64,000 nt of DNA from Pseudoselenomonas ruminantium. GTDB taxonomy: Bacteria; Bacillota; Negativicutes; Selenomonadales; Selenomonadaceae. This document shows, in pieces, positions 1-64,000 of this stretch (position 1 is its first letter; every line of letters begins with the position of its first letter). The notes under the pieces were generated by a model. It was not told the origin of the DNA, searched no databases, and saw only the letters and a list, made by a program, of their open reading frames with translations. The DNA is taken from NCBI RefSeq assembly GCF_900142515.1, contig NZ_FRBC01000003.1:62001-126000 (forward strand), written 5' to 3'. The position numbers and the translations under genes were made by a program.

Positions 1-1
1 A

Positions 2-391
2 GATATCTGGAATCTTGCCTCCCACCAGGGCGACACAGACGGACTGGATTATCTCTATCGCAAGGATGATGAAGTGATCCGCGGTGAATTCACCCTCAAA
101 AACGTCAAGATGAACAAAGTATCCAATATCGCCCGCGAAATCGGCAAACAGCCGGTATTGGCTTTCGGCAACAGCTCCGGCGATGGCAGCATGTTCAACT
201 ACACCATCACCAACAATAAATACAAGGCGCTGGCTTTCTCCCTGCTCTGTGATGACACGGAGCGCGAACTGGGCAATCAGAAGAAAGCCGATAAGATGCG
301 GGCATCCTGCGAGAAATACGGCTGGATTCCGGTCTCCATGCGCGATGACTTCAAAACCATCTATGGTGATAATGTAACCCGGGCTAAATAA
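2..391 (+). CDS. HAD-superfamily phosphatase, C-terminal part (5' end outside window)
   Basis: The reading frame is open from the left edge and ends at TAA 389-391, so only the last 129 residues are visible. The diagnostic feature is the segment LAFGNSSGDGSMF, a HAD motif IV in which acidic residues bind the Mg2+ of the phosphotransfer site. It is preceded by an IGKQPVLAFGNS strand typical of HAD-IB type phosphatases. The catalytic DxDxT motif would lie upstream of the window, so substrate and full length cannot be judged. A GTG at 74 is an internal codon, not the start. The gene is followed closely by a parS-like site and a strong terminator, so it ends its transcription unit. The family call is good; the exact substrate is unknown. 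Confidence 0.75.
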   Translation, partial: DIWNLASHQGDTDGLDYLYRKDDEVIRGEFTLKNVKMNKVSNIAREIGKQPVLAFGNSSGDGSMFNYTITNNKYKALAFSLLCDDTERELGNQKKADKMRASCEKYGWIPVSMRDDFKTIYGDNVTRAK

Positions 392-399
392 AGCCAGAT

Positions 400-415
400 T
401 GTTGCACGTGAAACA
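400..415. promoter_or_regulatory. parS site (ParB/Spo0J centromere), copy 1
   Basis: The 16-mer TGTTGCACGTGAAACA differs at one position from the parS palindrome TGTTTCACGTGAAACA. It lies just after the stop codon of the HAD gene. parA and parB are encoded at 9.2-10.9 kb and two further sites occur at 2165 and 11103, so the three together look like a centromere cluster on the left side of oriC. Confidence 0.85.
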
Positions 416-429
416 AAATTACGGCGAAG

Positions 430-464
430 CGCCCCTTGATCCATGTATCAGGGGGCGTTTTTTT
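430..464 (+). terminator. Rho-independent terminator of the HAD gene
   Basis: An 11-bp inverted repeat (430-440 with 447-457, CGCCCCTTGAT arm) is followed directly by seven T residues. It closes the upstream transcription unit. Confidence 0.9.
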
Positions 465-612
465 ATGCCCGGCGGAAGCGGCAGCAGCCCTTAAGAGACC
501 GGATATATTTCAATCTTCAACAGAGGTTTGCAGGCCTTGGGGAACCTCATGGCGAATATCTATGACAACAACCACCAGAAGATGAATGGATTCTGCCAGA
601 AAGGAAATTGCC

Positions 613-2124
613 ATGAAACTGCACAGCATCATCCGGCGCAGTGATATGTTGAAATGTATGCTCTGCGCTCCCCCACCCTGTGAATCTGCCTGTCCCCGCC
701 AGATTGAACCAGGGAAAATCCTCCGCCATATCTGGTTCGACAACGAAGATTTTGCCGCTGCGGGTTTCGCCGACGCCAATCCCTGCGCACAGTGTGAGGC
801 TCCCTGTCAGGAAGCCTGCCTGCGCCCCGGAGAAGTCGCGATTCAAAAACTCATTACCTGTCTCCATGAAGATGTCTCCCCCTGCCTGGACATCCCTCAA
901 CCCACAGATGAAACGCCCCTGCGAACCGAACTCTGCGGCATTCCGCTGGAAAATCCGTTCCTGCTTTCTTCCTCTGTGGTGGCCAGTACCTATGACATGT
1001 GCGCCCGGGCCTTTGAAGCCGGCTGGGCCGGTGCGGCCTTCAAGACCATCTGCACGATGGACATCCACGAAGCCTCGCCGCGCTTTTCGGCCATCAATGG
1101 TGCCGATGGCAGCATGATTGGCTTCAAGAATATTGAACAGCTGTCCGACCACAGCGTACCGGAAAACATGTCCATTTTCCGTCAACTCAAGAAAAATTAT
1201 CCTAACAAGTTCATCCTGGCTTCCATTATGGGCAGCAATGAAGCAGAATGGACAGAACTTGCCCACACCTGCGAAGAAAATGGTGCCGATGCCATTGAAC
1301 TGAACTTCTCCTGCCCCAATATGATGGAGGAAGGCTTAGGCTCGGATATCGGGCAGATACCAGAACTCGTGGAGCGGTTTACAGCCGCAGCCAAACGTGG
1401 CTGCAATATTCCCGTGCTGGCAAAACTCACCCCCAACGTAGCCGTGATGAGTCCTGCCGCCGAAGCGGCTATGCGGGGCGGTGCTGACGGGCTGGCCGCT
1501 ATCAATACCATCAAGAGCATCATGGGCGTGAATCCCCATACCTATATCTCCAGCCCTGCCGTCCGCGGCCACTCAGCCGTAGGCGGATATAGCGGCAATG
1601 CAGTAAAGCCCATTGCCCTGCGCTTCATTGCCGAACTGGGGCAAAATCCAGCCTTGCAAGGATTGCACATCTCGGGTATGGGCGGCGTGGAAACCTGGCG
1701 GGACGCTTTGGAATTCATCCTGCTCGGTGCCGGTTCCATTCAGATCACTACGGCTGTCATGCAGTACGGCTATCGCATCATTGATGACTTGAAAGCAGGT
1801 CTGAACTACTACCTTCAGGAGAAAGGCATCCGCTCCGTCCAAGACCTTACCGGTCTGGGGCTCAGCAGCATCAGCGCCAGCACGGATGTCTTGGAACGGG
1901 ATAGCATCGTCTTTCCCAAATTCGACCGCCAGACATGTGCCGGCTGCGGACGCTGTGTGATTTCCTGCGCGGATGGCGGCCATCAGGCCATCCGGCTCAA
2001 CGAAAACCGCAAGCCCATTCTGGACGGCAAAAAATGCGTAGGCTGTCACCTCTGTATACTGGTATGCCCCACTCATTCCATCCGCTCCTCCGGAAAGCGC
2101 ATCTACAAGCCAGCGAAAAATTAA
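613..2124 (+). CDS. preA: NAD-dependent dihydropyrimidine dehydrogenase subunit PreA with extra N-terminal Fe-S domain
   Basis: This 503-residue protein has three parts. Residues 1-100 form a cysteine-rich region (CxxC, CxxxCP and further Cys pairs) like the Fe-S region at the N-terminus of GltD/PreT and of mammalian DPD. The middle is a dihydroorotate-dehydrogenase-like FMN barrel with NFSCPNM, GSDIGQ, LAKLTPNV and GGADGLAAINTIKS as in enterobacterial PreA. The C-terminus carries two 4Fe-4S motifs (CAGCGRCVISC and CVGCHLCILVC). The expected reaction is reversible reduction of uracil/thymine with NADH. ATG 613 is preferred because AGAAAGGAA lies just upstream; an in-frame ATG at 586 has no such site. 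Enterobacterial PreA is about 410 residues, so the N-terminal domain is extra. No preT partner lies next to it; the neighbouring flavoprotein is glutamate synthase. Confidence 0.88.
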   Translation: MKLHSIIRRSDMLKCMLCAPPPCESACPRQIEPGKILRHIWFDNEDFAAAGFADANPCAQCEAPCQEACLRPGEVAIQKLITCLHEDVSPCLDIPQPTDETPLRTELCGIPLENPFLLSSSVVASTYDMCARAFEAGWAGAAFKTICTMDIHEASPRFSAINGADGSMIGFKNIEQLSDHSVPENMSIFRQLKKNYPNKFILASIMGSNEAEWTELAHTCEENGADAIELNFSCPNMMEEGLGSDIGQIPELVERFTAAAKRGCNIPVLAKLTPNVAVMSPAAEAAMRGGADGLAAINTIKSIMGVNPHTYISSPAVRGHSAVGGYSGNAVKPIALRFIAELGQNPALQGLHISGMGGVETWRDALEFILLGAGSIQITTAVMQYGYRIIDDLKAGLNYYLQEKGIRSVQDLTGLGLSSISASTDVLERDSIVFPKFDRQTCAGCGRCVISCADGGHQAIRLNENRKPILDGKKCVGCHLCILVCPTHSIRSSGKRIYKPAKN

Positions 2125-2132
2125 AAGCAAAA

Positions 2133-2169
2133 ACAAGGCCCCCGGCAAATCATGCCAGGGGCCTTGTTT
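2133..2169. terminator. Bidirectional terminator between preA and the gltD-like gene
   Basis: A 10-bp arm ACAAGGCCCC (2133-2142) pairs with GGGGCCTTGT (2158-2167), with an inner GGCA/TGCC stem. The genes on both sides converge on it. Its 3' edge merges with the second parS site. Confidence 0.8.
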
Positions 2170-2180
2170 CACGTGCAACA
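2165..2180. promoter_or_regulatory. parS site, copy 2
   Basis: TGTTTCACGTGCAACA has one mismatch to the parS consensus, on the opposite half-site from copy 1. It overlaps the 3' arm of the convergent terminator and lies 9 bp beyond the stop codon of the gltD-like gene. Confidence 0.85.
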
Positions 2181-2188
2181 ATATGGGA

Positions 2189-4531
2189 TTATGCTTTCGC
2201 ACCTGTAGAATACATCTTGATGGGTTCGGGATTATCCTCGATACTCCAGACACCGCAGGGGCATACACCGGCGCAGATGCCGCAGCCAATGCATTTATCC
2301 GGATCCGATACGTATTCCCAGCTGCCATCGGCCTTCTCAATGCGGGTGATGGCTTTTTCCGGGCAGGACTCCAGGCACATCTTGCAGTCACGGCAGGTAC
2401 CACAGCTTACGCAACGTGCATGGTCATCCACGGGATCGCCCAACAGGCAGTGATGGCACTTGTCGAAATAAGCCTTGGACAGCCGCTCCGCAGGAATTTG
2501 TGCCTTCTGCGGGAAAGGCTTTACTTCCCTGCCCATCACATACTGATCCACATAGTGAGCTGCCTTGCGGCCGCTGCCGATGGCATCGGTCAGGCGGCCC
2601 GGCTTGATGGTATCACCAGCCGTGAATACGCCCTTGGCAATGGACAGGTCAGATTTGGGTACCAGCCAGCTCTTGCGGAAGAATTCGATTCCTTCATCTT
2701 CCGGCAGGAAATCGAGTACCGGTTCTTCACCGATGGAGACGATGACCTGGTCGGCAGGGATGAACGTGCCATCGTTGGCATATACCCCTTCAGCCGTGAT
2801 CTTATTCGTAAAGAAGGGCCATACGAGCTTGCCGCCCAGACCTTCCACATAGTCAATCTCTTCTTTGAAGGCGGCCGGTTTCTGCACGTCCACAGCCACT
2901 ACCGTTTCGGCGCCCATCTCGTAAGCGCCGCGGCAGGTATCCATACCGGAGTTGCCGGCACCGATAACCACAACATGCTTGCCGGTTTTCGGCTTCTCGC
3001 CACGGTTGATGGCCTTGAGGTATTCGAGGCCCATGGTCAGGCGCTCTGCCCCTTCCCAAGGGAAGAAGCGGGATTTGGTACCGCCAGTAGCCACGATGAC
3101 CGCATCATTCTCGCCGCGCAGCTGGGCGAATTTGTCCTTATCCACCTTGCAGGAGGAGACGAATTTCACGCCCACGCTTTCGATGCGCTTGAGTTCAGCT
3201 TCCAAGAGTTCATGTGCCAGACGGCCGCGCGGGATAACCTGTTCCAGCTTGCCGCCGATATGTTCCGCCTCATCATAGACCGTGACGCTATGTCCCTTGC
3301 GGGCCAGCTGCCAGGCTGCGGACAGGCCGGCTACACCGCCGCCGATGACAGCGATCTTCTTGCCCGTCTGGACTTCCGGCTTAGGCACGGAGAGGAATGC
3401 AGAACGATAGCCCAGATCGCCAATCTGGATGGGCTGGTCGATGCTGCCACGGGTACAACCATCCATACAGGGGTTCGGGCAGACAGAGCCGCAGACAGAA
3501 CCCGGGAACGGCGTGTAATCCAGCTCCAACTGGAAGGCTTCGTCGAGCTTGCCCTGACGGATCAGGTCAAAGCGGCGCTGCGTCGGGATACCAGTCGGGC
3601 AGTTGAATTCGCAGGGTGCTGCGAATTTCGCATTGTCCCAGCTGGGTACGCGCAGGCGATAGAGCCCCGTAGACAGGGTGTTATGCACCGCGAAATCATC
3701 ATGAGCTACATCCGAGAAAATGCCGCCCTTTACCCAGTCATTCATGCGGAAAGCCTGCATGGACGGCTTATTGTTGCCCTTGGCTGCCTTTTCTGCAAAG
3801 GTCAACGGCGTGAGCTTCTGCCATTCACTCCAATTCGTCAGTTCCGCTTTCAGAGCCTGCTGGTCGATATGGTCAAGGAAATCATCCATGCCGTTATTCA
3901 GGAAAGCAATATCGTCATCATCCAACGGCAGGCATTTGATATCAGACGGGAAATCATCCACGTTGCCGCGGACATAAACGACACCGCCCACCATGCCGAC
4001 ACAGGCACGCTCACCAAGTACGGAAGCGAATTGGGCACTATCATAACCGCAGACGACAGCTTTACCGCCGCCCATGAACTCGAAGGAGAAGGAACCGGTG
4101 TTCTTGAGGATCCAGAGTTCCGGCTCTTCATAGAGCGGGTCATGCTTCATCAAAGAACCGGTACGGGTACCGCTGCGGCCACCGATGAAAATCTTGCCGC
4201 CGGAGGAGCAATGGCCTGCCGTATCGCCGGCATCACCCTTGACGGTGATGATACCGCCGGCGTTGAGCCAGCCCACGTCAGCGGAGGTTGCACCATCCAC
4301 CACGATTTCCGTGCCCGGCAGGCACATGGAGCCTACACGCTGACCAGCATTGGTCACATGGAAATGAAGCGTCTTTCCTTCCGGATGCCACAACGGACCG
4401 CCGATATCGTGCTGGCCAGAGGCCGCTACCTCAAATTCCGTTTCGCCCTGGCGCACAGCCTCTTCAATGGCCAGCAACAGGTCCTGGGTGGACATACGGT
4501 CATGTCCCTTCATTGTATCGATCTTGAACAT
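2189..4531 (-). CDS. gltD: Glutamate synthase GXGXG domain fused to NADPH oxidoreductase (GltD-type) subunit
   Basis: The 780-residue product joins pieces that are separate in the E. coli enzyme. Residues 1-240 are a GXGXG (alpha-subunit C-terminal) beta-helix domain rich in GG turns (SADVGWLNAGG, CSSGGKIFIGGRSG). Residues 300-730 are GltD-like: an N-terminal cysteine cluster (CEFNCPTGIP, VCGSVCPNPC), an FAD motif (VIGGGVAGLSAAWQLARKG) and an NADPH motif (VIGAGNSGMDTCRGA). The last 80 residues hold two ferredoxin-like clusters (CVSCGTCRDCKMC and CIGCGICAGVC). It supplies electrons from NAD(P)H to the FMN subunit encoded 16 bp upstream. The start is ATG 4531 behind AGGGGGA. The three-gene arrangement resembles archaeal and clostridial glutamate synthases. 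Confidence 0.9.
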   Translation of the reverse strand: MFKIDTMKGHDRMSTQDLLLAIEEAVRQGETEFEVAASGQHDIGGPLWHPEGKTLHFHVTNAGQRVGSMCLPGTEIVVDGATSADVGWLNAGGIITVKGDAGDTAGHCSSGGKIFIGGRSGTRTGSLMKHDPLYEEPELWILKNTGSFSFEFMGGGKAVVCGYDSAQFASVLGERACVGMVGGVVYVRGNVDDFPSDIKCLPLDDDDIAFLNNGMDDFLDHIDQQALKAELTNWSEWQKLTPLTFAEKAAKGNNKPSMQAFRMNDWVKGGIFSDVAHDDFAVHNTLSTGLYRLRVPSWDNAKFAAPCEFNCPTGIPTQRRFDLIRQGKLDEAFQLELDYTPFPGSVCGSVCPNPCMDGCTRGSIDQPIQIGDLGYRSAFLSVPKPEVQTGKKIAVIGGGVAGLSAAWQLARKGHSVTVYDEAEHIGGKLEQVIPRGRLAHELLEAELKRIESVGVKFVSSCKVDKDKFAQLRGENDAVIVATGGTKSRFFPWEGAERLTMGLEYLKAINRGEKPKTGKHVVVIGAGNSGMDTCRGAYEMGAETVVAVDVQKPAAFKEEIDYVEGLGGKLVWPFFTNKITAEGVYANDGTFIPADQVIVSIGEEPVLDFLPEDEGIEFFRKSWLVPKSDLSIAKGVFTAGDTIKPGRLTDAIGSGRKAAHYVDQYVMGREVKPFPQKAQIPAERLSKAYFDKCHHCLLGDPVDDHARCVSCGTCRDCKMCLESCPEKAITRIEKADGSWEYVSDPDKCIGCGICAGVCPCGVWSIEDNPEPIKMYSTGAKA

Positions 4532-4547
4532 TACGCTATCCCCCTAC

Positions 4548-6179
4548 TTAACATACATACTGAATGCCCAGCTGATCGGCCACGGCCTTGTCCGTGGAAA
4601 CCAGCGCATCGCTGCGGCCGATAGGCAGCGAGCTGTTGCCGATAGGCGCCATGAGCTTCTTGAGCTCGGAGTCGAAGGCCAGCACATAATCCACGATTTT
4701 CTGGGCGCCCTTGTCGATATCCAGACGCTTCACGAGGCGCGGGTCCTGCGTGCAGATACCCATGGGGCACTTGCCTGTGTTACAGGAGTTGCAGCGGCCC
4801 TGCTCGTTGCCTACGCAGCCCAGCAGCTGAATGAGGACCTTGCCGACGAATACACCGTTGGCCCCCAGGCACATCAGTTTGAAGGCATCGGCTGCCGCGT
4901 TGCCGGTCATGCCGATACCGCCGCCGCCATAGAGAGGAATCTGGCCCTGCAGGCCCTGCTTGACGGCTGCCAGATAGCAGTCGCGAATCTTGGAAACAAC
5001 CGGATGGCCCGTATGGTCGAGGGAAACCTCGTTAGCCGCACCGGTACCGCCCTGGATGCCATCGAGGAAGAAGCCGCCGCAGATCTTATAGGGGTCACGC
5101 AACAGGTTGTTGTATACAGATACGGAAGTGGCGGAAGCCGCGCACTTGATGGCTACCGGCACACGGAAGCCAAAGGCCGCATTCATGGAAAGGTGCATCT
5201 TCTGCACGGATTCTTCGATAGAATAGAGCCCCTGATGGTTCGGCGGCGAAGCCAGCGTTGCCTTCGGTACACCGCGGATAGCCTGAACGTGTTCAGCTAC
5301 CTTGGCACTCGGCAACAGACCGCCATCGCCGGGTTTTGCACCCTGGCCAATCTTGATGAGGATACCAGCCGGGTCCGTGACCATATGGGGCATAGCCTTG
5401 ATGATACGGTTCCAGCCAAAATGACCAGAGGCAATCTGAATGATGAAATATTTGAGATAATCGGATTCCAAAAGCTTGACCGGCATACCACCTTCACCGG
5501 AGCTCATGCGCACAGGCAGACCGCATTTCTCGTTGAGATAGCCGACAGCCAGTGCCACAGCCTCCCAAGCGCGGGTGGACAGAGCACCGATGGACATATC
5601 GGAGAAGATCAGCGGATAGATCCAATCCACCGGCGGCGTCTTGGTCTTCTGCACCAGCTTGCCATCCTTGATTTCAAAGGGCAGGTCTTTTGCCGGCAGG
5701 ACACGGCCGAAAGGTGAACGGATATCGAACGTATGACGGGCAGCATCCAGTGACGGGTCAGTCATCTGGGAGATCCGGCCCACTACGATGCTGTCCAGCG
5801 TGCGCTGAGCGTTGAGGTTGGTGCGGCCACCGCGCTTGATAGGACCATTGTCCTTGGCCAGAAGCGTGCGGCGGGAATCCGGATTGCGCACCGGACGGAT
5901 GGCATTGTTCGGGCAGATTTTCTCACACATGCCGCAGCCACGGCAGAAATCCGTGAGGCTGGCCACCTGCTTGATGACCGGACGGGCTACATGCGTGTGC
6001 TTCGGTTCAGGCTGGCTGCCTTCCGAAACCGTCAGGGACTGTTTCTGTACCTCTACCTTGATGGCCTTGAAAGAACATCCTGCCACGCAGCTGCCGCACA
6101 TGGTACAGCGGTCTGCATGATATTCGATTTTCCACGGCAGGTCATTGACGCCGATTTCCTGTGTTTTTACTGCTTCCAT
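4548..6179 (-). CDS. gltB: Glutamate synthase, ferredoxin plus FMN-binding synthase domain
   Basis: The 543-residue protein begins with two 4Fe-4S motifs (CTMCGSCVAGC and CRGCGMCEKIC, residues 25-95) and continues into the TIM-barrel FMN domain of glutamate synthase. Recognisable pieces are FSDMSIGALS, SSGEGGMP, KIGQGAKPGDGG, FLDGIQGGTGAA, LYGGGGIGMTGNAAADAF and a cysteine cluster CNSCNTGKCPMGI that binds the 3Fe-4S centre. It makes L-glutamate from 2-oxoglutarate and ammonia channelled from the amidotransferase subunit. Its start overlaps the end of the amidotransferase gene by 13 bp, which suggests translational coupling and fixed stoichiometry. Confidence 0.93.
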   Translation of the reverse strand: MEAVKTQEIGVNDLPWKIEYHADRCTMCGSCVAGCSFKAIKVEVQKQSLTVSEGSQPEPKHTHVARPVIKQVASLTDFCRGCGMCEKICPNNAIRPVRNPDSRRTLLAKDNGPIKRGGRTNLNAQRTLDSIVVGRISQMTDPSLDAARHTFDIRSPFGRVLPAKDLPFEIKDGKLVQKTKTPPVDWIYPLIFSDMSIGALSTRAWEAVALAVGYLNEKCGLPVRMSSGEGGMPVKLLESDYLKYFIIQIASGHFGWNRIIKAMPHMVTDPAGILIKIGQGAKPGDGGLLPSAKVAEHVQAIRGVPKATLASPPNHQGLYSIEESVQKMHLSMNAAFGFRVPVAIKCAASATSVSVYNNLLRDPYKICGGFFLDGIQGGTGAANEVSLDHTGHPVVSKIRDCYLAAVKQGLQGQIPLYGGGGIGMTGNAAADAFKLMCLGANGVFVGKVLIQLLGCVGNEQGRCNSCNTGKCPMGICTQDPRLVKRLDIDKGAQKIVDYVLAFDSELKKLMAPIGNSSLPIGRSDALVSTDKAVADQLGIQYVC

Positions 6180-7273
6180 CTCTGTACCTCCAAGTCATTG
6201 TCAATGACCACGATTTCGCGTTCGTTCGGATAGATATCCTGGCTCTGGTCACGGTTGGGCATGATCTCATTGATGCCGCAGACTTCCGAAGAAATCGCCA
6301 CCATGTTCTCATCGCGCCCCACCACTACCGGACGGAGTTTCTTGGAATCGCAGCAAGTGATCATGCGGCAATCCGGCAGCACACCGATAATCGTATTCGG
6401 CCCGTTGATTTCCAGATTAGCCAGGGACTGACGAATAGCAATCAGGACATCCTTATCCTCACGCTGTTCACATTCCTCAAACGGCAGCGGCGTGATCACA
6501 TGCTTATAATAAGTCAGCGGCCATTTAAGTTCATGATGAACATAATGGAGGGTATTCAGGAAGCACTGGGAATCGGATTCAAAGCCGATATAGCCACGGT
6601 GCAGAGAGGACTGGAATTCCTTATTCTTTGTATAGAAGGTATTCTCACCATTAGCGCACAGCGTATACCCCTGCAGGAAGAACGGATGGGCCGCATAGCG
6701 CACGATGTCATAGTTGGTGTTCTGACGGCACTGAGCCACGATGGACTTGGCCACCAAGCAGCCATTATCATCCCAAAGATGGAAATAAGTAGCGATATCA
6801 CGAGGATCGCCGATTTCCTTCAAGGTCAGGACATCCGGCCAGAAGGAATAAACAAAACCGGCATTGTTTTCCGTGAGAAGCTTACGCAGAGCCAGACGCG
6901 TATCGAGCAAGAGATTCTCCTTCTCTTCCTTAGTCATATGCTCTGCTTCTTCCGGATAATCATAGTTACGGAAGATGTAATATGGCATGGCCTTGATATC
7001 GAGGCCCGGCCGTCTATCCGGTACAGGAATCCATTCGGCCAGCGGCACAAAGTTATGGGCATCCATATAGTCCTCCACCAGCTGTGCGCCTCGCTGAGTG
7101 CACGCCAGGGAAAGCAAAGGCTTATCTTTATAATTGGAGAAAATGCCATAGAGATCCTGCATAACCATGGCAAAGCCCGAATTATCGTGACCTTCCTGCT
7201 GGGGCAGCATCAAATGCAAGGCTTTGGAAGGTTGAATAGGCACCTTGCTCTTAATCGAACCAATTCTGCACAT
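6167..7273 (-). CDS. Glutamate synthase glutamine amidotransferase (class II) subunit
   Basis: This 368-residue protein is the glutaminase part of glutamate synthase as a separate polypeptide. Cys2 directly after the initiator Met is the expected N-terminal nucleophile. GHDNSGFAMVMQD and the NxGFxY region match class II (Ntn) amidotransferases of the GltB type. It hydrolyses glutamine and passes ammonia to the FMN subunit. AAAGGAG lies 8 bp before ATG 7273 and a TATAAT box lies at 7306-7311. It is the first gene of a three-gene operon for ammonia assimilation. Confidence 0.88.
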   Translation of the reverse strand: MCRIGSIKSKVPIQPSKALHLMLPQQEGHDNSGFAMVMQDLYGIFSNYKDKPLLSLACTQRGAQLVEDYMDAHNFVPLAEWIPVPDRRPGLDIKAMPYYIFRNYDYPEEAEHMTKEEKENLLLDTRLALRKLLTENNAGFVYSFWPDVLTLKEIGDPRDIATYFHLWDDNGCLVAKSIVAQCRQNTNYDIVRYAAHPFFLQGYTLCANGENTFYTKNKEFQSSLHRGYIGFESDSQCFLNTLHYVHHELKWPLTYYKHVITPLPFEECEQREDKDVLIAIRQSLANLEINGPNTIIGVLPDCRMITCCDSKKLRPVVVGRDENMVAISSEVCGINEIMPNRDQSQDIYPNEREIVVIDNDLEVQRWKQ

Positions 7274-7305
7274 AACTGTCGCTCCTTTGCGAATGTATAC
7301 AAAAT

Positions 7306-7311
7306 ATTATA
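7306..7311 (-). promoter_or_regulatory. -10 box of the glutamate synthase operon
   Basis: A perfect TATAAT on the minus strand lies 33 bp upstream of the amidotransferase ATG. I do not see a good -35 hexamer at 16-18 bp, which suggests activator dependence or an extended promoter. Confidence 0.5.
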
Positions 7312-7693
7312 CCTTTGTCTCTACCCGATGTATTTTCGTTACAACGTAATTTATATTATAAGAATGTTGTAAACCTATGTCAATATAGTAAAAGATAAAA
7401 AATATGCATTTATACTAGCCATAACCCCTAATAAACAACACTTTTCAGCAGCTATTTATGTATAAATATACCAATATGTGTATTTTTATAAAAAGATATA
7501 TTTACACTGAGACAGATTCGTTATAGCAATGAACGCAATAAAAAAGCCCTATGCACCCAGATGCATAAGACTTTTAATAATATACTGCTTTTGTTATGTT
7601 ATGTATTTTTTTACGGTATACAGGAATACATCCGATTTCTTTTCTTCCTATAAATTGACACAAGTATACATAATACTTTACTTCACAATCACA
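7312..7693. other. AT-rich intergenic region upstream of the glutamate synthase operon
   Basis: About 380 bp of very AT-rich sequence without a convincing gene. It holds an inverted repeat TATTTAT-GT-ATAAATA (7453-7468), which could be an operator, and a weak hairpin at 7541-7575 near the end of the M23 peptidase gene. A 79-codon open frame at 7529 has no family signature and is judged fortuitous. Confidence 0.5.
7541..7575 (-). terminator. Weak terminator-like hairpin after the M23 peptidase gene
   Basis: TATGCA (7550-7555) pairs with TGCATA (7562-7567), flanked by AAAAG/CTTTT. It lies about 120 bp beyond the stop codon. The stem is short and AT-flanked, so the call is tentative. Confidence 0.35.
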
Positions 7694-8671
7694 TCAAGGA
7701 AGATAGGTCGAAGGATTGACAGCCTGTCCATTGATACGGACTTCATAATGCACATGCGGACCGGTTGAGAAACCTGTGCTTCCCATATAGGCGATGACCT
7801 GACCACGGCGCACATGTTGTCCGGCAGTCACAGCCACCTGCATGGCATGACCATAACGAGTCATGAGACCATTGCCATGATCGATGTCCACCATATTGCC
7901 ATAACCGCCATCATTCCAGCCGGCTACCCGTACCACGCCATCCGCAGCAGCCAGGATTGGTGTCCCCATATCATTGGCAATATCAATGCCCGGATGGAAA
8001 TCAGAACCATTCCAGCGCAGGCCATAAGGAGAGCTGACCACGCCCCGTGCTGGCCAGATAGAAGGCGTCGTGCTGCCCGGCAGAGATACGCCGCCCAGAG
8101 GCAGACCCAATTTCTCCTGCCTCTGGCTGAGTTCTTCCTTCAATGCCGTCAGGGATTCCCGGCGCTGTGCTAACCCCGCTTCCACCAAGGCCAGCGTATC
8201 ACTGACATTCTGTACCGTAGGCGCATTCAACGGACCCCCCTGGCCATTATGCGTGGCCGGATCTACCGCAGCATTATCGCCGCTATTATTGGCATCCTCG
8301 GCTTTCTTCTCCTGCATCGGCTGTGCTCCCGACAACCGGCGGATATCTTCTTCCAGTTTCTTGAGCTGGTTCATTTCCTCTTGCAGGCTGTTGGCCTTCT
8401 TGGCCAGCTGCAGCAGCTGTTCCTGCTGGATGCTGTTCACCTGGCGCAGATCCTCAATTTCTGCGGCGCCATTACGGTTGACAAAAGTCGAGTAAACCGC
8501 ATAGCTGAACGCCCCGACAAAGAGCAGGGCGCCCGCCAGCAAGGATACTATGCCGTATTTCAAAAGATTCTTCGGCAGGCGGATGCTTCTCACATCGCCT
8601 CCCTGGGGAGGGATAAATTTTATCGTATACTCCTCAGCAGCAGTTTTGCCTGTTTCTTTTTCTGCTGACAT
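7694..8671 (-). CDS. Membrane-anchored M23 family peptidoglycan endopeptidase
   Basis: The 325-residue protein has a short cytoplasmic head, one membrane segment (about residues 36-60), a coiled coil (about 75-115, rich in Q/E/L/K), a low-complexity linker and a second coiled segment. It ends with a C-terminal LytM/M23 domain (about 205-325). HPGID and HVHYE supply the zinc ligands (HxxxD and HxH), so the enzyme should be an active zinc endopeptidase acting on peptide cross-links outside the inner membrane. AAGGAAGG lies upstream of ATG 8671. It follows the parA-parB-DUF4446 genes on the same strand. The combination of coiled coil and LytM resembles septal or elongation hydrolases, but its exact site of action is not shown by the sequence. 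Confidence 0.9.
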   Translation of the reverse strand: MSAEKETGKTAAEEYTIKFIPPQGGDVRSIRLPKNLLKYGIVSLLAGALLFVGAFSYAVYSTFVNRNGAAEIEDLRQVNSIQQEQLLQLAKKANSLQEEMNQLKKLEEDIRRLSGAQPMQEKKAEDANNSGDNAAVDPATHNGQGGPLNAPTVQNVSDTLALVEAGLAQRRESLTALKEELSQRQEKLGLPLGGVSLPGSTTPSIWPARGVVSSPYGLRWNGSDFHPGIDIANDMGTPILAAADGVVRVAGWNDGGYGNMVDIDHGNGLMTRYGHAMQVAVTAGQHVRRGQVIAYMGSTGFSTGPHVHYEVRINGQAVNPSTYLP

Positions 8672-8700
8672 CCAGAAGCCTTCCTTTCTAAAAATACACG

Positions 8701-9210
8701 TTACATGGCCTTGCCCATAGCTTCGCTCAAGGCCTGTTCTTCCTCTTTGGTCATCGGATAAGTGGATTTGCCATCCTCAATGGGCTTGGCATAGCTGCGG
8801 GAATCCTCACGCCCAAAGATGCTGGAAAGCACCACACCATTGTTATGCGCATCCAATAAGGCCACAGCATAACTCAGGTCACTGCCCATATCCTCAAAAG
8901 CCCGGAAACGCACCATGCCCACACGGGTAACCGCCATGTTCAGCAGCTCATCCATCCGGCGATTTTCCGCATCAATGCGCTGGTTTTCCTCCACTACATG
9001 GCGCACTTCGTCAATATGCCCCATGAGCAAGCGTTCCAGGTTATCCCCGTCCACACCGCTCATCATCTTGCGATAGCGCTTTTTCATATAGCTCAGATTC
9101 CAAGCCTGCCGGATCATGATGGCAAGCATGATCAACATGATGACAGCCATGATGATCACCATAAAAGGCATATTATCTGCCATAAACTTCATAAAATACT
9201 TCATATCCAT
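8701..9210 (-). CDS. DUF4446 family membrane protein
   Basis: The 169-residue product has one N-terminal membrane helix rich in Met/Ile (residues 8-34), a charged stretch likely to form a coiled coil (about 35-90), and a soluble domain (VRFRAFEDMGSDLSYAVALLDAHNNGVVLSS) characteristic of DUF4446. This family sits beside parB in many Firmicutes, as here, but no function is established. I chose ATG 9210, 14 bp after AAGGAG. An in-frame TTG at 9222 is too close to that site, only 2 bp. It lies between parB (18 bp upstream) and the M23 peptidase gene and is probably co-transcribed. Confidence 0.8.
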   Translation of the reverse strand: MDMKYFMKFMADNMPFMVIIMAVIMLIMLAIMIRQAWNLSYMKKRYRKMMSGVDGDNLERLLMGHIDEVRHVVEENQRIDAENRRMDELLNMAVTRVGMVRFRAFEDMGSDLSYAVALLDAHNNGVVLSSIFGREDSRSYAKPIEDGKSTYPMTKEEEQALSEAMGKAM

Positions 9211-9228
9211 TGTAACAACCAAAACTCC

Positions 9229-10173
9229 TTAAACCGTAAACTTCCCCGTCTGCGAGAACTGACGCTGAGCATCTGCCTTCGCCGGCTGCTGTTTGGCCAA
9301 CAGCGTCCCCATGATACGCTCTAAATCTTCCGGCGAATAAAACTCAATCTCCAGCTTGCTTTTCTTCTTCCCGGTCTGTATCCTTACCTGTGTCCCAAAC
9401 ATCTCCGTCAGCTGATCGACGGCATCCCGGATAAACACATCCTGCTCCGGCTTTTGGCCTTCTGCTTTTTCCTCAGTGGATTCATGCAGCAAAGCGGGAT
9501 TTTCCAGCAGTTTCTTCACCAGCTGCTCAGACTGCCGGGCCGACAGCTCCTTGCTCTGGATGTAATCCGCAGCTTCCAGCTGCAGCTCCTTGTCTTCCAG
9601 TGCCAGCAGCGGCTTTGCCTGCCCCATCGAAAGAGAACCATTCGCCACATAAGCCTGCACCTGCTCCGCAAGATTCAGGAGGCGCAGGAAGTTGGCGATA
9701 TGGGAACGGCTGCGTCCCACCTTCTTGGATACCGTTTCCTGCGTAAGGCTGAACTCCTTCATCAGCCGGTCATAAGCCTTGGCCTCTTCCATGGCATTGA
9801 GATTTTCCCTTTGGATATTCTCAATCAAAGCAATTTGGGCAATCTCTTCATTATTGAATTCACGGACATCCACGGGAACTTCCGTGAGCCCGGCCAACCT
9901 GGCTGCCCGCAGGCGACGTTCCCCGGCAATCAGCTCATAGCGGTTGTCCGCCATCTTCCGCACCAGTAAAGGCTGCAGAACACCAAATTCCTTGACGGAA
10001 TCCTTCAATTCATCCAATGCGCTTTCATCAAACTCCACACGGGGCTGATAGCGGTTTGGCTGAATACTGTCAATGGGCACCCGCGTCTTATCCTTGGCAG
10101 GTGCCGCTTCCACCTGTGGTTTCACCAAACCGAAAGCACCTAAGCCTTTGCCCAGACCGCCTTTCTTAGCCAC
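9229..10173 (-). CDS. parB: Chromosome partitioning protein ParB (Spo0J)
   Basis: The 314-residue protein binds parS and spreads as a CTP-dependent clamp. The N-terminal box GLGKGLGAF is followed by IQPNRYQPR and the CTPase motif GERRLRAARLAGL, with ENIQREN. A helix-turn-helix (LTQETVSKKVGRSRSHIANFLRLL) and a C-terminal dimerisation region follow. The start is GTG 10173, giving MAKKGGLGKGL, 7 bp after GAGGTG; an upstream in-frame TTG at 10179 lacks spacing. The start overlaps the last codons of parA by 8 bp, so the two are coupled. Three parS sites are in the window. Confidence 0.95.
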   Translation of the reverse strand: MAKKGGLGKGLGAFGLVKPQVEAAPAKDKTRVPIDSIQPNRYQPRVEFDESALDELKDSVKEFGVLQPLLVRKMADNRYELIAGERRLRAARLAGLTEVPVDVREFNNEEIAQIALIENIQRENLNAMEEAKAYDRLMKEFSLTQETVSKKVGRSRSHIANFLRLLNLAEQVQAYVANGSLSMGQAKPLLALEDKELQLEAADYIQSKELSARQSEQLVKKLLENPALLHESTEEKAEGQKPEQDVFIRDAVDQLTEMFGTQVRIQTGKKKSKLEIEFYSPEDLERIMGTLLAKQQPAKADAQRQFSQTGKFTV

Positions 10174-10927
10174 GGGCAATCACCTCTTTCGCCAGCTTCA
10201 TATAAACTTCCGACCCCTTGGATTTCTTATCATAATAAATGATGGGCTGTCCAAAGGAAGGCGCTTCACTGAGCCGCACATTGCGGGGAATCATGGTATT
10301 GTATACGATGGTCTCGAAACTGTTCCGCACCTCAGCCACTACCTGTTCAGCGAGTTTCGTACGGGAATCGTACATGGTCATGACCACGCCTTCCAGATTC
10401 AGCGACGCATTCAGATTGCTGCGCACTAATTCAATCGTACGCATCAGCTGGGCCACACCTTCCAGCGCATAGAATTCACACTGGATGGGTACCAACACAG
10501 AATCTGCTGCCGTCAGGGAATTCAGCGTGAGCAGGCCCAGCGACGGCGGGCAATCGATGATGATGTAATCATAATCATCCCGCACAGCATCCAGCGCCTT
10601 CTTGAGTCTCGTTTCCCGGGAGATAGCCGCCACCAGCTCAACCTCAGCACCAGCCAGATCGATATTAGCGGGCAGGATATCCACCTTGAATTCCGTCTTC
10701 TGGATCACTTCGCTGACCGGCACGCTATCAATCAGCACCTGATAGATGGTCTTGCCCTGCAGGGTTGATTTATCCACCCCATAACCGCTGCTGGCATTGC
10801 CCTGCGGGTCACAATCTACCAACAGAACTTTCTTTTTCTTGGCGCCCAGACAAGCTGCCAAGTTTACCGACGTGGTTGTCTTGCCCACGCCGCCCTTTTG
10901 ATTGGCAACTGCGATAATCTTTGCCAA
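10166..10927 (-). CDS. parA: Chromosome partitioning ATPase ParA (Soj)
   Basis: The 253-residue protein is a deviant-Walker ParA ATPase. It has KGGVGKTT (residues 11-18), DCDPQGNAS, IIIDCPPSLGLLTLNSL and the SEAPSFGQPI segment of chromosomal Soj. With ParB and parS it segregates the origin and, in relatives, modulates DnaA. The start is TTG 10927, preceded by GGTGA; no in-frame ATG precedes the MAKIIAV motif. It is the first gene of a leftward parA-parB-DUF4446 group and is divergent from the methionine synthase genes. Confidence 0.95.
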   Translation of the reverse strand: MAKIIAVANQKGGVGKTTTSVNLAACLGAKKKKVLLVDCDPQGNASSGYGVDKSTLQGKTIYQVLIDSVPVSEVIQKTEFKVDILPANIDLAGAEVELVAAISRETRLKKALDAVRDDYDYIIIDCPPSLGLLTLNSLTAADSVLVPIQCEFYALEGVAQLMRTIELVRSNLNASLNLEGVVMTMYDSRTKLAEQVVAEVRNSFETIVYNTMIPRNVRLSEAPSFGQPIIYYDKKSKGSEVYMKLAKEVIARG

Positions 10928-11071
10928 AATGTTTCACCGCTTTCTTACTTATCAAGTGAAATATGTTACAGTAATGCTTGTAAAAATCCCTTAGAATAAG
11001 TATAATTGTTACATTGTAAAGTTTATTTCAGACAGATGTCATTTTCGTCTCATCCAAAACAAGCATACCTA

Positions 11072-11077
11072 TATAAT
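11072..11077 (+). promoter_or_regulatory. -10 box upstream of the methionine synthase genes
   Basis: TATAAT at 11072-11077 is 26 bp before parS copy 3 and 69 bp before the chosen ATG. No clear -35 element is visible, so the promoter call is modest. Confidence 0.45.
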
Positions 11078-11102
11078 AATATGAAATGACAAAAAATGCC
11101 AT

Positions 11103-11118
11103 TGTTTCACGTGAAACA
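11103..11118. promoter_or_regulatory. parS site, copy 3 (perfect palindrome)
   Basis: TGTTTCACGTGAAACA is an exact match to the parS consensus. It sits in the leader of the methionine synthase reactivation gene, about 180 bp from parA. Confidence 0.95.
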
Positions 11119-11145
11119 AGCAAAAAAATTTTAGGCGGTGATGAA

Positions 11146-11820
11146 ATGCCCATTTACAATACCCCCCTGCTGGCTATCGATGCAAAGGAAACCCGCCGCT
11201 ATGCGGGATTGCAGAAGGCACAGGATTTTGCCGAGGAAAAGATCCTCGCCGCCTGTCAGGATGCCAGATTATTGGCTGCACCACGCACGGTCTGGGAAAT
11301 CTATGATTATGATTGCCAGACGCAGATCATCAAAGCTGACCCGCCCTGCCGGATCCAAGGCGAAAAAATCGGCCAGCATCTAGCGGGCTGTGAAAAAGTG
11401 ATCCTACTTGCCGCAACGGTGGGTGACGATATCGAGGAAGATGTGACCCGTCGTTTCAATGCAGGTGAATACAGCAGCGCTGTGCTCCTGGATGCCGCTG
11501 CGACAGCCGCCGTAGAACAGGTAGCCGACGGACTGGAAAAGACGTTGGCACCGAAGATGGCCGCGCAAGGATTCGGCATGAAATGGCGCTTCAGCCCCGG
11601 CTATGGCGATTGGCCACTGGAACAACAGCCGGAACTCATCCGCCTATCCAGCGCGGCCAGCATCGGTGTAGGCCTTTCCTCCTCCATGATGCTGATGCCC
11701 CGCAAAAGCGTAACCGCCATTATCGGCCTGTACCGCAAACAGGAAAACCAGGAAGAAAAGCACACCCCCAATGGCTGCGCCGCCTGCAGCCAACTGAACT
11801 GCCCGTCCCGAAAGAGATAA
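11146..11820 (+). CDS. Stand-alone methionine synthase reactivation-domain protein
   Basis: The 224-residue protein corresponds to the C-terminal AdoMet-dependent activation domain of MetH. LLAATVGDDIEED and RFSPGYGDWPLEQQPELIRL are the hallmark segments; the second contains the AdoMet-binding RxSPGY. It should rescue oxidised cob(II)alamin in the MetH encoded 14 bp downstream, which lacks this domain. The C-terminus adds a short cysteine motif (CAACSQLNC). I start at ATG 11146 behind AGGCGGTGA. An upstream in-frame ATG at 11086 would place parS copy 3 inside the coding sequence, with no ribosome binding site. Confidence 0.88.
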   Translation: MPIYNTPLLAIDAKETRRYAGLQKAQDFAEEKILAACQDARLLAAPRTVWEIYDYDCQTQIIKADPPCRIQGEKIGQHLAGCEKVILLAATVGDDIEEDVTRRFNAGEYSSAVLLDAAATAAVEQVADGLEKTLAPKMAAQGFGMKWRFSPGYGDWPLEQQPELIRLSSAASIGVGLSSSMMLMPRKSVTAIIGLYRKQENQEEKHTPNGCAACSQLNCPSRKR

Positions 11821-11834
11821 CAGGAGATGAATGT

Positions 11835-14216
11835 ATGAGCAGAATCGAAATTTTTGATGGTGCTATGGGCACCATGTTACAGGCTGGCGGTCTCCAGCCC
11901 GGCGCCTGTCCGGAACTGATGAATGTGGAGAATCCGGAAGTTGTAAAGAATATCCACAGAGCCTATATTGAGGCAGGTGCCACCATCATCGAAACGAATA
12001 CCTTCGGTGCCAGTGCCCTGAAACTGGAACATTACGGCCTGACCGAACGCATGGCAGAACTCAACCGAGCCGCCGTCACCATCGCCAAAGAAGCAGCGCA
12101 GGGCCGTGCAAAAGTGGCAGGCTCCATGGGGCCCACTGGCCGTTTCATCGAACCGCTGGGCGACCTATCCTTTGACGAAGCCTACGAAAACTTCTTTGGC
12201 CAGGCCAAAGCCCTTGCCGAAGCCGGTGCCGATTTCCTGATCATCGAAACCTGCATCGACCTGCAGGAAATGCGTGCCGCCCTGCTCGCGGCAAAAGCCG
12301 CCTGCGATATCCCCGTGATCTGCCAGCTTTCCTACAGTGAAGATGGCCGCACCGTAACCGGTACAGACCCGCAGTCGGCCGCCATCCTGCTCGATGCCAT
12401 GGGCGCTGACATCATCGGTGTCAACTGCTCCCTTGGCCCGGAAGAACTCGTGCCCATCGTCAAGACACTGGCGGAAAACTGCACCTGCCCCATCAGCGTC
12501 CTGCCCAATGCCGGTATGCCCTACCTCAAGGACGGTCAGACCGTCTTTCCCATGGGCCCGGAAGACTTCGGCAAATGGGGCGTGAAACTCCTGGCTGCCG
12601 GTGCCTCCTATCTGGGCGGCTGCTGCGGTACCACGCCGGAACATATCCGCGAGCTGGCAAAAGCCTTGCAGGATATGCCCCTGCCGGAACGCAGACTGCC
12701 GGCGAAAAGACTCTGGCTGACTAGCCGCAGCAAGTCCGTCTGCATTGACCACAGCCTGCCCACCCGCCTGATTGGTGAGCGCATCAACCCCACAGGCCGC
12801 AAGAAACTGGCCGCAGAAATCCGTGACGGTTCCCTGCTCGGTGTCAAGAAAGAGGCCGTCAATCAGGTCAAGGCTGGCGCGCACCTGCTGGATGTGAATA
12901 TGGGCGTGGGCGGCATCGACCAGGCCGCCGCCATGAAGCGCGCAATCACAGAAATCGCCCAGCTCACCGACGCTCCGCTGGTCATTGATACCAGTGATGC
13001 CAAGGCTTTAGAAGCAGGTCTCAAAGCCTATCCCGGACGTGCTCTCATCAACTCGGTCAGCTACGAGCCGGAACGCATTGCCGAATTTCTGCCCTTAGCG
13101 AAAAAATACGGCGCCGCCATCCTCTGCCTGCCCATAACCCCCGACGGTGTGCCCAAAACCGCAGAAGAGCGCATCGAAGTCATGCACAAGATCATTGCTG
13201 CCGCCAAAGATCAGGGGCTGGATGATGGCGATTTCCTGCTGGATGCTTTGGTCATGACCATATCCGCGGACAAGGGCGCCTGCTATGAAGTATTGATCAC
13301 CCTGCAGATGTATCGGGAACGCTTCGGCTATCCCACCACCATGGGCCTGTCCAACATCTCCTTCGGCCTGCCCAACCGCCCGCTTATCAACAGCACCTTC
13401 TTTGCCATGTGTCTGGCTGCAGGATTGGACGCCCCCATCATGAATCCCTATGATGAGTCCATGCAGAAAGCCCTGATGGCCAGTGCAGCACTTTTAGGCG
13501 ATGATCCGAACGGCCTTGCCTACAGCAAGAATGAAGCCAATCTGGCTGTGCCCAAAGCTGCCGCCACGGCAAAAGTCACGGAGCTTTCCCCGCTGGAAGC
13601 CATCAAGCAGGCCGTGATTGAAGGGGAAAAAGATGAGATTCCCGCCTTGGTGGAAAATGCCCTCAACGCAGGGATTGAAGCCAATACGATAACCGAACAG
13701 TCCCTGACCGCCGCCATGACGGATATCGGGGTGGATTTCGGCGCGGGCCGCATGTTCCTGCCACAGGTATTGCTGTCTGCGGAAACCATGCGCGCCGCAT
13801 TCAACAAGATCAAGGAGCTGACCCCCGCCAATGCTGCGGCTCCGGATCAGGGTACTGTGGTGATTGCCACCGTCAAAGGTGACGTACACGATCTGGGCAA
13901 GAATATCACCGGTGCCTTGCTCGCCAACAGCGGGTTCAAGCTGATCGACCTCGGCAAAGATGTGGACAGCACGGAAATCGTCAGAGCCGCTATCGAGAAC
14001 AATGCCGATATCGTCGGCCTCTGCGCCCTGATGACCACCACCATGGTGCAGATTGACAAAGTCATCGCCGACCTCAAAGAAGCCGGCTGCAATGCCAAAG
14101 TCATGGTGGGCGGCGCCGCCGTCACCCAGGATTATGCCGACAGCGCCGGTGCTGATGCCTATGCCCCAGATGGTGTCAAGGCCGTAGAACTGGCCAAGGA
14201 ATTGGTACAAAAATAA
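11835..14216 (+). CDS. metH: Cobalamin-dependent methionine synthase MetH lacking the activation domain
   Basis: The 793-residue protein has, in order, a homocysteine-binding domain (1-290; zinc ligands in GVNCSLG and GGCCGTTP), a pterin (methyltetrahydrofolate) domain (about 305-570; LIGERINPTGRKK, LLDVNMGVGG, INSVSYE) and the cobalamin cap and binding domains (about 590-793; DVHDLGKN gives the cobalt-ligating His). It transfers methyl from methyl-THF to homocysteine. The activation domain is a separate gene just upstream. The start is ATG 11835 with AGGAGATGA. Open sequence upstream in this frame overlaps the preceding gene and is not coding. Confidence 0.94.
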   Translation: MSRIEIFDGAMGTMLQAGGLQPGACPELMNVENPEVVKNIHRAYIEAGATIIETNTFGASALKLEHYGLTERMAELNRAAVTIAKEAAQGRAKVAGSMGPTGRFIEPLGDLSFDEAYENFFGQAKALAEAGADFLIIETCIDLQEMRAALLAAKAACDIPVICQLSYSEDGRTVTGTDPQSAAILLDAMGADIIGVNCSLGPEELVPIVKTLAENCTCPISVLPNAGMPYLKDGQTVFPMGPEDFGKWGVKLLAAGASYLGGCCGTTPEHIRELAKALQDMPLPERRLPAKRLWLTSRSKSVCIDHSLPTRLIGERINPTGRKKLAAEIRDGSLLGVKKEAVNQVKAGAHLLDVNMGVGGIDQAAAMKRAITEIAQLTDAPLVIDTSDAKALEAGLKAYPGRALINSVSYEPERIAEFLPLAKKYGAAILCLPITPDGVPKTAEERIEVMHKIIAAAKDQGLDDGDFLLDALVMTISADKGACYEVLITLQMYRERFGYPTTMGLSNISFGLPNRPLINSTFFAMCLAAGLDAPIMNPYDESMQKALMASAALLGDDPNGLAYSKNEANLAVPKAAATAKVTELSPLEAIKQAVIEGEKDEIPALVENALNAGIEANTITEQSLTAAMTDIGVDFGAGRMFLPQVLLSAETMRAAFNKIKELTPANAAAPDQGTVVIATVKGDVHDLGKNITGALLANSGFKLIDLGKDVDSTEIVRAAIENNADIVGLCALMTTTMVQIDKVIADLKEAGCNAKVMVGGAAVTQDYADSAGADAYAPDGVKAVELAKELVQK

Positions 14217-14232
14217 TAGATACGCACTAAAA

Positions 14233-14302
14233 AGAGGCTGTGAAAAAGTCCTAAAAGCTACCCCCCTAAAAGGGGCGGCATAAGACTTTCTTCACAGCCT
14301 CT
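14233..14302 (+). terminator. Long hairpin terminator after metH
   Basis: AGAGGCTGTGAA (14233-14244) pairs with TTCACAGCCTCT (14291-14302). The stem continues through AAGTC/GACTT into an inner CCCC-TAAAA-GGGG hairpin, and a T-rich tail follows. The stem is symmetrical enough to serve pfkA on the other strand as well. The inner CCCC/GGGG element resembles the intergenic repeat at 45.8 kb. Confidence 0.75.
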
Positions 14303-14326
14303 GTTTATATTTGCTTCAAGATTTTA

Positions 14327-15289
14327 TCAGAACAACACTTTGGCCAGATGCAGGTATTCCGGATCAAGCTGCTTCTTGTTGTTTACGGAGTCATGCAGGT
14401 CGATGGATACTACACGGCCCTTGCTGAAGCCGAAGACCACATCAGACAGGCCGGAGATAAGAGCCAGAGCGGCCTGCTCGCCCAGCTGGCTGGCACGCAC
14501 GCGGTCGATGACCGTCGGGGAACCGCCACGCTGGATATGACCCAGAACCGTTACACGGGTATCGAGTTCCGTCTTCTTGGCAATGAAATCACCGATTTCC
14601 TGAGCATTGCCAGCACCTTCAGCTACTACTACGAGGATATAACGCTTGCCTTCGGCATAAGCATTCTTCATATCATCACAGAGTTTATCGAGATCGAAGG
14701 GTTCTTCCGGTACGAGGATGTACTCAGCACCGCCGGAAATGCCGGAAACCAGTGCCAGCCAGCCCGAGCTGCGGCCCATTACTTCCATAACGATAACGCG
14801 GCGATGGGCAGAAGCCGTATCACGGAGCTTATTGATGGCATCGATGATGGTGTTGGCAGCCGTGTCGCAGCCGATAGTGTAATCAGAACCCCAAACGTCA
14901 TTGTCGATGGTGCCCGGCAGACCTACGATGGGAATACCCGTTTCCTGAGACAACAGAGAAGCACCGCGCAGGGAACCGTCACCGCCGATGACGCAAAGGC
15001 CCTGAATGCCGCGGTCAACCAGATGCTGATAACCCAGCATACGGCCTTCCGGCGTCTTCCAGCGCTTGCAGCGTGCCGTACCAAGGAACGTACCACCACG
15101 CTGGATGATGTCACCCACGTCTTTGGACTTCATCTCAAACATGTTCTCTTCCAACAGACCATGATAGCCGTCGCGGATACCCCAAACCTTTACCCCTTCA
15201 TAGAGCGCCGTGCGCACAACGGCACGAGCTGCTGCGTTCATTCCGGGGCTGTCGCCGCCGCTGGTCATGACTGCAATACTTTTAAGCAT
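14327..15289 (-). CDS. pfkA: ATP-dependent 6-phosphofructokinase
   Basis: The 320-residue protein has the size and motifs of bacterial PfkA: TSGGDSPGMNAA (ATP site), VIGGDGSLRGA (GGDGS indicates ATP rather than PPi as donor), PGTIDND (catalytic Asp) and MEVMGRSSGW (fructose-6-phosphate binding). It commits hexose to glycolysis in the cytosol. The region after GTAR is KRWKTPEGR, a little unlike the usual sequence but without loss of a catalytic residue. A GGGGGAA site precedes ATG 15289. It is monocistronic, between the metH terminator and the ZTP riboswitch locus. Confidence 0.95.
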   Translation of the reverse strand: MLKSIAVMTSGGDSPGMNAAARAVVRTALYEGVKVWGIRDGYHGLLEENMFEMKSKDVGDIIQRGGTFLGTARCKRWKTPEGRMLGYQHLVDRGIQGLCVIGGDGSLRGASLLSQETGIPIVGLPGTIDNDVWGSDYTIGCDTAANTIIDAINKLRDTASAHRRVIVMEVMGRSSGWLALVSGISGGAEYILVPEEPFDLDKLCDDMKNAYAEGKRYILVVVAEGAGNAQEIGDFIAKKTELDTRVTVLGHIQRGGSPTVIDRVRASQLGEQAALALISGLSDVVFGFSKGRVVSIDLHDSVNNKKQLDPEYLHLAKVLF

Positions 15290-15551
15290 AATCGAAGTTC
15301 CCCCTTGAAATTATAAGCAATCTGAGGTCAATTTGCTGACCGCAGGAAAAAACAAAACTCACTAATCCCTATCATATCATAAAAAGAAGAAATCTAACAG
15401 AAATTTTTTCATCACCTTACAAAGTTGGAGCGTTGCTTCCCCCCATTGTACGTCAGGGAGAGGGGGCATTATTCAAAGATACTACAAACTCGGCAGAAGG
15501 GGACTGTTTTTTGTATCCCCGCGCCCTGACGACACTATCTTTAAAATGTCC
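15290..15551. other. Intergenic region with an unassigned palindromic element
   Basis: No gene is visible. It holds the 5' leader of pfkA and a long imperfect palindrome: CGTCAGGG (15451-15458) and CCCTGACG (15524-15531) bracket a second GGGGA/TCCCC stem. This lies just upstream of the -35 box of the ZTP-riboswitch promoter. Confidence 0.4.
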
Positions 15552-15580
15552 TTGACAAGCAGACGCGTTTCATGTTAAAT
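15552..15580 (+). promoter_or_regulatory. Promoter of the ZTP riboswitch/AICAR transformylase unit
   Basis: TTGACA (15552-15557) and TTAAAT (15575-15580) are separated by 17 bp. The start of transcription would fall about 10 bp before the riboswitch. Confidence 0.75.
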
Positions 15581-15591
15581 TCGTTGTAGTT

Positions 15592-15687
15592 GATGCTGTG
15601 CGACTGACGGAAGTGGATAACCACAGGGAGCACAGGGAAGAAAAGCCGACCGTCTGGGTGAAAGCCTGGATTTGTGTCGGCTTTTTT
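15592..15687 (+). promoter_or_regulatory. ZTP (pfl) riboswitch with intrinsic terminator
   Basis: The conserved pieces of the pfl motif occur in order: GCGACTGACGG, a TGG/CCA hairpin, CCACAGGGAGCAC and CCGACCGTCTGGGTG (to about 15660). The last element overlaps an intrinsic terminator (AGCCGAC 15644-15650 with GTCGGCT 15676-15682, then T6). This is the expected switch: ZMP/ZTP binding stabilises the pseudoknot and prevents termination. The gene controlled uses ZMP (AICAR) as its substrate, which strongly supports the call. Confidence 0.92.
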
Positions 15688-15711
15688 CGTATAGGAAAAG
15701 GAGAATTTGCA

Positions 15712-16881
15712 ATGACGGAAATGGAACTGAAATATGGCTGCAACCCCAATCAGAAACCGGCCAAGGTTTTCTGCGAGCAAGGACTGCCCTTCACGGTACT
15801 CAATGGCAAGCCGGGTTATATCAACCTGCTGGATGCCCTCAACAGCTGGCAGCTGGTACGCGAACTCAAAGAAGCTACGGGCCTGCCCGCAGCCGCTTCC
15901 TTCAAACATGTCAGCCCTGCTGGTGCTGCGGTAGCCGTCCCCCTTTCCGAAACTTTGCAGAAAGCATATTTTGTCGAAGGCGTAGAGCTCAGCCCCATCG
16001 CTACGGCTTATATCCGTGCCCGCGGCGCTGACCGTATGTCTTCTTACGGTGATTTCGTAGCCTTGTCTGACGAATGCGATGCCCAGACGGCCAGCTTCCT
16101 GAAGCGCGAGGTTTCCGATGGCATCATTGCGCCCTCCTACTCCGCTGAGGCTCTGGAAATCCTCAAATCCAAACGCAAGGGCACTTACCTTGTCATTCAG
16201 ATGGATACGAATTACCAGCCGGAGCCACTGGAAACGAAACAGGTATTCGGCGTGACTTTCGAGCAGCAGCGCAATGATATCAAACTCACCGAAGAATGCC
16301 TCAAAGAAATCCCGACCGCTAACAAAGAACTGCCGGAAAACGCAAAACGCGATCTTTTGATTTCCCTGATTACCTTGAAATACACCCAGTCCAACTCCGT
16401 CTGCTACGCAAAAGATGGTCAGGCCATCGGCATCGGTGCTGGCCAGCAGTCCCGTGTACATTGCACGCGCCTTGCCGGCAATAAGGCCGATATCTGGTAT
16501 CTGCGCCAGTGCCCCAAGGTCATGAACCTGCCCTTCAAAGAAGAAGTGCGCCGCCCGGATCGCGATAATGCCATTGATGTCTATGTCGGCGAAGAAAGTG
16601 AAGACCTGCTGACGGATGGCAATTGGGAACATCTCTTCACAGAAAAGCCCGCTCCGCTCACGCGCGAGGAAAAGAAGGAATGGCTTGCTACCCAGACTGG
16701 TGTAGCCCTCGGCTCCGACGCCTTCTTCCCGTTTGGCGACAATATTGAGCGTGCCCGCAAGAGCGGCGTGAGCTACATCGCCCAGGCAGGCGGCTCCATC
16801 CGCGATGATAATGTCATTGCCACCTGCGACAAATACAACATAACTATGGCGATGACCCATATCCGCCTGTTCCATCACTAA
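15712..16881 (+). CDS. purH: Stand-alone AICAR transformylase (PurH-type formyltransferase)
   Basis: The 389-residue protein corresponds to the formyltransferase half of PurH without the IMP cyclohydrolase (MGS-like) domain. MELKYGCNPNQ at the start, AAASFKHVSPAGAA (catalytic Lys-His), RARGADRMSSYGD, KYTQSNSVCYAKDGQAIGIGAGQQSR and SDAFFPFGDN are typical AICARFT signatures. It formylates AICAR using 10-formyl-THF in purine synthesis. AAAGGAG lies 8 bp before ATG 15712. An open frame upstream in the same phase overlaps the riboswitch and is not coding. No IMP cyclohydrolase gene is near. A ZTP riboswitch precedes it. Confidence 0.93.
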   Translation: MTEMELKYGCNPNQKPAKVFCEQGLPFTVLNGKPGYINLLDALNSWQLVRELKEATGLPAAASFKHVSPAGAAVAVPLSETLQKAYFVEGVELSPIATAYIRARGADRMSSYGDFVALSDECDAQTASFLKREVSDGIIAPSYSAEALEILKSKRKGTYLVIQMDTNYQPEPLETKQVFGVTFEQQRNDIKLTEECLKEIPTANKELPENAKRDLLISLITLKYTQSNSVCYAKDGQAIGIGAGQQSRVHCTRLAGNKADIWYLRQCPKVMNLPFKEEVRRPDRDNAIDVYVGEESEDLLTDGNWEHLFTEKPAPLTREEKKEWLATQTGVALGSDAFFPFGDNIERARKSGVSYIAQAGGSIRDDNVIATCDKYNITMAMTHIRLFHH

Positions 16882-16912
16882 TCCCGTTCCCCCGTTCTTA
16901 CATACACACATC

Positions 16913-16945
16913 GCAAAAGCCGCCGGCATCGCCGGCGGCTTTTGC
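16913..16945. terminator. Strong bidirectional terminator
   Basis: A perfect 14-bp inverted repeat (GCAAAAGCCGCCGG arm) with a 5-nt loop separates the purH gene from the convergent secreted-protein genes. Confidence 0.92.
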
Positions 16946-16960
16946 TTGTATAGCTTCATG

Positions 16961-17596
16961 TCAATACGATATACGGAAGACATCTTCCATTGCATCATGG
17001 AAAGTTTTATGTTTAGGCCAAAAACTACTATTTTTCTTTACTTCCTTCAAGACACCGTGGTAAATCTCATCCTCCAAAGAACCAGAAACAAGATTTTCCC
17101 AATTTCGCACGCTGTATTCCCTTTCCCGAATAGCATTATTAGGGCGACCTGTCACTTCCAGTTCACTTAAAAACTGTACCTGCTGTTTTTTCGGACGCAA
17201 GTAATAATGCTCCATGAAATACTTTTGTGGGTAACTATATTCCTCATCATTGACTTTCGCCAAACGAATCCATACATCGAGAATTTCCTCGTTTTCCGAA
17301 TAAGGAATATTTATCCATCTAGCACTTTGCTTGTCCAGATAATAGTCATAGCCATTGTCATTCATCAGAAAAACATATCGTTCTTTCTCATCAGCACTTT
17401 TATTATCTTTTTTAGATTTGTTTTTGCCTCTGGGAGAGTCTTTGGGTCTTGCAAACCAATCATCAGCCGGCCCCAGATCAGATTGTATCTCGTCTTCATT
17501 AGCATTGGCATTCGACTGTTCTGCTTGAACTGAAACAGGTAGCAATAAAACCAAGGCCAGCAAGCAAAAACTTGCCATAAATATCCACTTTTTCAT
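16961..17596 (-). CDS. Secreted protein of unknown function
   Basis: I do not recognise this 211-residue protein. It begins with a clear signal peptide (MKKW, hydrophobic core, cleavage near VQA-EQ at about residue 25). A charged, low-complexity segment (about 45-75, KNKSKKDNKS) and a soluble domain rich in aromatic residues follow (RYVFLMNDNGYDYYLDKQS, NWENLV). ATG 17596 follows GGAGGGGG closely; an earlier in-frame ATG at 17626 has no such site. It lies 30 bp downstream of another secreted gene that is frameshifted, so the two probably formed an operon. The GC content is lower than in the surrounding housekeeping genes. Confidence 0.7.
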   Translation of the reverse strand: MKKWIFMASFCLLALVLLLPVSVQAEQSNANANEDEIQSDLGPADDWFARPKDSPRGKNKSKKDNKSADEKERYVFLMNDNGYDYYLDKQSARWINIPYSENEEILDVWIRLAKVNDEEYSYPQKYFMEHYYLRPKKQQVQFLSELEVTGRPNNAIREREYSVRNWENLVSGSLEDEIYHGVLKEVKKNSSFWPKHKTFHDAMEDVFRISY

Positions 17597-17626
17597 GCTT
17601 CCCCCTCCATGCTCCATGATAAACAA

Positions 17627-18500
17627 TTAGCTGTCCACAGTGATATCATCCATGAACTCCTGCATAATTTCGTTCACAGAATTATCATATATTCGACCAT
17701 TATAATGTCCATTATGTGTTTTTCCTTTAGCTGTTAAATCATTACGATACAAATACTTCCCTTTCTTGACATCCACAAATCTAGCACGTACCCATATATT
17801 TTGCTCACTGGTATGCGTCGTAAAGAATGGTAAAAAGCCTCGTTGATACTTGACTTGATGTCCTAATGACATGGTTATCACAAAAACATAATCATAGGAC
17901 AAACTACGTCCTGCATTGACATAATCTTCCAAGCGCATATCAGACAAACCACGTGGTCTGTTTCCTACTGGCATACCATCAATATCATTTTGTTGATGAC
18001 TGATAGCATTATCCCCTGATTTTTCAGATACACCATTTTCATTCCAATTATATGACCTGGATTTATTTACTGAGCTTATTCCTTTTCTGCTATCATAGCG
18101 TTCCTCCTCACTCTGGGTAAGCAAAAATGTATTTACATCAATACCTTTCATAACAGCAAATTTTTCCATAGGAAATTTTTCCCGCATTTGCTTATATATC
18201 TGATTTTTTATTCGATTTTCAACAATCATTCCCTCATCACCATTGATTACCAAAGCTATTCTAGGACGATTGTCAAGACGTTCAGCTGTACCACGATCCA
18301 ACCATGGATAATAACCCCACGTCGTTTGGCAGGATCTTCTACTCGTTGTTCTCGCATTTCCCGTGGTGCTATACCGACAGAAGCTTTAGCTTCTGCTATT
18401 TCTCCACACAACGAAACAGAGTAACCAGATATCAGAGTTTGCCCCCCCCGCAAATACACATACCCACTACCAATGTAATTAACAGTTTCTTCTTCACCAT
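17627..18500 (-). pseudogene. Frameshifted secreted/CsgG-like protein gene (or sequencing artefact)
   Basis: One gene appears to be split over three frames. ATG 18500 (site AGGGGG) opens a signal peptide MVKKKLLITLVVGMCIC, which runs into a G8 tract (C8 at 18442-18449) and then a stop. Adding one G joins it to a frame reading QTLISGYSVSLCGEIAEA (signal end) and KASVGIAPREMREQRVEDPAKRRG. This frame breaks at a second G tract (18315-18318). Adding one G there yields GYYPWLDRG, continuing into RPRIALVINGDEG and about 220 further residues to the stop at 17627. The long C-terminal part (RIALVINGD, YDYVFVITMSLG, VRARFVDVKKGKYLYR) resembles the alpha/beta domain of CsgG/LpoB-like envelope proteins; that is inference. 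Both breaks are homopolymer indels, so assembly error is as likely as true decay. Confidence 0.65.
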
Positions 18501-19131
18501 CTTGCTTGCCCCCTTACAACTTCCCTTTTGTATAACAGCAATGCTCACATCTTTTTCCTGTACCCTTCATTATAGCGCAAATTTTCGCAAAAGTCCATTT
18601 TTATATCAAAAAGCTTGCCACACGTCTTATTTCTGCATTATAATAAGCCCGTCAGGGTTTCATTCCCAACGGGCGAACTTTCAGCTGGTACTGATCAGCG
18701 TTGATATAAGCTTGGCTAGTCACGGACATTATACCTCGCTTCCTGCCACACTTTTACAGCTTCGAGCCAGTAAGGTCGAGGAAGGCAGGTGAATGTTTCT
18801 TGGCTGTTTGCGTATATATGGGGCTTTTCCTTCTGTGCATCTGCCTCGGTATCTTGCTTTTGGCATGTGCCGACTATGTGCATCGGGCTAAAGCGCCAAA
18901 GAACCTTCGCTGTGGTTTACATGTCGTGCTCTCTAAATGGGGTAGTCTAAGCTGCGGCATATCCGGTGAAGTAAATCCCCATAACGCAAAAGACCATCCT
19001 TTTGTTGGCAGCAAGGACGGTCATGCGGATAAATAGTTTTGTGCTTTTTTTCTAAATGACTAACGTGTGGCGACTATCAATGTAGTTCGCTCTTTTTCTA
19101 TGCTTAATTATCGCAAATTTAAATCTTTCCG
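18501..19131. other. 631-bp region without a convincing gene; possible degraded element
   Basis: On the plus strand the region has a hairpin GCCCGT...ACGGGC (about 18648-18674) and a 10-bp imperfect stem at 18992-19022 followed by T-rich sequence. Between them is an open frame starting at TTG 18800 with a hydrophobic stretch (GLFLLCICLGILLLACADYVHRAKAPK) and a polar tail to 19036. On the minus strand, fragments such as PYWLEAVKVWQEARYNVRD (about 18725-18780), followed by stops and the 18648 hairpin, look like a decayed 3' end of a transposase-type gene. I cannot assign either securely. Confidence 0.35.
18992..19046 (+). terminator. Terminator-like hairpin
   Basis: GACCATCCTT (18992-19001) pairs with AAGGACGGTC (19013-19022) with one mismatch, followed after some 15 nt by T-rich sequence. 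It could end a small plus-strand RNA covering the 18.6-19.0 kb region. Confidence 0.35.
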
Positions 19132-19851
19132 TCAAGGCAAAATCGGATTTTTCGTTGGTGTTCCTGCTTTACGCGGGTATGCCTTAGGCGTGGGCATGGT
19201 CTTCGTGATGGTGATGACCGCTCGCGTATCGTCGATTTCTGGCAGTTTCACCGGACGGATCTCCGTCTTGCTGCCACCCATTACCTTGATGGCTTTGGCC
19301 GCTTCGGTGGCTTCATCGTTATACTGCATGCCTTTCAGGGCGATGAAATGACCACCTTTTTTGACAAAGGGCAGACAGTATTCGCAGAGGATAGGAAGTC
19401 TCGCCACAGCTCGGGATACCGCGATATCGAAGGATTCGCGGTATCTTTTATTACGGGCGCCCTCCTCAGCCCGGGCATGGACACATTCCACATCTTCAAG
19501 CCCCAGTTCCTCCACCACCGTCTGCAGGAACTTTATGCGCTTATTCAGGGAATCCATCAAGGTGAGCTTGATTTCCGGGCAGAAAATCTTCAGCGGCAGA
19601 CCAGGAAAACCTGCCCCTGTCCCTACATCAATGACTGTTGTTCTTTCTTGGAACAACGCTTCATCATAAGCCGTGATGCTGTCAATCATATGCTTGATGG
19701 CAACTTCTTTCGGCTCGGTTATCGCGGTCAGATTGATCTTTTCATTCCACTCCACAAGCAGTTCAAAGTAGCGGTTGAACTGCTCCATTTTCTGATCACT
19801 AAGCTCGATGCCGTATTCGCTTGCCGCCCGCTGTAATTCTTCCTTAAACAT
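19132..19851 (-). CDS. rsmG: 16S rRNA (guanine-N7) methyltransferase RsmG (GidB)
   Basis: The 239-residue enzyme methylates G527 of 16S rRNA using AdoMet. [37 protein letters not shown] (AdoMet site), [11 protein letters not shown] and [12 protein letters not shown] are family signatures. ATG 19851 has GAGGAG about 7 bp upstream and overlaps the last codons of mnmG by 8 bp, so the two are translationally coupled. The C-terminal tail after [19 protein letters not shown] is standard. Loss of this gene in relatives gives low-level streptomycin resistance. Confidence 0.95.
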
Positions 19852-21754
19852 TCGCTTTCTCCTCACTTGCCTTGATGCGCTGCTGCTGTTCCAGCCAGAC
19901 CAGCAATACGGATATATCTGCCGGGGACACACCGCTGATACGGCTGGCCTGCCCTACGGAACGAGGACGGATGGCCTTGAGTTTTTCACGGCCCTCATCA
20001 CGCAGGCTGGGGACTTCATCATAATCGAGAGTTTCCGGCAGAAGTTTTTCCTCCAGTTTTTCCATGCGCTCCACCTGTTCCAGCTGTTTCTTGATATAGC
20101 CTTCATAAGTGATGGTGATCTCCACCTGCTGTTTGACTTCCTTGGTAAGTTCCGGCAGGTCAAACAGCGAGGCCAGCTTATCATAGTCCACATCGGGACG
20201 GCGCAGCAAATCGTAGAAACTCGTAGCATTGCGCACCGGCTCGATACCTGCCGCCACCAGCGTCTCCGTGATTTCCTTGGTGGGATTGATGCTGTTCTCA
20301 CTCAGATAGGCCAACGCTTCCGTGATAGCGGTCTGCTTTTCTGTATAACGTGCCCAGCGGTCATCCTTTACTAACCCCACGCGGCGTCCCAGCGGGGTCA
20401 AACGCTGATCGGCATTATCCTGGCGCAGGAGCAGGCGGTATTCCGCGCGGCTGGTCATGATACGGTAAGGTTCATTCGTGCCTTTTGTCACCAAATCATC
20501 AATCAGCACACCGATATAGGCTTCACTGCGTTTCAGCACCAGCGGTTCTTCACCTTTTATCAGCATGGCAGCATTGATGCCGGCAATAATGCCCTGAGCT
20601 GCCGCTTCCTCATAGCCGGATGTGCCGTTAGCCTGACCAGCGGAGAAAAAGCCATGAATCTGTTTGAATTCCAGCGTCGGCTTGAGCTGGGTCGGGTCGA
20701 TGCAATCGTATTCGATGGCGTAACCGGCTCGCATAACCTTGGCATGTTCGAGGCCGGGAATCGTGCGCAGGAATTCCAGCTGCACATCCATAGGCATGGA
20801 GGTAGACATGCCCTGCACATAGACCTCATTGGTATGACGGCCTTCCGGTTCCAAAAACAGCTGATGGCGTTCCTTGTCCGGGAAGCGCAGGATTTTCGTT
20901 TCGATAGACGGGCAGTAACGAGGGCCGATACCCTCGATAATGCCATTGGCCATAGGAGCACGCTCCATATTATCCCGCAGGATCTTATGGGTTTCCTCGT
21001 TGGTATAGGTCAGATAGCAGGGAATCTGTTCCCGGGTGACTTCATCACTCATAAAGGAGAAATTGCGGCATTCCTCATCACCGGGCTGGATTTCCATCTT
21101 ATCGTAATCCAGGGTGCGGGCATCCACCCGGGCAGGCGTGCCGGTCTTGAAGCGCATGAGTTTCACGCCTGCTTCAGCCAATGAATCGGAGAACTTCATG
21201 GCCGCCCGCTGTCCTGCAGGACCTCCGGTATAGGTATGCTCACCGATGATGATGCGCCCCTTGAGATAAGTCCCGGTAGCCATAATAACAGCCTTTGCTT
21301 TATAGATTTCGCCAGTTTCCGATTGAACGCCAGTCACATGGCCATCCTCCACCAGCAGTTTATCGATCAGGAGCTGCTTGACATCCAGATTTTCCGTATT
21401 CTCGCAGGTTTCCTTCATCGTGAACTGATAGAGCTTCTTGTCGGCCTGAGCACGCAGGGCATGGACAGCCGGGCCCTTGCCGGTATTGAGCATGCGGAAC
21501 TGGATGCAGGTCTTATCGGCATTGACGCCCATCTCACCACCCAAAGCATCGAGTTCCCGCACCAGATGGCCTTTGGCAGGGCCGCCCACAGACGGATTGC
21601 AGGGCATCAGGGCAATATTGTCCATCGAGAGGGTGGTCAGCAGCGTATCACACCCAATACGGGCTGCCGCCAGCGCCGCTTCTACGCCGGCATGGCCTGC
21701 CCCGACCACGATCACATCATATTCACCGGCAACAAATACATTCTTTGAATCCAT
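19844..21754 (-). CDS. mnmG: tRNA uridine-5-carboxymethylaminomethyl modification enzyme MnmG (GidA)
   Basis: The 636-residue flavoprotein works with MnmE to modify U34 of tRNAs that read two-codon boxes. [21 protein letters not shown] is the FAD-binding motif near residue 16. [39 protein letters not shown] and the [17 protein letters not shown] region are typical. The C-terminal helical domain ([20 protein letters not shown]) interacts with MnmE. It lies 12 bp after mnmE and overlaps rsmG, a conserved arrangement. Confidence 0.96.
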
Positions 21755-21766
21755 TATCCTTACCCC

Positions 21767-23143
21767 TTATTTACCAATACAGAACTTGGAGAAAATCTCG
21801 TCAATGATATCTTCACCTACGGTATCGCCTGTGATCTCACCCAGCGTTTCCCAGGCGGAACGCAGGTCGATGGAGATGAAGTCCAGCCCCATTCCCGCGT
21901 CAATGGTGGTCAGCGCCGCCGCCAGATGTTTATCCGCATTGCGCAGGAGATTGACCTGCCGCTCATCGCTGACAAAGGAACCTTCATCCGCCAGGACGGC
22001 ACCGCCATAGACCTTCGCCTTGATGGCGTCCGTCAGCTTATCCATGCCGCTGTAATCTTTGGTGGATATTTCAATGACTGGCACAGCAGCTTGGGCAGAC
22101 AGTTCCTCAGCGGTCACCACCGCAGCCAGATCGCTCTTATTCAGCAATACGATTGCTTCCTGGCCAGCCAGCAGGGAAAGGATCTCCTCATCTTCATGGT
22201 CAAGCGGGCGGGAACCATCAAATAAAGCCAGCACCAATGCCGCCTGATTGATCATCTGACGGGATTTTTCCACACCGATCCTCTCGACCACATCTTCTGT
22301 GGCCCGGATGCCAGCAGTATCGATGATCCGCAGTGGAACGCCGCCCACATTGGCATATTCCTCGATGGAATCACGCGTCGTACCAGGTATATCGGTGACG
22401 ATAGCCCTTTCTTCCTGCAGCAGGGCATTGAGCAGGCTCGACTTGCCCACGTTTGGCTTGCCGACGATAGCAGTCATCAAACCCTCTCGCAAAATCCGGC
22501 CTGTACCAGCGGTTTGCAGGAGTTTGGCTATATGCTTGCGGACATCAACCACTTTTTCACGTACCGTTTCTGTCACCACATCATCGACTTCATCTTCGGG
22601 AAAATCAATAGCTGCTTCCAGATGTGCGATCTGCCCCAGGATTTCATGACGCCAAGCCTTTATCTGCTGCGAAAACTGCCCTGTCAGATGTCCAGTCGCC
22701 ATCTTGAGGGAACGGTCTGTCTTTGCCGTAATGATATCCATGACCGCCTGTGCCTGTGACAGGTCAAGACGGCCATTCAGGAAAGCCCGTTTCGTGAACT
22801 CACCGCCTTCTGCCGGTCTTGCCCCATGCTCATAGGTCAGGGCCAGCGTCTTGCGCAGAGACATCACACCGCCATGACATTGCAGTTCCACCACATCTTC
22901 CCTGGTATAGGAATGCGGTGCCTTCATGATCAGCGCGATCGCCTCATCAACCGTCCTGCCCTCTACATCTACAATCCTGCCATACACAGCCCGATGGCTT
23001 TCATAATCCATAAGCTTCCTGCCGCTGACCGGCTGGAATAATCGATCGGCAATATCCACAGCCTTATCTCCGCTCAGCCGGATGATGCCAATGCCGCCTT
23101 CTCCCTGGGCCGTAGCAATGGCACTGATGGTATCTCCTTGCAT
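21767..23143 (-). CDS. mnmE: tRNA modification GTPase MnmE (TrmE)
   Basis: The 458-residue protein has an N-terminal folate-binding domain (DTISAIATAQGEGGIGIIRLSG), a helical domain and an inserted G domain (GKPNVGKSSLLNALL, DIPGTTRD, DTAG, NKSD). It ends with the C-terminal CIGK, whose Cys is needed for tRNA modification. ATG 23143 is placed 5-6 bp after AGGTGA. A GTG three codons earlier overlaps that site and is less likely. It forms a unit with mnmG and rsmG and is separated from jag by about 180 bp containing a terminator. Confidence 0.95.
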   Translation of the reverse strand: MQGDTISAIATAQGEGGIGIIRLSGDKAVDIADRLFQPVSGRKLMDYESHRAVYGRIVDVEGRTVDEAIALIMKAPHSYTREDVVELQCHGGVMSLRKTLALTYEHGARPAEGGEFTKRAFLNGRLDLSQAQAVMDIITAKTDRSLKMATGHLTGQFSQQIKAWRHEILGQIAHLEAAIDFPEDEVDDVVTETVREKVVDVRKHIAKLLQTAGTGRILREGLMTAIVGKPNVGKSSLLNALLQEERAIVTDIPGTTRDSIEEYANVGGVPLRIIDTAGIRATEDVVERIGVEKSRQMINQAALVLALFDGSRPLDHEDEEILSLLAGQEAIVLLNKSDLAAVVTAEELSAQAAVPVIEISTKDYSGMDKLTDAIKAKVYGGAVLADEGSFVSDERQVNLLRNADKHLAAALTTIDAGMGLDFISIDLRSAWETLGEITGDTVGEDIIDEIFSKFCIGK

Positions 23144-23267
23144 AATCTTCACCTACTCATAATACACAAGCTGCGCCCTTTAAACCTAAGCGGCTCTGTA
23201 TCTGGCCCTGAAGGGACGCCCCCGGCTTCGCAGAGCGTCGCAGCCTGACCCGCAAAGATCTAATAGT

Positions 23268-23300
23268 AAAAGGGCAGCCTCAATAATGAGACAGCCCTTT
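23268..23300 (-). terminator. Terminator after jag
   Basis: AAAGGGC and GCCCTTT flank an inner CTCA-ATAA-TGAG hairpin. On the minus strand it is followed by TTACTATT. It separates the rpmH-jag cluster from the mnmE-mnmG-rsmG cluster. Confidence 0.65.
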
Positions 23301-23323
23301 CACAGCTCTCTTGACTAAATTCA

Positions 23324-24106
23324 TCAATCTTCGTTATAACGCTCCTGCGCCTCATTGTCGCGGCGGCGGTTGCGGCGGCGGGGAACGATGACCACATAGC
23401 GGCGCGGCTCATCCCCTGCACTATAGGTACTGACGCGGCGATTATCCTGCAAAGCCATATGGATGATCTTGCGTTCATGACGGTTCATGGGTTCGAGATG
23501 AACCTCTTCCCCGATACGGCAAGCCTTTTCAGCCAGATGACCAGCCAGGCGCATCAGCGTTTCCTCACGGCGGGCACGGTAGCCCTCAATATCGATGATG
23601 ATACGGACGCGTCCTTCCGCTACACCGCGGTTGGCAGTGAGATTCACAAGATATTGCAGGGAATCCAGCGTCTGCCCATGCTTGCCGATCAGGATGCCCA
23701 GATTATCACCCTCAAGGTTGAAAACCACGCCATCTTCAGCCTCGCTCTGCTGCCAGGTCACTTCGATATTCATGGCTGCAAAGACTTCCCGCAGGAATTT
23801 TTCAGCCCGTGCCAACTGTTCCGCTGCAGACAGCGAACCTGCCGCAACTTCAGTTTCCTGTACGGCTGCCGGTTCCACTTTTTCCACCGGAACTTCCTCT
23901 GGCAGTTCAGTATTTACAGGCGCAGCAGCCGATTCTTTCTTTGTAACTCTGATTTTGGCATCTTTGCCAAAGAACCCCAAAAAGCCCTTGGACGGAGCTT
24001 CGAGCACTTCGTAATCCACATCTGCTTCTTCGCAGCCAAGCTGCTGCAGGGCAGACTTCAATGCATCTGCTACGGTCTTTCCCGTGGCTTCTACAACGCT
24101 TGCCAT
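23324..24106 (-). CDS. jag: RNA-binding protein Jag/KhpB (Jag-N, KH, R3H)
   Basis: The 260-residue protein has an N-terminal Jag-N domain (VEATGKTVADALKSALQQLG, LEAPSKGFLGFFG), an acidic linker (about 65-100), a KH domain (NLGILIGKHGQTLDSLQYLVN) and an R3H domain (MNRHERKIIHMALQ) with a basic tail (RRRNRRRDN). It binds RNA with KhpA in related bacteria and affects cell-envelope growth. AAGGAGG lies 7 bp before ATG 24106. That ATG overlaps the yidC stop codon by one base, so the genes are coupled. Confidence 0.93.
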   Translation of the reverse strand: MASVVEATGKTVADALKSALQQLGCEEADVDYEVLEAPSKGFLGFFGKDAKIRVTKKESAAAPVNTELPEEVPVEKVEPAAVQETEVAAGSLSAAEQLARAEKFLREVFAAMNIEVTWQQSEAEDGVVFNLEGDNLGILIGKHGQTLDSLQYLVNLTANRGVAEGRVRIIIDIEGYRARREETLMRLAGHLAEKACRIGEEVHLEPMNRHERKIIHMALQDNRRVSTYSAGDEPRRYVVIVPRRRNRRRDNEAQERYNED

Positions 24107-24783
24107 CAGGCAGCCTCCTTTTTCGGAGCGGTATCTTCACCGCGATACATCCACCACTGCTGGATAATCTGCACCACGTTCATAGTCACCCAGTAAAGTA
24201 CCAGGCCGGAGGGGAAATTGATGCTGATCCAACCGATAAACAGCGGCATGATGAACATCATCATCTTCATCTGCGGATTATTGGAATCCGTCGTCGTCAT
24301 CTTCTGCTGCAGGAAAGTCGTCAATGCCGAGAGCACGGGCAGCACATAGAGAGGATCTGCCTCGGACATGCTGCTCATCCAGAGGAAATATGCCGATTCC
24401 GGCGTCGGATAGCTGAAGTTATACAGGGAATAATACATGCCCATGAGAATCGGCATCTGAATCAGCAGCGGCAGGCAGCCAGCCAGCGGATTCACACCAG
24501 CATCCTTGTAAAGGGCACCGATCTTTTGCTGCATCATCTGCGGGTTATCCTTGTATTTTTCCTGAATCTTCTTCAGTTTCGGGGACAGTTCCTGCATGGC
24601 CTTCATGGACTTGACCTGCTTCACCGTCAGCGGATAGAGGGCCATCTTCACGATAATCGTCAAAAGAATGATTGCCCAGCCATAACTAACGAAACCAGCA
24701 GCACTGGTTATGGCATAGAGTGTCTCCAGCACAAAGCGCAAGAGGGTTTCAATGGGAGAAAAAAGCGTACTAAAGAATTCCAA
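24106..24783 (-). CDS. yidC: Membrane protein insertase YidC/OxaA
   Basis: The 225-residue protein has the five-helix core of YidC without the large periplasmic domain found in Proteobacteria. SYGWAIILLTIIVKMALYPLT is the first conserved segment, with the hydrophilic-groove Arg replaced by Lys. KLKKIQEKYKDNPQMMQQ is the cytoplasmic hairpin, NPLAGCLPLLIQMPILMGMY the next conserved helix, and NFPSGLVLYWVTMN the last helix. No lipoprotein signal is present. It inserts membrane proteins with or without SecYEG. It sits in the universal rpmH-rnpA-yidD-yidC-jag order. Confidence 0.95.
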   Translation of the reverse strand: MEFFSTLFSPIETLLRFVLETLYAITSAAGFVSYGWAIILLTIIVKMALYPLTVKQVKSMKAMQELSPKLKKIQEKYKDNPQMMQQKIGALYKDAGVNPLAGCLPLLIQMPILMGMYYSLYNFSYPTPESAYFLWMSSMSEADPLYVLPVLSALTTFLQQKMTTTDSNNPQMKMMMFIMPLFIGWISINFPSGLVLYWVTMNVVQIIQQWWMYRGEDTAPKKEAA

Positions 24784-24815
24784 TCCATCACGTCCTAATC
24801 TAAAACATAAAGTAT

Positions 24816-25028
24816 CTACGGTACAGGGTCATAACCACCTTCATGGAAAGGATGGCAGCGCAGGATGCGCTTTACAGCCAGCCAGCCGCCCCGGCGAACC
24901 CCGTATTTTTCGATGGCCTGCCGGGCATATTCCGAACAAGTCGGAAAATAACGGCAAGTCGGCGGCTTCAACGGGGAAATAACGTGTTGATAGCCCCAGA
25001 TGAGCAGGAGCAAGAATCGTTTCACCAT
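24816..25028 (-). CDS. yidD: Membrane protein insertion efficiency factor YidD
   Basis: The 70-residue protein has the family signature [31 protein letters not shown] with its three conserved cysteines, and ends with [13 protein letters not shown]. It is a small peripheral membrane protein that helps YidC. I chose ATG 25028 (MVKRFLLLL) because GAGGG lies 5 bp upstream and the length then equals the family norm. ATGs at 25040 and 25046 are also possible; the last overlaps the rnpA stop. Confidence 0.9.
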
Positions 25029-25045
25029 GACCGCCCTCATCACCA

Positions 25046-25396
25046 TCAATCTTTCTTGAAGATGCCGGCTTTTTTCCCCAGAGAAAGGAAAGCCTTCTCC
25101 ACCACCTGGCATTTCACATCCAGCATAGCCTGACGGCCTACCAGCAGCAAGGCAATCCCGGGACGCAATTCCTGCTGATGCAGGCGATAACTCTCCCGCA
25201 GGAGCCGCTTCACCCGGTTGCGCTTGACCGCACAGCCCAATTTTTTCCCGGCGGCGAAACCGACACGGCCCGCCAGATCCTCCGATTCAAAGACATAGAG
25301 GACAAAATACCGGTTGGCCAGAGACCTGCCCTTGCGGTAAACCCGCTGGAAATCGTTACGGCGCTTGAGCATCCGCCGTCTAGGCAATTCAAACAT
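25046..25396 (-). CDS. rnpA: Ribonuclease P protein component
   Basis: The 116-residue basic protein is the protein subunit of RNase P, which matures the 5' ends of tRNAs. [41 protein letters not shown] (the RNR motif) and the C-terminal VGRQAMLD segment are diagnostic. ATG 25396 is preceded by GGTGA; a GTG at 25411 is an alternative start. It follows rpmH after a hairpin that may attenuate transcription. Confidence 0.93.
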
Positions 25397-25449
25397 ACTT
25401 AAATTCACCAAAATCTATCTGAACATATAAATGGAACTAATCAAAGAAA

Positions 25450-25473
25450 AAGGTCACTACATAAAGTGACCTT
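25450..25473 (-). terminator. Hairpin between rpmH and rnpA
   Basis: AAGGTCAC pairs with GTGACCTT, and on the minus strand a T-rich run (TTTTTCTTTG) follows. It would partly terminate transcription after rpmH, matching the much higher demand for L34 than for RnpA. Confidence 0.75.
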
Positions 25474-25483
25474 GCTCTACAAT

Positions 25484-25618
25484 TTATGCCGAAAGCTTCT
25501 TTCTGCCGCGCTGGCGTCTTCTCTTCAAAACGAGACGGCCGCCTTTCGTCTTCATGCGCTCACGGAAGCCATGGGTCTTCTTTCTCCAGTGGTTGTTCGG
25601 CTGAAAAGTCATTTTCAT
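25484..25618 (-). CDS. rpmH: 50S ribosomal protein L34
   Basis: The 44-residue protein reads [20 protein letters not shown] and continues to end in RGRKKLSA, almost identical to L34 of other bacteria. AAGGAGGTG lies 8 bp before ATG 25618. A perfect-consensus promoter lies at 25740-25768. Residue 3 is Met and position 10-11 is HW, where most L34 proteins carry RR or similar, a minor variation. Confidence 0.97.
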
Positions 25619-25739
25619 TCGGTATACACCTCCTTAACCTGTTTTTCTTCTGATTTTCTATTTCGTATAGAAGCAAGGCATCAGAAATTCGAATCATTGT
25701 CCCGGACGAGGGGCTCCCTCGCACTAGGAATCACTGTAA

Positions 25740-25768
25740 ATTATAGCCTAAGGCATGGGCAGTGTCAA
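25740..25768 (-). promoter_or_regulatory. Consensus promoter of rpmH
   Basis: On the minus strand TTGACA (25763-25768) and TATAAT (25740-25745) are separated by exactly 17 bp, a full match to the housekeeping consensus. It gives a leader of about 110 nt before rpmH. Confidence 0.92.
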
Positions 25769-25798
25769 TATAATATCCACGCTTTTTTACAGGTATCC

Positions 25799-26030
25799 TG
25801 TGGATAATTTCGCAAATAATCCCGCTATCCACAGAAAAACTGTTGATAACTCACCATTATTTTGGTAAGATATTGTTGATAATTTTGCGGATAACTTCAC
25901 AGGTACTGATTTTCGGGAGGATTTGACTCCCGCATTTTTATCTCATTTTCCCGCCTCACTCCTTGTGGAAACCTTCAGTTATCCACACCTGTGGATAAAA
26001 ATGTGGATAAACTTATACACCTGTGGACAA
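25799..26030. other. oriC, left part: DnaA-box cluster upstream of dnaA
   Basis: Consensus DnaA boxes (TTATCCACA or its complement TGTGGATAA) are at 25799-25807, 25979-25987, 25990-25998 and 26002-26010. One-mismatch versions are at 25825, 25841, 25874, 25886 and 26022. The dense group at 25979-26030 lies just before dnaA, as in bipartite Firmicutes origins, and probably also autoregulates dnaA. Confidence 0.92.
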
Positions 26031-26071
26031 ATTTTCCTACATACTTTATATGCAGAAAGGAATTTTCTAAG

Positions 26072-27493
26072 ATGGAGCACACTCAGCTGCAGGCTGTCTG
26101 GGCACAGATTCTGGATAATATGAAAGACCAGCTGGCCCCGTCAGCCTTTAATTGGCTAAATCCAGTAAAGCCTATCTCCCTGACAGACGATACTCTGGAA
26201 CTCGGTACACAGACGGAAATGGCAAAGGAATGGATTGCCGGACACTATCAGACATTTATTGAAGATGCCGTCAAGGCTGTACTGGGATCATCCCGGATCA
26301 TAAATTTCACGGTTTTGGAGGAAACAGCTCCAGCCGAGGAAGAACCTGTTTCGATCCGCCGCCCGTCGAAAGGCGAGAATCCCAATCAGGGCATGCTTTT
26401 CAGCGACACGCCAGGAGAAAAACATGCCGATAGCGTTGCAGATGCTCACATCGTAGCACCTGGTGATACCTCCTCCCTGAATCCCAAATATACCTTCGAT
26501 ACTTTTGTCACGGGCAAATCAAACAATTTCGCCCATGCGGCAGCTATGGCTGTTGCGGATAAGCCCGGACAGACTTACAATCCCTTTTTCATGTATGGCG
26601 GCGTGGGTTTGGGCAAAACCCATCTGATGCATGCCATAGGCAACCGTGTCCTGAAAAACCATCCCGAAATGCGGGTGCTCTATGTATCCAGCGAACAGTT
26701 CACGAATGAGATCATCCAGGCCATCCAGCAGGGCACTTCGGATAAATTCCGCCAGAAATATCGCAACATCGATGTTCTCCTCATCGACGATATCCAGTTT
26801 ATTTCCGGCAAAACCAGTACCCAGGAAGAATTCTTCCATACCTTCAACACCCTGTATGATGCGCAAAAACAGGTAATACTGTCCTCCGACCGTCCGCCCA
26901 GAGAAGTGGAACGGCTGGAAGAGCGCCTGCGTTCCCGTTTTGAATGGGGATTGACGACGGATATCCAGGCTCCGGATCTGGAAACCCGCATCGCTATCTT
27001 GAAAAACAAGGCCCAAAGCGACCACTTCAATGTGCCTGATGATGTCATGGTCTATATTGCCAGCCGCATCGACAGCAATATCCGTGAGCTCGAGGGTGCT
27101 TTGACCCGAGTGGTTGCTTATGCATCTCTGACCAAACGGGCTGTGAATACGGAACTGGTGGCCGAAGCGCTGAAGGATATTTTCCCCAATGGCAAGGCCA
27201 AAGAAGTCACGATGGATGTGATCCAGGAAATCGTGGCCTCCTATTTCAAGATCAAGATTGAAGACCTGCATTCCAAGAAACGCACCCGTACGATAGCTTA
27301 TCCACGGCAGATTGCGATGTATTTATGCCGGGAATTGACGGAAACTTCCTTACCCCAGATTGGCCAGTTTTTCGGTGGCCGTGACCATACCACGGTTCTC
27401 CATGCCTACGATAAGATCAACCAGGATAAGGAAAGTGACAATCGTCTCAGCGGCATTCTGAATGAACTGATAGACCGTATCCAAAAGATCTGA
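26072..27493 (+). CDS. dnaA: Chromosomal replication initiator DnaA
   Basis: The 473-residue protein has an N-terminal helicase-interaction domain ([14 protein letters not shown]), a variable linker (about 85-135) and an AAA+ domain with Walker [10 protein letters not shown] (176-184) and Walker [10 protein letters not shown]. The C-terminal DNA-binding domain carries the signature [15 protein letters not shown] 26072 has AAAGGAA upstream. A frame continuing upstream to 25991 runs through DnaA boxes and is not coding. It binds the boxes on both sides of its own gene and melts the AT-rich element before dnaN. Confidence 0.97.
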
Positions 27494-27494
27494 A

Positions 27495-27534
27495 TTATCC
27501 ACGCCCTCGTTATTCACAATGAGGGCGTGGATAA
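27495..27534. promoter_or_regulatory. Palindrome made of DnaA boxes directly after dnaA
   Basis: A perfect 14-bp inverted repeat, TTATCCACGCCCTC with GAGGGCGTGGATAA, begins 1 bp after the dnaA stop codon. Each arm end is a one-mismatch DnaA box, and the loop carries a third box-like TTATTCACA. No T-run follows, so it is probably not a simple terminator. Confidence 0.8.
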
Positions 27535-27765
27535 CTTTGTGGAAATGAACATGTTTTTCCTGTTAGCAAAATGTGGATAAATTCTCCATCCACTTATCCC
27601 CGTGGATATTGTGGATAAGTGGGACTATGTTTATCTACACTTTACTAACAGCCAACCTGTCGATAAATACTGTGCTTTCCGCACTTTTCCACATTTCCAC
27701 AGGCCCTACTACTACTACGGCTATTTATTTATATATTTAGAGAGTAATAATAAAAAAAAGAAAGG
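27495..27765. other. oriC, right part: DnaA boxes, DnaA-trio and AT-rich unwinding element
   Basis: Between dnaA and dnaN are consensus boxes at 27572-27580 and 27610-27618. Variants are at 27495, 27510, 27526, 27631, 27658, 27685 and 27693. The last is followed by GGCCC and a run of CTA triplets (27706-27717; TAG on the other strand), then CGG-CTA and AT-rich sequence to 27765. This is the order box, GC patch, DnaA-trio, unwinding element known from the B. subtilis origin. Duplex opening is therefore predicted here. Confidence 0.9.
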
Positions 27766-27775
27766 ACCTCGCCCC

Positions 27776-28888
27776 ATGAAAATCACTTGTTCCAAATCTG
27801 AACTGGCCAATGCCCTGTCTACCGTGGCCAAAGCCATACCTTCCAAACCACAGACCCCCATTCTTTCCGGTGTCTTTCTGAGAGCGGACAATGATATCCT
27901 GGAAGTCCATGCCACCAACAATGAGATCGGCATGGTCTGCCGCATCCCTGTAGAGATTGAAGAACCGGGACAAATAGCTGTCAGTGGACGTTATTTCCTG
28001 GATGTTATCCGCAAGTTACCTGGGGATAGCCTTACACTCACCTATAACCGCAACGAGAAAATCATCAACATCACCTCAAATCAGGCAAACTTCACCTTGC
28101 TCAGCATGAATGCCTCTGAATTCCCGACGGTAAAACCCATTGAAAGCAATGTACAGTTCACCATCAAAGACAATATCCTGCGTTCATTGATCAAGAAAAC
28201 GGTCTTTGCATGCTCAAAAGATGAATCCCGTCCTGTATTCACCGGTTGTTATCTGGAAGTAGCTGACAACAAAGTGACGATGGCGGCAACGAATATGCAC
28301 AGACTGGCGGTGAAATACGAACAGTTCCCTGAGTCTCTGGGCAATATCAAGATAATAATTCCGGCGAATATCCTGCAGGAACTGCTGCATAATATGAACT
28401 CCGATATTCCCGTAGATGTTCAGGTTTGCTGTAATTTCAACCAGATCAGTTTTGCCTTTGAGAATCTTTATATGACTTCCCGTCTGATTGAAGGTGCTTA
28501 TCCGGATTACAACAATGTCATCCCGCCTAATCATGAGACTTTGGTCACCCTTGATTCTGCTGAATTCAATGCTGCCGTAGACCGTGTGTCCCTGATATCC
28601 CGGGCTGGTGACTATAATGTGATAAAGATGGAATTCGCTCATGGCCAGCTGCATATCACCTCGAACAATCCTGAAATCGGTAATGCAGAAGAAACTATTC
28701 CTGCCTCTATTGAAGGTCCGGATATCACGATTGCCTTCAATGCGCAGTATATTACAGATGTGATGAAAATCATTGAAAGCAGGAACTGTGAATTGCGCCT
28801 GATCCAGCCGCTCTCCCCTATTACTGTGCGGGAAGAAAAGGATGATGCGTTCATTTATGTCGTTACGCCGGTACGTACGGCTCATTAA
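27776..28888 (+). CDS. dnaN: DNA polymerase III sliding clamp (beta subunit)
   Basis: The 370-residue protein matches DnaN along its length. MKITCSKSELANALSTVAKAIPSKPQTPILSG is the first-domain signature, shown here only in part by SKSELANAL. RLIEGAYPDYNNVIP lies in the third domain, and the C-terminus ends with VTPVRT. It forms the dimeric ring that tethers polymerase III to DNA. ATG 27776 follows AAAGGA by about 10 bp. The open frame upstream of it runs through the DnaA-trio and unwinding element and is not coding. Confidence 0.97.
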   Translation: MKITCSKSELANALSTVAKAIPSKPQTPILSGVFLRADNDILEVHATNNEIGMVCRIPVEIEEPGQIAVSGRYFLDVIRKLPGDSLTLTYNRNEKIINITSNQANFTLLSMNASEFPTVKPIESNVQFTIKDNILRSLIKKTVFACSKDESRPVFTGCYLEVADNKVTMAATNMHRLAVKYEQFPESLGNIKIIIPANILQELLHNMNSDIPVDVQVCCNFNQISFAFENLYMTSRLIEGAYPDYNNVIPPNHETLVTLDSAEFNAAVDRVSLISRAGDYNVIKMEFAHGQLHITSNNPEIGNAEETIPASIEGPDITIAFNAQYITDVMKIIESRNCELRLIQPLSPITVREEKDDAFIYVVTPVRTAH

Positions 28889-28901
28889 GGAGGTTATCCC
28901 C

Positions 28902-29117
28902 ATGCAGATTGAAGATGTGGCCATTGAAACAGAAGAGATTCAGTTGGATCAGTTTCTGAAATGGGCAGGGGTTCTGCCCTCTGGTGGCGAAGTGAAAGCG
29001 CTTATCGCAGAAGGCTTGATCAAGCGCAATGGCGAAATCGAAACAGCCCGTCGCCGTAAACTTCATCGCGGGGATGTTGTGGAAATCGAAGGTCAGGGCG
29101 CCTGGCGGGTGCAGTGA
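28902..29117 (+). CDS. yaaA: S4-domain RNA-binding protein YaaA
   Basis: The 71-residue protein carries one S4 domain (LDQFLKWAGVLPSGGEVKALIAEGLIKRNGE). It is found between dnaN and recF in most Firmicutes; a role in ribosome assembly is suggested for the family. TAAGGAGG precedes ATG 28902. Its TGA overlaps the recF ATG by one base. Confidence 0.92.
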   Translation: MQIEDVAIETEEIQLDQFLKWAGVLPSGGEVKALIAEGLIKRNGEIETARRRKLHRGDVVEIEGQGAWRVQ

Positions 29118-30220
29118 TGCATATTTATTCATTGTACTTAAAAAATTTCCGGAACTACAGTGAGTTAAAGTTAACATTTGATCCAAATATCAATGTTTTC
29201 CTGGGAGATAATGCTCAGGGAAAGACGAATATCATAGAGGCAGTCTATTATGCTTCATTGGGACGTTCTCATCGTACGCACACCGATAATGACCTTATCG
29301 GCTGGGAGCGGCAGGGGGCTTTGGTACAGATTGGCTTTACCCGTCTGGGAGTAGAGAACAAACTGGAATTTCAGTTCAGCCGGGAAAAGAGACGGCGTAT
29401 CCTTCTGAATGACCACCCTATCCGTCCAAAAGACCTGGTGGGAAGCTTGAACACTGTTCTATTCTCTCCCGAGGACCTTTTTCTGATAAAGGGAGCGCCG
29501 GCACTTCGCCGGCGTTTTTTGGACGGGGAGATCAGTCAGGCAAGCCCGGCTTATTATCACGAACTGGCTAAATACAGCAAGATCATAACCCAGCGCAATA
29601 ATCTCTTGAAAAAAATAAGGGAAAGAAAAGTTGGTACGGAGATGCTGGAACTTTGGGATGCCCAGCTGGCAGACAGTGCGGTGAAGATCACGCGGAAAAG
29701 GCTGGAGGCCGTCAAGAAGCTCAATATGCTGGCAAACCTCATGCAGCGCCGTATTTCCAGCAATCTGGAAAATCTGGCGATCACTTATGAAATCCACGGG
29801 GCAGATGGTGCAAACGTGACAACTGACCTGCTTTCATGGTATAATAAAGAGCTTGCAGGTCATCGTGAAGTAGATATTATCCGTGGTTCAACAAGCCGGG
29901 GGCCGCATTTGGACGATATCATCCTGACTGTCAATGGGATAAATCTACGTTCATTTGGTTCCCAGGGACAGCAGCGGACTGGTGTCCTGTCCCTGAAACT
30001 GGCTGAGCTGGAATTCCTGCGTTCCGAGACGGGGGAATATCCTATATTGCTTCTGGATGATGTAATGAGCGAGCTTGATGTTTCCCGGCGCAGCCAGTTG
30101 ATGGAGTTCATACGGCGGGAGCGGATACAGACGATGATCACTGCTACAGATCGTGCTTATTTTCCCGCAGAACGCATTGGTACTTATTATCAGGTGATGG
30201 CGGGGACGATTAAGGGGTAA
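29117..30220 (+). CDS. recF: DNA replication and repair protein RecF
   Basis: The 367-residue SMC-like ATPase has Walker A GDNAQGKTN (residues 30-38), the FSPEDLFLIKGAPALRRRFLD segment (quoted in part), a signature SFGSQGQQRT and Walker B LLLDDVMSELD. It loads RecA at gapped DNA together with RecO and RecR. ATG 29117 overlaps the yaaA stop. A GTG one codon upstream (29114) is possible but less likely. It belongs to the dnaN-yaaA-recF-DUF721-remB-gyrB transcription unit. Confidence 0.96.
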   Translation: MHIYSLYLKNFRNYSELKLTFDPNINVFLGDNAQGKTNIIEAVYYASLGRSHRTHTDNDLIGWERQGALVQIGFTRLGVENKLEFQFSREKRRRILLNDHPIRPKDLVGSLNTVLFSPEDLFLIKGAPALRRRFLDGEISQASPAYYHELAKYSKIITQRNNLLKKIRERKVGTEMLELWDAQLADSAVKITRKRLEAVKKLNMLANLMQRRISSNLENLAITYEIHGADGANVTTDLLSWYNKELAGHREVDIIRGSTSRGPHLDDIILTVNGINLRSFGSQGQQRTGVLSLKLAELEFLRSETGEYPILLLDDVMSELDVSRRSQLMEFIRRERIQTMITATDRAYFPAERIGTYYQVMAGTIKG

Positions 30221-30223
30221 GTC

Positions 30224-31174
30224 ATGGCAGGTAATTTGAAAGCCCGCAGTCCAGGCTTGGAGCGGCCTGATTCGATCATCCGTAAAACCTTGCAGCATAT
30301 GGGCAGCGGCTATGAAAAAAAATACTATATGCATTGGATCCTGTGGCATTGGCCGGAGATCGTAGGCGGGTTTATCGCCAACAATACGATCCCGCAGGGG
30401 ATTCGCAAGGATACTCTTTTTATCTACAGTGATAATTCTGCCTTGCGCAATGAATTGCAGATGATGATGCCGCAGATCGTGCAATCGGTCAACAATTATG
30501 CAGGCCAGAAAATGATCAGCAAGGTTGCCTTCACGAAAAAGTGGGAGACGTCAGATAGTGCAGGGATTGATGAGATCCGACTGGCAGCTATGCCCAGCGA
30601 ATTGGACATCGGGCAGGAGCGCCGCAAGATGCCTTTATCTCCCGCCGAAATGCAGGCAGCAGAAACTTTGGCAGCGGGTGCGGAAGATCCGGATATCGCC
30701 ACGGCTGTAGCCGGACTATACCGCAAACACATGCAGATGCAGAAGCTGAAAATAGCCCGTAATTATCAAAAATGCCCGTTATGTGGCCAATTGATGGAAC
30801 CAGGGTTGTCCATATGTGCGGATTGTAACCGTAAAAAGCAGCAGAAGCTGCGGGAAAAGGTCCGTCAGGTGTTGCATGATATGCCTTGGGCAAGATATCC
30901 GGATGTGAAGGAATACGTGCCAGAATGCACCCCGAAAATAGTGAATGAGCAACGCTCGATTATGGTGCAGAAACTGGCTGCTGATACCGATGTGAATGAC
31001 CGGACGAGTATCCAGGCCAAGACTTTGGTCATGTTATACCGCTGCCTGCCGCCGGATCAGCTGACGGAGGACAATATTACCAGAGCACTTTATGCCTTGC
31101 GGTTTGATATGCATCGCCCCAAGGATTACAAAGCACCTAAGCGTTATGATGTGATAAAATTGGGGAGGAAGTAA
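30224..31174 (+). CDS. DciA-like DUF721 protein with C-terminal zinc ribbon
   Basis: Residues 20-100 (ALRNELQMMMPQIVQSVN and the preceding HWPEIVG) match DUF721, the fold of DciA, which loads the replicative helicase in many bacteria lacking DnaC. Residues 180-205 form a putative zinc ribbon (CPLCGQLMEPGLSICADC). The remaining 110 residues are helical and basic and I do not recognise them. At 316 residues it is much longer than the usual 100-170. It lies 3 bp after recF and 3 bp before remB, so it is part of the operon. Helicase loading is inference from the family and the position. Confidence 0.75.
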   Translation: MAGNLKARSPGLERPDSIIRKTLQHMGSGYEKKYYMHWILWHWPEIVGGFIANNTIPQGIRKDTLFIYSDNSALRNELQMMMPQIVQSVNNYAGQKMISKVAFTKKWETSDSAGIDEIRLAAMPSELDIGQERRKMPLSPAEMQAAETLAAGAEDPDIATAVAGLYRKHMQMQKLKIARNYQKCPLCGQLMEPGLSICADCNRKKQQKLREKVRQVLHDMPWARYPDVKEYVPECTPKIVNEQRSIMVQKLAADTDVNDRTSIQAKTLVMLYRCLPPDQLTEDNITRALYALRFDMHRPKDYKAPKRYDVIKLGRK

Positions 31175-31177
31175 TCG

Positions 31178-31501
31178 ATGTTTCTCCATTTAGGCAACGG
31201 GATTTCTGTGCGCACTAAGGATGTCATTGCCATTCATGATTATTCTCTGTTCATCAAGGGAAAAGGCAGTGAATTCCTGGCGAATGAACAGAAAATAGGC
31301 AGACTGGAAAACACTTTGCCTTTGACCATCCGCAACGAGGAGGGGGCTAAGAAGTCCCTGGTCATCACAGACGATAAAACTTACCTGTCTGCGATCTCGC
31401 CCTGGACCTTAAAACGGCGGTCGCAGATGGTTTATGATACAATGGATATGGAACGAGATGTTCCGGAAGACGAAAACGGAGAATTTTTTCGTAATTGCTA
31501 A
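31178..31501 (+). CDS. remB: Extracellular matrix regulator RemB-like protein (YaaB, DUF370)
   Basis: The 107-residue protein begins MFLHLGNGISVRTKDVIAI, the signature of YaaB/RemB between recF and gyrB. In B. subtilis this family of small DNA-binding proteins activates matrix genes. The C-terminal 35 residues (after YLSAISPWTLKRR) are acidic and less conserved. GGGGAGGAAG precedes ATG 31178. Its role here is inferred from synteny. Confidence 0.85.
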   Translation: MFLHLGNGISVRTKDVIAIHDYSLFIKGKGSEFLANEQKIGRLENTLPLTIRNEEGAKKSLVITDDKTYLSAISPWTLKRRSQMVYDTMDMERDVPEDENGEFFRNC

Positions 31502-31516
31502 ACGATGGGAGCGTAA

Positions 31517-33541
<2,025 letters not shown>

Positions 33542-33552
33542 TCAAATTCTAA

Positions 33553-33580
33553 TTGACTTTTCGTTTTTTTATGGTACACT
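33553..33580 (+). promoter_or_regulatory. Promoter of the Mn-riboswitch unit
   Basis: TTGACT (33553-33558) and TACACT (33575-33580) with a 16-bp spacer start transcription just before the riboswitch. Confidence 0.65.
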
Positions 33581-33595
33581 AAGCGTATATCCCGT

Positions 33596-33730
33596 ACAAG
33601 GGGAGTAGCTGAACGGTCAGATATCGTCAATACGGTGCATGGCACCCGGTATGGCCGGCTATTGTTTAGTAAGCGAGACCTTGTCTTGCAGGAGCTTTAT
33701 TCAAGTTATCTGTAAGACAAGGTCTTTTTT
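33596..33730 (+). promoter_or_regulatory. yybP-ykoY (Mn2+) riboswitch with terminator
   Basis: The hallmark segments are present in order: ACAAGGGGAGTAGCT, ATCGTCAATACGG, GGTGCATGGCACC, GGCCGGC and AAGCGAGACCTTGT. An intrinsic terminator follows: GACCTTGTCTT (33677-33687) with AAGACAAGGTC (33714-33724) and T6. The 5' arm of the terminator overlaps the end of the aptamer, which gives a switch that should turn expression on with Mn2+. The downstream gene is terC, a usual partner of this class. Confidence 0.93.
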
Positions 33731-33761
33731 GCACATCTAAGAAGGAGTTGGAAGGTTAGAC

Positions 33762-34481
33762 ATGGAAAATATCTTTGCAGGGATGTTCAGTCCCGAATGG
33801 TTTGCAGCTTTGTCCGGTATCTTGCTTTTGGATATCCTGCTTTCTGGTGACAATGCTATCCTGATTGCCCTGGCCTGCAAGAATCTGCCGGAGCATCACA
33901 AGAAGAAGGCCATCTTTATCGGCGGTTTTGGCGCAGTCTTTATCCGCATTGTATGCACGCTCTTTGCCACCAGCGTTTTGGCGGCGCCTTATATCGAGTT
34001 CATCGGCGGTGCAGCACTTCTGTACATCGCAGTGAAGCTGGTCACCGACCATAAGGAGAGCCATGAGGACGGTGCTGCGCCTGCAAGTTTTGGTGCGGCA
34101 GTACGCACCATCCTGATTGCCGATTTCATCATGAGCATCGATAATATCCTCTCGCTGGCTGGCGTTGCCAATACGGTGCCTGAGGGGAAATGGAGCCTGA
34201 TCATCGTGGGGCTTCTGATTTCCATTCCCATCGTGCTCTGCGGGGCGCAGATATTCCTCAAGCTCATGCAGAAAGTACCTGCGCTCATCTATGCTGGTGC
34301 GGCTATATTAGGCTGGACTGCGGCAGAACTGATGACGGCAGACAAGGGGCTGGGCATGTATCTCGTTGACTATGCACTGGCGCTCAAGGTGCTCTTTGTG
34401 GCTCTGGTGCTGGGAATCGGTTATTATCTGAATCGAAAATACAAAAGGGATTTAAAAATGGGAGTGACGGAACATGAATAA
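33762..34481 (+). CDS. TerC family membrane protein, putative Mn2+ exporter
   Basis: The 239-residue protein has seven predicted membrane segments and the two conserved acidic motifs LSGDNAIL (about residue 28) and FIMSIDNILSLAGV (about 125), which line the metal path in TerC/YkoY-type proteins. A manganese riboswitch precedes it, so export or insertion-linked metallation with Mn2+ is the likely role. AAGGAG and GGAAGG lie upstream of ATG 33762. It overlaps htpX by 8 bp, suggesting a link between metal load and membrane protein quality control. Confidence 0.88.
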   Translation: MENIFAGMFSPEWFAALSGILLLDILLSGDNAILIALACKNLPEHHKKKAIFIGGFGAVFIRIVCTLFATSVLAAPYIEFIGGAALLYIAVKLVTDHKESHEDGAAPASFGAAVRTILIADFIMSIDNILSLAGVANTVPEGKWSLIIVGLLISIPIVLCGAQIFLKLMQKVPALIYAGAAILGWTAAELMTADKGLGMYLVDYALALKVLFVALVLGIGYYLNRKYKRDLKMGVTEHE

Positions 34482-35322
34482 TCTAAAGACATTGATGTTG
34501 ATGGTGCTGCTCTGTGCGCTGATGATTTTCGTCGGCGGTCTGGTGGGCGGCAAGGGGGGCATGATGGTCATGCTCATGATCTCGCTGGGCATGAACGCTT
34601 TTTCTTACTGGTTCAGCGATACCATGGTGCTCAAGATGTACAATGCCCGGGAAGTAAGCCGGGAGGAAGCACCGCAGCTCTATGGCCTCGTGGAGGATCT
34701 GGCGGCCAATGCACAGCTGCCCATGCCGAAGGTCTGCATCATTGAATCGGAGGTGCCCAATGCCTTTGCGACGGGCCGTAATCCTTCCCATGCTGCAGTA
34801 GCTGTGACTACGGGGATTATGCGGGCTTTGGATTACAATGAGCTTTCCGGTGTATTGGGCCATGAGCTGGCCCATGTGAAGAACCGCGATATCCTCACAG
34901 GCACGATTGCAGCCATGATGGCTACGGTCATTTCCTATGGTGTGCAGTTCTTCGCGTTATTCGGTGGCCGCAGCGATGATGATGAAGGCGGTAATCCGAT
35001 CGCAGCTTTAGCTGCGGTTATCCTCGCGCCATTGGCGGCCAGCCTGATCCAGATGGCGATTTCCCGTTCCCGGGAATATGTGGCCGACCATGATGGTGCC
35101 GAAATCTGCGGCAATGCCAATTATCTGGCTGATGCACTCGAAAAAATCGAGTACTATGCCTTGAATGGCCGCCAGATGAGTGATGCAACGCCGGCAACGG
35201 CCCATATGTTCATCATCAACCCCTTCTCCGGAGCGATGTCTTCGATGAAGAAATTATTCAGCACCCATCCCGAGACCAGTGAACGCATCGCAAGACTGCG
35301 GGCACAGGCGCGTGGCCGGTAA
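34474..35322 (+). CDS. htpX: Membrane zinc metalloprotease HtpX
   Basis: The 282-residue M48 peptidase has two N-terminal membrane helices, the zinc motif HELAH (about residue 130) and a later glutamate in the REYVADHDGAE segment. Two further membrane helices lie between them. It degrades misfolded inner-membrane proteins from the cytoplasmic side. Its start overlaps terC by 8 bp, so the Mn2+ riboswitch may also control it. Confidence 0.94.
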   Translation: MNNLKTLMLMVLLCALMIFVGGLVGGKGGMMVMLMISLGMNAFSYWFSDTMVLKMYNAREVSREEAPQLYGLVEDLAANAQLPMPKVCIIESEVPNAFATGRNPSHAAVAVTTGIMRALDYNELSGVLGHELAHVKNRDILTGTIAAMMATVISYGVQFFALFGGRSDDDEGGNPIAALAAVILAPLAASLIQMAISRSREYVADHDGAEICGNANYLADALEKIEYYALNGRQMSDATPATAHMFIINPFSGAMSSMKKLFSTHPETSERIARLRAQARGR

Positions 35323-35325
35323 TCA

Positions 35326-35360
35326 AAAAACAGCCGTACCTTTCAGGTACGGCTGTTTTT
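35326..35360. terminator. Bidirectional terminator after htpX
   Basis: A perfect 15-bp inverted repeat (AAAAACAGCCGTACC arm) with a 5-nt loop and flanking A/T runs separates two convergent genes. Confidence 0.95.
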
Positions 35361-35959
35361 CACTCTATCATTTTATCGAATTGTTCCTGTGGTACTGGCA
35401 TCGTAAGCCCCATGATAGCTAGTATCTGGATCAGGGCTGTTTCTTTTTCACAGGTATTGCGGACGATATGGCTGCAGATCTTCCAGAGATTAAACTCCTT
35501 GTTGTTCTCTGCATATTGGAGATGATATTTTATTTCGTCATTGTTATAGCCAAGCTGCAGAAGCCTGTCTACCAGCGTGACATAATCGACCATCAGGAAG
35601 ATCGTGGCCAGTTTTTTCTTGATGAGCTTCGTCATCAGCTTCAAGCCCGTGACTTCCAGGATCATGACACTGATGTGGTGGTCACGCAGGGAATCCAGGA
35701 TATCGTCTTTCTTATAGCCATAGGATTCGCCTTTATGGGAAAATTCTATGATAAACTCCATTTGTGTAAATTCTTCCCGGCTTACTGTGATATACATATC
35801 GTCTCTTTTTACGTAGTGACGGTTGTGTTTCTGCGCACTGAAATCCTGTGTGGTGTAGACGGGGATAAAATGAATGCCCATTTGTTTTAGGTGAGCAGCC
35901 ATCGTCGCCTTTCCTGAAGCCTGTGCGCCCATTAGTGCATAAATCTTATTATCCATCAT
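35360..35959 (-). CDS. Guanylate-kinase-like P-loop protein
   Basis: The 199-residue protein has a P-loop GAQASGKAT near the start and the general plan of guanylate kinase (a YTTQDF strand where GMK has the TTR.PR motif, an FxxMEFIIEF region, then SYGYKKDDI). Key GMP-binding residues of true guanylate kinase are not preserved, so its substrate may differ. ATG 35959 follows AAAGGA by 6 bp. It is transcribed from its own promoter through a leader with a strong hairpin (35988-36021). I could not assign a specific family. Confidence 0.65.
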   Translation of the reverse strand: MMDNKIYALMGAQASGKATMAAHLKQMGIHFIPVYTTQDFSAQKHNRHYVKRDDMYITVSREEFTQMEFIIEFSHKGESYGYKKDDILDSLRDHHISVMILEVTGLKLMTKLIKKKLATIFLMVDYVTLVDRLLQLGYNNDEIKYHLQYAENNKEFNLWKICSHIVRNTCEKETALIQILAIMGLTMPVPQEQFDKMIE

Positions 35960-35987
35960 CACACATCCTTTTTTGTCAGGGAAAATA

Positions 35988-36021
35988 CAAAAGCGGGAAC
36001 TACCGAACGTTCCCGCTTTTG
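35988..36021 (-). promoter_or_regulatory. Leader hairpin of the guanylate-kinase-like gene
   Basis: A perfect 13-bp stem (CAAAAGCGGGAAC with GTTCCCGCTTTTG, 8-nt loop) is followed on the minus strand by TATTTTC, 29 bp before the start codon. It looks like an attenuator or terminator inside the 5' leader. I checked for T-box, PreQ1, purine and guanidine motifs and saw none. Confidence 0.65.
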
Positions 36022-36076
36022 CCGCCTCTATACCTTCTGCCTACAACAACATACTAGATGTCGTTGTTCTCCCTTC

Positions 36077-36106
36077 TTTATAATACAACACTTACATGGC
36101 CTTTTC
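36077..36106 (-). promoter_or_regulatory. Promoter of the guanylate-kinase-like gene
   Basis: On the minus strand TTGAAA is followed after 17 bp by TATTAT. It produces a leader of roughly 110 nt containing two hairpins. Confidence 0.65.
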
Positions 36107-36233
36107 AAGAGAAAAAATTCATTTTCTGTAAATTTGTGGAAAAAAGGATTTTTCGCTTCGATGGAGAATATATATGTTAGTATACAACTAAACGATACAG
36201 CAAAAATTTGAGCATTTTCTGGGAGGGGTCACA

Positions 36234-37229
36234 ATGTATTTCTATTGTGAGAAATGTAAAAAACCATATCCGTTGAACACGCAGTCCTATATGTGTGAAT
36301 GCGGCGGCATGTTCCGTCTGCATAAAGACCCGATGGATGAAGTGCAAAGCGAGATCACTTTGGGGGAAGTGGAAACGCCGTTACTGCCTTTACAGGTGGG
36401 CAAGCTGGATTTTTTGCTGAAGTTGGAAAACCTGCAGCCAACGGGTTCCTTCAAAGATCGTGGTGCACATACGCTGATCAATGAGATCCATCATCTGGGA
36501 ATCAAAAAGATTGCGCTGGATTCGGCGGGCAATGCCGGAGCTTCTATGGCTGCCTATGCTGCCGCAGCAGGGATCGAGTGCACGGTCTATGTGCCGGATG
36601 ATATCTCGCCGGAAATGAACAAGCAGATTGAAGCCTATGGTGCCAAGATCGTCAAGGTTCCCAATGGCCGGATGAATGCCTGTGCGGCTGTCAAGAAGAA
36701 TCTGGGGGATGCTTACTATGCTTCGCATGTCTATAATCCTCTGTTCTTCGAAGGGATGCGTCCTATGGCAAAGGAAATCTATAAGCAGCTGGGGAATAAG
36801 ATTCCGGAATATGTATTCATGCCCGTGGGAAATGGCACCATGATGATTGGCTTGTATTTAGGCTTTATGGAACTGGGCCGTCTGCCGCATTTTGTGGCGG
36901 TACAGAGTGCGAAATGTGCGCCCCTCTATGAAGCCTTCAAAGTGGTGGACGAGCAGCCGAAAAAGACGACCATTGCCCATGCTATCCGCATTGAACGGCC
37001 GAAGCGTATCACGACGATGTTGGAAATCCTGAAGCAGACCGGTGGCGATGTGGTGACGGTTGAAGATAAGGAAATCCTTCAGGCGAAGAAATATCTGGGA
37101 TCTAAGGGTGTTTATGTGGAGATGACTTCGGCTGCTGCCCTGGCGGGTGCCGAGAAGTTCTTTGCAGGCGGCAAACCGGATAATTACAAGGTGGTTATCC
37201 CCATGACAGGCAGCGGCCTGAAGCGTTGA
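36234..37229 (+). CDS. Threonine synthase-like PLP enzyme
   Basis: The 331-residue fold-type II PLP protein has the Schiff-base lysine in TGSFKDRGA (K74), the phosphate loop SAGNAGASMAAYAA and a C-terminal PMTGSGLK. The N-terminus carries a small zinc-ribbon-like cluster (CEKC and CEC) as in threonine synthases of the archaeal/plant type. It probably converts O-phosphohomoserine to threonine, but it is short for the family (usually 350-400 residues). Related beta-replacing enzymes cannot be excluded. GGGAGGGG lies upstream of ATG 36234. Confidence 0.75.
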   Translation: MYFYCEKCKKPYPLNTQSYMCECGGMFRLHKDPMDEVQSEITLGEVETPLLPLQVGKLDFLLKLENLQPTGSFKDRGAHTLINEIHHLGIKKIALDSAGNAGASMAAYAAAAGIECTVYVPDDISPEMNKQIEAYGAKIVKVPNGRMNACAAVKKNLGDAYYASHVYNPLFFEGMRPMAKEIYKQLGNKIPEYVFMPVGNGTMMIGLYLGFMELGRLPHFVAVQSAKCAPLYEAFKVVDEQPKKTTIAHAIRIERPKRITTMLEILKQTGGDVVTVEDKEILQAKKYLGSKGVYVEMTSAAALAGAEKFFAGGKPDNYKVVIPMTGSGLKR

Positions 37230-37246
37230 TTTACGGGAGATTGCCT

Positions 37247-38155
37247 ATGCTGCACGGGATAATTGATATTGGGTCCAATACCATCCGCATGGCCGTTTAT
37301 CTGATTGAGGGCGGACATTTTGAGCAGCTGATGAAGCGGAAACATACAGTCGGCCTCGCCTCTTATGTGGAAGATGGTGTCATGCAGCCCGAGGGAATTG
37401 AGCGGGCGGTGGAAATCCTGCAGGAATATAAGAAAATGCTGCATTGTTTTAAGATAACCAATGTGGCAGCTTTTACTACGGCTGCTTTGCGCAATGCCCG
37501 CAACAGCCGGGAGGCTGTAGGGGAGATTGAAAGGCGCACGGGCATCAGTATACAGGTTATCAGCGGCGACGAGGAAGCCACGCTGGATTTCATTGGTGCT
37601 ACGCATAGCCTGAACAATGCCTCCGGCCTGCTCATTGATATTGGTGGGGGAAGCACGGAGATCGTGACTTACCGTGACCGGCAGATCCAGCACAAGACCA
37701 GCCTGCCCATTGGCTCTTTGGGGTTTGCGAAAAAATATGTCAGCTCCATACTGCCCACCATGAGTGAATGCATGGAAATGTACGGTGAGGCCGAGACCAC
37801 CATTGGGGCGGCGGCGGATTTTTTCAATGTCTGTGAGGCTGAGATCGTAGGGATTGGGGGAACATTCAAAGGGGCTTGTGCCTTGAACAATGAGATCTTC
37901 AACTTGCCTGCAGCCAACCGCCGGCTGGAGACGAAGAATATCCGTACGCTCATCAGTACCTTTGTTACAGATCTGGGCCTGACCCAGGAAATGACTGTGG
38001 CTTTGATGCGCTCCGTACCGGAACGCATCCATACCATCATTCCTGGACTGGTGATTGCCAATGTGTTAGCCAGGCGCTTTCAAAGCCATTGGATCACCTA
38101 TAGTGATTCAGGGGTCCGAGAAGGATATATTTACGACAGGATCATAGGCAAATGA
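37247..38155 (+). CDS. Ppx/GppA family phosphatase
   Basis: The 302-residue protein has the ASKHA motifs of the family: GIIDIGSNTIRMAVY, FTTAALRNARN, VISGDEEATLDFIGA, LLIDIGGGSTEIV and GIGGTFKGACAL. It is the short form (about 300 residues) without the C-terminal HD domain and should hydrolyse polyphosphate or pppGpp. ATG 37247 has GGGAGA upstream. It starts 17 bp after the threonine-synthase-like gene and is followed by a strong terminator. Confidence 0.9.
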   Translation: MLHGIIDIGSNTIRMAVYLIEGGHFEQLMKRKHTVGLASYVEDGVMQPEGIERAVEILQEYKKMLHCFKITNVAAFTTAALRNARNSREAVGEIERRTGISIQVISGDEEATLDFIGATHSLNNASGLLIDIGGGSTEIVTYRDRQIQHKTSLPIGSLGFAKKYVSSILPTMSECMEMYGEAETTIGAAADFFNVCEAEIVGIGGTFKGACALNNEIFNLPAANRRLETKNIRTLISTFVTDLGLTQEMTVALMRSVPERIHTIIPGLVIANVLARRFQSHWITYSDSGVREGYIYDRIIGK

Positions 38156-38201
38156 AATAAGCCTTCCCCTGGGAATCATTCCCTGGGGAAGGCTTATTTT
38201 A
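38155..38201. terminator. Bidirectional terminator
   Basis: A long stem (AAATAAGCCTTCCCC with GGGGAAGGCTTATTT) with an inner GGGAA/TTCCC pair lies between convergent genes. Confidence 0.95.
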
Positions 38202-38205
38202 CTGG

Positions 38206-39801
38206 TTATTTTTTCAGATTATCGAATTCGCCTTCGTCTTCACCGGCGATAACAAAGCAGTTGCGTCCTCTTTCCTTGGCAGCAAACAAGGCAAGGTCAG
38301 CGGCATGGAAGAGATGATTATAGGTCTTGCCGTTTTGGGGCGCGATAGCGATGCCGATGCTGGTCGTGAGGTTTATGTTATCACCCTGCAGGATGATGCT
38401 TCTGGACATTTGGTTGATTTCTGACGCCTTGCGCTTTATGATTTCCAGATCGGATTGATGATCGATGATGACGACGAATTCATCTCCATCCAGATGTCCT
38501 ACACAATCATAGGCGCGGAACAGCTCTTTCAAACCCTGGGCAAATTTTTGCAAGATGCGGTCACCGTATTGATGTCCTTCATCTTTGCTGGCTTTCTTGA
38601 AGTTGTCCAGATCGATAAGGAAAATGGCAAGCATGCCGGGCGTGAGGGACTCTTCATATTCCTGCAGGCGCTTGCGGCATTCCGCTTCGACGGCTGCTCT
38701 GCTGTTCAGGCCTGTCAGTGTGTCGATTTCGGCGGATTGTTTGAGATTATGGCGCATAGCACGGATTTCGTTGATGGCCATGGCCATTTCACCGATTTCA
38801 TCTTCGGAAAGGATATCGAGCTGGATGTTGTCATCTTTTCCCTTGACGATGTTCGTGATGACCTGGCAGATTTTTCGGATGGGTGTCGTAAGGCGGCTGG
38901 CGATTGTGTTGGCAATCAGGCTGACAATGATCAGGAGCAATATACCCATCGAGCCTGCAAGGGCGATTTCCCGATTGATCTGCTGATAGATGACGCTGCA
39001 GGGCTGGGCTGTGACAATGAACCAACCTGTCAACGGGTGATGGGTATATGTGATGATATGTTCCTTGCCGTGGAGTTCTGTACGGGTCATTCCGGAATCT
39101 TCGGTCATGAGGCGGACAAATTGCTTATAGTCATCAACATCATCACCGGCATTGATATTGTTGGAGGAATGCGCAATGATCTTATTTTCCCGGTCCATGA
39201 CGATACTGGATATTTCATTTTCGCTTTGGGACTTCACAAACTGATCGAAGCTGTCCAGGCTGAAATTCCGCTGCAATGCACCAATCGGCTGTTTCTTTTC
39301 GTCGAAAATCGGCACAGACAATACGACGATCATCTTTCCCGTGGACATACTGATCATCATATCCGAGACAAAGGCTTTTCCGGATATGGCTTCCTGGAAG
39401 TGACGGCGCTGAGATATATTGACCCTGGGAGTATTATCACTGCGGATGAGTTGCAGACCTTTGGCATCCGTGACGGCGGTGAGATTTTTGTCATGGAAGA
39501 GTTCATCATTGTTACGGAGCATCTGCTTGATGAGTTCTTCGTCTGCAGGATTGGGATTTTTCAGGTAATTTCTGATTGTCGGGGTACTGGCCAGCGTATG
39601 CAGGGCATAAAAATTATTCTGCAATAGATTGGTCAGATGTTCACTGATGATATTATTGTTCATCCAGCCGGTTTCCTGGGCGTGATCCTCCATGTTTTCC
39701 GTGACACGGAGGCCGCCGTAAACAAGAACCGATAAAAGGGGAAGCATACCCATCATGATCAAAAGCAACAGTAATTTTTTATGAATGCTTTTTCTATTCA
39801 T
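38206..39801 (-). CDS. Membrane GGDEF protein with dCache sensor and HAMP domain
   Basis: The 531-residue protein has an N-terminal membrane helix (10-30), a periplasmic dCache-like sensor (about 35-275; the YFSLD-type region reads NFSLDSFDQF), a second helix (about 280-302), a HAMP domain (303-360) and a GGDEF domain (365-520). The active-site loop reads DGDEF in place of GGDEF, while the RxxD inhibitory site (RAYD) is intact five residues upstream. It may still make c-di-GMP, as some [A/S]GDEF variants do, or act as a c-di-GMP sensor. It stands alone and divergent from the Tad pilus operon. Confidence 0.85.
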   Translation of the reverse strand: MNRKSIHKKLLLLLIMMGMLPLLSVLVYGGLRVTENMEDHAQETGWMNNNIISEHLTNLLQNNFYALHTLASTPTIRNYLKNPNPADEELIKQMLRNNDELFHDKNLTAVTDAKGLQLIRSDNTPRVNISQRRHFQEAISGKAFVSDMMISMSTGKMIVVLSVPIFDEKKQPIGALQRNFSLDSFDQFVKSQSENEISSIVMDRENKIIAHSSNNINAGDDVDDYKQFVRLMTEDSGMTRTELHGKEHIITYTHHPLTGWFIVTAQPCSVIYQQINREIALAGSMGILLLIIVSLIANTIASRLTTPIRKICQVITNIVKGKDDNIQLDILSEDEIGEMAMAINEIRAMRHNLKQSAEIDTLTGLNSRAAVEAECRKRLQEYEESLTPGMLAIFLIDLDNFKKASKDEGHQYGDRILQKFAQGLKELFRAYDCVGHLDGDEFVVIIDHQSDLEIIKRKASEINQMSRSIILQGDNINLTTSIGIAIAPQNGKTYNHLFHAADLALFAAKERGRNCFVIAGEDEGEFDNLKK

Positions 39802-39960
39802 TCTGCAGCACCTCTTTTTATAGATTATCCGACAATTTTGATATTTATAATATTATAACGCTAATAATGGATTTTGGCTATGGATAAAAGTGTTTTGTGA
39901 ATAAAATCTGAAAAAATATTTTTTATAGAGACAATTGTTTGCTTTCAAGAAACGGAATTA

Positions 39961-39989
39961 TTGCGGAAGGGCAGGCTAGGTGGTATAAT
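39961..39989 (+). promoter_or_regulatory. Promoter of the Tad pilus operon
   Basis: TTGCGG (39961-39966) and a perfect TATAAT (39984-39989) are 17 bp apart. The remainder of 39802-40074 is AT-rich and carries no gene. Confidence 0.65.
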
Positions 39990-40074
39990 AAAGAAAAAGT
40001 TATATTGTTAGAATTATACAGACAATTTTTATGCTTTTGCAGCAAAATCAGATGTTGAAGCGAAGGTGATGCCA

Positions 40075-41007
40075 ATGTTTTCCAAGCTTATGGATGTACT
40101 CAATGATTTACAGCCCAGACAGTTGTTGTTGCTGGCCGGGGGAACAGCGGTAGTGATGTTTTTCGCCGTTTACTTTGCCTTGACAGGTCTGGTCAGTAAT
40201 ACGGAAACGGTGAAGAAGACAGTGCCGGCCACACAGGTTGCTACCACACAGGTCGTAATGGCCCGGGAGGACATACCTGCCCGTACGGTGATCCAGGAAG
40301 ATATGCTGGAGATGCGGGATGTTCCTGTTGACGCAATCCCACGAGGGGCGATGATGAGCACCCATGAGATTGTCGGCCAGCCGGCGGCATCCACGATATA
40401 TGCCGGTGATGTCATAACCTTGTCCAAATTGGTTGTAGATAAGAATAAAACGGGGTTTGTCGGAGAGATTCCGGATAACTGCCGGGCTGTTTCCGTGGGA
40501 ATCAGCGAGATCACTGGTGTAGCTGGCTTTGCCAAACCGGGGGATTATGTGGATGTGATCCTGGTGCAAAAAGACAATGCTGGCGCGACCAGCCGTTTCT
40601 TACTGAAAGATGTCCTGCTGTTGGGGATTAATCAGGACACTGCGCAGGAAAAAGACGGCAACAAAACGGATAAAGCAAAGCTCAAGGGGAAACCGGCGAT
40701 TGCGACGCTGGCTTTGCAGCCTGACGATATGCTCCAGCTTATATCCGCTGCCGCTGTGGGGGAGATCTATCTGGCACTTCGTCCGTTCCATACGAATGAT
40801 ACGGGAAATTTTCTGAACACCTACACGACGAAATCGGAAAAAGTTGCGGCGGCGGCTTCAGCACCTGAACCTGTCAGGACATCACCGCCAGTCGTTTATC
40901 AGCCGGCACCGGCTGCTCCGTCAGCTGCTCCCAGAGCCGCTGCTTCACCGGCGCCGCGTTCAGCAGGATATGAAATCATTCAGGGTGATAAAGTAGTTGC
41001 AAATTGA
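40075..41007 (+). CDS. cpaB: Tad pilus assembly protein CpaB/RcpC
   Basis: The 310-residue protein has an N-terminal membrane helix (about 18-40), an SAF domain (VVMAREDIPARTVIQEDMLEMRDVP) and an RcpC-type domain (VSVGISEITGVAGFAKPGDYVDVILVQ). The C-terminus is rich in Ala/Pro. In Tad systems it is a periplasmic partner of the secretin. AAGGTG precedes ATG 40075; ATG 40069 is an alternative. It is the first gene of an eleven-gene rightward operon. Confidence 0.9.
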   Translation: MFSKLMDVLNDLQPRQLLLLAGGTAVVMFFAVYFALTGLVSNTETVKKTVPATQVATTQVVMAREDIPARTVIQEDMLEMRDVPVDAIPRGAMMSTHEIVGQPAASTIYAGDVITLSKLVVDKNKTGFVGEIPDNCRAVSVGISEITGVAGFAKPGDYVDVILVQKDNAGATSRFLLKDVLLLGINQDTAQEKDGNKTDKAKLKGKPAIATLALQPDDMLQLISAAAVGEIYLALRPFHTNDTGNFLNTYTTKSEKVAAAASAPEPVRTSPPVVYQPAPAAPSAAPRAAASPAPRSAGYEIIQGDKVVAN

Positions 41008-41021
41008 GGGTGGTCGGCTTT

Positions 41022-42560
41022 ATGGGAAAATTAAGGGGATTGATAACTGGTTTACTGGCAGGCTGTTGCCTGTGGAATTCAGCTTTGGCAGCAGATCTGC
41101 TGTCGGTGGGAGTGCATAGCTCCCGATATGTATCCATGCCATCATCTATAACCAGGATTGCCATTGGCGATCCGGATATCGCAACGATTGTGCAGGTTCC
41201 TTCTTCCAAGACTGAATTCTTGGTGGTGGCGCACAAGGCAGGGACGACTTCCTTGTTTGTCTGGACATTGGATGGTTCCCGTTATGAATATATCGTGGGG
41301 GTCTCTCCGGAGGATGTGGGACAGGCAAGGGTGATTCAGGAAGCCATAAACCTGCCGGGCGTGCGGGTGAAGATGGTAGATGGCAAAGTCCTCCTGTCCG
41401 GCACTGTGGAAAATCAGTACGAACGCAATTATGCCGTGCGGACAGCGCAGCTCTTTGTAAAAAATGCGGATCATGAAGGCAATATCAGCGTTGGCAGCAA
41501 TACCAGCGTGCAGATGGCTACGAAGGCCGCCAATGACCAAAGGACTGGCAATAACATGGGTGTGAATAACATGGTGTCGACTGGCTCTGTTATTGATCTC
41601 TTGCATATGCGTCATCCATCCCAAATCAAATTGGAGGCGCAGGTTATCGCCATCAATCCGAAGGAAGACAAGGATCTGGGTTTTGTCTATGGTCATGATG
41701 CCGGTTCCAATCTGTTGAGTACACCAGGGGTTTTTTACGCTGGTGAATCTTATGGTACCAATGGGACGAGATTTGGGAATAATCCCTGGAAATGGTTGAC
41801 GGAACATCGCGGCGGCATCAATATGGCTCTGCGGGCCCTGGTCAGCCAGAACCGGGCGAAAATCCTTTCCCGCCCCAGCATTACCACCATGAGCGGCGAG
41901 GCGGCCATCATCCAGGTGGGGGGTGAGATTCCTTATACTACGCGGGACGGCAATGGGAATCCTAATACGGAGTTCAAGGATTATGGTATCATCCTGCAGT
42001 TCAAACCAGTCGTGGATGCGGAGAATCGCATTGTATCGTCCATTCATACGGAAGTGAGCATGCCCAGTGGTGAATCTGTAGACAAGCAGCCCATCCTGGA
42101 CCGGCGGCGGGCGGATGCTGTCGTGACGGTGGCCTCTGGTTCTACGATGGTCATTGGAGGCCTGATGGATTCCCGGGATTACAAGATTGTACGCAAGTTT
42201 CCTTTCTTAGGGGATATGCCCATTTTGGGAGAATTCTTTAAATATACGTCGCATAACAAGGATAAGCAGGAATTGATCATTTTGGTGACACCGACCCTGG
42301 TAACGGAGGAAAGCGCTTCGGTGGCCGGTATGTCGGGTGAAATGAAAGGCTTATATGATAAGGGCCGGCAGGAAAAAGCAGCCCAGAAGCAGGTAGATCT
42401 CAATGAAGACCTGTCACAGGATGATGATGGAGCTGAGAAGGGGCAAGAGGATAAAGATCAGGACAAAAAGGATATCCATACGCCTGCCGCGGAGATGGCT
42501 CAGGATGATGACTCTCTGCTCGGCAAATATTTGCGCCGGGATGTTCTTCCCAGGAAATGA
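41022..42560 (+). CDS. cpaC: Tad pilus outer-membrane secretin CpaC/RcpA
   Basis: The 512-residue protein has a signal peptide (cleavage near ALA-ADL, residue 23), a BON-like and N1-type periplasmic region (VGVHSSRYVSMPSSITRIAIGD, quoted in part) and a C-terminal secretin domain. The secretin region shows AILSRPS-type sequence (KILSRPSITTMSGEAA), GGEIPY and VIGGLMDSRD. After VTPTLV the last 80 residues are charged and may be cytosolic-like or a pilotin-binding tail. A secretin requires an outer membrane, so the host should be diderm. The start is ATG 41022 behind GAGGGTGG. Confidence 0.93.
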   Translation: MGKLRGLITGLLAGCCLWNSALAADLLSVGVHSSRYVSMPSSITRIAIGDPDIATIVQVPSSKTEFLVVAHKAGTTSLFVWTLDGSRYEYIVGVSPEDVGQARVIQEAINLPGVRVKMVDGKVLLSGTVENQYERNYAVRTAQLFVKNADHEGNISVGSNTSVQMATKAANDQRTGNNMGVNNMVSTGSVIDLLHMRHPSQIKLEAQVIAINPKEDKDLGFVYGHDAGSNLLSTPGVFYAGESYGTNGTRFGNNPWKWLTEHRGGINMALRALVSQNRAKILSRPSITTMSGEAAIIQVGGEIPYTTRDGNGNPNTEFKDYGIILQFKPVVDAENRIVSSIHTEVSMPSGESVDKQPILDRRRADAVVTVASGSTMVIGGLMDSRDYKIVRKFPFLGDMPILGEFFKYTSHNKDKQELIILVTPTLVTEESASVAGMSGEMKGLYDKGRQEKAAQKQVDLNEDLSQDDDGAEKGQEDKDQDKKDIHTPAAEMAQDDDSLLGKYLRRDVLPRK

Positions 42561-42590
42561 AAATAAGCTGAGGAAGGAGTGGTCGTGTGT

Positions 42591-43445
42591 ATGGAAGGAC
42601 ATAGAAGTATCATTATTGCTGTGTTCAGTACATCCTCTGGCTGTGGCAAAACGATAACAGCTATCAATCTGGCAGCAGGTCTGGCTGACGAAGGTTATCG
42701 CACTTGCCTGGTCGACCTGGACCTGCAGTTCGGTGATGTCATGGGGTATCTGGATCTGGTAAGTGATGTCACGTTGGCAGATGCCCAGAAGGCTATCGTG
42801 CAGGATGAAGAGAGATTCCGCATTGATGATTACCTGACGGAATATAAATGCGGAGATACTTCCTTTGCCGTTTTGCCGCCTCCGAGGGAAATCAATGATG
42901 CCTATCAGGTCAGCGTGGAAGCTGTGGAGAAAATCATCAATTCCATGCGGGGATTTAATTTTATCGTCCTGGATATGACAGCGGTGTTCAGCACCTTGAA
43001 TCTGTCGATGCTGGACATGAGCACCATGATTGTTTTTTTGGGCGTAATGGATTTTTTACCGTCGGTGAAGAATTATAAGGTCGGTTATGATACGCTCTTG
43101 CGCTTTGACTATGAACAACGGAAAATCTGTCTCGTGGAAAATAAGGCGGATTCGGAGCGCTATATCAAGGCCAGGGATGTCGAGCGCTTATTGGGAGCAG
43201 AATTCTATCATCATCTGCCTTACGATTATCAGGCGCTTACGCATTCTATCCGCATGGGCAGGCCGCTGATGTATTCGGTGCCATTGTCACCACTGACGCA
43301 GAGCTATTGGCATCTGGTGGGCAAATTCACCAACCGCCAAAGATCTGCTTCCCAGCAGCTTGAGCAACAAAAAACGGAAAAGAAACGCTGGCTTTCCTGG
43401 CTCCTGGATAAAAGGATCAAGGTACCAATGTATAAGACAAGGTAA
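42591..43445 (+). CDS. CpaE/TadZ-like ParA-type ATPase (first copy)
   Basis: The 284-residue protein is a MinD/ParA ATPase with Walker A STSSGCGKTIT, the Walker A' region VDLDLQFGDVMGYL and IVLDMTAVFST. It lacks an N-terminal receiver-like domain. In Tad systems TadZ/CpaE places the apparatus at a cell pole. AAGGAG precedes both GTG 42585 and ATG 42591; I give the ATG. A second CpaE-like gene follows immediately, so this operon has two. Confidence 0.85.
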   Translation: MEGHRSIIIAVFSTSSGCGKTITAINLAAGLADEGYRTCLVDLDLQFGDVMGYLDLVSDVTLADAQKAIVQDEERFRIDDYLTEYKCGDTSFAVLPPPREINDAYQVSVEAVEKIINSMRGFNFIVLDMTAVFSTLNLSMLDMSTMIVFLGVMDFLPSVKNYKVGYDTLLRFDYEQRKICLVENKADSERYIKARDVERLLGAEFYHHLPYDYQALTHSIRMGRPLMYSVPLSPLTQSYWHLVGKFTNRQRSASQQLEQQKTEKKRWLSWLLDKRIKVPMYKTR

Positions 43446-43451
43446 AGGCAG

Positions 43452-44567
43452 GTGGCAGATTTGATTTATCGTGTGATTCTTGTGGAGAGAAACGCAGATC
43501 TGCTGTCGCTGATGGCAGGCAGCCTGAAAGCTGATAATTCCTTCGATCTGGCCTCTACATACCATGACGTGGAAATGGCTTTTGGACAGAGCAGTGTTTT
43601 CCGGCCCACCTTGTTCTTATTGGATGTTGACGATCCGCGTGCGGTGGATCTGGTTCCCAGTTTTATCCAGGATTATCCCAAAGCGCAGGTCATCGGCCTG
43701 ATGGAAAACTGGAAGGCGGATGTGGCTGAGCTGCTATTGACAGCAGGGGCTTGTGGCTGCATTTTGAAACCCTTTCGCACCGCGGATATCCTAAAAGCGC
43801 TGGATATTGCCAAGCGGCGGGGACAGCCTTTGCCCACCCGTACACTGGCCTTCTTCAGTCCTAAAGGTCATGCCGGGCAGACTACGATGGCTGCCGTATT
43901 GGCTATTGAGTTGGCGAAGAAAAGCGGTGAGTCCGTAGCGCTTATCGATGCGGATTTACAGTTCGGGGATGTGGCGATGTTCTTTGATGCGGTGCCGCAG
44001 CATAATGTAGTAGAGGCTACTCATGATGTCAAGTTATTGAATCCGGCTACCTTGGAACCTTATTTTCATCCCGTAGGTCATGGCGTTTGGATTATGAGCG
44101 GGCCCTTGCAGCCGGAACATGCTGAATTGGTCGAGGCAGACAGGCTCATCGATGTGGTACGGATGGCGGGCAGCCTGTTCCGCTATGTATTGCTGGATTT
44201 GCCAACAGGTTTCAATCCCATATCCCTGGCCTTGGCTGAATGCGCCGATACAGATATTCTGATTTCCATGCTCAACAGCGGACATGAGGTGCGGCATATG
44301 AAGCGTTCACTTAAGATGTTCCATATTTGGGACACTTATGGGAAACATGTTTATCCTGTATTTTCTGGCGTAGAACCTTGTACGCCTGCGCATCAAGCGA
44401 AGCTGGAGGCGGAATTAGGGCGTTCCATCACGATGCTCCTGCCCTTGGAACGACGCATAACGGATGTGACTGGCAGTGGCCGCATCATGAAGGATTTGCC
44501 GGAACATACTCCTTTCGTGCAATCTTTGGCTGGTCTGGCGGAAGATATTGTTCAAGGCAGGAGGTGA
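43452..44567 (+). CDS. cpaE: CpaE/TadZ-like protein with receiver-like domain (second copy)
   Basis: The 371-residue protein has a receiver-like N-terminal domain (1-120; ILVERNADLLSLMAGSL, LFLLDVDDP) followed by a ParA-type ATPase. Its P-loop reads SPKGHAGQTTMAA: the signature Lys is present but the usual GKT Lys is Gln, a change common among CpaE proteins. IDADLQFGDVAMFF and LLDLPTGF follow. It is the classical TadZ/CpaE form and probably localises the pilus machine. GTG 43452 is given; TTG 43461 is also possible. Confidence 0.88.
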   Translation: MADLIYRVILVERNADLLSLMAGSLKADNSFDLASTYHDVEMAFGQSSVFRPTLFLLDVDDPRAVDLVPSFIQDYPKAQVIGLMENWKADVAELLLTAGACGCILKPFRTADILKALDIAKRRGQPLPTRTLAFFSPKGHAGQTTMAAVLAIELAKKSGESVALIDADLQFGDVAMFFDAVPQHNVVEATHDVKLLNPATLEPYFHPVGHGVWIMSGPLQPEHAELVEADRLIDVVRMAGSLFRYVLLDLPTGFNPISLALAECADTDILISMLNSGHEVRHMKRSLKMFHIWDTYGKHVYPVFSGVEPCTPAHQAKLEAELGRSITMLLPLERRITDVTGSGRIMKDLPEHTPFVQSLAGLAEDIVQGRR

Positions 44568-44573
44568 GGGCTT

Positions 44574-45536
44574 TTGGTTATCCTGGCAGCGATGATTGCC
44601 GCCTTGGCGGCCTTTCTGTTGGTACTTATCGCTATAGTCTATGTGCAGCATATCCGGCGCTTGAATATCTATTACCGCTTGCGCCGTCATAAAGTCATCC
44701 GGGCGGGAGATGCAGCGGCGGATCAGCCTTATCTGTTTGAACGCGTGCGCAGTTTTTTGAGCCGTGCCGCTTCGCCAATTGCCGAGCGTGGGCCTGTGCA
44801 GGCTTTAGATTTTCGGATGCGGCAGGCAGGAATTCCCCTATTGGGTGGCGAATTTATGATTTTACTAGCAGGTAGTGCTGGTGTTGTTTGCCTGATTGTG
44901 TGGATGCTGACCTTGAATTTTGGCGTTTCCCTGTTATGGGGCGTTCTGGCGGCTACTTGTATCTGGGGATTGGTTTCCTGGCGTATCTATCAGCGCCGCA
45001 ACGCTTTCACGGAACAGCTGGGGGATTGTCTCACTACCGTGGCGAATGCCTTGCGGGCAGGATATAGTTTTCCGCAGGCGGTGGATGTGGTGGTCGAGGA
45101 AATGGAACCGCCCATCAGTGAGGAGTTTGCACAGGTATCCCGGGAAGTCGGCATGAGCGTACCGTTAGAAGCTGCCTTGGAGGCTTTGAGCCGCCGGGTG
45201 GGCAGTGCCGATTTGGATTTGATGGTAACAGCTGTGCTGATTCAAAGGGAAGTAGGCGGTAATCTGGCACAGATCCTGGACAGTATCAGTGATACGATTC
45301 AGGATCGTGTGCGGATGAAGCGGGAGATTTTTTCCCTGACGGCACAGGGGCGGCTATCGGCCTGGGTGCTTTTGGTTTTGCCCTGGATTATGGCCTTGCT
45401 GCTCTATATCTTCAGACCGGAGCAACTGCTGTTTTTGGTGAATCATCCCTTTGGGCGCATGGCATTGATTGGCTCCTTTATTCTGGAGGTTATCGGCTAT
45501 TTGGTAATCCAAAGGATTGTCAATATAGACGCATAA
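44574..45536 (+). CDS. tadB: Tad pilus inner-membrane platform protein TadB
   Basis: The 320-residue protein has an N-terminal membrane helix, a pair of helices around residues 95-130, a type II secretion F domain (LGDCLTTVANALRAGYSFPQA, VLIQREVGGNLAQILDSISD) and two C-terminal helices. It forms the inner-membrane core with TadC. It begins at TTG 44574, shortly after an AGGAGGTGAGGG site. Confidence 0.9.
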   Translation: MVILAAMIAALAAFLLVLIAIVYVQHIRRLNIYYRLRRHKVIRAGDAAADQPYLFERVRSFLSRAASPIAERGPVQALDFRMRQAGIPLLGGEFMILLAGSAGVVCLIVWMLTLNFGVSLLWGVLAATCIWGLVSWRIYQRRNAFTEQLGDCLTTVANALRAGYSFPQAVDVVVEEMEPPISEEFAQVSREVGMSVPLEAALEALSRRVGSADLDLMVTAVLIQREVGGNLAQILDSISDTIQDRVRMKREIFSLTAQGRLSAWVLLVLPWIMALLLYIFRPEQLLFLVNHPFGRMALIGSFILEVIGYLVIQRIVNIDA

Positions 45537-45567
45537 TATATTTTGATTCTTTGGTTGAGGAAAGGAT

Positions 45568-45777
45568 GTGGCAGAAATGTTGGACTATATTCGCGTTATG
45601 TTATCTGCTAAATTGTCATCCAAGGGTCAGGGCATAGTGGAGTATGCTTTGATTCTGGCATTTGTGGTGGCTATCGCTGTGGTTGCTTTGAAATCTGATG
45701 GCGACATTGGTAAAGCCATCACAGACTTGTTCAAGGATACTGGCGATGCCATCAAAGATGCAGGTCCTGGGGAATAA
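45568..45777 (+). CDS. flp: Flp/Fap pilin
   Basis: The 69-residue prepilin has the class IVb signature: a short leader ending in G20, then QGIVEYALILAFVVAIAVVAL with Glu at +5. The mature pilin is about 49 residues. The major pilin of the Tad system is expected. GTG 45568 or ATG 45577 may serve as start. A long hairpin with a T-run follows, which would keep the pilin mRNA abundant relative to downstream genes. Confidence 0.92.
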   Translation: MAEMLDYIRVMLSAKLSSKGQGIVEYALILAFVVAIAVVALKSDGDIGKAITDLFKDTGDAIKDAGPGE

Positions 45778-45810
45778 GTGACATTTAGCGAAATAAAACA
45801 GAAGATGTCG

Positions 45811-45903
45811 CCCCCTTTAGGGGGAGATGGTCACGGAGTGACCAGAGGGGGTAACTCTTAGGGGGTCAGCATAGTTGGCTTGACAAGAGCTACCCTCTTT
45901 TTT
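45811..45903 (+). terminator. Intergenic repeat/long hairpin after flp
   Basis: The gap holds three stems: CCCCC-TTTA-GGGGG (45811-45824), GGTCACGGAGTGACC (45829-45843) and an outer AGAGGG (45844-45849) with CCCTCT (45893-45898) followed by T6. It looks like an intergenic repeat that also works as a partial terminator. A CCCC-TAAAA-GGGG core recurs at 14.26 kb. Confidence 0.6.
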
Positions 45904-45931
45904 ACTCAGGCATGTCTTAGGAGGTGAGACG

Positions 45932-46363
45932 GTGGCGAGTCAGAAAGGGCAATCAGTAGTGGAATTTGCGTTGATCATCCCCTTGTTTCTCAGCTTGATC
46001 CTGGGCATGATATACGGCGGTTTTGCTTATGCGGATTATCTGCAATACAGTACGGCTGTCAGGGAAGCGGCCCGTGATATTTCCTTGCAGAAAGCGGATA
46101 AGCGGGCGGCCAGCGTAGAGAGACTTAATGGCAGCAATGGAAATGAGTATGCAGATCCCCTGACGAAACTTTATCATGCCGAGTTTTCGGCGGCAATCGA
46201 ATCCGGGGCGGATGGTGACTTCGTCAAGGTGACGGTGAATTTCATCCGGAATGACGATGTTTTGGGGACGATTATTCCCTTGCCGGAGACGTTGGAAACC
46301 TTGCAATGCACAATGCCGCTGGAAAAAGAAATTCCCGGAGAATCATCGTCAGGTTCATCATAA
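45932..46363 (+). CDS. tadE: TadE-like minor pilin
   Basis: The 143-residue protein has the TadE signature at its N-terminus: leader ending G6, then QSVVEFALIIPLFLSLILG with Glu at +5. A 110-residue soluble region and a Ser/Gly-rich tail follow. It is a pseudopilin of the Tad apparatus. GTG 45932 is preceded by AGGAGGTGAG. Confidence 0.88.
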   Translation: MASQKGQSVVEFALIIPLFLSLILGMIYGGFAYADYLQYSTAVREAARDISLQKADKRAASVERLNGSNGNEYADPLTKLYHAEFSAAIESGADGDFVKVTVNFIRNDDVLGTIIPLPETLETLQCTMPLEKEIPGESSSGSS

Positions 46364-46408
46364 ATAAAAATGCTGCTTAGGGGAAAATCTGTATAAGGTG
46401 GGGTTGAT

Positions 46409-47887
46409 ATGTCGCTGTTAAAGCGTTTGGGAAGAACGAAAGAAGATGCATTCAAAGAAGTTGGCAGCCAGCGGAAAACAGTACCTTCGGCAGCGCCCAA
46501 GCAGGAAGAAAGTCATACACAAACCTATTCCCGCTTGCTCGACAATAATGAAAATGTTCAGCCGCAGGCGGCGTCTGCCTTTGCCGGACGGCGTTCGGCA
46601 ATGGTGCAGATCGATCAGATACAGGAGCTTAGATTAGCGATCCACCGGCGGATTGTGGATGAAATGACGGTGGCAGAACAACAGCTGATCGCACAGGGGA
46701 AGGAAGCCAGAGAGCAGATCAAGAATCTGATTTCAGCCTATTTTGAACGGGAGATGGCCACCAATACTTATGGCTTATCCCGGGCAGAGCGTATGGTGCT
46801 GGTGGATGATATCTGCGATGAGCTTTTGGGGCTGGGGCCCTTGGAACCGCTGCTGAAAGACCCGACCATTACGGAAATCATGATCAACGGCCCCAAAGAT
46901 GTTTTTGTGGAACGCGAAGGCAAACTGCTGTTGTCAGATACCCGTTTTTATGATGAAGCGCATTTGATGAATATTATCGAGCGCATTCTGGCGCCTTTAG
47001 GACGCCGCGTGGATGAGTCTTCGCCCTTGGTGGATGCGCGTCTGTCCGATGGTTCTCGTGTCAATATCATCATCCCCCCCTTATCCCTGATTGGGCCGAC
47101 GGTGACCATCCGTAAATTTTCGCAACAGGCCTTGTCCGTGGAGAATCTGGTGGGCTTTGGCAGCATGAGCGAGCCGATGGCTGTCTTTTTGGAAGCTTGC
47201 GTCAAGGCACGGCTGAATATCTTGGTGGCCGGCGGTACTGGTTCCGGCAAAACCACGACCCTGAATATATTGTCTTCCTTCATTCCTGCCCGGGAGCGTA
47301 TTGTCACGATTGAGGATGCTGCTGAACTGAGGCTGCAGCAGCGCCATGTGGTGACGCTGGAATCGAGACCTGCCAATATTGAGGGAACCGGGGCGGTGAC
47401 CATTCGCGATTTGGTACGCAATGCCTTGCGTATGCGCCCTGACCGGATCATCGTCGGTGAAGTCCGTTCCGGGGAAGCACTGGACATGCTGCAGGCCATG
47501 AATACCGGTCATGATGGTTCCCTGACGACAGCGCACGCCAATAGTCCTCGTGATGTTTTGTCCCGTCTGGAAACCATGACCTTGATGGCGGGCATGGAAC
47601 TGCCGGTGCGGGCCGTCCGCAATCAGATTGCCTCGGCCATCAATATCATTATCCAACAGTCCCGTCTGCAGGATGGCAGCCGCAAAATCACCCATATTAC
47701 AGAGGTGCAGGGGATGGAGGGGGATACCATAATCCTGCAGGAACTCTTCCGTTATGTGCAGGATTATATCGATAATGAAGGCAAGTCGGTGGGCCATTTT
47801 GAAGCAACGGGCTTGCAGCCTGCTTGTATGGACAAATTCCGTATCCATGGTGTGGAATTGCCGAAAGATATCTTTAACAAAAATTAA
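46409..47887 (+). CDS. cpaF: Tad pilus assembly/retraction ATPase TadA/CpaF
   Basis: The 492-residue secretion ATPase has LGPLEPLLKDPTITEIMING, the Walker A VAGGTGSGKTTTLN, an Asp box (TIEDAAELRL), Walker B (RMRPDRIIVGEVRSGEALDM) and the His box (GHDGSLTTAHANS). It powers both extension and retraction in Tad pili. The first 90 residues are a variable linker. AAGGTGGGG precedes ATG 46409. Confidence 0.95.
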   Translation: MSLLKRLGRTKEDAFKEVGSQRKTVPSAAPKQEESHTQTYSRLLDNNENVQPQAASAFAGRRSAMVQIDQIQELRLAIHRRIVDEMTVAEQQLIAQGKEAREQIKNLISAYFEREMATNTYGLSRAERMVLVDDICDELLGLGPLEPLLKDPTITEIMINGPKDVFVEREGKLLLSDTRFYDEAHLMNIIERILAPLGRRVDESSPLVDARLSDGSRVNIIIPPLSLIGPTVTIRKFSQQALSVENLVGFGSMSEPMAVFLEACVKARLNILVAGGTGSGKTTTLNILSSFIPARERIVTIEDAAELRLQQRHVVTLESRPANIEGTGAVTIRDLVRNALRMRPDRIIVGEVRSGEALDMLQAMNTGHDGSLTTAHANSPRDVLSRLETMTLMAGMELPVRAVRNQIASAINIIIQQSRLQDGSRKITHITEVQGMEGDTIILQELFRYVQDYIDNEGKSVGHFEATGLQPACMDKFRIHGVELPKDIFNKN

Positions 47888-47899
47888 GGAGGGAGCAGG

Positions 47900-48877
47900 A
47901 TGATTTTTTTATTGGCGCTCGTAGTGACAGCGTTGTCTATGCTGCTGCTCTCACTTCTGGTATATACTGCCCGCAGGCCACAGATGCAGACGCAGCTGCA
48001 TTTGGAGCGGATGATCGCTGAGGCGGAAGCACAGCGGGCGGCGCATAAGAAACAAAAGCGCAAGGATGTATTCATGGATCCTAAGGATGATTCCCATTAC
48101 TTACGGGATAAATCCTTCCGTGAGCGTATCGTTCAGCCTATGGTGACGGCCATCGAGAATTGGCTCATGCATTTTGCTCCGCGGGAACTCAATGCCATGA
48201 TGGAGAATATGTTGCTGCATCTGGGGGTACAGGAGACCTGGAGTGTGCGGCGCTTAGCGGCTGGCTGGGTGTTAGCAGTGGCTTTGGGCGGCGTGCTGGC
48301 TATTTTGGGGATTTACTTTATGGGAACCTCTCACTTTACCCAGAAGATTGCCATTGTGGCGATTGGTCTGTTTTTAGGGGCCGCAGTACCCTTTGTCCTG
48401 TTACAATCTGCCATTCGTCGCCGGCAGGCGATATTGCGCAAACAATTGCCTGAATTTCTGGATTTTCTGTGTGTCAGCGTGCAGGCTGGCCTGTCTTTTG
48501 ATGGTGCCGTGGCTAAAATCGTGTACCGCATGAAGGGGCCGCTGACAGATGAGTTCAAGCGGATGCTCAGGGATATGAGCCTGGGGATGAATCGCCAGCG
48601 GACGCTGACCCAATTGGCCCGACGCTGTGATTTGGAGGAAATGTACCTGTTTACAGCGTCCGTCATTCAGGCTGAACATTTAGGGACAAGCATGTCCCGC
48701 ACGTTAAAACAGCAGGCCGACAATATAAGAGATCGTCATCGGCAGACGGTACGTGCTGCTGCCCTGAAGGCGCCCGTCAAGATTCTCTTCCCCATGATTC
48801 TGTTTATTTTTCCTTCGATTTTTGTGATTGTTGTCCTTCCTTCCGCTCTGACGTTGTTAAAAGCTCTGGGGAAGTGA
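47900..48877 (+). CDS. tadC: Tad pilus inner-membrane platform protein TadC
   Basis: The 325-residue protein begins with a membrane helix. A charged cytosolic region, two helices (about 115-170), a type II secretion F domain (LPEFLDFLCVSVQAGLSFDGA, FTASVIQAEHLGTSMSRTL) and a C-terminal helix follow. It is the TadC partner of TadB. AAGGAGGGAG precedes ATG 47900. The spacing to cpaF is 12 bp. Confidence 0.9.
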   Translation: MIFLLALVVTALSMLLLSLLVYTARRPQMQTQLHLERMIAEAEAQRAAHKKQKRKDVFMDPKDDSHYLRDKSFRERIVQPMVTAIENWLMHFAPRELNAMMENMLLHLGVQETWSVRRLAAGWVLAVALGGVLAILGIYFMGTSHFTQKIAIVAIGLFLGAAVPFVLLQSAIRRRQAILRKQLPEFLDFLCVSVQAGLSFDGAVAKIVYRMKGPLTDEFKRMLRDMSLGMNRQRTLTQLARRCDLEEMYLFTASVIQAEHLGTSMSRTLKQQADNIRDRHRQTVRAAALKAPVKILFPMILFIFPSIFVIVVLPSALTLLKALGK

Positions 48878-48902
48878 TAGCAGGAAGAAGGGAGCAGGTA
48901 GT

Positions 48903-49706
48903 ATGGGACCGTTCAGAAAAAAACTGCAGACAAGCCTGCAAAATGAGACCGGTCAGGTATTGACCGAGTTTGCCTTGGTGGTTGTCTTCATATTGGGGAT
49001 TGTTGGCATTATCTACAATTCCGGCCTTGATCTGCATTCACAGACTTTATATGAAAAAGTGGTGTCATATTTGCAAGGCACACCCACTTATAGTCAGGCT
49101 GTATCGACTTATGGCACGATCTCCAATGAAGAACTCCGGAAAATTGACAACAATGAGCGTATCGTTATGGATCAGACGGCTTTGGAGAATCTGGCCAGAG
49201 CTTTTTTGGGCAAGAATAAGGAAACCATCAGGTCTATGCTGGATAATACGGGAACGAATATTGACAGCGGTTTTGCGGCTTATAATCCGAACAAGGGGTT
49301 GAGTCAGTGCATGCTGCTGTTTGACTATTACATCAAGAATACCGGGGATGGGGAGAATGCCCAGGTGAAAACAAAGTTCGATAATGCTAAGGCACATCCC
49401 CAGGATATTATCAATTGGATGCAGGGAAATTATACCGAGCAGAATACGAATGATAAGAGTATGACCTCGAATTCCCGTTATTTTTTCTCGGATGACCTGA
49501 TTGACCCCTCCGGGGTCTTACACGATGAGGAGCATGAAGCTGGTGAGTATGCGGTCAGCGTCCGTTGTGCGTTTACTTGGGATAGCAATCAAAATGCCAC
49601 CAGTGTCCGGATCTGGGCTACCCGCAACAAAAAGAAAAATAATACGAATCCAGTAGAATGGCTCCGCTATGAAGCGGATGGTATGTTTGATATCATCGTA
49701 CAATGA
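48903..49706 (+). CDS. Large pseudopilin-like protein of the Tad operon
   Basis: The 267-residue protein has a class III prepilin signal (leader ending G17, then QVLTEFALVVVFILGIVGI with Glu at +5) and a long soluble domain of about 220 residues that I do not recognise. It is probably a minor pilin or adhesin-like component processed by the same peptidase. Its stop overlaps the region before the next gene. Confidence 0.75.
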   Translation: MGPFRKKLQTSLQNETGQVLTEFALVVVFILGIVGIIYNSGLDLHSQTLYEKVVSYLQGTPTYSQAVSTYGTISNEELRKIDNNERIVMDQTALENLARAFLGKNKETIRSMLDNTGTNIDSGFAAYNPNKGLSQCMLLFDYYIKNTGDGENAQVKTKFDNAKAHPQDIINWMQGNYTEQNTNDKSMTSNSRYFFSDDLIDPSGVLHDEEHEAGEYAVSVRCAFTWDSNQNATSVRIWATRNKKKNNTNPVEWLRYEADGMFDIIVQ

Positions 49707-49720
49707 TAGGGGGAGAAGAC

Positions 49721-51364
49721 ATGAGGGCGAAACGGCAGCAGGAAAAGGGGACAGTATTGGTCTTTGTCGCTCTCATGCTGCCCCTGTTGGTGTTTTTTTC
49801 AGGAATCGCCATTGATTTCGGCCGGGCTTATATGCATAAATCCTCGCTGCAGAGCGAGGCTGATGCGGCAGCTCTGGCCGGAGTGGCAAAGGTGGGAAAT
49901 GGACGTGCCCGGCTGGTAAAGGTGGAAGATATCCCTGCCAGCAGCAGTTCACTGTATTCAGCGGTGAAGGCTGAGGCTGACAGGGCGGCGAATGTAATTC
50001 TTGCCAAGGGCAGTGGTGGGGCAGATGGTCTCCTGACCGATTTGCGTATTGTCATATTGGATAAAGAAGATCCCAGACTGGCAGGCAGGGTGCAGAATTA
50101 TTATTATGAGGTGGAGCTATCGGAGGCTATCGATTTTACCTTTGCCAAGCTGTTTTTGCCAGCGTCTTTCCTGCCAAAAGACTGGAAGGTCAATGTGCAG
50201 GCCTGGGCTATGGCAAAGGCTAAGGGGTCTGCGGACCTGAGCGGCAAAAGCCTGCTGGACCAGATGAAAGATGTTGCAGATCTGGAGACCGTCGCCAGTT
50301 TTCAGGCTTTGCAGAAGGAGAACCCCGGCAAGAGCTACGATTATATCAAGTCCATCAGTTTCACCAATAAGGGTGTTTCCTATTTTGCGGATGGATCGCG
50401 TCAGGAGATCTTCACGTTGAATGGGGATGATTCCTTGACAAATGGCATGAAGCATCTGCTGATCAATTTTAAGCCGGATATCATAAGCAGTACGAAATTG
50501 GAAGATAATTGGGATCTGGATACTTTAGCGGGCTGGGGGGACACGGCTGTAAAAAATTATTTCAACAATCATAAGATGAAGTTCACCAACTGGCAGATTT
50601 ACGATAATGATGGCAATTTAGTGTCGTTAAGTGAGGGTGGTGTCAAAAATTGGCAGGATTTTTTCAACCTGCTGAAAAACACCTTTGGAGAAGCCGGTGC
50701 CCAGCAGCTCGTCCGGCAGAGGATTGAATCGGTCATCAATGTGGATCAGGCTTATGAGGTGCGTGATGTGGCCCATTTACCCCAGACGGATATCTCTTAT
50801 GATGTAAATGGTGACCGCAATCTGCAGGACCCGCTGTTTATTCGCATTGAAAGTGAAGAATATAACCAGCAATCGGGCAGCAATTTTGTGACCAACTCCA
50901 TTCGGGATATTACCATCAATATCAGGGCTGATAATACGGTACAGGATGGGTCCGGAAACTATATCTATCGACCGATGCTGTTCTTTTATGATGGTCCTGT
51001 GGACCAGGATGGCGATCGTGGGAAAGGCCGGAAGTCCCGGACGGTGGTGCTGAATCTGGAAGAGGATTTCCGTGGTATCATCTATGCCCCCAATAGCCCT
51101 GTCTGTATTCAAATCAACGGCGCTGATATTAAGTTTACAGGCATTATCATTGCGGCGCGGCTGGTAGATGCTGATGGCAATGAAATCAGCATGCCGTCCC
51201 ATCAGGATGAAAGCACGGATGCCATCTTACAGGCATTCTATCATGATCAGCTGGGTTTGCGTGATGCCCAATTCGATACTTTTGGGGTGGCAGGGCTGAC
51301 CATCTATGAAAATCCCCTTAAAGATATTGCTTATCTGACTGAACGGGCAGCAGAAACCAAATAG
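49721..51364 (+). CDS. TadG-like pilus assembly protein
   Basis: The 547-residue protein starts with a TadE/TadG-like N-terminal segment (KGTVLVFVALMLPLLVFFSG, then AIDFGRAYMHKSSLQSEADAAALAGV), which matches the Tad-N domain found in TadG. It has no Glu at +5, so it may not be a cleaved pilin. The remaining 450 residues form an extracytoplasmic domain that lacks an obvious von Willebrand MIDAS motif. GGGGGAG lies 5 bp before ATG 49721. It is the last gene of the operon. Confidence 0.78.
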   Translation: MRAKRQQEKGTVLVFVALMLPLLVFFSGIAIDFGRAYMHKSSLQSEADAAALAGVAKVGNGRARLVKVEDIPASSSSLYSAVKAEADRAANVILAKGSGGADGLLTDLRIVILDKEDPRLAGRVQNYYYEVELSEAIDFTFAKLFLPASFLPKDWKVNVQAWAMAKAKGSADLSGKSLLDQMKDVADLETVASFQALQKENPGKSYDYIKSISFTNKGVSYFADGSRQEIFTLNGDDSLTNGMKHLLINFKPDIISSTKLEDNWDLDTLAGWGDTAVKNYFNNHKMKFTNWQIYDNDGNLVSLSEGGVKNWQDFFNLLKNTFGEAGAQQLVRQRIESVINVDQAYEVRDVAHLPQTDISYDVNGDRNLQDPLFIRIESEEYNQQSGSNFVTNSIRDITINIRADNTVQDGSGNYIYRPMLFFYDGPVDQDGDRGKGRKSRTVVLNLEEDFRGIIYAPNSPVCIQINGADIKFTGIIIAARLVDADGNEISMPSHQDESTDAILQAFYHDQLGLRDAQFDTFGVAGLTIYENPLKDIAYLTERAAETK

Positions 51365-51377
51365 GAATAGCGCATTT

Positions 51378-51406
51378 TTGCTTTTTGGGCTAAATAATGA
51401 TATAAT
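51378..51406 (+). promoter_or_regulatory. Promoter of gyrA
   Basis: TTGCTT (51378-51383) and TATAAT (51401-51406) are separated by 17 bp, about 70 bp before the GTG start. This shows gyrA is not dependent on the pilus operon promoter. Confidence 0.75.
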
Positions 51407-51476
51407 TGTAGGATGGTAATTTTGTCAATCGATATATATTTTTTAGATAATGAAAGCAAGATTTTGAGGTGAGATT

Positions 51477-53906
51477 GTGGAGTTTGAACAGGGAAAAATA
51501 GTCCCCGTCAATTTGGAACACGAGATGAAGAATTGCTACATCGACTATGCGATGAGCGTTATCGTAGCTCGTGCCCTGCCAGATGTGCGGGACGGCTTGA
51601 AGCCGGTACACCGCCGTATTCTCTACGCCATGCAGGAATCGGGCATGGGCTCTGGGAAGCCCTATAAGAAATCCGCTCGTATCGTCGGTGAAGTTTTGGG
51701 TAAATATCACCCGCATGGTGATACTTCGGTTTATGATGCCATCGTACGTATGGCGCAGGATTTCTCCATGCGCTACATGCTGGCTGACGGCCACGGCAAT
51801 TTCGGTTCTGTAGACGGTGACCCCGCCGCTGCTATGCGTTATACGGAAGTCCGCATGTCCAAGATTTCCGAGATGATGTTGCAGGACATTGACAAGGAAA
51901 CGGTTGATTTCGTACCGAACTATGATGAATCCTTGAAGGAGCCGTCTGTGTTGCCGGCGAAGTTCCCGCAGCTTCTGGTCAATGGTACCTCCGGTATCGC
52001 GGTTGGTATGGCTACCAATATCCCGCCGCATAATATGCGGGAGGTCATTGACGGTACGTTGATGCTTATCGATAATCCGGAGACCACCATCGAGGAACTC
52101 ATGACGGTCATTAAGGGACCGGACTTCCCGACGGCTGGCCTTATCCTGGGCAAAGAAGGCATCAAGCAGGCCTATACGACGGGCCGCGGCATCGTGAAAA
52201 TGCGTGCCAATGCTCATATCGAGACCATGAGCAACGGCAAGCCGCGTATCGTGGTTACGGAACTTCCGTATCAGGTCAACAAGGCACGTCTGATTGAAAA
52301 GATTGCTCAGCTCGTCCGTGACAAGCAGATTGAGGGCATTACCGACCTGCGCGATGAATCGGACCGCAATGGCATGCATATCGTCATCGATCTGCGCCGC
52401 GATGCCAATGCCAATGTCATCCTGAACCAGCTCTTCAAGCACACGCAGCTGCAGGACAGCTTCGGTGTCATCATGCTGGCACTCGTGGACGGCAAGCCGC
52501 AGGTACTCAACCTCAAGCAGGTGCTCCATTACTACATCAAGCATCAGGAAGAGGTCATCACCCGCCGTACTCAGTACGAATTGAAAAAGGCCGAAGCACG
52601 CGCACATATCCTGGAAGGTTTGACCATCGCCCTCGACCATCTCGATGCGGTGATCACGACCATCCGTGAGAGCCGTACGGCAGACATCGCCAAGGAAGCT
52701 CTGATGACGGGCTTCAAGCTCTCCGATAAGCAGGCACAGGCAATCCTTGACCTCCGTCTGCAGCGCCTGACCGGTCTGGAACGGGAAAAGATTGAGGAAG
52801 AATATCAAGAAACCTTGAAAGCAATCGAAAACTTCAAGGCCATCCTCGCTGATGAACAGAAAATCCTGGGCATCATCAAGGAAGAGCTCACGGCTGTCAA
52901 GGACAAGTTCGGTGATGACCGCCGCACGAAGCTCACCATCGATACATCTGAAATCGATGTGGAAGATCTGATTGCGGAAGAAGATGTGGTGATTACCCTC
53001 ACCCATAATAACTATATCAAGCGGATGCCGCTGGATACTTATCGCCGCCAGAACCGTGGTGGCAAGGGCATCAAGGGCATGGGCACGAAGGAAACGGATT
53101 TCGTGGAAAATCTGCTGATCACCACGACGCATCATACCATCCTGTTCTTCACGACCCGCGGCCGCGTATACAGCCTCAAGGCTTACGAGATTGCTGAATC
53201 CAGCCGCACCGCCAAAGGCACGGCTATCATCAATCTCCTGCAGCTGGATCAGGGCGAGAAGATTACGGCAGTCATTCAGGTCAAGGGCTTTGAACCGGAT
53301 CGTTATCTCTTCATGGCTACCCGCAAGGGTATCGTCAAGAAGACGTCCTTGTCTGAGTTCAGCAATCTGCGCCGCAACGGTCTAAATGCCATCAATCTTG
53401 ATGATGATGACGAGCTCATGGGCGTCAAGTTCACGGATGGCGAAAGCTATCTGATGCTGGGCACGAAGCTCGGCAAGGCCATTGCCTTCTCCGAGGATGA
53501 TGTGCGTGCCATGGGCAGAACGGCCCGCGGTGTCAAGGGCATCACTCTGTCCATGGGCGATGAAGTTGTGGGCATGGATATCCTCGTGCGCAATTCCGAA
53601 GTCCTCACGGTCACGGAATGCGGCTACGGCAAGCGCACGAGCACGGATGAATACCGGGCTCAGACCCGTGGCGGCAAAGGCCTCATCAACATGAAGGTCA
53701 CGGAAAAGACTGGCTATGTAGTAGGCATCAAGGTTGTCCGCCCTGAACACGAACTCATGCTCATCACTACGGACGGCATTGTGATCCGCACCAACGTGTC
53801 CGATATCTCCGTCATCAGCCGCAATACGCAGGGCGTCAAGCTCATGACTACGGCAGAAAATGACAAAGTGGCATCCATGGCGACGCTGGAGCAGAAGGAC
53901 GACTAA
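51477..53906 (+). CDS. gyrA: DNA gyrase subunit A
   Basis: The 809-residue protein has the breakage-reunion domain with catalytic Tyr122 in [10 protein letters not shown] and the quinolone region [17 protein letters not shown]. There the residue at E. coli position 83 is Thr, position 84 Ser and position 87 Asp. The C-terminal pinwheel carries the GyrA box QRRGGKG-type motif as [17 protein letters not shown] 51477 has GAGGTGA upstream. In most Firmicutes gyrA follows gyrB directly; here the pilus operon and other genes lie between. Confidence 0.97.
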
Positions 53907-53908
53907 GG

Positions 53909-54286
53909 ATGAAGCCTATAGCTCATTTTAGTAAATCAGTTATAGATGCTTTGGGGTTAGATGTTGCAGAAAATACTCCTATATTTATAGGAGAGAGTAA
54001 TATCAAGCATATGAAACAAAGTCATCCTGGTGATTATGACAAATATGGAGAATTTAAGGAAGATATTCTAAAAAATCCTGATTATGTTGGTCGAAATCCC
54101 AAAGATGATTCTATAGAGTTTGTGCGTGAGTACAGGATCGATAATGATGATTTTGTAAAGGTTGCCGTACGCATATCATTAAAAGGGCGATATTATGCAC
54201 GCTCATTATATGTGTTAAATGCAAATCGCGTAAGAAACTTTATAAAGAAGGGCACCTTAAAGGATTTGACAAAATCTGCAAAGTGA
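53909..54286 (+). CDS. Putative BECR-fold (PBECR-type) nuclease domain protein
   Basis: The 125-residue protein begins 2 bp after the gyrA stop codon. SNIKHMKQSHPGDYDKYGEF, NPDYVGRNPKDDSIEFVREY and a C-terminal RSLYVLNANRVRNFIKKG stretch resemble the PBECR (phage Barnase-EndoU-ColicinE5/D-RelE-like) nuclease domains. The conserved His and the acidic/aromatic residues are compatible with an RNase. It is much more AT-rich than gyrA and its neighbours, suggesting recent acquisition. No protein antitoxin or immunity gene adjoins it. A structured RNA-like element follows. Function is inference. Confidence 0.55.
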   Translation: MKPIAHFSKSVIDALGLDVAENTPIFIGESNIKHMKQSHPGDYDKYGEFKEDILKNPDYVGRNPKDDSIEFVREYRIDNDDFVKVAVRISLKGRYYARSLYVLNANRVRNFIKKGTLKDLTKSAK

Positions 54287-54305
54287 ATTAGAATTTAAGT
54301 AATAA

Positions 54306-54390
54306 GAGAAGCAGAGGACGGAACGGGCAGCCGTCGCCGGAAGGGGATACCCTGATTAGGAGATGCGGGATTGTCACCCCGCCTATTCTC
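54306..54390 (+). ncRNA. Candidate structured RNA of unknown class
   Basis: A closing stem GAGAA/TTCTC (54306-54310 with 54386-54390) encloses three hairpins: GACGG/CCGTC (54317-54335), AGGG-GATA-CCCT (54342-54353) and GCGGG/CCCGC (54365-54382). The sequence is GC-rich between AT-rich flanks and ends 7 bp before an intrinsic terminator. It does not fit tRNA geometry, nor any riboswitch motif I can recall. It may be a small RNA or the 3' end of the preceding mRNA. Confidence 0.45.
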
Positions 54391-54397
54391 GAATTGG

Positions 54398-54426
54398 AAA
54401 GAGGAATCATTATGATTCCTCTTTTT
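54398..54426 (+). terminator. Intrinsic terminator after the structured element
   Basis: AAAGAGGAAT (54398-54407) pairs with ATTCCTCTTT (54415-54424), followed by T-rich sequence. Confidence 0.85.
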
Positions 54427-54541
54427 GCTATAAAATTTTAGTCGATCAAATGTCGCGAGGCCTTCTATGTGGCATTGAAGGGAAAAATATAATAATATGT
54501 GGATAGCCAATGGCGATGAGGGAATCTGTCGTCATTTTTTC

Positions 54542-54570
54542 TTGAATATATTCATTGAGAGTGGTAAAAT
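54542..54570 (+). promoter_or_regulatory. Promoter of the nitroreductase gene
   Basis: TTGAAT (54542-54547) and TAAAAT (54565-54570) have a 17-bp spacer and lie 38 bp before the ATG. Confidence 0.65.
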
Positions 54571-54607
54571 TTAATTGTAGTATTGCAAATTTACAGGAGG
54601 GATATGT

Positions 54608-55123
54608 ATGGATTTCATGAAACTGGCCCAGGAGCGTTTTTCCGTCCGCAAGTTTACGGATCAGCCGGTGGAGCAGGAAAAGCTGGATGTTATTCTCGAA
54701 GCTGGCCGCTTGGCGCCTACGGCCTGCAACAAACAGCCCCAGAAGGTCTATGTGCTCCAGAGTGAGGAAGCACTGGCGAAAATCAATGGCCTTTGCAAGT
54801 GTATTTTCGGTGCGAAGACTGTGCTTATGATTACCTGTGATAAGAATCTGGAATGGCAGAATCCTTTGGAAGCCGGCGTCTATGCAGGTGTTCAGGATAT
54901 CAGCATAGCCGCCACCCATATGATGCTGGCGGCCTGGGAACTGGGAATCGGCTCCTGCTGGGTCAATTATTTCGCCCCCTCGGAAATCGCCAAGGCATTC
55001 GAGCTGCCTGACAATGAGCAGCTGGTCCTGCTTATGCCTCTGGGCTATGCGGCAGAGGATGCTAAACCTGCGCCGCTCCATGAAGCCTCCCGTGACCTCA
55101 AGGAAATGGTGCAGTATCTCTAA
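54608..55123 (+). CDS. Nitroreductase family FMN protein
   Basis: The 171-residue flavoprotein has the FMN-phosphate motif RFSVRKFTDQPV near the start, APTACNKQPQ and the LAAWELGIGSCWV helix of small nitroreductases. It likely uses NAD(P)H to reduce nitro or quinone compounds; the physiological substrate is unknown. AGGAGGG lies upstream of ATG 54608. It has its own promoter and terminator. Confidence 0.88.
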   Translation: MDFMKLAQERFSVRKFTDQPVEQEKLDVILEAGRLAPTACNKQPQKVYVLQSEEALAKINGLCKCIFGAKTVLMITCDKNLEWQNPLEAGVYAGVQDISIAATHMMLAAWELGIGSCWVNYFAPSEIAKAFELPDNEQLVLLMPLGYAAEDAKPAPLHEASRDLKEMVQYL

Positions 55124-55134
55124 ATAAAATCTAA

Positions 55135-55183
55135 AAAAAGTCCGTTGAAATCAGTCAATGCTGCTGATTCCAACGGACTTTTT
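55135..55183. terminator. Bidirectional terminator
   Basis: AAAAAGTCCGTTG pairs with CAACGGACTTTTT across an inner AATCAG/CTGATT stem, between convergent genes. Confidence 0.93.
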
Positions 55184-55194
55184 GGTAGGGCAAT

Positions 55195-56427
55195 TTATTT
55201 TTTCAACAGTTCTCTGGTATGTTCAGCTACCATTTCCGGCGTGATATTCCAGTTGCGGGCTACGCCGCTCTGGCGGGCGGCATGGGCTACGGCAGCGGCT
55301 ACAGTGGGGGCAACTTCCGGGTTGAAGGGGCTGGCGATGACGTGTTCTTCGTCCAGTTCTGCCGGCTTGATCAGGGAGGCAATGGCCTTGGCGGCGGCCA
55401 TCTTCATTTCCTCGTTGATGGTGCTGGCCTGTACGTCCAGCGCCCCACGGAAGATGCCAGGGAAGGCCAGCAGGTTGTTGACCTGGTTGGGGAAGTCGCT
55501 GCGGCCTGTGCAGACAATGCGGGCCCCGGCTTCCTTGGCCAGATGGGGAAGGATCTCCGGTTCGGGATTGGCCATGCCCATGACGATGGCATCCGGGGCC
55601 ATCGTGCGCACCATATCCTGGGTGACACAGCCCGCCACGGACACGCCAATAAAGACATCCGCCTTGCGGATCACGGCGTTGAGGGGTCCTGCCTCATGTT
55701 TCGGATTGGTGATTTTGGCAATATCATCTTTGTAGGGATTCATGCCGTTAGGACGGCCTTCATAGATGGCTCCACGGGAATCACAGAGGATGATATTGCG
55801 GCCGCCCATGCTGTGGATCAGGCGGGTGATGGCCTGTCCGGCAGCCCCGGCGCCATTGATGACGAACTTGGCCGTGGCAAAGTCCTTGCCGACAATCTTG
55901 AAGGCGTTGATCAGGGCTGATACAACCACGATGGCCGTGCCATGCTGGTCATCATGGAATACGGGGATGTCCAATGTCTTCTTCAGTTCCTTTTCGATAT
56001 CGAAGCATTGCGGTGCTTTGATGTCTTCTAGATTGATACCGCCGAAACTAGGGGCCATGAGCTGAACTGCCTTTATCACTTCAAACGGGTCCTGGGTGTT
56101 CAGGCCAATGGGGATAGCATCCACGCCGGCAAAGCTCTTGAAGAGAATGGCTTTGCCTTCCATTACGGGCATACCCGCCTGCGCGCCGATGTTGCCCAGA
56201 CCCAATACAGCTGTACCGTTGGTTACTACGCCGACGAGGTTACCCTTGCTGGTGTAGTCATAGGCCTTGCGCTTATCTTCCTTGATGGCGAGGCAGGGAG
56301 CGGCTACGCCGGGACTATAAGCCAAGGTCAGATCATGGGAATTTTCTACAGGAACTTTGCTGGTCACGGCCAGTTTTCCTTGATGGTCTTTATGTAATGC
56401 TAAAGCTTCTTCGTTTACGTTAGGCAT
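55195..56427 (-). CDS. Malic enzyme (oxaloacetate-decarboxylating malate dehydrogenase)
   Basis: The 410-residue protein is a short-form malic enzyme. [11 protein letters not shown] and [21 protein letters not shown] are the malate-binding region, and [12 protein letters not shown] carries the metal-binding Asp residues. [17 protein letters not shown] is the NAD(P) site. It converts malate to pyruvate and CO2. The cofactor specificity (NAD or NADP) cannot be told. It is monocistronic. Adjacent to its start lies about 150 bp of AT-rich sequence without a gene. Confidence 0.93.
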
Positions 56428-56630
56428 ATGAATCCTTCCCTTCTGTTATGGGTATATTTTAACGTTATCGTCACCATAATGCTGTATATTTTGTTACGGT
56501 TTACATTTTATGTGAGTTTTTGTGATATTTAAATCGTTTTTGTAATACTTATAATTATAAACTATTAACTAGAAAAGACAAATATAAAATATTAATTAAT
56601 ATAATAGATATGCGCTATGAAATTGGCATG

Positions 56631-56682
56631 GAAAAATGGCTGTTGCAGGCGTGAGATATCACGTATGCAACAGCCATTTTTC
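56631..56682. terminator. Terminator after the Pro-rich secreted protein gene
   Basis: A perfect 17-bp stem (GAAAAATGGCTGTTGCA with TGCAACAGCCATTTTTC) with a 18-nt inner segment. The AT-rich sequence 56460-56620 beside it holds no recognisable gene. Confidence 0.92.
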
Positions 56683-56722
56683 GGTTGAGGGATATGGACG
56701 GGATGGATTCCGCCGTAGTGGT

Positions 56723-57523
56723 TTATTTTAGTTCGATGAGATCCTTCCATTGTTGATGGACACTGTCAGGGAGTGGAATATCCTTGGTTCCGGCGGCAGT
56801 GTTCAGCTTTATCGTCAGTTTTTCTGCGGCGATGATCTTATCCCGGATATCGCCATCGATACGCAGCATCAGGGACTGCTGGTTCTTCATCCAGGTACTG
56901 TAGAACTGCTTTTGGCTTTCATTATTGCCATCGGTGAAGACCAGGACAGGCAGCGTTACATTATCGAGCATGGCCTCCTGATCCTGTCCGCGTCCCAGCA
57001 TGATGATCAAGAAGTTGTATTTGACGGCAGGATTGTTTTTGTGCGTCTGAGCGCGCAGGGCAATCACATATTCCTCCGCCTGTTCCTTACCGCCATAGAG
57101 GAAAATACTATCGTTATAGTTATAGGTATTATTACTCCCTTGACGCAGCCAAGGATTGGCAGCAGGCTTTTCCGTCCCCAGGAATTTATCTGCAGTGGAG
57201 ACGACATAGTCCGGTTTGGGGGGCAATTCCGGTTCCTTGGGTTTGACAGGGGGCTGGATGCCTTTTTCCGGCTGGGGCGTGCTATCCGTATGCTTGTCTG
57301 TGGGTGGGTTTTCAGGTGCTGTTTCTGGCGGTCGTTCTTCCTGGGGCGCCGGTTCAACAACAGGTTCTTCCGCAGGATGGGTAAACGGGGTGGGACGTTC
57401 AATCTCGGTTTCGATCCTGGTTTCCGGATTGTTCACCGTGCGTTCATGCCTTACAATGGTGCTGGCTGATGCGGTAGACATCAGAAAGCAGCTCAGGCAG
57501 ATGAATGTAAATATCTTTTTCAT
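56723..57523 (-). CDS. Secreted protein with Pro-rich linker, unknown function
   Basis: The 266-residue protein has a signal peptide (MKKIFTF..., cleavage near ASA at about residue 20), a Pro/Glu/Lys-rich linker (about 40-105) and a C-terminal alpha/beta domain of about 150 residues (YNFLIIMLGRG, LPVLVFTDGNNES) that I do not recognise. The linker suggests the domain is held away from the membrane or cell wall. It lies next to the LCP gene on the same strand. A terminator separates them. Confidence 0.7.
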   Translation of the reverse strand: MKKIFTFICLSCFLMSTASASTIVRHERTVNNPETRIETEIERPTPFTHPAEEPVVEPAPQEERPPETAPENPPTDKHTDSTPQPEKGIQPPVKPKEPELPPKPDYVVSTADKFLGTEKPAANPWLRQGSNNTYNYNDSIFLYGGKEQAEEYVIALRAQTHKNNPAVKYNFLIIMLGRGQDQEAMLDNVTLPVLVFTDGNNESQKQFYSTWMKNQQSLMLRIDGDIRDKIIAAEKLTIKLNTAAGTKDIPLPDSVHQQWKDLIELK

Positions 57524-57609
57524 AATCCGATACTCCTGTATGCATGTAAAATTATTTCTAACTGTATTATAACGCCTGGGATAGGACCTTGTCGATAAAT
57601 TCGTAACGG

Positions 57610-57664
57610 AAAAAGTCCGCTCAAGCTGACTTTTGTCGTGCAGCTTGGAGCGGACTTTTTTTAT
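57610..57664. terminator. Terminator after the LCP gene
   Basis: AAAAAGTCCGCTCAAGCTG pairs with CAGCTTGGAGCGGACTTTTT (one G bulge), a near-perfect stem with T-runs on both strands. Confidence 0.93.
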
Positions 57665-57681
57665 GATGGTTTATTTTTCAG

Positions 57682-58956
57682 TCAGCGGGTTTTGCTGATA
57701 TCGGCGCTGGGCGTCGGGGGGATGACCGCATCCGTTCTGGTTTCGTTACTCGGTGTACTGCGGCGGCTGGGACGTTCTTCGCTGTTGTCGCGACTGCTGT
57801 TTTGTTCTTCAATGCGGCTGCGTTCACTGCGGTCAATGACCGGTTCAGCGTTGCGTTTGTCCGTATCGCTCTTTTCCTCCCGTTCTCGGCGGTGATTTTT
57901 GCTGCTGTCAGAAGGACGGGCTCGGCCGATGGAGGTATCGCTGGCCGGGACTTCGCTGGCGTTGGCCGGGATGCTGTTCTCGTATTCCCGGATATCGGCT
58001 TCCATTTTCGTCTTATACTTGCCACTGAGGGAAACACCCAATGTATCTGCTACCGTCAGGCGGAGCTTGTTGAGATTCGGGATCCAATAACTGATGCCGT
58101 CGATATACATGGGCTTGCCAGGAACCATATCCGTCTTGAGACCGTTTTCCTTGGATTCTTTGAGCGTTCCTGCAAATTCCAGCAGCTGGCGCAAGGTAAG
58201 GTCGGTTTCGATGGATTCCATGACTTCCTTGATTACGCTGGGGAGTTTGGGAATGATGGCGGGGGAGACAATCTTTTCCATGCAGGCCCGTACGAAATCC
58301 TGCTGGCGGCGGATACGGCCCAGATCGCCTTCCTCATCACGATAACGCACGTAGGTTACGGCCTTGGCGCCATCCATGTGCTGCATGCCTGGCTGGAAGT
58401 CGATGATGAGACCACCATCATCATCCCAGGGGTCTTCGTAATGCATGCGTTTGGGAACGTCGATATCAATGCCGCCAATGGCATCGATGATCTTTTTGAA
58501 GGATTTTGTATTTATGATGATGTAATGGTCAATGTCTACGCCCAACAGGTTTTCAACTGTTTCCTCAGACAGTCTTTCCTTGCCATAAGCGTAGGCAGCA
58601 TTGATTTTGTCAAAGCCATGCCCCTTGATTTTTACACGGGTATCACGAGGGACTGACAGGAGTGTGGCCTGATTGGTCTTCGGATCGATGGAGGCGATCA
58701 TCAGGGTATCGCTGCGGCCGACATCATCATCGCGTTCATCTACGCCCATGATCATGATGGTGGCTTTATCCTTGGCCGTGAGGAGTTCTTCCTCCTGTTT
58801 TGTCTGGGGGGCTGGTTTTTCCAACAGGCTGCTGCTGGCGTAATAGGCGCCGGCCACAGCTGCGCCAATGAATACCAGGATCATAAGCAACCAGGGCCAG
58901 ATACGGCGCTTTTTCTTTTCCTTGCGAGGAGGGATGTTGGAACTTTGCAAAATCAT
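57682..58956 (-). CDS. LytR-CpsA-Psr (LCP) family glycopolymer transferase
   Basis: The 424-residue protein has one N-terminal membrane helix (about 18-42) and an extracytoplasmic LCP domain (about 65-320). The LCP motifs are VDERDDDVGRSDTLMIASID, LLSVPRDTRVKI and YVRYRDEEGDLGRIRRQQDF, with the conserved Arg and Asp residues that bind polyprenyl-phosphate. A charged, Ser/Arg-rich disordered tail of about 85 residues follows. It should attach glycopolymers to peptidoglycan or another acceptor. The long tail is unusual and may bind the cell wall. Confidence 0.93.
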   Translation of the reverse strand: MILQSSNIPPRKEKKKRRIWPWLLMILVFIGAAVAGAYYASSSLLEKPAPQTKQEEELLTAKDKATIMIMGVDERDDDVGRSDTLMIASIDPKTNQATLLSVPRDTRVKIKGHGFDKINAAYAYGKERLSEETVENLLGVDIDHYIIINTKSFKKIIDAIGGIDIDVPKRMHYEDPWDDDGGLIIDFQPGMQHMDGAKAVTYVRYRDEEGDLGRIRRQQDFVRACMEKIVSPAIIPKLPSVIKEVMESIETDLTLRQLLEFAGTLKESKENGLKTDMVPGKPMYIDGISYWIPNLNKLRLTVADTLGVSLSGKYKTKMEADIREYENSIPANASEVPASDTSIGRARPSDSSKNHRREREEKSDTDKRNAEPVIDRSERSRIEEQNSSRDNSEERPSRRSTPSNETRTDAVIPPTPSADISKTR

Positions 58957-59118
58957 ACCTTCTTTTCTCTAATTTTCGCTACTCAGTCTTACTCATTATA
59001 ACGCATATTTCTTATAAATCAATTAAGGAAATCTCATTATAACAAAGAAATATGAAAAAAACGGGGAGAAATAGGAAAAAGTGTTACAATAGAAGAAACA
59101 ATGGAAAGGATGAGGAAG

Positions 59119-59583
59119 ATGGCTATAGAGATCGAACGCAAGTTTCTGGTAAAAGAAAAATGGCAGCCGCAGGCTGAGGGGGTGAAAATCGCGCAGGGGT
59201 ATCTGTCCACCGTACCAGAACGTACGGTGCGGGTAAGAATCAAGGGAGAAAAAGGTTATTTGACCATCAAAGGCAAGAATGAAGGGATTACACGGGCTGA
59301 GTTTGAGTACGAAATTCCTGTGGCAGATGCAGAGGCCATGCTGAGATTAGCCGAACAGCCAGTGTTGAGCAAGATACGTTACCATGAATACCTTGGCGAT
59401 CATCTATGGGAAATCGATGTTTTTGCCGGTGCGAATGCAGGTCTGGTGGTGGCAGAGATTGAACTTTCACAGGCCGGGGAGGATTTTGTCCGGCCGGATT
59501 GGTTAGGGCAGGAGGTTTCTGGTGATGTCCGCTACTATAATGCAAACTTAATAAAAATGCCATTTTCTTTGTGGAAAAAATGA
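59119..59583 (+). CDS. CYTH domain protein (triphosphate tunnel metalloenzyme)
   Basis: The 154-residue protein begins with the hallmark EIERKFLVK motif. VRVRIKGEKGYLTIKGK and WEIDVFAG with alternating charged residues build the tunnel of CYTH/TTM enzymes. Likely substrates are inorganic triphosphate or thiamine triphosphate. ATG 59119 has GGATGAGGAAG upstream; an earlier ATG (59101) adds only MERMRK. It is followed by the DnaA-box cluster. Confidence 0.92.
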   Translation: MAIEIERKFLVKEKWQPQAEGVKIAQGYLSTVPERTVRVRIKGEKGYLTIKGKNEGITRAEFEYEIPVADAEAMLRLAEQPVLSKIRYHEYLGDHLWEIDVFAGANAGLVVAEIELSQAGEDFVRPDWLGQEVSGDVRYYNANLIKMPFSLWKK

Positions 59584-59613
59584 TATTTTGTAAAGTTAGA
59601 TGCGCATTGGGCG

Positions 59614-59845
59614 TTATCCACAAAAAATGGCAGGAAATCTGGGGATAAAAGCACAAAATATAGCAGAATGCAGTTGTTTCAGTTGGATATATAGGGTTAT
59701 CCACGGATTTATCCACATTATCCACAGTTTTGGGGCTGTTTTTTGTAAACAAATCACACATCACCTTTATATATTATAGTAAGAAATCAGAAAAAAAAGA
59801 ATCGCTCAGATAGTTATCCACAGCTGTGGATTACTATGTGGATAA
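59614..59845. promoter_or_regulatory. Second DnaA-box cluster, 32 kb from oriC
   Basis: Consensus DnaA boxes lie at 59614-59622, 59709-59717, 59718-59726 (back to back), 59814-59822 and 59837-59845; one-mismatch boxes are at 59697-59705 and 59825-59833. They fill most of the 377-bp gap between the CYTH and mgtC genes. No replication gene is adjacent, so a titration or regulatory role is more likely than a second origin. Confidence 0.88.
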
Positions 59846-59960
59846 ATTTTCGTTTTCTGCTGCCGGGATATGATGGACAGGCAGGATTTTAGCAATTGGC
59901 CACGAATTTATAGGATTGATAGAAGTGGTTTATTTTTACATAAACAGGAGGTGAGATATC

Positions 59961-60644
59961 ATGCTGTCGGAGTGGGAATTATTTCTGCGGCTGGTTCTTG
60001 CCTGCATCCTGGGGGGTATTATCGGTTATGAGCGGCAATCACGGCGCAAATCGGCTGGTTTGCGGACGAATGTGCTGGTATGCCTGGGGTCTTGCCTGAT
60101 CATGGTCATGTCAATCGGCCTGTATCAGGATGTGGAAGGAAAGACGAATGCAGACCCTGCCCGTCTGGCGGCACAGGTGGTCAGCGGTATCGGTTTTTTG
60201 GGCGCCGGTGCAATCATGAAGGAAGGCCTGTCTGTCACCGGTCTGACAACGGCGGCCTGCCTATGGGTCGTGGCTGGTGTGGGGCTGGCTGTCGGCGCAG
60301 GTTTTTATTCGGGCGCGTTGTTTTCGACGGCGCTGGTTTTTGTGACGCTGGGAAGCCTTTCCCGCCTGGATGACTGGGTGGATCATGAGAAGAACCTGGC
60401 ACTCAATATCCATACGATAGACCGTCCGGGGCAGCTGATGCGCATCAGCCGCTGCCTGGAAGATTTGCAGCTGCGGGTGCGGGGCGTAAAGGTAAAGGCC
60501 GACGAAGATGAGGTGGATGATAGCAGCGGCGAGCGCTGTATGTATATAGATCTGGAAATTTTCAATAAGCAGAGCATCAAGAGCATCATCATCGTGGATG
60601 CGGTTCGGCAGATTGATGGCGTGATCCGTGTGGATGTCGGTTGA
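59961..60644 (+). CDS. MgtC/SapB family membrane protein
   Basis: The 227-residue protein has the MgtC N-terminal membrane domain (LGGIIGYERQSRRKSAGLRT, GIGFLGAGAIMKEG, GLTTAACLWVVAGVGLAVG), with four to five helices. A soluble C-terminal ACT-like domain (residues 145-227) follows. In other bacteria MgtC inhibits the F-type ATP synthase and helps growth in low Mg2+; whether this member does so is unknown. AGGAGGTGAG precedes ATG 59961. Confidence 0.92.
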   Translation: MLSEWELFLRLVLACILGGIIGYERQSRRKSAGLRTNVLVCLGSCLIMVMSIGLYQDVEGKTNADPARLAAQVVSGIGFLGAGAIMKEGLSVTGLTTAACLWVVAGVGLAVGAGFYSGALFSTALVFVTLGSLSRLDDWVDHEKNLALNIHTIDRPGQLMRISRCLEDLQLRVRGVKVKADEDEVDDSSGERCMYIDLEIFNKQSIKSIIIVDAVRQIDGVIRVDVG

Positions 60645-60735
60645 ACTTTTATTTTTTTAGCTGAAAGGGATTTTGGCTGTCAATGGAGAATAGCAGAAAT
60701 AAGTGGTAGTGGCTGAAAAAAGGAGTGAATATGAA

Positions 60736-61155
60736 ATGAATCCTGAGATTGTAGATACCATGGTGCGGGCTGCTATGCAGGTCATGGATAATGCTTATGT
60801 CCCTTATGGCAGGGCGGCAATCGGCGCTTGCGTATTGGCCAGCGACGGCACTTTCTATACAGGGTGCAATATTGAGAATGCCGTTCCCCGGCTTTCTGTG
60901 TTTGCCGAGGAAGTCGCCATGTACCGGGCAGTGGCTGATGGCAAGCGGGAATTTGATGCGATTGCCGTCATTGCGGATACGGAGGAGCCATTCATCCCGA
61001 ATGGTGCGGTCTGCCAATTGCTGGCAGAATTCAATGTGCAGGAAATCATCATGACGAATATGGATGGTGTGGTAAAAACTGCGAAACTCACGGATCTCAT
61101 GCCTTATGCCAGAGCTCCGCTGGATAATGCTCTGCGGCCTGCGGATCAGGATTGA
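60736..61155 (+). CDS. Degenerate cytidine deaminase homologue
   Basis: The 139-residue protein aligns end to end with Cdd: AYVPYGRAAIGACVLASDG, YTGCNIENA and VIADTEEP. Yet all three zinc-ligand cysteines of the fold are replaced. The TVCAER-type motif reads SVFAEEVA (Phe56 for Cys, Glu58 kept). The PCGACRQ motif reads PNGAVCQ (Asn89 and Val92 for Cys; Cys93 sits one residue late). It is therefore unlikely to be an ordinary deaminase. ATG 60736 has AAAGGAGTGA upstream. It stands between mgtC and yybS with no nucleoside genes nearby. Confidence 0.85.
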   Translation: MNPEIVDTMVRAAMQVMDNAYVPYGRAAIGACVLASDGTFYTGCNIENAVPRLSVFAEEVAMYRAVADGKREFDAIAVIADTEEPFIPNGAVCQLLAEFNVQEIIMTNMDGVVKTAKLTDLMPYARAPLDNALRPADQD

Positions 61156-61165
61156 TTTGTTTTTA

Positions 61166-61212
61166 ACCCTCGTTCTTTCATGGTTATGGAAAGAATGGGG
61201 GTCAATTTTCTT
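61166..61212 (+). terminator. Terminator after the deaminase-like gene
   Basis: CCCTCGTTCTTTC pairs imperfectly with GAAAGAATGGGGG, followed by T-rich sequence. Confidence 0.65.
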
Positions 61213-61226
61213 TAGTACCTGCCCTC

Positions 61227-61255
61227 AAGACATACCTATCCTTTTCTGTTATAAT
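61227..61255 (+). promoter_or_regulatory. Promoter of yybS-gdpP
   Basis: AAGACA (61227-61232) and a perfect TATAAT (61250-61255) are 17 bp apart and 30 bp before the yybS ATG. Confidence 0.6.
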
Positions 61256-61284
61256 GAAGTGTGGTTTTCAGAAAGGATGACGAC

Positions 61285-62247
61285 ATGAGCGAGCATAGAA
61301 TCACTCCCCTGACTGAGAGTGGATTACTTACGGCACTCAGTGTGGTGCTGGCTTTGATGGCGGTTTATCTGCCTTTTATTGGCTTTTTGCTGGTGCTGTT
61401 ATGGCCTTTGCCTTTAGTGGTGTTGGTTGTACGGCATGGTTTGCGCTGGGGAAGCCTGGCGGCTCTGGCAGCTGGAATACTGGTGGGCTTGCTGGTTGAG
61501 CCCTTGTTATCCCTGCGCTTGACCGTAGCTTTTGCACCCGCCGGGTTATTGCTGGGCTGGGCTTTTGCCAAAGGTTTGTCCGGGGTCCGGACTTTCATGT
61601 TGACCTTGTTGGCGGCCATTGTCGGGCAGGCGGCGGCTGTTGGCTTGTTGCTTTTGGTCACGGATGTGAATCCCTTGGCTATGCAGGTGGATATCCTTAA
61701 ATCTTCGTTTGATTCTTCCCTGCAGCTTTACGAGGGTCTGGGTATGAGTGAGGAGGCTCTGGCCCAGACCAGGACGGATATCGAGCAGGGACTGACGATG
61801 CTGAACTATCTGTTCCCGCTGGTCTTTATCCTGATGGGACTTTTTTATGCCGTGGTGGCTTATGTGGCTGGCGGCAAGATCTTGAAACGGCTGGGGCATA
61901 GCGTGCCGCAGTTCCCGCCGTTCCGTGAATGGCGTTTGCCGCAATTTTTCCTGTATCTGTTTGGTTTTGCCCTCGTAGGACTTTATTGGGGGGGAACCCG
62001 GGAGATCCTGTGGCTTTATCAGCTGTCCTTGAATGCGAATGTTTTGGCTATCATGGCTGGGCTCTTGCAGGGCCTGGTACTGGTTCATTGCCTGTTATGC
62101 CATTACAATGTGGGATTGTTCCTGCGGATTGTTCTCTATGTGTTTATTTTGATGAATCCTTTCCTGGCTCAGGTTACAGCTATGACGGGACTTATCGATA
62201 TGCTCTTTGATTATCGGCAGCGGTTCGCTGCCCGCAAGCAGAAGTGA
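61285..62247 (+). CDS. yybS: YybS family (DUF2232) membrane protein
   Basis: The 320-residue protein is almost wholly hydrophobic, with about eight membrane segments, and starts with ESGLLTALSVVLALMAVYLP, typical of DUF2232/YybS. Its function is unknown; it is conserved upstream of gdpP (yybT), as here. AAAGGATG precedes ATG 61285. The gap to gdpP is 10 bp, so they form an operon. Confidence 0.88.
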   Translation: MSEHRITPLTESGLLTALSVVLALMAVYLPFIGFLLVLLWPLPLVVLVVRHGLRWGSLAALAAGILVGLLVEPLLSLRLTVAFAPAGLLLGWAFAKGLSGVRTFMLTLLAAIVGQAAAVGLLLLVTDVNPLAMQVDILKSSFDSSLQLYEGLGMSEEALAQTRTDIEQGLTMLNYLFPLVFILMGLFYAVVAYVAGGKILKRLGHSVPQFPPFREWRLPQFFLYLFGFALVGLYWGGTREILWLYQLSLNANVLAIMAGLLQGLVLVHCLLCHYNVGLFLRIVLYVFILMNPFLAQVTAMTGLIDMLFDYRQRFAARKQK

Positions 62248-62257
62248 GGTGCGCCAA

Positions 62258-64000
62258 ATGCCACGAAATCTTTCGGCATGGATAGATTTAAGCATACATC
62301 TTTTAATCATGCTGGTGCTGATCGGCGTGCTGTCTTATTATAATTTCTATATTGCAGCGATTGCCGGTGTGGTCTGGCTGGCTTTGGCCTCCTTTGCCCG
62401 GGAGCGGTGTGCGGACAGGTCCCGCCGCTTTGAGCGGTATTGCCGCAATGTGGTGCGTAACATCAATGAGATGTTGAACTATGCGGTGGATGAACTGCCG
62501 CAGGCTATCATGATCGTCAATGAGGATGGACGGCTGCAGTGGTGCAATGACCGTATCAGTGAGTATCTGGGCAGCAAACCGGAACAGGATACAGATGTGA
62601 AAGACCTCTGGCCAGGCATTATCATTGCACCAGTCTGGGGGCAGGAAGGGCAGTATGTCTTTGCTCATGAGGATAAGTATTATCGCGTGTTCTATCATCC
62701 GGTGAAGATGGCTCCGCGTCAGGAACCCTTGATGACTTTGTATATCCAGGATGTGACCGGCCATGAGCAGCTCAAGAATACGTATCAGCAGAGCCGTACG
62801 GTGCTGGTCTATATCCAGATTGATAATTATGATGAAGTCATGCAGGGACAGACTGAGGCCGAACGTACGTCATTGCTTCTGGCTGTCAATCAGACGCTGG
62901 ATAAGTGGATGAAGAATCTGGGCGGCTTCATGCGCCGTGTGTCGGATGATCTCTATGTGGTGATCCTGACACGGCAGGGCCTCGATCAGGCGCTTAATGA
63001 AAAATTTGATGTGCTGGATAAGGCACGGCAATTGCAGAGTACGAATCGCTTGCCTGTGACGCTTTCCATGGGTGTGGCTGTGGCGGAGAACCAGACCATG
63101 GCCGAACTCGGCGCTCAGGCGCAGGCCGGCCTGGATCTGGCTTTGGGGCGTGGTGGTGACCAGGTTGCTGTGCAGATGAACGGCAAGACCCAGTTCTTCG
63201 GTGGCCGGGCCAAGGCCGTGGAAAAACATACCCGTGTGAAAGCTCGGGTGGTGGCGCATGCCATCCGCGAAATCATGGAAGGTGCTGACGAAATCTACAT
63301 CATGGGTCACCACAATGAAGATTTTGACTGCTTTGGTGCCGCCATGGGCGTGGCGAAAATGGCCCGCCAGCTGGAAAAGAACTATCATATCGTCCTATCG
63401 GATATGAATGATGGGATTGACAAATTCCATGATTTGCTTAAAGATAAAGAGGAATACGCTGATGTCTTTGTGCATGCCGAGGATATCAAGGGCAGTACAG
63501 CCCTGAATCCCGTACTGATTGTGGTCGATACCCATATTCCCCATCTGGTGGCCGATCCCACTTTGTTGGAGCGGGTGCCGCAGGTGGTGGTTATCGACCA
63601 TCATCGCCGCAGCGAGAACTTCATCAAGAGCCCGCTGCTGGTCTATATCGAGCCGGGTGCCAGCTCTACCAGTGAGCTGATCACCGAGCTTTTGATGTAC
63701 TTTGGGGAAGATATCCGTCTGGGGCGTCTGGATGCCACCGCCCTGTATTCTGGTATTGTGGTGGATACGAAGAATTTTGCCGTGCAGACTGGCGTGCGCA
63801 CCTTTGATGCGGCGGCATACCTGCGGCGCAGTGGAGCTGACCCCGTCATGGTGCGTCATCTGTTCCGCTCTGACTACGATACTACCGTGGCCCTGGCCCG
63901 TGCAAAAGCCCGGTCAGAACTGTTCCCAGGTGGCTTGATCATCTCCACCATTCCGGAGAACATGCCCAATATTCAGGTTATCGCCGCTCAGGCGGCGGAC
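62258..64000 (+). CDS. gdpP: Cyclic-di-AMP phosphodiesterase GdpP (YybT), 3' end outside window
   Basis: The frame starts at ATG 62258 and runs to the right edge (581 residues seen; the full family length is about 660). It has two N-terminal membrane helices (residues 10-50), a PAS-like domain (about 75-175) and a degenerate GGDEF domain (about 180-300; the active-site loop reads RVSDDLY). A DHH domain begins near 325. MGHHNEDFDCFGAA, VVDTHIPH and VVVIDHHRR hold the metal ligands, so c-di-AMP hydrolysis is expected. The DHHA1 domain is cut by the window. It follows yybS directly. Confidence 0.93.
   Translation, partial: MPRNLSAWIDLSIHLLIMLVLIGVLSYYNFYIAAIAGVVWLALASFARERCADRSRRFERYCRNVVRNINEMLNYAVDELPQAIMIVNEDGRLQWCNDRISEYLGSKPEQDTDVKDLWPGIIIAPVWGQEGQYVFAHEDKYYRVFYHPVKMAPRQEPLMTLYIQDVTGHEQLKNTYQQSRTVLVYIQIDNYDEVMQGQTEAERTSLLLAVNQTLDKWMKNLGGFMRRVSDDLYVVILTRQGLDQALNEKFDVLDKARQLQSTNRLPVTLSMGVAVAENQTMAELGAQAQAGLDLALGRGGDQVAVQMNGKTQFFGGRAKAVEKHTRVKARVVAHAIREIMEGADEIYIMGHHNEDFDCFGAAMGVAKMARQLEKNYHIVLSDMNDGIDKFHDLLKDKEEYADVFVHAEDIKGSTALNPVLIVVDTHIPHLVADPTLLERVPQVVVIDHHRRSENFIKSPLLVYIEPGASSTSELITELLMYFGEDIRLGRLDATALYSGIVVDTKNFAVQTGVRTFDAAAYLRRSGADPVMVRHLFRSDYDTTVALARAKARSELFPGGLIISTIPENMPNIQVIAAQAAD

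Follow-up and report, generated by a model that had tools for sequence, protein, structure and literature searches.

Introduction

What is a dense group of DnaA boxes doing in an intergenic gap that has no replication gene beside it? The stretch of Pseudoselenomonas ruminantium DNA analyzed here (64,000 nucleotides, hereafter the window) carries oriC at 25.8-27.7 kb, around dnaA, and a 232-bp box cluster whose start lies 32.1 kb past the dnaA end, in agreement with the distance of about 32 kb given in an initial annotation.

Results

A cluster of DnaA boxes beyond chance

A pattern scan of the window found five exact copies of TTATCCACA in the cluster, with a back-to-back pair among them, as the initial annotation had it; its total of seven boxes has to be raised to eight at ≤1 mismatch, with three one-mismatch boxes added to the exact ones (Table 1). 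One extra one-mismatch box, TTTTCCACA at 59570 on the minus strand, falls outside this span, in the last part of the upstream ORF. ORF and Pfam readings place a CYTH-domain gene upstream and an mgtC-family gene downstream, so that the gap is indeed intergenic and adjoins no replication gene. An artefact is excluded for the box cluster. From 5' to 3', the element consists of a single box, 83-84 bp, a tandem triad of boxes, about 97 bp and an inverted triplet with a geometry also found upstream of dnaA. Gaps between boxes are 3 bp in the triad and 2 and 3 bp in the inverted module, within the 2-3 bp that E. coli DnaA is described as preferring (PMC11317965).

Table 1. Features of the DnaA-box element, its flanking genes and the related module at oriC (window coordinates)
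Feature	Position	Strand	Basis	Remarks
Whole DnaA-box element	59614..59845	.	box scan, genus alignment, profile matches	between CYTH gene and mgtC
Box 1, exact TTATCCACA	59614..59622	+		83 bp 5' of the triad
Weak box TTATCCCCA, one mismatch	59640..59648	-	box scan, genus alignment	conservation partial
Conserved non-box motif CACAARATATRG	59652..59663	+	genus alignment	
Conserved non-box motif, family form TATATATRGGG	59686..59696	+		adjoins the triad
Tandem triad: TTATCCACG, 3-bp gap, TTATCCACA, TTATCCACA	59697..59726	+	box scan, alignment	one-mismatch TTATCCACG at 59697+; exact boxes at 59709+ and 59718+, these two back to back without a gap
Conserved weak-box-like block, common form ACAATATACACAT	59749..59761	+	genus alignment	
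Conserved AT-rich block TTTATATATTATAGTAAGAAA	59766..59786	+	alignment	-10-like; also in L037, without adjoining mgtC
Inverted module: box +, N2, box -, N3, box - (offsets 0/11/23)	59814..59845	+	box scan	exact TTATCCACA at 59814+, one-mismatch TAATCCACA at 59825-, exact TTATCCACA at 59837-
CYTH-domain protein gene	59101..59583	+	Pfam	commonest neighbor of the element (16/20 loci read in detail)
mgtC-family gene	59961..60644	+	Pfam	directly downstream in 9/20 loci read in detail
0/11/23 module upstream of dnaA in oriC	25979..26010	+		exact match; same module as the 3' end of the element

Could such a group have accumulated by chance or through base composition? The roughly six-fold over-representation of TTATCCACA across the genome (112 exact copies against 18 of the reversed pattern) would favor this, yet even at that genome density five exact boxes in 232 bp have a probability of ∼3e-13, or ∼1e-6 over the whole genome. 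Tests by shuffling and by placement agree, and the claim of the initial annotation that the density is very unlikely by chance holds. The window contains 64 sites at ≤1 mismatch where shuffles predict 14.0 (SD 3.5), with 18 of them at oriC (25799-26118 and 27495-27693) and 9 at the element by our own count. In G005, a relative assembled as one contig with 90 boxes, 2,000 uniform placements never put more than three boxes into 232 bp; the element of this genome has four. Since the order and spacing of the boxes are moreover kept in 20/20 loci of the genus, conservation already refutes a chance origin, to which we give practically no credence.

One module is common to the element and the dnaA upstream region

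The inverted module at the 3' end of the element recurs in oriC. Within the window the oriC copy is exact, the element copy has one mismatch and the next best match has six. This (+,-,-) module at offsets 0/11/23 is found upstream of dnaA in 18/23 loci when up to two mismatches are allowed, and is thus common to the element and to the oriC/dnaA upstream region of the same genomes. G041 has the outer boxes only, G039 and G028 are without the module, and the form in G071 is a 0/12/24 variant; the stretch from G050 starts too near dnaA to judge. In other respects the two regions differ. No good triad was found at the dnaA upstream regions, where the one match (G071) has three mismatches, and the non-box motifs gave few scattered matches at oriC or at other clusters, including exact CACAAAATATGG in L285 and exact TATATATAGGG in L284. 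Conversely, oriC has a CTACTACTAC run and the skew minimum, and the element has neither. In the dnaA-dnaN gap of the window a CTACTACTACTAC run follows the DnaA boxes (27706-27718), and we take it to be a DnaA-trio-like unwinding site.

The element usually lies a few tens of kilobases from the origin. It shares a contig with dnaA in 18/23 genomes, at 13.3-56.3 kb in 17 of these and at 419 kb in G039; by the places of the profile matches, G048 and G052 come closer, at ∼4 and ∼11 kb from dnaA. Short contigs favor short distances, and a fairer count therefore comes from the 10 genomes in which the element sits on a contig known to be at least 1 Mb long: in eight it is 14.9-56.3 kb from dnaA, the exceptions being G039 and G031, whose dnaA is on another contig.

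Further box groups exist. On the one-contig chromosome of G005, groups of two to four exact boxes lie at -311, -77, +120, +142, +371, +409 and +469 kb from oriC, and several have counterparts by eye in the genome of the window. Other box groups of the genus (L271-L288), with neighbors named by eye from ORFs, sit near an MFS transporter with a glgB- or ptsI-like gene, near iscU/cysteine desulfurase, and near asparaginase, nrdG-like and mraZ-like genes; in L285, exact CACAAAATATGG at 1458-1469 overlaps a box of the group near iscU. Isolated exact boxes of G005:C1 point towards oriC (lagging-strand sense) in 50/60 cases, to which coding and skew bias may contribute. A lagging-strand preference of DnaA boxes is reported for E. 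coli (PMC12371093).

The element is conserved while its neighbors change

The initial annotation had proposed looking for the cluster upstream of mgtC in other Selenomonadaceae. An MgtC protein search of 22 genus genomes, including the genome of the window, returned an orthologue in 20, and all 20 carry the element upstream at nearly fixed spacing, whereas none of four mgtC paralogues (53-55% identical) has a box cluster. The two misses were G010 (81% complete; not among the later profile results) and G019 (99% complete), which has dnaA and is without CYTH, mgtC or a profile match. In the 20-row genus alignment, the seven main boxes are invariant in 58/63 columns, compared with 39/169 of the other columns. 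Four non-box blocks are conserved as well: CACAARATATRG, TATATATRGGG, ACAATATACACAT and CTTATATATTATAGWAGGAAA.

At the level of the family, a sequence-only profile (R1) had matches at E≤1e-3 in 99/121 genomes, but the weak ones include other box clusters and oriC, and we therefore counted at E≤1e-8. At this threshold the element is present in 73/121 Selenomonadaceae genomes and 21/30 genera, and in 0 of ∼155 other Negativicutes (hand counts; 200 genomes of the class searched, best match 30.6 bits, 3.0e-7). The absence of the boxes from close relatives, which the initial annotation had named as evidence against its reading, is thus not what we observed. We regard the 73 matches as the same locus because 72 of them have at least one of the CYTH, mgtC, LytR, cytidine-deaminase-like (CDA) and maeB genes in the fetched stretch (CYTH in 53, mgtC in 44); the sole locus without a shared neighbor gene is L261 of G125. 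At the same threshold the element is missing in 48/121 genomes and 9/30 genera, including the DnaA-bearing g8 and g30 and, within the genus, G019, and is therefore dispensable.

In the 20 loci read in detail, the element is preceded by CYTH in 16 and followed by mgtC in nine and by the deaminase-like gene in four. Its description as lying upstream of mgtC thus covers only some of these loci. In L083 the contig ends; L070 and L072 have the element between CYTH and a PTS component gene in convergent orientation, and so between gene ends; in L086 (g21) it sits by LytR and a TPR-protein gene ends towards it, as an integrase-core gene does in L088. With neighbors that change, and with copies kept between convergent genes, the element is not the promoter of a single gene. 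A strict linkage to CYTH was likewise rejected, with 16/20 loci only and three fetched g21 CYTH loci without a cluster.

Geometry in the family was measured from the triad, whose boxes are at 0, 12 and 21. A plus-strand box lies at -82 to -85 from the triad in 48/73 loci; 21 others have a box at -69 to -72. The terminal outer pair, 23 bp apart, was recognized in 53/73 loci, 109 to 153 from the triad start; these offsets have no clean period, and strict helical quantization of the triad-to-terminal spacing was rejected. The full architecture is typical and not universal, as 20/73 loci are without the 23-bp terminal pair and 7/73 fit the triad poorly (5-8 mismatches).

A related genus without the element, where dnaA is mostly undetectable

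No genome of genus g13 carries the element by R1 (0/12; 10 directly without a match, G124 and G127 inferred). DnaA domain IV (PF08299) was detected in 102/121 family genomes and in 1/12 of this genus. The g13 genomes without detectable DnaA (G033, G060, G077, G096, G102, G107, G112, G116, G120, G124 and G127) are 88-100% complete, and the DnaA of G088, used as a query against them, found nothing in 10 and one match of E 0.005 in G120. An Hda-type profile gave only weak matches in the three g13 genomes tested (best 1.3e-7 to 2.7e-4), compared with ∼1e-28 or better in the other 17 family genomes. Outside g13, PF08299 was missed in 8/109 genomes, six of them <90% complete. Five of these eight keep the element (G022, G076, G091, G114 and G122), so that element and DnaA track each other imperfectly genome by genome; their missing DnaA matches are probably assembly gaps, although G076 and G091 are rated 100% and 98% complete.

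In G060, the CYTH and mgtC genes are both open and separated by 0 bp, the CYTH stop being directly followed by the TTG at the mgtC start; the other three fetched g13 CYTH loci have different downstream genes. There is no TTATCCACA in 127 kb of g13 DNA read. In G088, the sole g13 genome with dnaA, the region beside dnaA (L302, G088:C19, 1904-2111) has seven copies of TTAAGCACA and three of TTAGGCACA, adjoining a CTACTACTAC run, and the recognition region of its DnaA is changed to KKDHATVMRA, with DHAT for DHTT. Judging from these sequences, G088 likely represents a natural switch of DnaA-box specificity. The four fetched g13 CYTH loci contained no co-evolved copy of the element with TTAAGCACA boxes. 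Since g13 is one clade, known from draft genomes, its losses may be one event. Bacteria without dnaA are described among free-living cyanobacteria, the others being symbionts and parasites (PMC7198777), and a clostridial endosymbiont without dnaA is in print (PMC10579323). Genus g13 provides a natural control, as it lacks the element and most of its genomes have no detectable dnaA.

Discussion

A probable DnaA-limiting element and its alternatives

The locus is conserved, usually near oriC, independent of its neighbors and absent from g13, where DnaA is mostly undetectable, which supports the reading that it is, as far as sequence can tell, very probably a DnaA-controlling element. We consider it probable that it works as an origin-proximal DnaA-box cluster of the B. 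subtilis type, limiting free DnaA after initiation. DnaA would oligomerize on the element with high affinity. At a few tens of kilobases from oriC the element would be copied soon after initiation, and its doubling would take up free DnaA and help to guard against re-initiation, along the lines proposed for the B. subtilis clusters; the several weaker clusters at other sites may add to this uptake. There is room for such a device in this family, as YabA was undetected in 20/20 family genomes tested (with a positive B. subtilis control) and no Hda exceeded the curated cut-off in 20 family genomes.

Titration alone nevertheless falls short as an explanation of the conserved non-box blocks. More tentatively, and as a possibility that we do not favor, Selenomonadaceae, in which neither YabA nor an Hda above the curated cut-off was found in 20 genomes, may control DnaA by a dedicated nucleoprotein near oriC. 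The dnaA-upstream module, the triad and co-factor sites (ATATRG-type motifs) at nearly fixed spacing might then loop to oriC or change the nucleotide state of DnaA, and the element would be lost where dnaA is lost or retuned to another box. With this architecture the order of the boxes, their spacing and the accessory motifs become open to testing, and Selenomonas ruminantium suggests itself as a model for how Firmicutes without detectable YabA limit initiation.

A change of nucleotide state is also the core of a second account, in which the element acts like DARS or datA and DnaA, perhaps with a second protein on the non-box motifs, exchanges or hydrolyzes its nucleotide. The rigid spacing exceeds what titration needs, the non-box motifs at nearly fixed positions could be co-factor sites, and the three-box cores of E. 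coli DARS1 and DARS2 share both the +,-,- polarity and the 12-bp offset from second to third box with the inverted module. However, both DARS cores have offsets 0/14/26, with 14 from first to second box where the element has 11, and the 0/11/23 module is common to the region upstream of dnaA and so has no DARS-like specificity. We therefore hold this account to be unlikely. Still less likely, in our estimate, is a DnaA-controlled promoter by which bound DnaA would regulate mgtC or another neighbor with the cell cycle. DnaA is described as a transcription factor in B. subtilis (PMC4447404), and in the window the element precedes mgtC, with promoter-like matches at 59746-59775 and 59753-59780 that overlap the conserved AT-rich block and another at 59935-59962 that adjoins mgtC. 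But four promoter matches compare with 1.8 (SD 1.4) expected, and mgtC is not directly downstream in 10/20 loci (nine have it; the contig of L083 ends). In L070 and L072 the element stands before the convergent PTS gene, with the AT-rich block still in the L070 element (L037), and G060 has an mgtC directly next to CYTH, with no element between them. We rejected an mgtC promoter as the main reading on the grounds of these changed neighbors and convergent settings.

A second or former replication origin could be imagined from the box module of dnaA-upstream type and the AT-rich block. By reading of the sequence there is no CTACTACTAC run beside the boxes, unlike at 27706-27718 in oriC, the GC skew minimum lies only at 26-28 kb, and no initiator gene adjoins; membership among replication origins was rejected on the missing trio/DUE-type run and skew switch, and we give an origin hardly any probability. 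A structured RNA was discarded too, with no Rfam match near the element besides a sub-threshold ssnA match at 60651-60688, and no terminator-like site was found at the element. Nor is it a parS/centromere site: no TGTTTCACGTGAAACA-type site occurs near 59.7 kb. Three parS-like sites lie at 400, 2165 and 11103 of the window, on the other side of oriC.

Comparison with known DnaA-control systems

The initial annotation had likened the cluster to datA, DARS or the B. subtilis DnaA-box clusters. The last comparison is supported by conservation, proximity to oriC and absence from g13, whereas the likeness to datA and DARS is weaker, the geometry being different and the modules of the element not being found there. 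E. coli datA shares with the element several intergenic boxes and the control of DnaA; its function is described as relying on boxes 2 and 3, which flank an IHF site (PMC4585315). In the stretches that hold E. coli datA, DARS1 and DARS2 we found no 0/11/23 module and no triad.

The triad pattern occurs in other Firmicutes. Our scan returned at least 119 stretches, of which 80 were listed and the flanking ORFs of 17 were read, several being named by eye. Among the matches listed are loci in Paenibacillus next to ABC-F-type and leuA genes, in Lachnospiraceae next to hpf (S30AE) and DnaD-like genes, and in Exiguobacterium 3' of dnaA. A preference for this spacing does not follow from these matches, because the search itself was for that pattern. 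The Paenibacillus setting beside an ABC-F-type gene resembles, we presume, that of ydiF.

Searches of titles and abstracts on DnaA boxes in Negativicutes, in Selenomonas or with mgtC found no such element. Compared by description, the B. subtilis clusters (for example gcp/ydiF, sda/yqeG, ywlC and ywcI) are likewise rich in boxes and lie in non-coding gaps away from oriC, with several clusters per genome, and the element agrees with them in its dense consensus boxes outside oriC, above chance, in non-coding DNA near the origin. The gcp/ydiF cluster lies between two gene 3' ends (PMC4447404), and the element similarly lies between gene ends in L070 and L072. Deletion of six B. subtilis clusters is reported to give early initiation, in a review that also doubts a significant role for them (PMC5295017). 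The element differs from these clusters in its gene neighborhood and in an architecture and non-box motifs that are kept across many genera. The chromosomal DnaA-control elements that our literature searches brought up belong to E. coli and B. subtilis, to which the element described here adds an independently conserved case from the Negativicutes.
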